Assembly: GCA_026417495.1 (NCBI GenBank)
Contig: JAOADD010000045.1
Coordinates: 1 to 34,157, forward strand
Origin: Ignavibacteria bacterium
GTDB lineage: Bacteria > Bacteroidota > Ignavibacteria > Tepidaquicellales > Tepidaquicellaceae
DNA length: 34,157 nucleotides
Direction of reading: 5' to 3'
Numbering within the stretch: the first letter of the stretch is position 1; the number at the start of each line of letters is the position of its first letter. This document shows positions 1 through 34,157 of the stretch, piece after piece. A model generated the notes under the pieces. The model worked only from the letters and a program-made list of their open reading frames with translations. It made no database searches and had not been told where the DNA came from. A program made the translations under genes and the position numbers.

Positions 1-120
1 AAAAATGCTGGAACCTACACCGTTGAATTCGATGCGTCAAATCTTTCAAGCGGAATTTATTTCTATAAACTTGAAAGTAATGGATTCATAGCTATAAAGA
101 AAATGATGTTACTGAAATAA
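1..120 (+). CDS. C-terminal fragment of a T9SS-secreted protein
   Basis: An open frame runs in from the left edge and stops at TAA 118-120, giving 39 residues. The end reads SSGIYFYKLESNG followed by a basic, hydrophobic tail, KKMMLLK. This is the last strand pair of a type A T9SS C-terminal sorting domain, as seen on secreted or surface-bound proteins of Bacteroidota and Ignavibacteria; the same end (SSGIYFCKL...) is found on the protein at 30663-32708. The passenger domain lies outside the window, so nothing can be said about its function. A strong intrinsic terminator follows 20 bases later. Confidence 0.85.
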   Translation, partial: KNAGTYTVEFDASNLSSGIYFYKLESNGFIAIKKMMLLK

Positions 121-140
121 AATTTTTAAAATCTAATTTA

Positions 141-174
141 AAAAGCCCTTCGCTGAAAAGCAAAGGGCTTTTTT
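141..174 (+). terminator. Rho-independent terminator after the T9SS cargo gene
   Basis: AAAAGCCCTT (141-150) pairs with AAGGGCTTTT (163-172). An inner GCT/AGC stem closes on a GAAA tetraloop (155-158), with a single C-A mismatch between the two stems. A T run continues to 174. The stem is GC-rich for this genome and sits 20 bases after the preceding stop codon. Confidence 0.9.
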
Positions 175-276
175 ATTAGTGAAAAAGTTTTATAAATAAT
201 AAATAAACTAATATTTCGAAATTATTGTTTAACTTTTTAAATTTCTAACAAAAAATTAAATTTGTAAAAAAATTAC

Positions 277-290
277 AGGAGTTAATTATG
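277..290 (+). promoter_or_regulatory. Canonical Shine-Dalgarno site of the VOC gene
   Basis: AGGAG lies at 277-281 and ATG at 288-290. It is one of only two clear purine-rich ribosome sites seen in the window; most other genes start after AT-rich leaders with no such motif. Confidence 0.7.
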
Positions 291-659
291 GCAGGAAAAA
301 ACCCAATTGGTTGGTTCGAAATAAAAGTTACAGATTTTGAAAGAGCAAAAAATTTTTACAGTCAAATTTTCGACTGGGAATTCAAGTTATCACAAGCTTC
401 AAAAACAATATATTGGAATATTTACACAGGTGAGAACGCAGTAGGTGGTGGTTTTACCAAAAGAGAATTTTCGGAACAAATAGGGCAATCCATTGTTCTC
501 TATATTGAAGTTGAGAACATTGAAGAAAAGTTAAAAAAGATAGTAGAACTTGGAGGAAAAGTTGAGCAGGAAAAAACCCTTATTAGTGAAAGTGCGGGAT
601 ACTTTGCTTTATTTAGAGACCTTGATAATAATGTGATGGGTTTGTGGTCGAAGAACTAA
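288..659 (+). CDS. VOC-superfamily (glyoxalase/bleomycin-resistance fold) protein
   Basis: The 123-residue product has one vicinal-oxygen-chelate module pair. The first half starts with GWFEIKVTDFERAKNFYSQI (residues 8-27), the classic opening of the fold, and the second half contains LYIEVENIEEKLKKIVELGG and ends YFALFRDLDNNVMGLW. The length fits the small stand-alone VOC proteins of Bacteroidota. The usual metal-ligand histidines are not obvious, so a metal-dependent dioxygenase or lyase activity cannot be assumed; the substrate is unknown. The start is well supported by an AGGAG ribosome site at 277-281, seven bases before ATG, which is rare in this window. TAAATTTG at 257-264 resembles a Bacteroidota -7 box, but no -33 box lies at the right distance. 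The gene is monocistronic and convergent with the next one. Confidence 0.85.
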   Translation: MAGKNPIGWFEIKVTDFERAKNFYSQIFDWEFKLSQASKTIYWNIYTGENAVGGGFTKREFSEQIGQSIVLYIEVENIEEKLKKIVELGGKVEQEKTLISESAGYFALFRDLDNNVMGLWSKN

Positions 660-673
660 ATTAATTAAACAAA

Positions 674-871
674 TCAGTAAAAAATTTCGTTAACTTCTAT
701 TTCTTCAAAATCTTTATCTATTTCTTTTAAATAAGAAAAAAATTTCTCGTTTATATATTCATTATTTCTATTTTTAAACTCTTCTACACATTTATCCAAT
801 TCTTTATAGGGTAAAGAACTTTTGAAGTAATTCAAATTTCCACAGTCATCAAAAATTTTATAATAGAACAA
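674..871 (-). CDS. Small hypothetical protein, TTG start with perfect Shine-Dalgarno
   Basis: A 65-residue acidic protein of unknown function, rich in Asp, Glu, Asn and aromatic residues (YKELDKCVEEFKNRNNEYIN), with no signal peptide or membrane segment. I do not recognise a family. It is likely real: the TTG start at 871 is preceded by GGAGG (complement of 880-884) eight bases upstream, the best ribosome site in the window. It also begins only 20 bases after the acyl-CoA dehydrogenase stop on the same strand, so it is probably the last gene of the etfB-etfA-acd operon. Confidence 0.65.
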   Translation of the reverse strand: MFYYKIFDDCGNLNYFKSSLPYKELDKCVEEFKNRNNEYINEKFFSYLKEIDKDFEEIEVNEIFY

Positions 872-891
872 TTTTAAAACCTCCTTTTAAA

Positions 892-2613
892 TTATATTAA
901 TATTTTATCACAGTGCAGTAAATCCGAGAATAATTCATTTCGAATATTTTCAGCATTTCTTCTAGCATTAGCAAGTGAATTTATTATATAGCGATTTGCA
1001 ATAAACTTTTTCCTGTCATCAATTAATGATTCATCAAGTAATAAATACCCAACATATAAATAACTATATAATTCAACCAGATCTTTAGATGCAACTTCCT
1101 GAAATACAACATCTTTTTTGTCCAACACATACTTTAAGGAATCATAATAGATCTGCCTGATCTCTTTTAAATAGTTTGCCAGTCTAGAAAGACTTCCTGG
1201 ATAAACTTTTTGCTCTTTTTTATCAAAATATTCTTTTAGAATATCTCCAATCACACCACCAGCCGCAGCTACAATCTGCATCTGAGAAGTTCCTTCATAT
1301 ATGTTAGTAATTCTTGCATCTCTTGCATATCTTTCAACTTTAAACTCGCGCATATATCCAGTTCCACCATGCAATTGTAAAGCGTCATAAGTAATTTTAT
1401 TTGCACATTCAGTTAGAATATATTTGCATATAGGAGTAAGTAAATTTGCAACCTTGGTTAAATACTTTAATTCATTTGTAAGCTCTGCTACTGGTTTACC
1501 GTCAGCTTTGAATTTTTCAATTTTCTCCTCAAGTTTCTCTTTCTTATCAACAATGACACCAGCAGAATATAGTAAAGAACGATTACTTTCTAGCATAGTT
1601 CTCATATCCAGCAAAATATTTGTAACAGCGGGTATGTTATAAATTGCTTTACCAAATTGCTCTCTTGATTTTGAATATGCTAATGCTTCTTCATAAGCAG
1701 CTTGAGAAATACCTAATGCTTGTGCTGATACACCAAGTCTTGCCCTGAACATTAAATCAAAAACATATTTAATTAAACCAAATTTCCTACTCCCCACAAG
1801 TTGTGCAGGTGTGTTATTAAACTGTAATTCACAGGTAGGTGAGCCATGTATTCCAAGTTTATTCTCAATTCTTCTAATTTTAACAGTATCATCACCATAG
1901 CATACAAACATACTCAATCCCCTACCATCTTTCGTACCAGGTTCTGATCTTGCCAAAACAAGAAGTACATCTGCATTACCATTTGTAATAAATCTTTTAA
2001 CTCCTCTTAGAAACCACTTTCCACTTTCATCTTGATAAGCTTGTAACTTAACCGCTTGCAAATCCGAACCAGCATCAGGTTCAGTTAATGCCATTGCACC
2101 AGTATACTCACCAGAGCAGAATTTAGGTAAGAATTCCTCCTTTTGAGATTCACTACCATATTTATTAATCATTTCTGCAATATCCTGCAAGCCAAAAATA
2201 TTCATTAGTGATGCATCAGCTCTTGAAATAATTTCCGTGGCTATCATATAGATAGACATTGGAAAATTGAGCCCTCCATATTTTCGTGGCAGTACCATTC
2301 CCATCAGATCTGCTTTTGCAAGTTGCTCTAAACTTTCCTGAGTACCTTTTGCATAAATGACTTTACCATCCTGGTAATGAGCACCTTCAAGGTCTACTTC
2401 AGTTGAGCGTGGTTCAATAAAATTCCCTGCGATATCTCCAACAATTTCCAAAACTTTTCTATAATTATCCATTGCATCCTCGTAATCTACGGGAGCGTAA
2501 TTATATAACTTAGCTTGTTCATAATTATCCTCTGCAATTTCCACAATTTCTTTCAGATCAAAATTGTTAAAATGAAAGAGAATATCAGGGTTGTCTGTGA
2601 AAAAATTTGGCAT
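892..2613 (-). CDS. Acyl-CoA dehydrogenase, extended (573 aa) form
   Basis: A flavoenzyme of the acyl-CoA dehydrogenase family: it introduces the alpha-beta double bond into an acyl-CoA and passes electrons to ETF. Visible hallmarks are the middle-domain signature AMALTEPDAGSDLQ (173-186), the FAD-contacting region SKSREQFGKAI (314-324), LQLHGGTGY (412-420), and the catalytic base Glu440 in IYEGTSQMQ. It is longer than the usual 380-residue enzymes: there is a charged insertion around 356-382 and a helical C-terminal extension of about 110 residues, as in very-long-chain-type relatives. The chain length of the substrate cannot be read from the sequence. The gene starts 4 bases after the etfA stop, so enzyme and electron acceptor are co-transcribed; the small gene at 674-871 follows. 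It acts in the cytoplasm or at the inner membrane face. Confidence 0.93.
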   Translation of the reverse strand: MPNFFTDNPDILFHFNNFDLKEIVEIAEDNYEQAKLYNYAPVDYEDAMDNYRKVLEIVGDIAGNFIEPRSTEVDLEGAHYQDGKVIYAKGTQESLEQLAKADLMGMVLPRKYGGLNFPMSIYMIATEIISRADASLMNIFGLQDIAEMINKYGSESQKEEFLPKFCSGEYTGAMALTEPDAGSDLQAVKLQAYQDESGKWFLRGVKRFITNGNADVLLVLARSEPGTKDGRGLSMFVCYGDDTVKIRRIENKLGIHGSPTCELQFNNTPAQLVGSRKFGLIKYVFDLMFRARLGVSAQALGISQAAYEEALAYSKSREQFGKAIYNIPAVTNILLDMRTMLESNRSLLYSAGVIVDKKEKLEEKIEKFKADGKPVAELTNELKYLTKVANLLTPICKYILTECANKITYDALQLHGGTGYMREFKVERYARDARITNIYEGTSQMQIVAAAGGVIGDILKEYFDKKEQKVYPGSLSRLANYLKEIRQIYYDSLKYVLDKKDVVFQEVASKDLVELYSYLYVGYLLLDESLIDDRKKFIANRYIINSLANARRNAENIRNELFSDLLHCDKILI

Positions 2614-2617
2614 AATT

Positions 2618-3631
2618 TTATTTCAATTTACTTTTATATGTTTCAATAAAAATTGGTATTACCTCAGTTGCATCTCCAACTATACCGTAATGAGCAATAT
2701 CAAAAATTGGGGCTTCAGGGTCAGTATTAATTGCGATAATTTTTTTTGATTCTTGCATACCTGCTCTATGTTGGATTGCTCCAGAAATACCAACTGCAAT
2801 ATAAAGTTTTGGTCTAACTGTAACACCTGTTTGACCTACCTGCCTTTCAGCAGGAACAAAGCCAGCATCAACAGCAGCCCTACTACCCGCTACCTCACCA
2901 CCAAGTACATGCGCAAGTTCATAAATCAAGGAAAAATTTTCCTTACTTCCAAGCCCATATCCTCCTGCAACTATAATAGGAGCTGCTTTAAGGTTTACTT
3001 TACTTTCCTCTCTATGTCTCTCAATAAAGGTAACCAGATTATCTGTTTCTGAAGGAATATAAGGAATCTCAATAATTTTTATTTCTTTTGCTTTTTCTAA
3101 TCTGTGCATTTCCATGACACCCTCTCTTACAGTAGCCATTTGAACAGGGGCATCAGGAGTTATGATTGTTGCGATAATATTTCCACCAAAAGCAGGCCGA
3201 ATTTGTAAGAGAAGCTTTTCGTATCTTGTCCCAAGGTAAGTCACATCCGAAATTTTTAAATCAGTACAATCTGCGGTTAAACCACTACGAGTGTTTGATG
3301 CCACTCTTGGTGCTAAATCTCTTCCTGTAATTGTAGCTCCAAACAAAACAATTCTTGGCAATTCTTTTTTTATTAATTCATTTAGAATTCTACTGTATGG
3401 TAGGGTTCTGTAATGTTTTAAATCGGGATGTTGTATTAAAAGACATTCATCTGCTCCGTACCAAAAAGTCTCTTTTGCAACCTCCATAACATCATGCCCA
3501 ATTACAATAGATTTTAGCACTCCATTCATACTATCGGCAAGTTTTCTTCCTTTACTCAGCAATTCCAGACTAACATCAGCTGGTTTGCCATCCCTTTGCT
3601 CAATAAAAACCCAAACTTGATTATTTACCAT
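2618..3631 (-). CDS. etfA: Electron transfer flavoprotein, alpha subunit
   Basis: The 337-residue product has the full ETF-alpha layout: an N-terminal alpha/beta domain, then the FAD-binding C-terminal domain. That domain shows GGYGLGSKENF, GSRAAVDAGFVPAERQVGQT, and GISGAIQHRAGM followed by IAINTDPEAPIFDIAHYGIVGD. The QVGQTG and SGAIQH segments contact FAD. It pairs with EtfB (22 bases upstream) to take electrons from the acyl-CoA dehydrogenase encoded 4 bases downstream. Length is normal for the family (about 310-340). Confidence 0.96.
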   Translation of the reverse strand: MVNNQVWVFIEQRDGKPADVSLELLSKGRKLADSMNGVLKSIVIGHDVMEVAKETFWYGADECLLIQHPDLKHYRTLPYSRILNELIKKELPRIVLFGATITGRDLAPRVASNTRSGLTADCTDLKISDVTYLGTRYEKLLLQIRPAFGGNIIATIITPDAPVQMATVREGVMEMHRLEKAKEIKIIEIPYIPSETDNLVTFIERHREESKVNLKAAPIIVAGGYGLGSKENFSLIYELAHVLGGEVAGSRAAVDAGFVPAERQVGQTGVTVRPKLYIAVGISGAIQHRAGMQESKKIIAINTDPEAPIFDIAHYGIVGDATEVIPIFIETYKSKLK

Positions 3632-3653
3632 TATGAAAAAATTAATTTAAAAA

Positions 3654-4538
3654 TTAAAATATTTTATCTTCCATTAATTTATCAATTAGTTTACTTATTC
3701 CTTGCTTACTAGCTTCAATTTTCTCGTGATTCCCACCTGATAGAACAACTGACTCAACTTTATGAACCTTTGTTGGAGAACCTTTTATTCCTATTCTTGT
3801 TTGGTCAATGTCAATATCATCCGCTGTTATTGTTGGTATAAATTTATTTTTTTGTTTATACTCATGAAGCAAACTATCAATATATAAAAGTGAATTCCCC
3901 TCGGTTAACTTTTCAAGTTCAGAAAGTGACTTTGCTGTTTTATAAGTCATAACTCTTTTTGCACTAAATGGTCTTGGGTCTGCAGCTTCTTTAATTACCG
4001 TTATCAAAACAGGAATTGTACTTTCTAAAATTTCATAACCACCATCAATTTTCTTTTTAACTCTAATTTTATTATCTCTAATATCTATAATTTCTTCAGC
4101 ATAAGTGATTTGTGGTATATTAAGCTTTTCTGCTGTTTGTGGGCCCACTTGTGCGGTATCACCATCAATTGCTTGCCTCCCTGCAAAGACAAAATGATAA
4201 TTACCAATCTTTTTTATTACCTCACTCAGTACATAAGAAGTAGCAAGAGTATCAGCTCCTGCAAATTTCCTATCTGTAATAGCATAAACTTCATCTGCAC
4301 CCATATAAAGACATTCCCTTAGTACATCAGTTGCTCTTGGGGGACCCATTGTAATTGCTGTTACTTTCCCTCCATATTTTTCTTTTACTCTCAATGCAAT
4401 TTCAAGTGCTACTTTATCCTCATAATTAAATATTGCGGGTAATAATGCACGATTTACTGTGCCGTCTTCTTTCATTACTTGCCCCGTAATGTTTGCAGTA
4501 TCAGGTACTTGTTTTACAAGGACTATAGAGTTATACAT
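3654..4538 (-). CDS. etfB: Electron transfer flavoprotein, beta subunit
   Basis: The 294-residue product has the ETF-beta core: IVLVKQVPDT at the start, INYEDK-like FNYEDKVALE (38-47), an ITMGPPRA phosphate loop, and GRQAIDGDTAQVGPQTAE (120-137). The DGDTAQVGP motif matches ETFs of the flavin-bifurcating type (as in clostridial Bcd-EtfAB). The mitochondrial/Paracoccus type usually has a DDDSNQ-like sequence and binds AMP at this site. It is therefore possible, but not shown, that this ETF carries a second FAD. A tail of about 40 residues exceeds the shortest family members. It is the first gene of etfB-etfA-acd; 119 bases separate it from ccmF, so it may have its own promoter. Confidence 0.95.
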   Translation of the reverse strand: MYNSIVLVKQVPDTANITGQVMKEDGTVNRALLPAIFNYEDKVALEIALRVKEKYGGKVTAITMGPPRATDVLRECLYMGADEVYAITDRKFAGADTLATSYVLSEVIKKIGNYHFVFAGRQAIDGDTAQVGPQTAEKLNIPQITYAEEIIDIRDNKIRVKKKIDGGYEILESTIPVLITVIKEAADPRPFSAKRVMTYKTAKSLSELEKLTEGNSLLYIDSLLHEYKQKNKFIPTITADDIDIDQTRIGIKGSPTKVHKVESVVLSGGNHEKIEASKQGISKLIDKLMEDKIF

Positions 4539-4657
4539 AAGTTGTTTTTTATTTCAAAGGTATATTATAAAAGAAATATGTAAAATGTTGTGTAAATTAT
4601 ACAGTATCATTCAAATCTAAAAGGGAAAAAAACAGAATTAGTAAAAATTTAAAAAAA

Positions 4658-6958
4658 TCACCTTTTAGTATTAGTATTATTTCTTATCATTTTAATTCTA
4701 TTGAAGATAGAATAGAAAAATCCTAGTATCAGTAAAAATGAACCAACCCAAAGTATGCCAATAAATGGTTTGATAGAAACTGCAACAATAAGTTTCTCTT
4801 TTTGCAATTCAGTACCTTCAGAAGAATCAACAACTGCAATTTTTACAGTTGTTCCACTTTGTTTTTCAGTGACATTCAAACCTGTAAAGTAAAATGTATA
4901 GTTTGTATCTATTTCAGTTCTAGTTGGTTCTGGTTCTTGTATGCCTTTCTTATAATTTAATTTTAATTTTACAGTATCTTTCTTATTATCCTTTTGAACT
5001 TGAATAATTGAAAATACAGAATATTCTTTATCCCCAAGACTTCCAGAATGCATAGGAATTTGAGAAACATCAATGTCTAAAAATTTTATTTTTAACTTAT
5101 CAAAACTTTTTTCGTCTCCTTTTTTAAAAATATGAACCTGTTCTTCTTTAAATTGTTGTGGAGCTATTAATTCCAAAGGTGAAAGATATAAGTCTTTAGT
5201 AAGAAAACTGGCAATATAAGGTTCTTTCATTACACTATTCATATAAGAACTTAAATACATAACTGGTTTCATAATCATTTCTTCGCCATCTTTCTCTGCT
5301 CGAATAAAAAGATAATATTTTAAATCCTTCTGATTATATTTATCAATAAATTCCTCATCCCCAAAATAAGTGAATTTATATCCAAAAGCTTCAGCAGGGA
5401 CATTCTTTTCTAATTCAAGGTTGACCTCTTCTGAATAGCGAGCAGAAGCAACTACTCCAATCAGAAAAAGTGTAATCCCTAAATGTCCAATTGCGAAACC
5501 AAATGAAAAATTTTTTATTTTAATCCTTTCAATTATAGCAATTAAATTGACAAAAAAAGTAAATAAACAAATAAAAATGAAAAATAAAAAATAAAAATTA
5601 CTAATAGCAAAAATTCCTATTGGTATAATTGAAATTATACTAAATAAAAGAGATAATCTCGACTTTTTAAAAATATTTTCAGCAGGTTTTTCCCAGTTTA
5701 AGAAAAATGCAAGACCAGCAAGTAATGTGAAAGCTACTGCAAGAATCATATTAGTTGGATTATAATAACTATTCGGTTCGACTTTTGAAGAGGCTATTAT
5801 TGGAAGACTTGTTCCAGCAATAATTAGAATAGCTGATATAATTAAAATAATTGAACCAATATATATAGTTGTTTCTCGAGAAGTGATTAATATTTCTCTT
5901 TTATAAGATGGAATGGTATCAATATACTTTTTTATGGTTTTCAATTTTAACAAGAAAATAAAAATAGAAAAAAACAAAAAAATCAGGATAAAAAGAATCA
6001 ATGTAATATAAACTTCATTCCCTGGTTTTACAAAAGAGTGAACAGAAGCATCAGATAAAATACCACTTCTTGTTAAAAAAGTTGAATAAAGCACAAAAAG
6101 AAAAGCAAAAATGTTTAGCAGTATATTCGTAATAACGTATTTTTTAGTTACTTGCTGAGCGATCATAGTGTGCACAGCAGCCACACCAAAAATCCAAGGG
6201 ATGAGAGATGAATTCTCTACTGGATCCCATGACCAGTATCCCCCCCATCCAAGTACTCCATATGCCCAAAACGCTCCTAAAACAATACCTGCCCCAAGTA
6301 TTCCAGTCGCAAATAAAAGCCAAGGTAATGCAAGAGAAATCCACTTCTGGAATTTATCTAATAACAATGCAGAAATAGAAAAAGCAAACGGTATCGTAAA
6401 AGCCGCAAAACCAATAAATAATATTGGTGGATGAATTACCATCCAGAAATTTTGTAGAATTGGATTTAAACCCCTACCATCTTCAGGAATAAAACCAGTT
6501 CTCGCTTCTTTAGGGAAAGTCTCCCATATATACTCAAAAGGACTTTTTAAAATCAATAATAAACTCAAAAACATTATCACAAACATATAAACCATCATAA
6601 CAGAACTTTCATAATCATTATATTTCTTCAAAAAACTCAATAGAAAAATTCCAATTATAGAAGAGAACAGTAACCATAATAAAAAACTTCCTTCCTGACC
6701 AGCGTAGAATGAAGAAATTAATAATGGTAGACTTAAATCTTTACTACTATATTCCCAAACATAAGTATATTGAAACTGATGATTTAGAATTAAACTTAAT
6801 AAATAAGAAGATGCAAGTAAAACAGAAATTACTGATAAATGAAAAGTTGTTCTTGGAATAGCAGGAGATTTTATTTTATTTTTAAATCCTAGATAATAAA
6901 GTAGTATTGTAAGTATTGATGATATAAAAGTAACATATAATAAAATTTTTCCAAACAT
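4658..6958 (-). CDS. ccmF: Cytochrome c haem lyase subunit CcmF
   Basis: A large polytopic inner-membrane protein (766 aa) of System I cytochrome c maturation. It takes haem from holo-CcmE and attaches it to CxxCH cysteines in the periplasm. Diagnostic features are the WWD motif (about 231-247, with GWGGYWSWDPVENSSLIPW just around it), the flanking histidines H176 (MVIHPP) and H263 (AAVHTM), and TRSGILSDASVHSF in the next periplasmic loop. About a dozen hydrophobic segments come first, then a periplasmic domain of roughly 200 residues (510-725), and a final TM. The C-terminal domain is larger than in Escherichia coli CcmF (about 650 aa). It starts 3 bases after the ccmE stop. No ccmG or ccmH is present here. 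Confidence 0.95.
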   Translation of the reverse strand: MFGKILLYVTFISSILTILLYYLGFKNKIKSPAIPRTTFHLSVISVLLASSYLLSLILNHQFQYTYVWEYSSKDLSLPLLISSFYAGQEGSFLLWLLFSSIIGIFLLSFLKKYNDYESSVMMVYMFVIMFLSLLLILKSPFEYIWETFPKEARTGFIPEDGRGLNPILQNFWMVIHPPILFIGFAAFTIPFAFSISALLLDKFQKWISLALPWLLFATGILGAGIVLGAFWAYGVLGWGGYWSWDPVENSSLIPWIFGVAAVHTMIAQQVTKKYVITNILLNIFAFLFVLYSTFLTRSGILSDASVHSFVKPGNEVYITLILFILIFLFFSIFIFLLKLKTIKKYIDTIPSYKREILITSRETTIYIGSIILIISAILIIAGTSLPIIASSKVEPNSYYNPTNMILAVAFTLLAGLAFFLNWEKPAENIFKKSRLSLLFSIISIIPIGIFAISNFYFLFFIFICLFTFFVNLIAIIERIKIKNFSFGFAIGHLGITLFLIGVVASARYSEEVNLELEKNVPAEAFGYKFTYFGDEEFIDKYNQKDLKYYLFIRAEKDGEEMIMKPVMYLSSYMNSVMKEPYIASFLTKDLYLSPLELIAPQQFKEEQVHIFKKGDEKSFDKLKIKFLDIDVSQIPMHSGSLGDKEYSVFSIIQVQKDNKKDTVKLKLNYKKGIQEPEPTRTEIDTNYTFYFTGLNVTEKQSGTTVKIAVVDSSEGTELQKEKLIVAVSIKPFIGILWVGSFLLILGFFYSIFNRIKMIRNNTNTKR

Positions 6959-6961
6959 AAA

Positions 6962-7333
6962 TTATTTGTTTGTTGATTCATATTTAGATGGACATTTAGT
7001 AAGAATTTGCGAAGCATAAAATGTGCTATCTCTAACTTTACCTTCAACAACGATTAATTCCGCATGCTCAAGGTTATTTGGTTTTGGTTTATCATAAACA
7101 ACCCTCATTATCGTACCATTATCGTCTTTCATATAAAATTCAAACTTCAAGTCAGTTTTATAATTCATTTCTTTAAGCCATTTTCCGCGCACCTCAAATT
7201 CTTTCCCCTGATTTTTCAAAGCGGTAGCAAAATCAACATAATCAATCTTGCTAGACAAAAATGTAATAAAACCATAAACAGAAAAAATTATAATTATAAC
7301 AATCCCTATAATTATTTTTAATTTACCTTTCAT
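6962..7333 (-). CDS. ccmE: Haem chaperone CcmE, CxxxY variant
   Basis: A 123-residue periplasmic haem chaperone anchored by one N-terminal TM (residues 7-27), followed by the OB-fold barrel: FEVRGKWLKE, FEFYMKDDNG, and AELIVVEGKVRDSTFYASQI. In most bacteria haem is bound covalently to the His of an HxxxY motif. Here the equivalent position is Cys114 in CPSKY (114-118), that is CxxxY. Such cysteine-type CcmE proteins are known from Desulfovibrio and some archaea, where CcmH is generally absent. The gene abuts ccmD (ATG directly after its TAA) and is followed 3 bases later by ccmF. Confidence 0.93.
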   Translation of the reverse strand: MKGKLKIIIGIVIIIIFSVYGFITFLSSKIDYVDFATALKNQGKEFEVRGKWLKEMNYKTDLKFEFYMKDDNGTIMRVVYDKPKPNNLEHAELIVVEGKVRDSTFYASQILTKCPSKYESTNK

Positions 7334-7483
7334 TTATTCTTTATTATTAAACTTTTTTTCTAAATTTTTTATTCTCTTATGCAACCTATATATGTATAAA
7401 AATATTCCTAGCCAAACTATTATTGCAATTATAAGTACTGAATAAAGTGAATTACAGTCAAGAAAATTTTTAAAAAAGCACAT
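7334..7483 (-). CDS. ccmD: CcmD-like small membrane protein (49 aa)
   Basis: Found by reading the gap between ccmC and ccmE. ATG at 7483-7481 overlaps the ccmC stop (TGATG), and TAA at 7336-7334 directly precedes the ccmE ATG. The protein has a short N-terminus (MCFFKNFLDCNSLYS), one TM segment (about 16-32, VLIIAIIVWLGIFLYIY) and a basic amphipathic tail (RLHKRIKNLEKKFNNKE). That is the CcmD layout: a small subunit that holds CcmC and CcmE together and aids holo-CcmE release. Size, topology, position and coupling all agree; sequence conservation in CcmD is always poor, so the name rests mainly on context. The two N-terminal cysteines (C2, C10) are unexplained. Confidence 0.88.
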   Translation of the reverse strand: MCFFKNFLDCNSLYSVLIIAIIVWLGIFLYIYRLHKRIKNLEKKFNNKE

Positions 7484-8142
7484 CATTTTTCAAATTTATT
7501 TTTATAATATAACTTTTCTATTCTAACTCTTAAATTGTAAACCCAGAAAAAAAGTAAGGTGAAACTAATTAGTGAAATTATAAAAACAATCAAAATATTG
7601 AAGTCAATATTTAATTGCCCCCTTGTATTTATTATCGGGTCAGGGTGTAATGATTCTACCAACCTTGGTATCACAAAAACAAAAAATGGTACAGTGATGA
7701 ATGCTATAATAGAATAAGAAGCTGCAAGTTTTGCTTTTGTTTCTGGATTATCAATAGCAGAACGCAATGCAAAATAGGCACCATAAATAATAAATAGAAA
7801 AAATATTGAAGTCTCTCTTGGGTCCCAATTCCAAAAGCTGCCCCAACTAAATTTTGCCCAAATAGAACCTGTAATAGTAGCAAGAATGGAGAACAAAAAT
7901 CCAAGCTCAGCAGCGGATAATGCTTTTATATCATAAATATAATTTTGTTTCTTCAAATATAATATTGAATTTATCATAGACATCAAAAAAGCAATTACAA
8001 CCAACCATGCAGTAGGTACATGGTAAAAAATTATTCGCGCCTTTTGACCAAGAAGAGGAATTTCTGGAATGGGCATTGTAAATGATAATACAATAGTAAC
8101 CAAAAATAAAATAAAAATTATATATAGAATATATCTGTTCAT
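7483..8142 (-). CDS. ccmC: Haem-handling protein CcmC
   Basis: A six-TM inner-membrane protein (219 aa) that loads haem onto CcmE. It shows a periplasmic WWD motif (WAKFSWGSFWNWDPRE, 95-110) and two flanking histidines that ligate haem: H41 in FYHVPTAW and H166 in VESLHPDP. It is the first intact gene of a ccmC-ccmD-ccmE-ccmF run whose gaps are a TGATG overlap, 0 and 3 bases. The ABC subunits CcmA and CcmB are not in the window. A degraded lipoprotein/TPR-like reading frame ends 3 bases upstream (TAA-gta-ATG). Confidence 0.95.
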   Translation of the reverse strand: MNRYILYIIFILFLVTIVLSFTMPIPEIPLLGQKARIIFYHVPTAWLVVIAFLMSMINSILYLKKQNYIYDIKALSAAELGFLFSILATITGSIWAKFSWGSFWNWDPRETSIFFLFIIYGAYFALRSAIDNPETKAKLAASYSIIAFITVPFFVFVIPRLVESLHPDPIINTRGQLNIDFNILIVFIISLISFTLLFFWVYNLRVRIEKLYYKNKFEK

Positions 8143-8145
8143 TAC

Positions 8146-8576
8146 TTAATTGGGTAATTTCCTTCTAATTGTTTTATACATTTCTTCAATAATATTTTTA
8201 ACTTCCATTGCTCTTACATATTGGGGATTAAGTTCTAAAATTCTTTTATATCGCTTTAATGCATTTCTGAAATTTTTCGTGTTCATTTTCAATTTATCTG
8301 TTGGTAAAAAATTTTTTGCGCTTTAAAATGCTTATCAATTAACTTCCATTTGTTCGCTTCAGCTTTACCTTTCAAATATACTAAATCAAAATTAAAAACT
8401 TCTTTGGATAATTCATTTGAATGTGAATTTGAGTATTGCATCTTTTCTTATTTATTTTGCAACACAGAATTTTTTTAGAATTAGCTATACTCTCGTGTCC
8501 CTGATTTCTTTTCTTCTCCATTCTATTACAAGAAATTAGAATAAAAAAACAAACATAAAAATAAACTGAATTTCAT
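8146..8576 (-). pseudogene. Decayed lipoprotein with TPR-like C-terminus (multiple frameshifts)
   Basis: This 430-base stretch holds pieces of what looks like one small protein in shifting frames. ATG at 8576 opens MKFSLFLCLFF, then stops because of a run of seven T. With one T fewer the frame continues ILISCNRMEKKRNQGHES, a lipoprotein signal peptide with an LISC lipobox. A second piece (ATG 8441 to TGA 8289, 50 aa) reads VYLKGKAEANKWKLIDKHFK. A third (ATG 8286 to TAA 8146, 46 aa) reads FRNALKRYKRILELNPQYVR, a good TPR helix pair. Joining pieces two and three needs a shift in an A6/T6 homopolymer. Either the gene has decayed or the assembly has homopolymer errors; neighbouring genes are intact. 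Alternatively the last two pieces are tiny separate genes. It ends 3 bases before ccmC. Confidence 0.6.
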
Positions 8577-8619
8577 AACAAATTCACATAGTATATACAA
8601 AAATAACATTTGCTCGAAT

Positions 8620-9459
8620 TTAGTTCCAATTAATAATACCATTTAAATGCAAATTCTTATTTATAATTATTCCTTGTGAATTTATTACCGAGCCATGACA
8701 GAAATAGCAGTTATTTATTGTATACCCCTGTGGATGAGTACCAGCTGGAAGTGGATTATTGGTTTGAGGATTGCCATGACAAGAACCACAATTAACAGAA
8801 CTCGGAGATGACCATATAGGATTAATAGGAGGTGACAACAATCTATAATTACCGTTCACAAAATTACCGTGACAATATGAACCATCACAATTAAGATTAT
8901 TCCTGTTCCAAACAGGGTTAGGTTTTATCCCACCTGTAGTAATTACTGCAGTAGAATCGAAAATGACCTCTGCAATTCCATCAGGATGCGTCCCAATATG
9001 TATACTGTCTTCAAAAGAAGCAGGGGTTCGATGACAAGTAATACACCCTGTTGATTTAGAATAATTTGGATTTATATGCGTATCATGAGTACCTACACCA
9101 CGAGACAGCACACTAGTATCTCCATTCAGTGCTTTTGGTGGATAAATAGTATTGATACCATTACCATGACACAATCTGCAATCCTCTGGACTTGCTAAAT
9201 GACATTTATAACAACTGACTCCTGAAATTCCTCCATTATAATCTTTTCCATGACAAGTAATACATGCTGAAAGATTCCATAACTTCTTACTATAAATATA
9301 AGAGCCATGAAAATCAGCAGAAGACTTAATAGACCAACCATCAGGATGTTGACCATTTTGTGGAGCAATTGGTAAATCATCATAAATATCACTACAGCTT
9401 AATAAAAAACCAAAAAGAGCAATTAATATAAATACAAATAGATATTTCAGCTTATACAT
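8620..9459 (-). CDS. Heptahaem c-type cytochrome lipoprotein (CxxxxCH...CxxCH type)
   Basis: The best start is ATG 9459, 13 bases after the upstream stop. It gives 279 residues opening with MYKLKYLFVFILIALFGFLL and a lipobox cysteine at C22 (LLSC). An upstream start at 9528 overlaps the preceding gene and would bury the signal peptide. Seven haem sites are visible: CITCH, CYKCH, CRLCH, CITCH, CDGSYCH, CGSCH and CYFCH. The fifth is CX4CH; with the CGSCH after it, it resembles the Geobacter CxxxxCH...CxxCH cytochrome domain. HPDG/HPQG repeats before the clusters may offer distal haem ligands. A lipid anchor suits an outer-membrane, possibly cell-surface, electron carrier. It is the last cytochrome of the four-gene conduit cluster. 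Confidence 0.9.
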   Translation of the reverse strand: MYKLKYLFVFILIALFGFLLSCSDIYDDLPIAPQNGQHPDGWSIKSSADFHGSYIYSKKLWNLSACITCHGKDYNGGISGVSCYKCHLASPEDCRLCHGNGINTIYPPKALNGDTSVLSRGVGTHDTHINPNYSKSTGCITCHRTPASFEDSIHIGTHPDGIAEVIFDSTAVITTGGIKPNPVWNRNNLNCDGSYCHGNFVNGNYRLLSPPINPIWSSPSSVNCGSCHGNPQTNNPLPAGTHPQGYTINNCYFCHGSVINSQGIIINKNLHLNGIINWN

Positions 9460-9472
9460 TTGATAAAAATTT

Positions 9473-10702
9473 TTATTTATGACAATACCCACAAAAACCA
9501 ATTCCTTTTCTACCATTAGGTTTTGCATTTAAATCAGTGTGGCACGAAAAACAAATAGCACCATTGGTCTCGTGCCAAATACCCTTTTCATCATTTAGAA
9601 AATTCTTTTCATGGGTCTTAGGATTAGTCCCTTTAAAACCGTCATTGTCAAAATGACAACGAATACACACAGGATCCACCCCAGAAGCATCATGGCAACT
9701 TTGACAAAATTCGATATCTCTTCGTGCTAATTCAGAATGCAAACCACCACCAGTATTAACTCCAAAAGTTGTAAAGTTAGGTGACAAATGACTTCTTGGA
9801 AGAATACCTGTTAAAATATTCCCATTGTTAGAATGGCAAGCACTACAAAATTCAGTTGGATTATGGCAGGTCTTACATTCAAAACTCTTTTGCTTGGCGT
9901 CTATACCGTGTGTGTATAGATAGTTTAAATTATGGATTGTGTTTAACTTTTGTAGCTCTGCTCGGTCAATTCTATTTCCTGAATTTTTCGTGTAATAAGG
10001 TGCATAAAAATTATTTTTCTTATTTTCACCTCTATAATTCCCTGCTGAATGGCATACCATACAAAAATTATCACTATGACACATCATACAATTGTTCTTT
10101 TCATCACTATTTTCAAAAACCCATTTATGCTCATTCAGAAAATTTGATGAAAGATGATTAACTGGTTTCAAATTTATTAAATTTGTATGACATACTTCAC
10201 ACTCTCCAGAAGATTTTTTTATAACTTCACTTTCTTGATTGTGACACCCATAACATAATTCCATAGGTGGATATTTATTAGGATTATCATCTGAATATTT
10301 ATAATCTTTCATATTTTTATGACAATCATCACAAGTTTTTCCTAAGGTCAAATGTACCTTGTGAGAAAAATTTAATTCTTTTGAAGTTGGAATTAATTTC
10401 TTATAAACATTATCATAATGACAAAAATTACATTCTTTTTTATCTTTCACATCATGGCAGTTCGCACATGCAGGTTTGCTTGGAGTTAAAGCATCCTCGG
10501 ATTTATTAGATTCTGGAACTTTTTTATGACAAGAAACGCATTTAATATCTAAACTCTTTATATGAACACTATGATTAAATTTAATTAAATCTTTATTACC
10601 ATAGTTTACATATTTTTCGAAATTCTCTATTGCATAAGAAGAAAAAAGAATATAAGAAACCAAGCCTAAAGTAAGAAGAGTATAATATTTAAGAATTTTC
10701 AT
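9473..10702 (-). CDS. Tetradecahaem c-type cytochrome
   Basis: The 409-residue secreted protein has a Sec signal peptide (MKILKYYTLLTLGLVSYILF, cleaved near A24). Fourteen CxxCH motifs can be counted in order: CVSCH, CANCH, CNFCH, CDDCH, CYGCH, CEVCH, CMMCH, CMVCH, CKTCH, CSACH, CQSCH, CIRCH, CFSCH, CGYCH. FNHSVH and FSHKVH before the first and fourth clusters are the His-pair pattern of c3/c7-type cytochromes. One haem per 29 residues implies a nearly continuous haem wire. There is no lipobox, so it is periplasmic or sits inside the barrel encoded 11 bases upstream. The electron donor and acceptor are unknown; neither a nitrite reductase nor a hydroxylamine oxidoreductase signature is evident. 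Confidence 0.93.
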   Translation of the reverse strand: MKILKYYTLLTLGLVSYILFSSYAIENFEKYVNYGNKDLIKFNHSVHIKSLDIKCVSCHKKVPESNKSEDALTPSKPACANCHDVKDKKECNFCHYDNVYKKLIPTSKELNFSHKVHLTLGKTCDDCHKNMKDYKYSDDNPNKYPPMELCYGCHNQESEVIKKSSGECEVCHTNLINLKPVNHLSSNFLNEHKWVFENSDEKNNCMMCHSDNFCMVCHSAGNYRGENKKNNFYAPYYTKNSGNRIDRAELQKLNTIHNLNYLYTHGIDAKQKSFECKTCHNPTEFCSACHSNNGNILTGILPRSHLSPNFTTFGVNTGGGLHSELARRDIEFCQSCHDASGVDPVCIRCHFDNDGFKGTNPKTHEKNFLNDEKGIWHETNGAICFSCHTDLNAKPNGRKGIGFCGYCHK

Positions 10703-10713
10703 CTTTTTATAAA

Positions 10714-12036
10714 TTACATTCTTATAAATAACCAGTAATTACATCCTAATAATATTCTTGTATCAAATTTATAAATTCTGTTCTTTATAAACTGTCCCTG
10801 TAAATCGAAATTTAACCTGTTTATAGGTCGATATACAATACCAACTATTCCAGCAAATGCATTCTCTTTAGAGTCAATATAATTATCCAATCTGTATCTC
10901 GAAAAGTTAACACCTGTAGTTATAGACAATATTTTTGAGATTATATCATAATTGAAATACCCATATATACCATCAGATTCACCTGCATAACCAGAGTATT
11001 TTACAAACGAAATACCATAAGCAGGATGACTTAAACCGCAAGATATTTTAAGGGAATTATCATCTTCATAAAATACATTTGCCAATCTAGCATAAAAGTT
11101 ATAATTTTCATTCCAAATGTAATCTAATCCAATTTCCAATTCCTGAATCTGTCTCTGATTAAATACCCAAAAAATTGAATTATAACTTATTAATGGTTTC
11201 CTATATAAATATCCAGTAGAAATTTTTAAATATTCAATAAAATTATAACTTGCATTTAATTCAATTTTATAAAAATTTTTCTTACTTAAATCAAAATATA
11301 ACTTTCCTGCGAAAGAGTAATTTCGCTTTGAGTAATCTAAATCAAAACCTGCTAAATTGTTTTCAAAAGCATCTATATCAATTAAAACTTGTTTAGGGTT
11401 AAAAATACTATCAGGTCTTACTGTATAAAATGGTTTTGGTTTACTTCGTTTAAGAAAATAACTGAGAGAAAGAGAAAGTGGTTCTATTCCAAAATAAGAA
11501 AATTGAGTACCTAAAGAAAAATTTTCAGATATCTTTCCATAATCATTGAAATTATATGAAACAGGAGTATTTGCTCCTATGTATCCTTTTATTTGTAAAT
11601 GTTTTTCATTACCAAGCTTAACTTTAAACAGCATTCCATCAATAGTTCCTCTTCCGACACCTGCAGAGAAATATTGTCTCCCAAGTTTTATATCAATTAA
11701 ATTAAAAATATCATTACCCTTGAAATAAGCCGAATAAAAACGGAAATCGAACCCTTTACCCGTTTTGCCTATAACATCTTCTTCTGTTTGGAGAGAAGTA
11801 TTAAAAGACCATTTTTTATGAGATATATCAATTAAAACGGTTTGGTATCCTTTTACAAATTTTTCGGAAGATTTTTCGCTTGTGCTTTTTATTGAATCAT
11901 ACCTTTCAAAAGAATAAAAATAGGTGTTGATTCTAAAATTGAAGTTTTGTGAATAAGTAAAATCAATTACAATTAAAAAAGAGAAAATAATTAGAAGAAG
12001 AAAAAAATTTTTATAGGTAGGAATTTTCTTAATCAA
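10714..12036 (-). CDS. Outer-membrane beta-barrel, candidate porin of a porin-cytochrome complex
   Basis: The 440-residue protein has a signal peptide (hydrophobic 11-27, cleaved near YSQ 28-30). The rest has alternating amphipathic strands with many aromatic residues and ends NYWLFIRM, an aromatic strand suited to BAM insertion. The length would allow about 16-20 strands. No family name can be given from sequence alone; MtrB/PioB-type conduits are larger, but porin-cytochrome clusters of varied size are known in Ignavibacteria. It starts at TTG (12036-12034) overlapping the upstream cytochrome stop (TTGA), which implies translational coupling, and lies between cytochrome genes. Its job as haem-wire sheath is inferred from that position. 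Confidence 0.8.
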   Translation of the reverse strand: MIKKIPTYKNFFLLLIIFSFLIVIDFTYSQNFNFRINTYFYSFERYDSIKSTSEKSSEKFVKGYQTVLIDISHKKWSFNTSLQTEEDVIGKTGKGFDFRFYSAYFKGNDIFNLIDIKLGRQYFSAGVGRGTIDGMLFKVKLGNEKHLQIKGYIGANTPVSYNFNDYGKISENFSLGTQFSYFGIEPLSLSLSYFLKRSKPKPFYTVRPDSIFNPKQVLIDIDAFENNLAGFDLDYSKRNYSFAGKLYFDLSKKNFYKIELNASYNFIEYLKISTGYLYRKPLISYNSIFWVFNQRQIQELEIGLDYIWNENYNFYARLANVFYEDDNSLKISCGLSHPAYGISFVKYSGYAGESDGIYGYFNYDIISKILSITTGVNFSRYRLDNYIDSKENAFAGIVGIVYRPINRLNFDLQGQFIKNRIYKFDTRILLGCNYWLFIRM

Positions 12037-12605
12037 GGTTTATAATGTTTGATTTTATTCCATGAAGTTTCAAATTCAAATGGTTTATAGGTTGGGCTGG
12101 ATTCATTGTGACAAATAATACATAAACTTTCTATATTATCATATACAATCATACCATGTTCTATACATTTATTTTTATCCTTCATAATAGACATTTTCAT
12201 ATATTCCGAACCAGGACCATGACAACTTTCACACTGAACCCCTTCTTCTTTTTCAAAAGTTGAAGTCAATTCATCTGGCTTGATTTCTCTACCAAGTAAA
12301 TGGCATTTTACACATTCAATAATTTCAGTTGGATTTTCTTTATATCCCTTTTCTATTGCAATTTTCTTTGATTGTTCGGTTTCCAAAGTTTTCCATGCTT
12401 TTGAGTGTTGAGAGTTTTTCCATATATCCAATTGCTTACCCTGACTTTCTGTTTTATGGCAAGCACTGACGCATTTAGTAACCCCAACATACTTCGGCTC
12501 TTGAAACTGAAATTTGCTTCCATAAATAAACACAATTAAGATAGAAAGAAAAATAATTAAAAACAATTTTTTATAGGAATTTTTCATTTTTACTTTAATA
12601 TTCAT
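12033..12605 (-). CDS. Tetrahaem cytochrome, c554-like
   Basis: The 190-residue periplasmic cytochrome has an N-terminal signal or anchor segment (13-28). Haem sites are CVSACH (45-50), CVKCH, CESCH and CIICH. The spacing and the EGVQCESCHGPGSEY block, preceded by CVKCHLLGREI, match the cytochrome c554/multihaem family, whose members shuttle electrons in the periplasm. The first site is CX3CH rather than CxxCH, which is uncommon. It heads the four-gene porin-cytochrome cluster and overlaps the barrel gene by 4 bases. An internal ATG at 12587 (M7) is an equally possible start. It probably feeds electrons from inner-membrane donors to the conduit. Confidence 0.88.
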   Translation of the reverse strand: MNIKVKMKNSYKKLFLIIFLSILIVFIYGSKFQFQEPKYVGVTKCVSACHKTESQGKQLDIWKNSQHSKAWKTLETEQSKKIAIEKGYKENPTEIIECVKCHLLGREIKPDELTSTFEKEEGVQCESCHGPGSEYMKMSIMKDKNKCIEHGMIVYDNIESLCIICHNESSPTYKPFEFETSWNKIKHYKP

Positions 12606-13050
12606 TTTTTCACAATTACAACAATTTTAATATAATTTTAAAATTAGATAAAATAAATACCATTGTATAAAAAAATATACACCAATAACAACCAATTCAA
12701 GCTAAAAATGAATGTTTTCATCTTTTTTCTCATATTAATTTTAACAGTTTTTTTATCTTAGATTTTTATTCTACTTTCAACTTTGATATAACAATATTAT
12801 CATTTCTGGATATAACTTTTTAGTATAACTACAATGTGAATTTTAATTATAAAATTTAAAACTTTCGGAAAAAAACAATCAGATACCAAAGAGATTCGAT
12901 AATGTATTATTTTGCATGTAATAAATATTATTTGATTATTTTTTATAAATTTGAAACAAATTCTGCATTGACCATATAAATACAATAACAAAATAATTGT
13001 ATTGAATATCTAAAGATATAGAAGTAACTTTGTATAAAATAAAATCTTAG
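12606..13050. other. 445-base divergent intergenic region between cytochrome operon and glgA
   Basis: Very AT-rich, with no credible gene; a 63-codon frame on the minus strand has no family resemblance or ribosome site. It must hold the promoter of the minus-strand cytochrome cluster, but I could not find a convincing one. The glgA promoter lies at its right end. Confidence 0.6.
13002..13032 (+). promoter_or_regulatory. Bacteroidota-type promoter of glgA
   Basis: TTG at 13002-13004, a 20-base spacer, then TAACTTTG at 13025-13032 fit the Bacteroidota housekeeping consensus (TTG/TTTG, about 19-21 bases, TAnnTTTG). Transcription would begin near 13037, leaving a leader of roughly 15 bases without a Shine-Dalgarno site. 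Confidence 0.6.
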
Positions 13051-14532
13051 ATGAGAAAAGGATATAATGTTCTTTTTGTAACCTCTGAAGTGTTTCCATA
13101 TTCTAAAACAGGGGGTTTAGCAGATGTATCAAATTCATTACCTCAGGCATTAAATTCATTAGGAAATGAAGTAAGAATTATAACACCTAAATATGGCCCA
13201 CTTGATGAACGCAGGCTGCAAATACATGAGATTAAACGCCTGAAGGATCTTAAAATAGAATTTCTTGGTAGACCTGTTAAATTCAGCATCAAATCATCAT
13301 TTATTCATGGTAAGAACACAAAAGCTCAAATTTATCTATTAGAAAATAATGAATATTTTAAAAACAAGGGAATATACTTTAATCCAATAACGAAAAAGGA
13401 ATTTTCAAATAATGACGAAAGGTTTTTATTCTTTTCAAAAGCAGTAATAGAAATATTGGAGATTTTACAGTGGAAACCAGATGTAATTCATTGTAATGAT
13501 TGGCAGACGAGTTTAATTCCTCCAATGTTGAAAACAATTTATAAAAAGAACGAACATATAAAAGGGATTAAAACAGTACTTACAATACATAACCTTGTCC
13601 AACAAGGGATTTTCCCAAAATCATCTTTTTATAAAACAGGATTACCTGAATCAGTTTTTGAAGAACAATCACAAGGACAAAATAGCAAGTTTAACTTTTT
13701 AAAAACTGGTTTAATGTATGCTGATAAAATTACAACAGTAAGTAAAAAATTTGCAGAGGAAATTCTAACCGATAAAGAATTGAATAAAGGGCTTGAAGAT
13801 GTACTGTCTAAAAGAAAGAAAGACATAGTGGGAATTCTAAGCGGAATAGATTATACGGTGTGGAGTCCAAGTGTTGATAAAATTATTTATTACAGATATA
13901 CTTACCAGGAGTTACCCTTGAAATATGAAAATAAGAGAGAACTGTTAAGAAGATTTAATCTCGAATATAAAGAAGATGTTCCGCTAATAGGAATGATAAG
14001 CAGACTCGTAGATCAAAAAGGTTTCGACTTAGTTGTAAAAATTCTTCCCGAATTAATGAAAGAGAATATACAAATGATTATTTTAGGTGCTGGAGAAGAG
14101 CATTATCAGAAGTTTTTATTGCAAGCAAAAAAACAATATCCAGAAAAATTAATTGTTCATATTGGTTACAATGAAGAACTTGCACATCATATAGAGGCTG
14201 GTGCGGATATATTTCTTATGCCATCAAAATATGAACCTTGTGGATACAATCAAATGTATAGCTTGAGCTATGGCACTATACCAGTAGTTAGAAAGACAGG
14301 AGGGTTAGCAGATACAATAATTGATTATAGAAAACCAGATGGGACTGGATTTATTTTTGAAAAATACAATCCAAAAGAATTTTTAGATACAATTAAACTT
14401 GCTATATCAGTTTATCGTAATAACAAATCAAAATGGTGCACTATGATGAGAACTGGAATGAGTCAGGATTTCTCATGGAAGGCATCTGCAAAAAGGTATA
14501 TGGATTTATACAAACTTCTTTCAAAAAAATAA
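13051..14532 (+). CDS. glgA: Glycogen (starch) synthase, GT5
   Basis: Transfers glucose from ADP-glucose (or UDP-glucose) to the end of an alpha-1,4-glucan. The 493-residue length is normal for GlgA. The substrate-loop motif KTGGLADV (19-26) follows FVTSEVFPYS at the N-terminus. The C-terminal Rossmann half has ISRLVDQKGFD, then the donor-binding block PSKYEPCGYNQMYSLSYGT with the conserved E and second KTGGLADT. HCNDWQTSLIP and TIHNLVQQGIFP are further GT5 landmarks. Transcribed from its own promoter 19-49 bases upstream; the GmhB-like phosphatase follows after 54 bases. It indicates glycogen storage, although no branching enzyme or ADP-glucose pyrophosphorylase is nearby. Confidence 0.96.
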   Translation: MRKGYNVLFVTSEVFPYSKTGGLADVSNSLPQALNSLGNEVRIITPKYGPLDERRLQIHEIKRLKDLKIEFLGRPVKFSIKSSFIHGKNTKAQIYLLENNEYFKNKGIYFNPITKKEFSNNDERFLFFSKAVIEILEILQWKPDVIHCNDWQTSLIPPMLKTIYKKNEHIKGIKTVLTIHNLVQQGIFPKSSFYKTGLPESVFEEQSQGQNSKFNFLKTGLMYADKITTVSKKFAEEILTDKELNKGLEDVLSKRKKDIVGILSGIDYTVWSPSVDKIIYYRYTYQELPLKYENKRELLRRFNLEYKEDVPLIGMISRLVDQKGFDLVVKILPELMKENIQMIILGAGEEHYQKFLLQAKKQYPEKLIVHIGYNEELAHHIEAGADIFLMPSKYEPCGYNQMYSLSYGTIPVVRKTGGLADTIIDYRKPDGTGFIFEKYNPKEFLDTIKLAISVYRNNKSKWCTMMRTGMSQDFSWKASAKRYMDLYKLLSKK

Positions 14533-14586
14533 ATTAGTTTTATCTCTAATTTAACCATACTATTTAAAAATAAAATTATAAAAACA

Positions 14587-15198
14587 TTGAAAGCAATATT
14601 TTTAGACAGAGATGGAACACTAAATAAAGATATAAATTACCTAACGAGAAAGGAAGAAATAGATATTTTTCCTGGTGTCAAGAAAGCGTTAAAGATGTTT
14701 AAAAAACTTGGTTTTCTCAATATTGTAATAACAAATCAATCAGTTGTTGCTCATGGGCTTCTAACTATTGAAGAATTGGAAGAAATTCATAATGAATTTC
14801 GCAGATTGCTTACATATGGTGGGAAAAGCTTGATAGATGACATTTTCTATTCTCCTTATCATATAGATGGTATTGTTGAAGAATTTAAGGTAGACAGCAT
14901 TTATAGAAAACCAGGAACTGGTATGATACTTGATGCACAGTTGAAATATGACATTGATTTAAATGAAAGTTGGCTGATAGGAGATTCATTAAAAGATATG
15001 CAATGTGCAGAAAATGCTGGACTGAAAAAAATTCTTGTGCTTACAGGATATGGTAAACAAGATTTAAAAGAATGTGAAGCTAATAATCTAAAAATTGACT
15101 ATGTAGCAAAGAACTTGATTGATGCTGCTAAATACGTAAAGAAACAATATAAAAAGATAAAAGAATTCAGTACTCAGCAATTAGAAGAGAAAAATTAG
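14587..15198 (+). CDS. HAD phosphatase, GmhB/HisB-N-like, zinc site lost
   Basis: The 203-residue HAD enzyme shows motif I DRDGT (D7 nucleophile, D9 acid/base), motif II TNQSVVAHG (49-57), the conserved RKP lysine (107-109) and motif IV IGDSLKDMQCA (131-141). This is the D-glycero-D-manno-heptose 1,7-bisphosphate phosphatase / histidinol-phosphatase subgroup. Those enzymes hold a structural zinc with Cys-x-His ... Cys-x-Cys. Here the equivalent loop reads YSPYHIDGIVEEFKVDSIYR (88-107): the cysteines are replaced by S89, S104 and Y106. Substrate is therefore uncertain; no heptose or histidine genes are adjacent. The start must be TTG 14587, since motif I begins six codons later and there is no ATG. 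A C-terminal 25-residue tail is lysine-rich. Confidence 0.87.
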   Translation: MKAIFLDRDGTLNKDINYLTRKEEIDIFPGVKKALKMFKKLGFLNIVITNQSVVAHGLLTIEELEEIHNEFRRLLTYGGKSLIDDIFYSPYHIDGIVEEFKVDSIYRKPGTGMILDAQLKYDIDLNESWLIGDSLKDMQCAENAGLKKILVLTGYGKQDLKECEANNLKIDYVAKNLIDAAKYVKKQYKKIKEFSTQQLEEKN

Positions 15199-15278
15199 GT
15201 TATTTTAATTATTCAAATACTATCCATCCCCTTAAAAGTTAAATTTTGATTGTTTAATATTTTGAATGTTTAATTAAT

Positions 15279-15306
15279 AAATATTATTTTGAATAATATT
15301 TTATTT
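15279..15306. repeat. AT-only perfect inverted repeat, possible weak terminator
   Basis: AAATATTATT (15279-15288) and AATAATATTT (15292-15301) are a perfect 10-base inverted repeat around TTG, followed by TATTTTT. It sits between the phosphatase stop and the next gene. With no G or C in the stem it would be a feeble terminator on its own, and could equally be a protein site. Confidence 0.35.
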
Positions 15307-15335
15307 TTCTTTTGCAAAAGATTTTAGTTAGTATT

Positions 15336-16529
15336 ATGAATTATAACTTAATTTTGAAAAAAACTACCTCAGTAATTGCTCTAGTGATTTCAATAATTTT
15401 ATTTATTTTTTACAGTTGTGAACAAGAACCAAACGACTTAGGATTAAATTTTCTACCAGGGGACGATACACTCGGGACCAAGGTTCTTAACTCTGAAACT
15501 GATACTATTGAAATTACCAATTCCAGTTTTTTACAATATATTAACACTTATTCATCTTACTTTTCCCTTGTTGGTAAATTTCAAAATTATGAGTCAAAAC
15601 TTCTACTAAAATTTAAAGATATTACTTCTAATTATGATAGTTGTTCAGTTTTATCTGCGACTTTAAATTTGACTTATAATAATTATTATTTTCAGGATTC
15701 ACTCGGTATTACTTCATTTGACATACATCCACTCACTGATACCGTTACATTTAATACAATAACCTTTGATAAATTTAATAACTCATATATAGGTAGTGAT
15801 TTACTTGGTACTTACACGGGTACTTTAACAGATACTATAACAATAAATATTCCTTTTGATACTTCAACTGTAAGAAAATGGCTATGGAAAGCAGCAAATT
15901 CAAATTATCCTTATGTAAATTATGGAATGATATTAAATCCAAATTCGTCTTCAACTACTATTAAAGGATTTTATTCAAATTTAATACTTACAGATAGTAT
16001 TAAACCATATATAAAAGCAATTGTTCAGAAAGGTACAAAAATTGATACTATAGTATTAAACTCATCTGAATCTGTTACTTTAAGCAATGTAACAAACATT
16101 ATTATCCCACAAGATAGATTTATATTGAATACTGGAATAAGTTATAGAAGTATTCTAAAATTTGACCTCACAAAATTACCCCAAAAAGTTACTATTAATG
16201 ATGCTTATCTTGAGTTTAAATTAGATGGACCTAATTCATTCATAAAGAATAAATCAGATTCAAGAATTGCTTTTAGCAGAATAACAGATACAACAGGTAG
16301 TGTACAAACAGATGGGATATTGTTTTTTACATCAAAAAAAGATTCTGTAACTTATACTATAAGATTGCAATATATATTTCAAAAGTGGAATATGGGAGCA
16401 CCAAACCTTGGTGTTCTACTTAACTATGTTTATGATTATCAGGGTATTGATAAATATACATTTTACTCACAAAGCATATTTGACAACACTAAAAGACCTT
16501 TATTAATTCTTAGATATACACCAAGATGA
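15336..16529 (+). CDS. DUF4270-like lipoprotein
   Basis: I chose ATG 15336 over the TTG at 15312, because it gives a clean lipoprotein signal: MNYNLILKKTTSVIALVISI, hydrophobic core, then the YSC lipobox (Cys28). The mature part of about 370 residues is Ser/Thr-rich and beta-rich. It opens EQEPNDLGLNFLPGDDTLG, the pattern of the Bacteroidota DUF4270 family, and contains repeated beta-sandwich-like segments such as SYRSILKFDLTKLPQKVTIN followed by DAYLEFKL, reminiscent of DNRLRE/CBM96-like modules. Function is unknown; it is probably a surface or periplasm-facing outer-membrane lipoprotein. The last 4 bases overlap the barrel gene that follows (ATGA), suggesting the pair works together. Confidence 0.75.
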   Translation: MNYNLILKKTTSVIALVISIILFIFYSCEQEPNDLGLNFLPGDDTLGTKVLNSETDTIEITNSSFLQYINTYSSYFSLVGKFQNYESKLLLKFKDITSNYDSCSVLSATLNLTYNNYYFQDSLGITSFDIHPLTDTVTFNTITFDKFNNSYIGSDLLGTYTGTLTDTITINIPFDTSTVRKWLWKAANSNYPYVNYGMILNPNSSSTTIKGFYSNLILTDSIKPYIKAIVQKGTKIDTIVLNSSESVTLSNVTNIIIPQDRFILNTGISYRSILKFDLTKLPQKVTINDAYLEFKLDGPNSFIKNKSDSRIAFSRITDTTGSVQTDGILFFTSKKDSVTYTIRLQYIFQKWNMGAPNLGVLLNYVYDYQGIDKYTFYSQSIFDNTKRPLLILRYTPR

Positions 16530-17776
16530 AAAATATTGTTTTAATAGTTGTATTACTTTTGCCTTTTGCGTTATTTGCACAGGAAGAATTTAATGTTGGT
16601 TCTCCATATAATATTTATGGTTTAGGAGAACAGCAGTATTATGTAAGTAATAGAACGGAAGGAATGGGAGTTTTAGGAATTGCACTAACAGGTAATTATG
16701 TGAATAGTATTAATCCTGCAATAAATTACAGATTACCTTATACAATAATTTCTTTTGGGTTTGAATATGATTTTCTACATTCTTCTAATGGCAATAAAAG
16801 TTTTCATTTATCTAATGCAGATGTCTCAGGGTTTAATGTAGGAATTCCTATTGATAAAGATTTAGGATGGGTTTTAAATTTAGGCTTTAATCAAATGAAT
16901 CAAATTAATTATAAAATTGTAAACAACACATTCACAAATGGTCTACCAGTGAAAGCAACCTATGCAGGAAATGGTGGATTAGCAAGAATTAATATCGGAA
17001 TGTGTTTTGCAGGATTGAAAAATGTTAGTGCGGGTTTTGAATATAATTACTCATTTGGAAATGTGAAGAAATTAGCTTTACTAGATTTCAATAATTCTCA
17101 ATATGTAAACTCCTATAGACGAATTGAGAATAATATAAGTGGGTCTTTTTTAAAAGGTGGATTAGCATTTAATATCGGAAGAATGTTCACTGAACTTAAG
17201 AATGAAGATCTAACGATAGCATTTTTATATCAAACCAAATATAACCTAACTTCAGAAGCAGAAGTTATTAATCAGACAGTAGTAGGATTAGATACAACAA
17301 CACTAAGTCCTGCAGATATAAAATATCCCCAAGCTTTTGGATTTGGACTAATGAATAAATTTGGTGATAGAGTAATAGTTGCTGGAGATTTGTTTATGCA
17401 ACAATGGAGCGAATACAAAGTAGGAAATCAAACATCAGCAAATCTAAGAAATTCAATGAGATTCGCTTTAGGAGTTGAAATTACACCACCCCCTAAACCT
17501 GAATTTGAAACTTTCTGGACTAATAAATATTACAGAATTGGAGCATTTTATGAGAAGACAAACTTATTTGTCAACAATGAAACAATTAATTTTTTTGGTA
17601 TAAATGCAGGTATTGGAATTCCACTTAATCAGTACAATACAATAGATATTGGATTATCTTTTGCTACTAGAGGTAAGACATCTAATGGATTGATAAAAGA
17701 TAATATTTTTAAAATCACAGCGGGTTTTAATTTCGGTGAACTATGGTTCATACGAATAAGTGAAGAAGAAAAATAA
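16526..17776 (+). CDS. Outer-membrane beta-barrel, FadL/OMPP1-like
   Basis: The 416-residue protein has a signal peptide (MKNIVLIVVLLLPFALFAQ, cleavage after Q19). Its start, SPYNIYGLGEQQYYVSNRTE then GMGVLGIALTGNYVNSINPA, is the short N-terminal hatch-like region seen in FadL-like barrels of Bacteroidota, where SxNPA-type motifs are typical. Alternating beta strands fill the rest, including GLMNKFGDRVIVAGDLFMQQ and GIGIPLNQYNTIDIGLSFAT. The substrate is not predictable. It is translationally coupled to the DUF4270-like lipoprotein upstream (4-base overlap), and rpiB starts 11 bases after it. Confidence 0.8.
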   Translation: MKNIVLIVVLLLPFALFAQEEFNVGSPYNIYGLGEQQYYVSNRTEGMGVLGIALTGNYVNSINPAINYRLPYTIISFGFEYDFLHSSNGNKSFHLSNADVSGFNVGIPIDKDLGWVLNLGFNQMNQINYKIVNNTFTNGLPVKATYAGNGGLARINIGMCFAGLKNVSAGFEYNYSFGNVKKLALLDFNNSQYVNSYRRIENNISGSFLKGGLAFNIGRMFTELKNEDLTIAFLYQTKYNLTSEAEVINQTVVGLDTTTLSPADIKYPQAFGFGLMNKFGDRVIVAGDLFMQQWSEYKVGNQTSANLRNSMRFALGVEITPPPKPEFETFWTNKYYRIGAFYEKTNLFVNNETINFFGINAGIGIPLNQYNTIDIGLSFATRGKTSNGLIKDNIFKITAGFNFGELWFIRISEEEK

Positions 17777-17787
17777 ATAAAATATTT

Positions 17788-18234
17788 ATGGAAGAGAAAT
17801 TTACTATATCTATAGGTTCAGATCATAGAGGATATGAATTGAAAGAATTAATTAAAAATTATCTTAAATCTGAAGGTTATAATATAATTGATTTTGGCAC
17901 ACATACAAAAGAAAGTGTAGATTATCCAGACTTTGCAGTAAAAGTAGCAACAAGTGTCAAAGAAGGTAAAGCAAAATATGGAATTGCTATTTGTGGAAGT
18001 GGAATTGGGGTATCAATAGCAGCAAATAAAATAAAGGGAATAAGAGCAGTTAATGCAACATCGGAAATTATAACAGAAATGTCAAGAAAACATAATAATG
18101 CCAATGTAATTTGTTTTGGTGCAGATACAATTAATTTTGCGACAGCAAAAAAATATTTAACAATATTCTTCAACACAGAATTTGAACAAGAAGAAAGACA
18201 TTTAAGAAGAGTTGAAAAATTAAATTCATTATAA
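17788..18234 (+). CDS. rpiB: Ribose-5-phosphate isomerase B
   Basis: Interconverts ribose 5-phosphate and ribulose 5-phosphate in the cytoplasm. The 148-residue length is typical. Landmarks: SIGSDHRGYELK (8-19), IDFGTHTKESVDYPDFA, the catalytic cysteine in IAICGSGIGVSIAANK, and HNNANVICFGAD containing the general-acid/phosphate region. It belongs to the RpiB/LacAB family, not to RpiA. It sits in a tight plus-strand run, with glyA 17 bases downstream. Confidence 0.96.
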   Translation: MEEKFTISIGSDHRGYELKELIKNYLKSEGYNIIDFGTHTKESVDYPDFAVKVATSVKEGKAKYGIAICGSGIGVSIAANKIKGIRAVNATSEIITEMSRKHNNANVICFGADTINFATAKKYLTIFFNTEFEQEERHLRRVEKLNSL

Positions 18235-18251
18235 AATAAATTATAAAATAT

Positions 18252-19541
18252 ATGCAAAACTTAAAACAAAAAGATATAGATATTTATAATGCGATTCAAA
18301 ATGAAACGCAGAGACAATTAAACAAATTGGAATTAATTGCATCAGAAAATTTTGTATCAAATGCTGTTATTGAAGCACTCGGTTCAGTACTTACAAATAA
18401 ATATGCAGAAGGATATCCTGGAAAACGATATTATGGTGGTTGCGAATTTGTAGATGTTGCAGAAAATCTAGCTCGAGATAGAGCGAAACAACTTTTCGGT
18501 GCTGAGTATGCAAATGTACAACCCCACTCAGGGAGCCAAGCAAATATGGCTGTATATTTCACTCTGGTGAAACCAGGAGATAAAGTTATGGGAATGGATT
18601 TATCACATGGTGGTCACTTAACTCACGGTTCAAAAGTAAATTTCTCAGGTATTTTATATGATTTCTGTGCTTATGGCGTTCATCCCGATACGGGTTATAT
18701 TGATTATGATATGGTGGAAGAAGTAGCAAAAAGAGAAAAACCAAAAATGATTACAGTTGGTGCAAGTGCTTATTCAAGAAATATTAATTATAAAATTTTC
18801 AGAGAAATAGCTGATAAGGTTGGGGCATTTCTTTTTGCAGATATTGCTCACCCAGCAGGATTAATCGCAAAGAAATTACTTGATGACCCACTTCCTTATT
18901 GCCATGTAGTTGCAACAACAACCCATAAAACTTTGAGAGGACCAAGAGGTGGAATGATATTAATTGGAAAAGACTTTGAAAATCCTTTTGGTATAAAAGC
19001 ACCAAAATCAGGCAGAGTAAAAATGATGAGTGAATTGATAGACTCAATGGTAATGCCAGGGGTGCAAGGAGGTCCTCTTATGCACGTAATAGCAGCAAAA
19101 GCGGTTGCGTTTAAAGAAGCGCTTGACGATAGCTTTACAAGCTATGCAAAGCAAATTATCAGCAATGCAAAAACACTTGCAAGCAAATTAATTTCTTATG
19201 GTTTTAAAATTATTTCTGATGGTACAGATAATCACCTTATGTTAATTGATTTAAGAAATAAAAATATTACTGGTAAAGCTGCACAGGAAGCACTTGATGA
19301 AGTTGGAATAACTTGTAATAAAAATGCAGTTCCTTTCGATGATAAAAGCCCAATGATTACAAGTGGAATAAGATTAGGAACACCTGCTTTAACAACAAGA
19401 GGAATGAAAGAACCAGAAATGGAATTAATAGCTGATTTTATAAACAAAGTTATCTCAAACCCTGATAATGAAAAAGTAAAAGAGGAAGTTAAGAACGAAG
19501 TTTTAGCTCTAACTTCGAAATTCCCAATGTATGCCTACTAA
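18252..19541 (+). CDS. glyA: Serine hydroxymethyltransferase
   Basis: A PLP enzyme that converts serine and tetrahydrofolate to glycine and methylene-THF. The 429-residue product shows [40 protein letters not shown], the cofactor aspartate in FADIAHPAG, and the Schiff-base lysine K226 in [13 protein letters not shown]. Length and all motifs are complete. It is a housekeeping gene in an operon-like run; its last 11 bases overlap tatC. Confidence 0.97.
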
Positions 19542-20289
19542 TGAAAATCAGTATGCTGATAAAGAAATGAACTTTTTAGACCACCTTGAAGAGTTAAGGT
19601 GGCGAATAATAAAGTCAATTATTGCTATAATTGTGTGTGCAGTTTTTGTTGGTATTTTTTCAGATTATATAATTACAAACATTTTACTTTTACCCGCGAA
19701 ACAGACTGAACCACCTTTAAATATTATTAATTTAAAACCTTATGGACAGGTTACTTTGTATCTTGAAGTAATAATTATTGGAGGTGTTATTTTGAGTATT
19801 CCCGTTATTATGTATCAGTTCTGGAAATTCATTCAACCAGGATTATTAATGAATGAACGAAAATACATTTCGAGTATTATTATATTTACTATATTATGCT
19901 TTTTACTTGGTGTTGCTTTTATATATTTTATTTTTCTTCCAATAGCTCTCGGCTTTTTTGCAAAATTTGGTTCTTCATTAATACAAAACCAAATAGCAGT
20001 CGATGAATATTTATCTTTTGTACTTTCAATGATACTTGTTGGAGGTTTAGTTTTTGAGCTACCTGTAGTTTCTTTTTTTCTTGCAAAACTTGGAATACTT
20101 ACAAACACTTTTATGAAAAAATACAGAAGGCATGCTATAGTTCTTATTTTAATTTTAGCAGGAATTTTAACTCCAACCCCTGATATTGCTAGTCAACTTT
20201 TACTCGGAATTCCATTACTATTACTTTATGAAATTAGTATTTTAATTTGTAAATATACCCAGAAGAAACCTTCTGAGTTAAAAACTTGA
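19531..20289 (+). CDS. tatC: Twin-arginine translocase subunit TatC
   Basis: The six-TM core of the Tat export system, which recognises the twin-arginine signal peptide. The 252-residue product starts with a cytoplasmic segment carrying [12 protein letters not shown] (residues 15-26), the TatC hallmark. Later come [15 protein letters not shown] in the first cytoplasmic loop, [15 protein letters not shown], and [20 protein letters not shown] in the last TM pair. The start at 19531 overlaps glyA by 11 bases; an internal ATG at 19567 is possible. No tatA/B is in the window. Confidence 0.95.
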
Positions 20290-20293
20290 TTGA

Positions 20294-21259
20294 ATGAATA
20301 AAAATATTATAAAACCCATAGAGAAGGATTTGAGAGAATTTCAAAAGCGATTTTCTTCTATCCTAAAGTCAAAAATTACTTTACTTGATTTAATACTTAA
20401 ATATGTATTAAAACAAAAAGGTAAAAAAATTAGACCTTTATTAGTATTACTTAGTGCAAAATTAATTGGTAATATAAATGATAGGACATATACAGCAGCG
20501 ATTCTTGTAGAATTATTACATACAGCTACTTTAATTCATGATGATGTAGTTGATGATGCAAAAGTAAGGAGAGGAATAGCTTCTATAAATGCAGTGTGGA
20601 AGAATAAAGCAGCAGTTTTAATTGGTGATTATTTATTATCTAAAGGATTGCTTGTTTCACTTGAAAATAATGAATTCGAATTTTTAAGGATAACATCCGA
20701 AGCAGTAAAAAGGATGAGTGAAGGAGAACTTTTGCAAATTCAACGCTCAAGAAAATTCGATGCTACTGAAGAAACTTACTTTGAAGTAATTTCTAATAAG
20801 ACAGCTTCTTTGATAAAAACTTGTTGTAAATTAGGAGCATATAGCGTTACAAATAATAAGGAATATATTGATAAATTAGCAAATTTTGGTGAAAATTTAG
20901 GGATTGCTTTTCAGTTAAGAGATGACTTGCTTGATTATATGGGAAGAAAAAAATTATTAGGAAAATCTATCGGAAATGATATTAAAGAAAAGAAATTTAC
21001 TTTACCATTACTATATTCTTTAAATCATGCACCAAAGAAAGTATCTTACGAAATCATTAAATTGATAAAAAGTAATTCTACTAAGAAATTTGACGCTGTA
21101 TACGATTTTGTTAATAATTATGGAGGGATTGAACACACTAATGAAAAAACAAAATATTATTGCGAATTAGCTAGAGAAAATTTAAAAATATTTAAGAATT
21201 CCGATGCAAAAACTGCATTGGACAATTTAGTTGATTTTGTCTCAAGCAGAGAATATTAA
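20294..21259 (+). CDS. Polyprenyl diphosphate synthase (trans-type)
   Basis: Condenses allylic diphosphate with several isopentenyl diphosphates, probably to make the quinone or carrier side chain. The 321-residue product has the first aspartate-rich motif DDVVD (83-87, in LIHDDVVDDAKVRRG) and the second, DDLLD (210-214, in FQLRDDLLDYMG). GKKIRPLLVLLSAKL (43-57) binds IPP. There is no bulky aromatic just before the first DDxxD (HTATLIH), which suggests a long-chain product (hepta- to octaprenyl, IspB/HepT-like) rather than farnesyl or geranyl. Starts 4 bases after tatC; it is the last gene of the run and convergent with the SpoU gene. Confidence 0.93.
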   Translation: MNKNIIKPIEKDLREFQKRFSSILKSKITLLDLILKYVLKQKGKKIRPLLVLLSAKLIGNINDRTYTAAILVELLHTATLIHDDVVDDAKVRRGIASINAVWKNKAAVLIGDYLLSKGLLVSLENNEFEFLRITSEAVKRMSEGELLQIQRSRKFDATEETYFEVISNKTASLIKTCCKLGAYSVTNNKEYIDKLANFGENLGIAFQLRDDLLDYMGRKKLLGKSIGNDIKEKKFTLPLLYSLNHAPKKVSYEIIKLIKSNSTKKFDAVYDFVNNYGGIEHTNEKTKYYCELARENLKIFKNSDAKTALDNLVDFVSSREY

Positions 21260-21272
21260 TCTTATATTAATT

Positions 21273-21821
21273 TTATTTTAGAATACCATTTCCCATCGAA
21301 ATTTTTACTGTTTCATATACTGCAATTCCAAAAGCAACTGCAACATTTAGAGATTGTTTTATTCCAAACATCGGTATTTCAAGTGAGGAATCAGCAATTG
21401 AAATAAGTTCTTTTGAAACACCCGTAATTTCATTACCAACAACAATAGCTAATGGAAAGTCATCTTTTGTGAGCTCCCAGTAATACCTTTTTAAGTCAGT
21501 GATTTCAAGTACAAATATTTTTACTCTTTTCTCTCTTAATTCATTAACCACCTCTATTGCACTTTTCCGATATTCCCAAGGAACACTTAAAGTTGCTCCT
21601 AAAGCAACTTTCTCAATTTCTTTTCTCGGTGGATGAGGTGTATAACCAGTTAAATATAACTTTTCGATAAGTGCTGCATCCGATGTCCTAAATATTGCTC
21701 CAACATTATATATACTACGAATATTTTCACATATAGCATATACAGGATTCCTTTTAAAATTTTTTATTTCAATAAGACTTTTTCTCATTGCCTTAATTTC
21801 TTCATGGCTAAGTTTTCTCAT
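21273..21821 (-). CDS. SpoU/TrmH-family RNA 2'-O-methyltransferase
   Basis: A SPOUT-fold SAM-dependent RNA methyltransferase. The three SpoU motifs are visible: NIRSIYNVGAIFRTSDA (motif 1), LAIVVGNEITGVSKE (motif 2) and LEIPMFGIKQSLNVAVAFGI (motif 3), the last forming the trefoil knot. About 182 residues, lacking the N-terminal substrate-binding domain of larger SpoU enzymes. The RNA target (tRNA or rRNA) cannot be told. I prefer ATG 21821 (AAGAG ahead of it) to the TTG at 21842, which has no ribosome site. It is divergent from the DinG-like gene across about 120 bases. Confidence 0.9.
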   Translation of the reverse strand: MRKLSHEEIKAMRKSLIEIKNFKRNPVYAICENIRSIYNVGAIFRTSDAALIEKLYLTGYTPHPPRKEIEKVALGATLSVPWEYRKSAIEVVNELREKRVKIFVLEITDLKRYYWELTKDDFPLAIVVGNEITGVSKELISIADSSLEIPMFGIKQSLNVAVAFGIAVYETVKISMGNGILK

Positions 21822-21941
21822 TACACTCTTTTTTAATTCCAAATTAATATTTTAGTTTATCATATACAGTGAAATAAAGAATCAAGGAGAGATATACTTT
21901 TTTACTTAATATGAGAATATAAAATTAAGTAAATTTACAAT

Positions 21942-23963
21942 ATGAATACTAAAGAGGAAATAACAAATTTCTTTATTGAAGATGGTTTATTATCAAAAAA
22001 TTTTGAAAACTATGAATTCCGAAATTCACAACTAGAGATGGCCCTTGCAGTATATGAAACACTTATAAACAGAGAACATATCTTTATAGAGGCTCCTACT
22101 GGTATAGGAAAAAGTTTTGCTTATTTAGTCCCAGCAATATACTATGCAAAAGAATCAAATAAAAAAGCAGTTATATCAACAAACACAATAAACTTACAGG
22201 AACAACTAATACATAAAGATTTACCAACCTTACATAAACTTTTACCTTTAGAATTCAAATCTGCAATAATAAAGGGGAAAAATAATTATCTCTGTCCAAA
22301 CAGACTTGAAATAGCTCTCGAAAAAGCAAATACTCTCTTCAACGATTCTGAATTAGCTAGTCTTGAAGAAATTGAACAATGGGCAAGAAGAACCAATGAT
22401 GGAACTTTATCAGATATTGAATTTCCAGTAGACATGAATGTTTGGCAAAGTGTATGTGCAGAACATGGAATTTGTACAAGTAAAACCTGTGGACCAATTG
22501 AAACCACAAAATGCTTTTACCAGAAAGCAAAGCATAAACTTTCAGAAGCTGATATAGTAATTGTAAATCATCATTTATTCTTCACCCTTTTTGAAGCATA
22601 TAAAGATCCCGAATCTGACGGCTATCTGTTTGGGAATGATTTTTTAATATTTGATGAAGCACAAACTGTTGAAAATGTTGCCTCAGAACATATAGTACCT
22701 TCTATTTCAAGGGATATGATAAAATATCACTTAAACAGGTTATACAACCCTAACACTAAAAAAGGGTTTCTTGCTACTTTTCCTGAATTATTAACAATAA
22801 TACCAATTATAGAAAACCTTTTAGACTTAAATAAAAAGTTTTTTCAAAACATAAGAGAAAAACTTTTCAAAAACATTAATGAGAAAAAGTTAGCTGTTAG
22901 AGTGCTTGAACAAGATTTTGTTGATAACATTTTAAAAGATGAAATAAAACATTTAACATCAAAATTAGGAGCATTAGTTAAATACTGTAGAAATGATCTT
23001 GAGGAAAATGAATTAAATGATTACAGGTTAAAATTTTTAGAGTTTAATATTTTGATTGATGAATTTATTAAACAAGCAAAGAATCAAGAAAACTGTGTAT
23101 ATTGGGTAGAGTTATCTTCTCAAAAGCATGACTCAAATATATCACTGTGTGTATCCCCTGTGGACTTATCAGATTATTTTAGAAAAAATATATTTAAATC
23201 GAATAACACTTGCATTCTTACAAGCGCAACACTTTCAATTAAGAAGAGCTTCGACTATTTTAAAAATAGACTTGGTGGAGAAGTTGCAAAGGAATTAATT
23301 TTACCAACTCAATTTGATTTTTATAATCAGGTAAAAATTTATATACCTAAAGATATTCCACCACCACCAATAGAAGATAAAGATGATTATTATTTAAACT
23401 TGAAAGATTGGATATATTATTTTATTAAAATGACTAATGGAAAAGCCCTTGTATTATTTACAAATTCAAGAGCTTTAAAAAAAGTTGCTGATGCTTTGAG
23501 AGAAAAACTCAATGAAGATAATATTCCTTTTTACATACAAAGTGAAGGTAAGTCAAGAAAATTTCTTCTTGATAGGTTCAAGTCTGAAATAGATTCTGTT
23601 TTATTTGGTCTTGATAGTTTTTGGTTAGGTATTGATGTTCCAGGAGAAGCGTTAACAAATTTAATTATTACAAGACTACCATTTCAGGTTCCCGATCACC
23701 CTTTAATACAAGCAAAAATGGAATATATAGATTCAAAAGGAGGTAATAGTTTTACTGATTATGCACTACCCGAAGCAATATTCAAGTTCAGACAAGGTAT
23801 AGGTAGATTAATAAGGAATAAAACTGATAAAGGTATTATTGCAATTCTTGATAAAAGGATTATATCAAAACCCTACGGGAAACAATTTCTAAACTCGATT
23901 GATAAATGCCCAATTTCTATAATTACAGAAATGGGTGAAAATACAATTGACATTTTTGAATGA
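21942..23963 (+). CDS. DinG/XPD-like Fe-S superfamily 2 helicase
   Basis: The 673-residue ATP-dependent 5'-3' DNA helicase is of the XPD/DinG group, active in repair and in unwinding DNA-RNA hybrids or secondary structure. Walker A is EAPTGIGKSFA (50-60), Walker B is FDEAQ (237-241), and motif VI is FKFRQGIGRLIRNKTDKG. Between them lie the cysteines of the iron-sulphur domain: C118, C172, C178, C183 and C191. C178-x4-C183 matches the spacing in E. coli DinG, so four of the five probably ligate a 4Fe-4S cluster. No exonuclease domain is fused at the N-terminus. Confidence 0.92.
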   Translation: MNTKEEITNFFIEDGLLSKNFENYEFRNSQLEMALAVYETLINREHIFIEAPTGIGKSFAYLVPAIYYAKESNKKAVISTNTINLQEQLIHKDLPTLHKLLPLEFKSAIIKGKNNYLCPNRLEIALEKANTLFNDSELASLEEIEQWARRTNDGTLSDIEFPVDMNVWQSVCAEHGICTSKTCGPIETTKCFYQKAKHKLSEADIVIVNHHLFFTLFEAYKDPESDGYLFGNDFLIFDEAQTVENVASEHIVPSISRDMIKYHLNRLYNPNTKKGFLATFPELLTIIPIIENLLDLNKKFFQNIREKLFKNINEKKLAVRVLEQDFVDNILKDEIKHLTSKLGALVKYCRNDLEENELNDYRLKFLEFNILIDEFIKQAKNQENCVYWVELSSQKHDSNISLCVSPVDLSDYFRKNIFKSNNTCILTSATLSIKKSFDYFKNRLGGEVAKELILPTQFDFYNQVKIYIPKDIPPPPIEDKDDYYLNLKDWIYYFIKMTNGKALVLFTNSRALKKVADALREKLNEDNIPFYIQSEGKSRKFLLDRFKSEIDSVLFGLDSFWLGIDVPGEALTNLIITRLPFQVPDHPLIQAKMEYIDSKGGNSFTDYALPEAIFKFRQGIGRLIRNKTDKGIIAILDKRIISKPYGKQFLNSIDKCPISIITEMGENTIDIFE

Positions 23964-24008
23964 CGAAAATAATTTTTATTAATAAAGGATTATTATATTT
24001 TGTAATGT

Positions 24009-25604
24009 ATGGAAAACATTCCTAAACAAAATAATTCAAAAGAAACAAAAAACCAAGAAGAGCAGCGAGAAGAAAAAATATATAAGCATGATATTAACAA
24101 TGAATTTGCAGAACAAAATTACGAGGATAATTCCGTTAATACTAATGAAGAAGAAATTACAGAAATAGATGACATTGAAGCAATAAGATATATAATTAAA
24201 AATAGAAAGGAAGAGGACGCAGGTTCAAAAATGAATTATGATAATCCATTGTATAAAGATGCACGGTCCTGTGCTGTGAAAATTATCTGTAGATATGAAC
24301 GATCGGATGCATATATAGATAAATTAATTGACAATGAACTAAAGTATAACCATTACTTGAATGATTTCGATAAATCATTACTAAATGAACTGGTACATGG
24401 TGTAGTAAGATGGATAAGAAGATTAGATTGGTTTCTTAATGGTTTTTATAGAGGGAACTATGAGAAATGTGTTCCTGAGGTAAAAAATGCAATGAGAGTT
24501 GCACTATATCAAATAATGTTTCTTAATAAAATTCCTTTCTCTGCTGCTGTAAATGAAGCGGTAGAGTTTGTGAAGAGAATACATGGGGAAAAACATGCTG
24601 GTGTTGTAAATGGGTTATTGCGAACCATAATAAGAACACTTGATGCTCTCGTTTGGCCTACAAGAGAAATAGATGAAGCAAATTACTTAGGAATAATTCA
24701 ATCGCATCCTAATTGGTTAGTAAAGAGATGGATTCAACGATTTGGATTTGATGAGACACAAAAATTATGCGAGGCAAATAATAAAAGACCAGCCCTTACA
24801 TTAAGATATAATCCTTTGAAAATTACAGAGCAAGAATTTACAGAATATTTAAATCAAAAAGGATTAATCTACGCAAAGACTAATTACTTACAAGAATTTT
24901 TTAATGTGAAAATTTTTTCTAAATTTCAAGAGGATGAATATTTTAAGAGTGGATACTTTTCAATTCAAGATGAAAGTGCGGGTTTAATTTCATATCTAGT
25001 AGATCCAAGAGAAAATGAATTAATTCTAGACGCTTGCGCTGCTCCTGGAGGTAAAACAATCCATATGTCAGAAATATCAAAAGGAAAAGCATACATAGTA
25101 GCAGTTGATAAATATTTATCAAGAGCAGAAGCAATGAAAAGGAATATAGATAGATATAAACTCACAAATGTTACAATCCTTTATGATGATATTTCAAACC
25201 CAACAACAGAAATATTGAAGACAAAAATAATTGGTAAAGTTGATAAAGTCCTTGTTGACGCACCTTGTTCAGGTTTCGGAGTTATATCTAAAAAGCCAGA
25301 GATTAAATGGAAACGCGATTCAAAAGATATTCCTAAATTGCAAAAGATTCAATTAGAAATATTAGAAAATTCTATCAAATATTTAAGACCAGGTGGATCA
25401 ATAATTTACAGCACCTGCACGATAGAACAAGAAGAAAATGCAGATGTAATTCATATTTTCCTCGATAGACATCCTGAATTTGAGGTTGTAAATGCAAAGG
25501 ATTTCGTAAATGAAAATGTTGTGAATCAAGAAGGATTTATTGAAACTTTTCCCCACATCCATCACATAGATGGTGCATTCGGAGCAAGATTGAAAATGAA
25601 ATAA
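24009..25604 (+). CDS. RsmB-like 16S rRNA m5C methyltransferase with acidic N-terminal extension
   Basis: Three parts are seen in 531 residues. Residues 1-75 are hydrophilic, rich in Glu, Asn and Lys, and of low complexity. Residues about 80-210 are a NusB-like RNA-binding domain (ARSCAVKIICRYERSDAYID, NEAVEFVKRIHGEKHAGVVN). The rest is a Rossmann SAM methyltransferase of the NSUN/RsmB type: DACAAPGGKTIHM binds SAM, VDAPCSGFGVISKKPEIKW has the PCS cysteine for enzyme release, and YSTCTIEQEENADVI has the catalytic TC cysteine. RsmB methylates C967 of 16S rRNA in E. coli. The extension is absent from E. coli RsmB; the true start could be internal, but no better ATG with a ribosome site is seen. 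Confidence 0.92.
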   Translation: MENIPKQNNSKETKNQEEQREEKIYKHDINNEFAEQNYEDNSVNTNEEEITEIDDIEAIRYIIKNRKEEDAGSKMNYDNPLYKDARSCAVKIICRYERSDAYIDKLIDNELKYNHYLNDFDKSLLNELVHGVVRWIRRLDWFLNGFYRGNYEKCVPEVKNAMRVALYQIMFLNKIPFSAAVNEAVEFVKRIHGEKHAGVVNGLLRTIIRTLDALVWPTREIDEANYLGIIQSHPNWLVKRWIQRFGFDETQKLCEANNKRPALTLRYNPLKITEQEFTEYLNQKGLIYAKTNYLQEFFNVKIFSKFQEDEYFKSGYFSIQDESAGLISYLVDPRENELILDACAAPGGKTIHMSEISKGKAYIVAVDKYLSRAEAMKRNIDRYKLTNVTILYDDISNPTTEILKTKIIGKVDKVLVDAPCSGFGVISKKPEIKWKRDSKDIPKLQKIQLEILENSIKYLRPGGSIIYSTCTIEQEENADVIHIFLDRHPEFEVVNAKDFVNENVVNQEGFIETFPHIHHIDGAFGARLKMK

Positions 25605-25606
25605 AA

Positions 25607-25635
25607 AAGGTGATTTATAAATTATAAATCACCTT
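25607..25635 (-). terminator. Perfect palindromic terminator between convergent genes
   Basis: AAGGTGATTTATAA (25607-25620) and TTATAAATCACCTT (25622-25635) are a perfect 14-base inverted repeat around one base; a 12-pair stem with a 5-base loop is realistic. On the minus strand the stem is followed by TTTTTT, so it should end transcription of the LysM gene cluster. On the plus strand the hairpin lies just after the methyltransferase stop but has no T run. Confidence 0.75.
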
Positions 25636-25658
25636 AAAACAAAGTATCTTAAACTAAA

Positions 25659-26453
25659 TTATTTTTTATTTTTCTTCTTAGGTTCTTGTTTCGGTTTTCT
25701 TTCTTTCTTCTTTATCTGCTTTTTGTCAGAAATTATTTTTTTCTCTATATCTGTTAATTCAGGAATTCTTAAAATCTGCCCGGGATAAATCAAATCTGGC
25801 TTTACTATTTTATGAGGAACCCCTTTCGGAGCTGAAATTACTCCCTCTTTATTAGCCTCCCAAATTTTAACCCAGAATCGTGCATTACCATAAATTTCTT
25901 TCTTTTGTGCTATCTTCCAAAGACAATCGCCTTTAACAACAGTATATTGAGTATATTTTTCTTCCTTGACAACTATTTTCTTTGAATCTTCTTCCCATTT
26001 AAGTAACTCAGCGTACATTTTATTGTATCGTTCTTGATACTTTGGCAAACATTTCGCTTTTGAAAGTGAAATTTCATCAAAAAAGTTTTTTCTTGCCAAT
26101 TCTGGAGTGCCGATACGATTTTTAATTGTACTTTCGGTCTCAGAAAATTTACTATCAAATTCAGTTAGATTTAAAGAGTTTATTAAATTATCATATTCTT
26201 GCTGCAATTCAGATATTTTTTTGTCCTTATCAACTGCTTCACTCTCAAGGTCTTGAATTTCTTTAGTTAAGTTTTTGACTTCACTTTCTAACAATTTTTT
26301 CTTTTCTTTAGAATCATTTAAATCCTTGTAAAATTTATTATATTGTTCTTCCTTTTCTGCTTCGTCACAGCACTCCTCATATTCTTGAGAAAATAAAAAT
26401 CCTGTCCCTAAGAACAGGATAATTATTATCCCACCAAAAAACAATTTTTTCAT
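25659..26453 (-). CDS. Secreted coiled-coil protein with LysM domain
   Basis: The 264-residue protein has a signal peptide (core 7-20, cleaved near FSQ 21-23), a charged coiled coil (36-96, with [19 protein letters not shown]), a helical middle, one LysM (about 170-231, [20 protein letters not shown] through [11 protein letters not shown]) and a Lys/Pro tail ([16 protein letters not shown]). LysM binds the glycan chains of peptidoglycan, so the protein is probably periplasmic and wall-bound. It is the last gene of the cluster with the GldM-like and MotA/TolQ-like genes; a wall anchor is what such a motor would otherwise lack. Two N-terminal cysteines (C28, C29) do not form a lipobox. AAGGGGC lies just before ATG. 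Confidence 0.85.
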
Positions 26454-26493
26454 AGCCCCTTATTAATATTTGAAAATAATAAATTTAAAAATT

Positions 26494-27735
26494 TTATTTC
26501 TCCTCAAAGTAATCACCAATTTTAAATCTACCATTAATCATTACACACACAACACCAAACCTTCCACTTGGAGTTTTTGTCATTCTAATAGAAGGACCAA
26601 AAGCAAATGAGGTAAGCGAGAATCCTTCTCCAATATCTGAAATTAAAGTTTCAATTAACAATTGGAAATTTCTTCTCCCGGCAAGAGTCGCATTAATTCT
26701 TAAATCAAATACAGAACCTGCAAATCTCATTTCTCTTGCTGAAAATCCGATGTGAGTTTCACCTAAATATCTAGCTACATAAATTTTTGCACGTGTTGAA
26801 CCCAAAGCTCTAAATGGATATCTAAATTCCCAATTAAAGAAACTTTCATCTACAATTACACTATTAGGCATAAAAGTAGTATCACCTTCAACTCGTACTT
26901 TTAATGGCGGATCATAATCACCAGAATCAAGTACTGTGTAATACCCAACTTGGAAGAAGTTACCAAAAGGAATTACATAGGAAATTTCTAGACCAAGTTT
27001 TGGTGTAAACAAGTTATTATACTTTCCAAATTTACTTTCTTTTTCACCAGCTGTTGCTCCCGCCTGATGTTTAAGTACTAATTCTTTAATCCTAGTACTG
27101 ACACCAACAGAAGCACCGAGTAAGTGGAAATTCGCACCTACTTTATCGGTTTCAAGTGGTCCAGAATATGGTGTCCCACTATAGAAAGAAAATCCGAAAC
27201 CTCTTTTAATAGGAATGCCAAGAGGATCACCACCAAAAACTTGTAAGTAAGGATTGTGATATGCTGTAGTATTTATAATATCACGTACTTTTTTAGGTGG
27301 TGCTATTAACTCTTTAATCTTGATTTTTTTAATCACCCTTAAAAATACAGAACCATAATCTAATTTCGATTCTCTAAGATTTACCTTATTGGCTCCCGTC
27401 CAATTAATCAATTTATCCTGGGTTTCCTTAGATAATTGTGACCATGCAAATCTCATTGCGTCTGCAGAAGTTTCATCACCAATAACTACAGTTTGCACTT
27501 GTGGGTCAATAATATTAACAGTAATAGCATAACTTTCAAGTTTAGGATCAATAAATAATTCATCCTGAAGCTTCACAAAAACGCTATCATCTTGAGCACG
27601 AGCGTTAATTCTAAAATATTTCCATGTTCTTGGATCATTTTCTAGCTCTTCTTGTGCAAAAACATTTTCTACTTGTAAAAGCAATAAAGAACAAAAAACA
27701 ATTAAAAGGCTAAAAAATATTCTCTTTTTATTCAT
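26494..27735 (-). CDS. Outer-membrane protein with periplasmic N-terminal domain (unrecognised family)
   Basis: The 413-residue protein has a signal peptide (MNKKRIFFSLLIVFCSLLLL, cleaved after FAQ near residue 28). A soluble mixed domain spans roughly 30-150 and includes DPQVQTVVIGDETSADAMRF. From about 170 onward the sequence is alternating beta-strand with GLEISYVIPFGNFFQVGYYT and FNWEFRYPFRALGSTRAKIY, consistent with an 8-12 stranded barrel ending GRFKIGDYF. I do not recognise a named family; it is not GldN or GldK by any motif I can see. Position between the GldM-like and LysM genes suggests it is the outer-membrane partner of the same apparatus. Confidence 0.75.
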   Translation of the reverse strand: MNKKRIFFSLLIVFCSLLLLQVENVFAQEELENDPRTWKYFRINARAQDDSVFVKLQDELFIDPKLESYAITVNIIDPQVQTVVIGDETSADAMRFAWSQLSKETQDKLINWTGANKVNLRESKLDYGSVFLRVIKKIKIKELIAPPKKVRDIINTTAYHNPYLQVFGGDPLGIPIKRGFGFSFYSGTPYSGPLETDKVGANFHLLGASVGVSTRIKELVLKHQAGATAGEKESKFGKYNNLFTPKLGLEISYVIPFGNFFQVGYYTVLDSGDYDPPLKVRVEGDTTFMPNSVIVDESFFNWEFRYPFRALGSTRAKIYVARYLGETHIGFSAREMRFAGSVFDLRINATLAGRRNFQLLIETLISDIGEGFSLTSFAFGPSIRMTKTPSGRFGVVCVMINGRFKIGDYFEEK

Positions 27736-27813
27736 TTTATATAAATTAATTATTCATTTAATTTACAAATAAAATTAATAACAAAAAATTAATAAATCCA
27801 TTACAATAAATTG

Positions 27814-28734
27814 TTACCACTCAGTAAATGTAAATATACCTTGCCTACTAATTTTATTACCAGCTGCATCAACAACTGTAATAGTGAATGCTACGTTGTA
27901 GGGTTCCTCTTTACCTTCTGTAAATGCTTCAAATGCAGACTTTGAAGTAAGAAAATTCAGAGTTATATCATAAGTACCAGGACCAGATTGAGTTACCCTT
28001 ACAGGCCCTGAAACAGTTACTTTCAATTGTTCAGGTGCTACATCTTTAATTTGAACACGATATCCAACTTGAGATTGTATATTTCGCACTGAGATACCTT
28101 CGCCCATTTGTGCTAATCGGGTCATAGTAATTTCTGGAGGTGGTTTCTTTTGAATTGGTTTAGTATCTGAAGATTCACCAACTCTATAAGTGATACTTTT
28201 TTCACCTCCAAGTGTAAAAGTTGCAGAACCACCAGGAGGAATACTTGCTAACGTCCTTCCATCAGCAGAAATTACTAATGTACCATTGTATGGATTTTTT
28301 ACAGTATAAGTTAAATACTGAGTAAATGTTCCCGAAATCTGAACATCCGCTTGAATTTTCTTCTCTTCTAAAGGTTTCTCTTCCTCGGGTTTTTTCTCTT
28401 CTATTTTCAATTCTGGCTGCTTCTGTTCTAATCTAAGCTGTGGTTGAGTCTGAACTACTGATAACTGAGTTTTCATTTGCTGTAATTGAACCTGTAACTT
28501 TTGAAAATCTTCAAAATTTACAGCACTATCAAAATCAAGTTTGGGTACAAGCCCCAAAGCAAGAAGAGAATCAATAAATGCTTTTAATGAATCTGCATAT
28601 TGTTTCTTAACTATATCTTGTTTAGAAATAACTTCAACCAAATCTATATTTGCACCTTTGAGTGCTATTACGCATACTACAAAGATGTAAAGGACTTGAT
28701 ATATTACGAATTTTACATCTCTTGCGCCTTTCAT
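27814..28734 (-). CDS. GldM-like single-TM periplasmic protein
   Basis: The 306-residue protein has one N-terminal TM (about 9-27), a short coiled coil (75-95), a Pro/Glu/Lys linker (99-127) and two beta-rich periplasmic domains (about 130-187 and 200-305). The N-terminus, ARDVKFVIYQVLYIF..., resembles the GldM/PorM opening, where an Arg is followed by a Tyr-x-Val-Leu within the TM and then a short acidic helix. GldM is the periplasm-spanning rotor of the T9SS/gliding motor. At 306 residues this is much shorter than GldM (about 510), which has four periplasmic domains. No OmpA-like wall-binding motif as in MotB is visible. The gene follows the four-TM MotA/TolQ-like gene by 113 bases, matching GldL-GldM order. 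Confidence 0.7.
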   Translation of the reverse strand: MKGARDVKFVIYQVLYIFVVCVIALKGANIDLVEVISKQDIVKKQYADSLKAFIDSLLALGLVPKLDFDSAVNFEDFQKLQVQLQQMKTQLSVVQTQPQLRLEQKQPELKIEEKKPEEEKPLEEKKIQADVQISGTFTQYLTYTVKNPYNGTLVISADGRTLASIPPGGSATFTLGGEKSITYRVGESSDTKPIQKKPPPEITMTRLAQMGEGISVRNIQSQVGYRVQIKDVAPEQLKVTVSGPVRVTQSGPGTYDITLNFLTSKSAFEAFTEGKEEPYNVAFTITVVDAAGNKISRQGIFTFTEW

Positions 28735-28847
28735 TGTTGTTGTAGTTTAAAATTTTAAAATATTTTCAATTTTATCATAACTTATATAAAACATATGTTA
28801 ATCAATAATTTATTTACATCGCACACTTTACTTTATTAATCTACAAA

Positions 28848-30092
28848 TCATTGTAAATTGTTCCCAGAACGTTTTCCAGCTATATATGCAAGATTTTCAA
28901 GACTCTTTGTGGCATTGGCTTCATTCATAATTTTCAAAGTCTCTGAAATAAAATGGGCTGTCATTTGTAATTCTTTTAATGGCTTTTCATCAGGCAAATC
29001 AATCTTTAATTTGTTAATTTGCTCTCCTAATTTTTGAATTGCTTCAAGTTGTTGTCTTAGTATTGTAGAATATTCTGCGGATTTATGAACTATTCCTGCA
29101 ATGTTCGTCAAAGTAGCTGAAATTTGATTAAATTGATTTATAATAGCAGAATCAAATAGCTTAACATTTTTAATTTCATCAACTGTATTTTTAAATGATT
29201 CCATATTTGCAGCAAACTCTTTTGTAATATCATTCGTTACCTTAATTAATTTATAAATATATTCAATCTCTTCTTTTGAGAAATGTTTTACTCCAGCTCC
29301 AGAAGTTGTCATTATTTCTGCTAATGCTTGTTTGTTTGCTTCACTGAGTTTAGTGATTAAATTGTTCTGTTCCTTCTCCCTTGTTTGATAATAGAACTCG
29401 GTTTCAATATTTTTAACCTCTTCAACAATTTTTTGATATCTTAAACTTTGTGCTTCAAATACAGCACCAAACAATTTAGCAATAGCAAGAATAATAATTG
29501 ATTTTATTTCAAATGGAACGGAAAATCCAAGAAATAACTGAGGCCCAATCTTAATTGATACTAATAATATAGCAGCACCAAGTAATGGTAGTGCTGTACC
29601 AATAGAGTCTACAAGACCATTATATTTTTCATTAACTCTTGCAATAATACCTTCAGAAGCACCTTTACTAATTATCTCGGTTTTCAAAGTCTGATTAGCT
29701 CTCAACGCAAATAAGATAAATATTAAATAAAATGCAAAAGGCATCCACCATAACTGTACTGGTTCAATTTGGGTATTTAATAAATTAGATTCCGGAAATA
29801 GCCACTGAGAAAAGCTATTAGCCACATGCCCAAAAAGTGGTACATAAGCAACATCAACTAAAAACGATAAAAGCACAACAATAAGTGATGGAAACGCTGA
29901 TTTAAAATAAGCGAATGCTCCTTCTTTCTCTAGTTGGTTTATTCCCTTTCTAATAACATAATCTTGTATTTGTATTAATTGAGAATCATCTCTTTTAAGA
30001 GATTGAACTTTTTGCTCTAACTCTGCAACTTCTAACGCTTCCATATTATTAATAATCTCAGTATCTTTTCCGTATGTGTTTTTTTCTTCCAT
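28848..30092 (-). CDS. MotA/TolQ/ExbB-like four-TM protein with long cytoplasmic tail
   Basis: The 414-residue inner-membrane protein: cytoplasmic helical N-terminus (1-65), TM1 (66-90, containing Asp80), TM2 (112-131), a 30-residue loop, TM3 (160-185), TM4 (196-214), then a 200-residue cytoplasmic helical tail rich in Glu, Lys and Gln. TM3 reads SIGTALPLLGAAILL; the IGxxxPxxG pattern is the same as in ExbB/TolQ (IGSTAPFVG), where this helix lines the proton path. Together with the single-TM partner downstream this has the outline of a 5:2 ion-driven motor unit such as MotAB, ExbBD, ZorAB or GldLM. A direct assignment to GldL is not possible: GldL has two TMs. It heads the four-gene cluster. 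Confidence 0.7.
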   Translation of the reverse strand: MEEKNTYGKDTEIINNMEALEVAELEQKVQSLKRDDSQLIQIQDYVIRKGINQLEKEGAFAYFKSAFPSLIVVLLSFLVDVAYVPLFGHVANSFSQWLFPESNLLNTQIEPVQLWWMPFAFYLIFILFALRANQTLKTEIISKGASEGIIARVNEKYNGLVDSIGTALPLLGAAILLVSIKIGPQLFLGFSVPFEIKSIIILAIAKLFGAVFEAQSLRYQKIVEEVKNIETEFYYQTREKEQNNLITKLSEANKQALAEIMTTSGAGVKHFSKEEIEYIYKLIKVTNDITKEFAANMESFKNTVDEIKNVKLFDSAIINQFNQISATLTNIAGIVHKSAEYSTILRQQLEAIQKLGEQINKLKIDLPDEKPLKELQMTAHFISETLKIMNEANATKSLENLAYIAGKRSGNNLQ

Positions 30093-30442
30093 AAAAAACT
30101 ATTTTTTGTTTTTATAAATATTTCTTATAAGTTGTTTAAATTGCTTTTATTTTTATTAAAAATCAATATATAAATTGAGAAATAAATTTTAAACTTTTCA
30201 GATGAGCTTTAAGAAAATAATATAATATCTCTTTTGAAATCACTTTTCTTTTACGACATATATAATATAGTTATTTTGATTTTTAATTTCAAAATCAATA
30301 TTTAGGAAAATTTTTAATAAATAATAACTGCTTTATGAGTAAACAAATTATTTAAAGTTCTAATTCCACAAAAAATTCCATATATTTTTTAGATACGTTT
30401 CCGAAAGATAAAAAAATTTTCAATCTGGAATACAGTTATTAA
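30093..30442. other. AT-rich intergenic region upstream of the motor-like cluster
   Basis: About 350 bases without a credible gene. It lies between divergent units: the minus-strand four-TM gene and the plus-strand tRNA-Leu. A loose inverted repeat (TTTTGATTTT / AAAATCAATA, 30274-30300) is present but imperfect. No promoter of the TAnnTTTG kind could be placed for the minus-strand gene. Confidence 0.5.
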
Positions 30443-30471
30443 TTGATAATAAGAACCTTATTATTTATATT
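30443..30471 (+). promoter_or_regulatory. Promoter of tRNA-Leu
   Basis: TTGATA (30443-30448), a 17-base spacer and TATATT (30466-30471) are close to the sigma-70 -35/-10 consensus. They predict a start near 30478, about five bases before the mature 5' end of the tRNA. Confidence 0.5.
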
Positions 30472-30482
30472 TATTATAATTT

Positions 30483-30569
30483 GCCCGAGTGGCGGAACTG
30501 GCAGACGCGCAGGACTTAAAATCCTGTTGACCTAAAAGGTCAGTATCGGTTCGATTCCGATCTCGGGCA
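30483..30569 (+). tRNA. tRNA-Leu(UAA)
   Basis: The acceptor stem GCCCGAG (30483-30489) pairs with CTCGGGC (30562-30568), with discriminator A30569. The anticodon stem CAGGA/TCCTG encloses loop CTTAAAA, anticodon TAA at 30517-30519. A long class II variable arm (TGACC/GGTCA around TAAAA) is typical of Leu. The T arm is TCGGTTCGATTCCGA. CCA is not encoded (ACT follows). Confidence 0.97.
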
Positions 30570-30576
30570 CTAAAAG

Positions 30577-30612
30577 ACTCTGGAAAAATAATTATTGTTT
30601 CCAGAGTTTTTT
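30577..30612 (+). terminator. Rho-independent terminator of tRNA-Leu
   Basis: ACTCTGGAAA (30577-30586) pairs perfectly with TTTCCAGAGT (30598-30607), with an 11-base loop, followed by a T run to 30612. It begins eight bases after the tRNA 3' end. Confidence 0.9.
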
Positions 30613-30662
30613 ATTTGTATATTTAAAAAATTTTATTTTAAACCCAACAAATTTAACTAAGA

Positions 30663-32708
30663 ATGTATATCTTAAAAAAAATAATAGATATGAATAAACA
30701 TTACTACTTCTTTATTATTTCTTTAATCTTAATAAATTCAAGTTACCCACAATGGTTTAAAGGAAATGGTCTTTATTATGGTAATAGCTTTAGAACTCTA
30801 GCATCAAATCAACCTTATGTTTATGTAGGCACTTTTTCAAATGGGGTCTTTCGATCAACTAACAACGGTTCTCAGTGGGAACAGAGTGGTTTAGGTTCTA
30901 ATTATGTTTATTCATTAGCAACGGATAATAATTTTGTATTTGCTGGTACTTATGGAAGCGGTATTTATGTATCAACTAACTATGGAACATCCTGGATTCA
31001 AACTTTACCAAGCAGGTATGTTAGAATTATCATTATTGGAACCAACTCTATATTTGCAGGGACAGATTCATATGGTGTTTATCAAAGCACGAACAACGGA
31101 CAAAACTGGACACAAACATCCCTTAATAATAAAAATGTATGGTCTCTTGCAGTTTATGGTCAAACAATATTTGCAGGAACAACTGATTCAGGTGTGTACC
31201 GTTCTACAAATGGAGGAATAAATTGGACTCAAACTCCATTGAACAGTTATACAGTTATTTCTCTGGCGGTAAATGCTTCAACAGTTTTTGCTGGAACTTA
31301 TTCAGGACTATTTCGCTCTGACAATAATGGTGATACCTGGCAACCAGTTGCACAATTTACTTCAGAATATGTATTTGCAATTGCAATCAGTGGAAATAAT
31401 ATTTTTCTCGGAACATGGAGTCAGGGAATTTATCGTTCTACTAACAATGGAATAAATTGGACACAAACAGATTTCACATCAGGATGGATAAGAGCAATAT
31501 CATTACAACCAACAAAATATTTTGCAGCATCTGATAATGGGATTGTAATTTCAACTAATGCAGGTGTAAACTGGGGTATCTCAAACTTTTGCAATACTGA
31601 TTTTAGATGTATTTCAGGAGTCGGAAATAATATTTTTGCAGGCACAGGTTATAATGGTGGGATATTTTATTCTTCCGATGGAGGATACAATTGGAGTCAA
31701 ACAAGCATGATAAATAAAACTTTTTACTCTTTGTATTCTACCTCAAGTTATACTCTTGCTGGTTCTTATAATTATGGAATATATTACACCACAAATAATG
31801 GATTAAATTGGTTTCAATCTAATCTTACTAATAGAACAATAGAATCAATTTGTTTGCACAATAATATCTTATTTGCTGGTTCATGGTATTATGGAGTTTA
31901 TAAATCAACGGACAACGGATTAACATGGATTCAAACACCGTTAAATAATTATACAATTTATTCTCTTTCTTCCAATGGAAATTATTTATTTGCAGGAACT
32001 GAAAATAATGGAGTTATTTATTCAACCAACAATGGAAATAATTGGCAACAAACTCCTTTAAACAATAAAACAATATACTCTCTCGCAACAAGTGGTAACT
32101 ATATATACGCAGGTACATTAGACTCTGGGATATACATATCAACAAATCTAGGATTAACTTGGACACATTCAACATTAAATAATAAGGTTATATTATCTAT
32201 ATTTGCAATATCTAATTTTGCTTGGGCAGGACTTGGTAATAATGAGGGTGTTTATTTCTCTACGAATTATGGTCAAAACTGGATTACAAAGAATGAAGGA
32301 TTTGATCAAACTCCTTATGTATTTGGATTTTATTTTAATTCATCAGGAAATTACATCTTAGCATCAGCAAGTGCTACTTCGATTTGGAGAAGACCTCTTA
32401 CTGATTTTAATCCAACTTTAAAAGTTACATCACATCTGACACCATCAGAATTCGTATTATATCAGAATTATCCTAATCCTTTTAACTCAACTACTCAAAT
32501 AAGATTTTCCATTCCGAAAAAACAATATATTACACTTAAAGTATATGATATTATTGGAAGAGAAATAGAGACACTAATAAACCGTGAATTAGAATCAGGG
32601 TTGTATTCATTAGTGTGGGATGGAAAAAACTGTTCAAGTGGAATATACTTCTGTAAGTTAACTTCTGCAGAAGTAAGAAAAATTATTTTTATGGTAATGA
32701 TTAAATAA
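30663..32708 (+). CDS. Secreted Asp-box repeat (beta-propeller) protein with T9SS sorting domain
   Basis: The 681-residue exported protein has an N-terminal signal peptide; ATG 30690 (MNKHYYFFIISLILINSSYP) gives a cleaner one than ATG 30663. From about residue 45 to 570 it contains 13 repeats of about 41 residues with consensus FAGTxxxGVYxSTNNGxNWxQTxLNN; S-T-N-x-G-x-x-W is an Asp-box (BNR-like) hairpin, so the region should form one or two propellers. The C-terminus is a type A T9SS sorting domain: FVLYQNYPNPFNSTTQIRFS, VYDIIGREIETLIN, SGIYFCKL and a basic tail KIIFMVMIK. It is thus a surface or released protein; ligand unknown. The repeats are also visible in the DNA at about 125-base spacing. 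Convergent with mgtE, 8 bases apart. Confidence 0.92.
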   Translation: MYILKKIIDMNKHYYFFIISLILINSSYPQWFKGNGLYYGNSFRTLASNQPYVYVGTFSNGVFRSTNNGSQWEQSGLGSNYVYSLATDNNFVFAGTYGSGIYVSTNYGTSWIQTLPSRYVRIIIIGTNSIFAGTDSYGVYQSTNNGQNWTQTSLNNKNVWSLAVYGQTIFAGTTDSGVYRSTNGGINWTQTPLNSYTVISLAVNASTVFAGTYSGLFRSDNNGDTWQPVAQFTSEYVFAIAISGNNIFLGTWSQGIYRSTNNGINWTQTDFTSGWIRAISLQPTKYFAASDNGIVISTNAGVNWGISNFCNTDFRCISGVGNNIFAGTGYNGGIFYSSDGGYNWSQTSMINKTFYSLYSTSSYTLAGSYNYGIYYTTNNGLNWFQSNLTNRTIESICLHNNILFAGSWYYGVYKSTDNGLTWIQTPLNNYTIYSLSSNGNYLFAGTENNGVIYSTNNGNNWQQTPLNNKTIYSLATSGNYIYAGTLDSGIYISTNLGLTWTHSTLNNKVILSIFAISNFAWAGLGNNEGVYFSTNYGQNWITKNEGFDQTPYVFGFYFNSSGNYILASASATSIWRRPLTDFNPTLKVTSHLTPSEFVLYQNYPNPFNSTTQIRFSIPKKQYITLKVYDIIGREIETLINRELESGLYSLVWDGKNCSSGIYFCKLTSAEVRKIIFMVMIK

Positions 32709-32716
32709 AAATACTT

Positions 32717-34096
32717 TTATAGCAAAGTTCCTGCTAAAATAAAACTTGCTACGGTAAAATAGATAATAATTCCAGTAACATCAACAAGAGTAGCAACAAA
32801 AGGTGCGGAACAAGTTGCTGGATCTAATTTAAATGATTTCAAGATAATTGGAAGTAAAGAACCCATAAGTGTACCCCACATAACAACACCAACTAAGGCA
32901 AGTGCTACTGTAAATGCTACAGCCAACCAATGTTCGCCATATAAATTTCCTGCTAATTGCCATAATGTAATCCTCAAAAATCCTATACTTGCAAGAATTG
33001 CCCCCAGAGAAACTCCTGTAATAAGCTCTCTTCTGATAATTTTGAACCAATCTCTAATAGTTATTTCTCCCAAAGCAAGTGCTCTTACCACAAGAGTTGC
33101 TGCTTGTGAGCCACTATTTCCGCCACTTGAAATAATTAAAGGAATAAATAATGCTAACACCACTGCTCTAGCAATTTCATGCTCGAAAAAACCCATAGCT
33201 GTAGCTGTTAACATCTCACCAATAAAAAGTATCACAAGCCAACCTGCTCGCTTTCTTACCATCTTAGGTAATGGTGTAGATATATAAGGTAAGTCCAATG
33301 ACTCCATACCACCAAACTTTTGAACATCTTCCGTTGCTTCTTCTTCAATTACATCAAGTACATCATCTGCTGTAACTATTCCAAGCAAATAATTTTCTTC
33401 ATTAACAACAGGAATAACATATAAGTCATATTCCCTGAACATTTGCACTGCTTTTTCCTGATCATCTGTTACCTGTAAACTAATAACAGTTTGTTTCAAA
33501 ATGTCCGAAACTTTTGAATTGGGGTCTGATAGTAAAATTTCTTTTATTGATAATTCATCAACTAATTTTCCTTGATTATCGGTAACAAACAAAGTTTCTA
33601 TATTCTCAATTTCTTTCCCAACCTTTCTGATATGCTCTAAAACCTGTGATATTGTCCAATCAGTTTTGATAGCAATAAAATCAGGTGTCATTAACCTTCC
33701 AACCGACTGTTCTGGATATCCTAAAAGATTTACCGCAATCTTTCTTTCTTCTGGAGTTAATAATCTAATAAGTTTTTTTACAAGTGGGCCTGGTAAATCC
33801 TCTAACAGCTCGGTTCTATCATCGGGAGACATTTCATTTAGAACTTGTGCTATTTCACTGTCAGTAAATGATTTTAAAAGTGACTTTTGAACATCATAAT
33901 TTAAATACTCAAAAGCGTCAGCTGCAATATCTTTAGGTAAAAATCTAAATAAAATCGCTCTATCTTTCTCGTCAATGTTTTCTATGATATCGGCAATTTC
34001 TGAAGGGTGAAAATCTAAAATAACTTCCTTCAAAATATTCCAATCTCTTCTTTCAATTAGTTCTTTTATTTCAGGTTGTAATAGTTTCCCTATCAT
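32717..34096 (-). CDS. mgtE: Magnesium transporter MgtE
   Basis: A Mg2+ channel/transporter of the inner membrane (459 aa, normal length). The N domain (about 15-125) has superhelical repeats such as HPSEIADIIENIDEKDRAIL and LLEDLPGPLVKKLIRLLTPE. Two CBS domains follow (about 130-255, with GRLMTPDFIAIKTDWTISQV and VVNEENYLLGIVTADDVLDV), which gate the pore by sensing Mg2+. The TM domain (about 285-459) contains FIPLIISSGGNSGSQAATLV and the C-terminal pore helix, DPATCSAPFVATLVDVTGI, with the acidic residues for Mg2+. It is monocistronic; the 61 bases upstream within the window show no clear riboswitch. Confidence 0.96.
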   Translation of the reverse strand: MIGKLLQPEIKELIERRDWNILKEVILDFHPSEIADIIENIDEKDRAILFRFLPKDIAADAFEYLNYDVQKSLLKSFTDSEIAQVLNEMSPDDRTELLEDLPGPLVKKLIRLLTPEERKIAVNLLGYPEQSVGRLMTPDFIAIKTDWTISQVLEHIRKVGKEIENIETLFVTDNQGKLVDELSIKEILLSDPNSKVSDILKQTVISLQVTDDQEKAVQMFREYDLYVIPVVNEENYLLGIVTADDVLDVIEEEATEDVQKFGGMESLDLPYISTPLPKMVRKRAGWLVILFIGEMLTATAMGFFEHEIARAVVLALFIPLIISSGGNSGSQAATLVVRALALGEITIRDWFKIIRRELITGVSLGAILASIGFLRITLWQLAGNLYGEHWLAVAFTVALALVGVVMWGTLMGSLLPIILKSFKLDPATCSAPFVATLVDVTGIIIYFTVASFILAGTLL

Positions 34097-34157
34097 AAAA
34101 AGTTAATTTATCAAAAATGCAAATTAATTTCTTAAACTAAAAGTTATTTTATTATTC

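Follow-up and report, generated by a model that had tools for sequence, protein, structure and literature searches.

MotAB, ExbBD, TolQR and ZorAB share a two-gene layout in which a protein with several transmembrane (TM) helices is combined with a single-TM partner. The ion-carrying acid of MotAB and ExbBD sits in the single-TM partner, and MotB, ExbD and TolR have a TM Asp. In MotA and ExbB, a large cytoplasmic loop separates the outer helices from the core helices. To our knowledge, GldLM stands apart from MotAB and ExbBD, with no intermediate. In GldL-GldM and PorL-PorM, the gene of a membrane protein with a helical tail is followed by that of a periplasmic protein whose only TM helix is N-terminal, and there is a partner on the outer-membrane side. 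GldL has two TM helices, and GldM has four periplasmic domains. GldL does not function without the strictly conserved E49 of its second TM helix, whose protonation controls GldM (PMC8986121). An earlier survey, with GldKLMN-type components among its markers, detected the Type IX secretion system (T9SS) only in Bacteroidetes (PMC4793230).

The locus studied here lies in a stretch of 34,157 nucleotides (the window). This is contig C7 of a genome of 2.19 Mb from the class Ignavibacteria. The closest named record was CP054675 (Ignavibacteria bacterium Ch128a), and a search of genome contigs turned up a single very close relative. A preliminary description of the window had proposed four ORFs on one strand closed by a perfect terminator, and both were found as follows.

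Gene A: 28848..30092, - strand, 414 aa; from ORF, hydropathy and homologue alignment
Gene B: 27814..28734, - strand, 306 aa; from ORF, hydropathy and a low-confidence model
Gene C: 26494..27735, - strand, 413 aa; from ORF and exported-domain comparisons
Gene D: 25659..26453, - strand, 264 aa; from ORF and LysM domain (PF01476) above cut-off
Intrinsic-terminator-like hairpin: 25607..25635, - strand, 13-bp stem, 3-nt loop and T-run; ends the A-D cluster

All four are real genes under purifying selection (dN/dS 0.04-0.08). The dN/dS values against a near relative (L019) were 0.048 for A, 0.081 for B, 0.043 for C and 0.062 for D; the values are approximate, as dS was near saturation in this comparison. 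Upstream of A, the gene at 30663-32708 encodes a T9SS cargo protein with a sorting domain, and a tRNA-Leu (TAA) gene at 30483-30570 lies between the two. Elsewhere in the window, a cluster for exported multi-CxxCH (cytochrome-like) proteins (8620-12605) adjoins cytochrome-maturation-like genes (4658-8142).

No Pfam or NCBIfam model matched A, B or C above cut-off, and HMM searches of the three families against PDB sequences gave coiled-coil or chance matches alone. Hydropathy analysis of A detected exactly four hydrophobic segments (70-88, 112-130, 164-182 and 194-212). They are followed, C-terminal to TM4, by a helical tail of about 200 hydrophilic residues (about 215-414), in agreement with the four TM helices and the tail of this length first described. 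Both termini were predicted to be cytoplasmic, and the cytoplasmic loop between TM2 and TM3 has only about 33 residues. A single-chain AlphaFold2 model of A was unusable (pLDDT 42); the alignments behind the models of A and B held two sequences, those of the window and L019.

Eight residues were invariant in 43 of 43 A sequences: P169, G172, A173, P193, E195, K197, L202 and F208. Because these lie in TM3 and TM4, we regard the two helices as the functional core of A. The TM4 motif P193-F-E195-I-K197 was invariant, and Glu195 was the only acidic TM residue conserved in all sequences. The preliminary description had pointed to an Asp in TM1. This residue (Asp80) is indeed present in 37 of the 43 sequences but is not invariant, and the forms of A that lack it retain E195. 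The invariant acid is therefore in the fourth helix. Since E195 was placed at the start or edge of the predicted TM4 helix, beside K197, we infer its ion-carrying role rather than observe it, and the residue may be structural.

For B, hydropathy showed one TM helix (7-25, N-terminus inside), followed by a short helical stretch and a linker. The proposed single TM helix thus stood, and the proposed two beta domains stood only approximately: in a low-confidence model, residues ~140-306 fold into about two beta-sandwich domains in the periplasm (pLDDT about 65 in this region; 51 for a single-chain AlphaFold2 model of the whole protein). The TM helix is conserved as K-F-x-I-Y-Q-x-L-Y-I, and the N-terminus across the family is approximately (R/K)D(V/S/A)KF(I/V)IYQxLYIF. 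No acidic residue occurred in the TM helix of the B N-termini listed. With the model of B as query, Foldseek found nothing at E<=0.001 and VIA-align 2 gave generic cadherin/Ig folds with Z under 8. No GldM or PorM structure was among these fold matches, a result that excludes nothing.

We compared A with the MotA/TolQ/ExbB family (PF01618), to which it had originally been likened. A had no match to PF01618 in a Pfam scan, in a search of its own genome or among 17 A members. The genome has its PF01618 matches on other contigs: on C18 a TolQ/ExbB-type gene with two ExbD-type genes after it, and on C53 a ZorA-like gene. When A profiles were aligned with ExbB-type proteins by hhalign, P ranged from 0.07 to 0.45 over subsets, a background level, and was 0.27 with a 20-sequence A profile. 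The membership of A in this family was thus not borne out, and neither was the reading of its TM3 as an ExbB/TolQ-like IGxxxPxxG helix. A resembles MotA in having four TM helices and ZorA in having a long helical tail, and A-B likewise pairs a multi-TM protein with a single-TM partner; the short TM2-TM3 loop of A sets it apart, as does the absence of a PF01618 match. B differs from MotB, ExbD and TolR in lacking the TM Asp, and no ExbD/TolR or OmpA-type domain was recognisable in it.

The ZorA-like gene (L002; G000:C53) best matches the models of type II Zorya and is followed by the start of a MotB-like gene. An anti-phage defence role for A-B-C was considered and rejected: no PADLOC match was found for A or C, and B reached only E 0.017.

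The comparison with GldL was closer. With the 20-sequence A profile, hhalign placed TM3-4 of A on TM1-2 of GldL (probability 53%, P 1.4e-4), and none of 400 hydropathy-preserving column shuffles reached this score. Nine other subsets and the widest set gave P 0.0023 to 0.18, often with the coiled-coil tails aligned. Because the match failed on these ten other samplings, we do not claim homology between A and GldL. P was lower for GldL than for ExbB in every A subset tested, and against a background of 624 proteins GldL was among the better non-self matches of the A core, below NuoJ-like proteins. B and GldM gave P 0.0087 to 0.04 with their TM helices in register. When this alignment was extended by eye, Lys8 of B lay opposite Arg9 of GldM, and Tyr16 of B opposite Tyr17 of GldM. 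As far as sequence comparison goes, A-B is without demonstrable kinship to any known motor, and its common descent with GldLM is possible but unproven.

In design, A-B resembles GldL-GldM and PorL-PorM in several respects. The gene of a membrane protein with a helical tail precedes that of a periplasmic protein whose only TM helix is N-terminal; the membrane protein has a conserved Glu in its second core helix; the TM helix of the partner has no acidic residue; and a candidate outer-membrane-side partner is encoded nearby. Glu195 of A lies in the second core helix, as does the Glu of GldL, in an uncertain register to E49. Because Glu195 is invariant in A and the TM helix of B has no acid, the charge pattern of A-B, as read from the alignments, is of the GldLM sort and not of the MotAB/ExbBD sort. 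A differs from GldL in having four TM helices, and B, at 306 aa, has about two periplasmic domains and is too short for four of the size found in GldM. In addition, A and B match neither TIGR03513 (GldL) nor TIGR03517 (GldM), and their profile similarity to GldL and GldM is weak and not robust. The early doubt that B is a classic GldM was justified: B is about 200 residues shorter, and no protein of the GldL or GldM family turned up in the genome or in the class sample.

Neither GldL (TIGR03513) nor GldM (TIGR03517) was found over cut-off in any of 119 genomes of the class, or in the genome of the window, although the GldL search does recover the protein in Bacteroidota relatives. A canonical gldKLMN set elsewhere in the genome, which the preliminary description proposed to check for, was not detected as far as GldL and GldM are concerned. 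Matches below cut-off in L031, L091, L093, L096, L097 and L101 were rejected as coiled-coil or signal-peptide look-alikes. Control loci in Bacteroidota show the canonical order GldK-L-M. In the A-B loci examined, neither GldK nor GldN was recognised next to A-B, again as first described.

In the sample of 119 class genomes, single-sequence and profile searches found A in families f1 (that of the window) and f2, and a wider search of the phylum added f22. Across the class, a profile including f22 gave strong matches to A (E<1e-20) in 65 of the 391 genomes, with 27 in f1, 14 in f2, 17 in f22, 3 in f23 and 4 in f10. A and B were adjacent in all 36 loci read, from these five families, and C came next in 32 of them. 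In three others (L206, L207 and L210) C was not adjacent, and in L209 the contig ends just after B. The surroundings vary by family, with rsmB in f1, nuo genes in f2 and other genes in f22; therefore, the unit travels as A-B-C. Near A-B-C in three f22 genomes, we also observed three tandem, near-identical, small GIY-YIG-like ORFs (L133:1605-2589, L134:11526-12383 and L135:11504-12459).

The preliminary description had treated D as a core part of a four-gene unit, a LysM scaffold grouped with the other three genes. Its identification as a LysM coiled-coil protein was correct: D has a signal-like N-terminus, a coiled coil and a LysM domain (PF01476) at 26.6 bits, against a Pfam cut-off of 20.9. 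It was near A-B-C in 16 of 19 f1 loci, usually accompanied by a small coiled-coil lipoprotein and sometimes duplicated, and was absent beside A-B-C in the f2, f10, f22 and f23 loci examined. The conserved unit is thus three genes, A-B-C, not four, and D is an accessory found only in the family of the window. A very divergent A-B-C in G511 (L221:3921-9507) has the gene of a VWA/OmpA-like peptidoglycan-binding protein directly upstream of A on the same strand. D in f1 and this protein in G511 recall PorE-type OmpA-like anchors and LysM proteins as peptidoglycan-binding neighbours, except that such neighbours are not conserved across A-B-C families.

C has a signal-like N-terminus, an N-terminal domain (about 33-150) and a C-terminal end FKIGDYF, and had no Pfam, NCBIfam or PDB match. 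Of its earlier description as an outer-membrane protein with a signal peptide, the signal-like segment was found and the barrel is probable; C is probably an exported outer-membrane beta-barrel. Its N-terminal domain recurs in a 137-aa lipoprotein, in lipoproteins of 251-259 aa and in exported proteins of 399-430 aa, and a full second copy of C exists. Free-standing genes for this domain in f2 are at L187:5384-5797, L188:5012-5791, L189:5511-6803, L191:5630-6385 and L192:5085-6284.

B and C behave as modules, each splitting or duplicating on its own. A short form of A, of about 220-240 residues and without most of the tail, occurs in G070, G090, G097, G399 and a second copy in G384. In these loci, the TM part of B and an exported Ig-like part are encoded separately, and C is preceded by one more exported gene. 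The additional gene of G070 encodes a 119-aa lipoprotein that matches the N-terminal domain of C. Family f2 has second and third copies of B, one of which adjoins genes for a histidine kinase and a response regulator (loci with extra B: L010/L088, L011/L087, L025/L084 and L024/L085). The DNA of the main and second B copies is 91-99% identical in three f2 genomes, with patchy divergence that suggests gene conversion.

That A and B, with C, could form an envelope-spanning unit, as initially proposed, is plausible from the adjacency of A and B in 36 of 36 loci, the presence of C in 32 and the GldLM-like layout. A-B-C is an unannotated, conserved three-gene envelope unit of GldLM-like design and probably, though not demonstrably, an ion-driven motor. 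Our tentative main reading, to which we give a probability of about 0.45, is that A-B-C is a GldLM-like motor specific to this lineage, which acts on outer-membrane partners of the C type. A would form an ion-conducting ring in the inner membrane, with TM3-TM4 as core helices and TM1-TM2 as extra outer helices, and its helical cytoplasmic tail would serve as an anchor. Two B helices would lie inside this ring, with the periplasmic beta domains of B as the shaft. Ion flow past the invariant Glu195 would move B against C, and at the outer membrane the motion would pass to the N-terminal domain of C. In the family of the window, D may tie the assembly to peptidoglycan. C itself may serve secretion, the movement of surface proteins or the upkeep of the envelope. 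The ring, the ion flow, the rotation and the B-C contact are all parts of a proposed model.

Several observations favour this GldLM-like motor: the constant adjacency of A and B; the gene order of ring then shaft, as in gldL-gldM; the invariance in TM3 and TM4 of A; the strong conservation of an acid-free TM helix in B; the best profile match of A, to GldL and not to ExbB-type proteins; the alignment of the B and GldM TM helices; the modular behaviour of B and C, with the N-terminal domain of C also free-standing in lipoproteins encoded by the same genomes; and the OmpA-like gene upstream of A in G511. Against it are the instability of the A-GldL match across samplings, the lack of any GldKLMN family signature in A, B or C, the position of E195 at the edge of TM4, and the short variant of A without most of its tail. 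The recurrence of the N-terminal domain of C in other exported proteins is most simply read as follows: the periplasmic tip of B would dock there, and several partners may be served by one motor.

The same recurrence is part of a rather unlikely alternative, that A-B-C is a separate family of ion-driven trans-envelope motors, lying outside MotA/ExbB/TolQ/GldL by sequence and serving several outer-membrane or exported partners with a common docking domain, much as TonB serves many receptors. It is equally doubtful that A-B-C spans the envelope as a passive scaffold or tether, such as a structural bridge or a stress-sensing complex, with no ion-driven motion. The lack of a motor family signature fits a tether, and E195, at the membrane edge beside K197, could form a structural salt bridge; the histidine kinase and response regulator genes beside f2 paralogues of B, and the anchoring suggested by the LysM and OmpA partners, point the same way. 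However, the buried TM3 and TM4 of A and the TM helix of B are conserved beyond the needs of a tether, and the pairing of a multi-TM protein with a single-TM partner is a recurrent motor layout.

A role of A-B-C in T9SS is quite unlikely. Of 119 class genomes, 118 have the T9SS translocon SprA (117 over cut-off), that of the window among them (G000:C13:25279-29790), and none has GldL or GldM over cut-off; the A-B layout resembles gldLM, and the gene at 30663-32708 encodes a T9SS cargo. In contrast to the near-universal SprA, A is confined to 65 of 391 genomes in about five families, A, B and C are missing from most relatives with T9SS, and the loci examined showed no recognisable T9SS machinery gene as a direct neighbour of A-B-C. 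Because A is far rarer than SprA, A-B-C cannot be the motor that T9SS uses throughout the class. It could work for T9SS in the A-bearing families alone, or have another function. Finally, it is highly improbable that A is a true, ExbBD-like member of the MotA/TolQ/ExbB superfamily, since its MotA-like four-TM topology is set against PF01618 matches in its own genome that were limited to the TolQ/ExbB and ZorA-like genes, profile comparisons at background, a B without the TM Asp and a TM2-TM3 loop of some 33 residues.

With SprA near-universal and GldL and GldM undetectable by family models, how secretion is energised in Ignavibacteria becomes a testable question. A four-TM, GldLM-like pair outside Bacteroidia, if A-B is such a pair, would provide a comparison point for the origins of these motors and for their ion-carrying residues.
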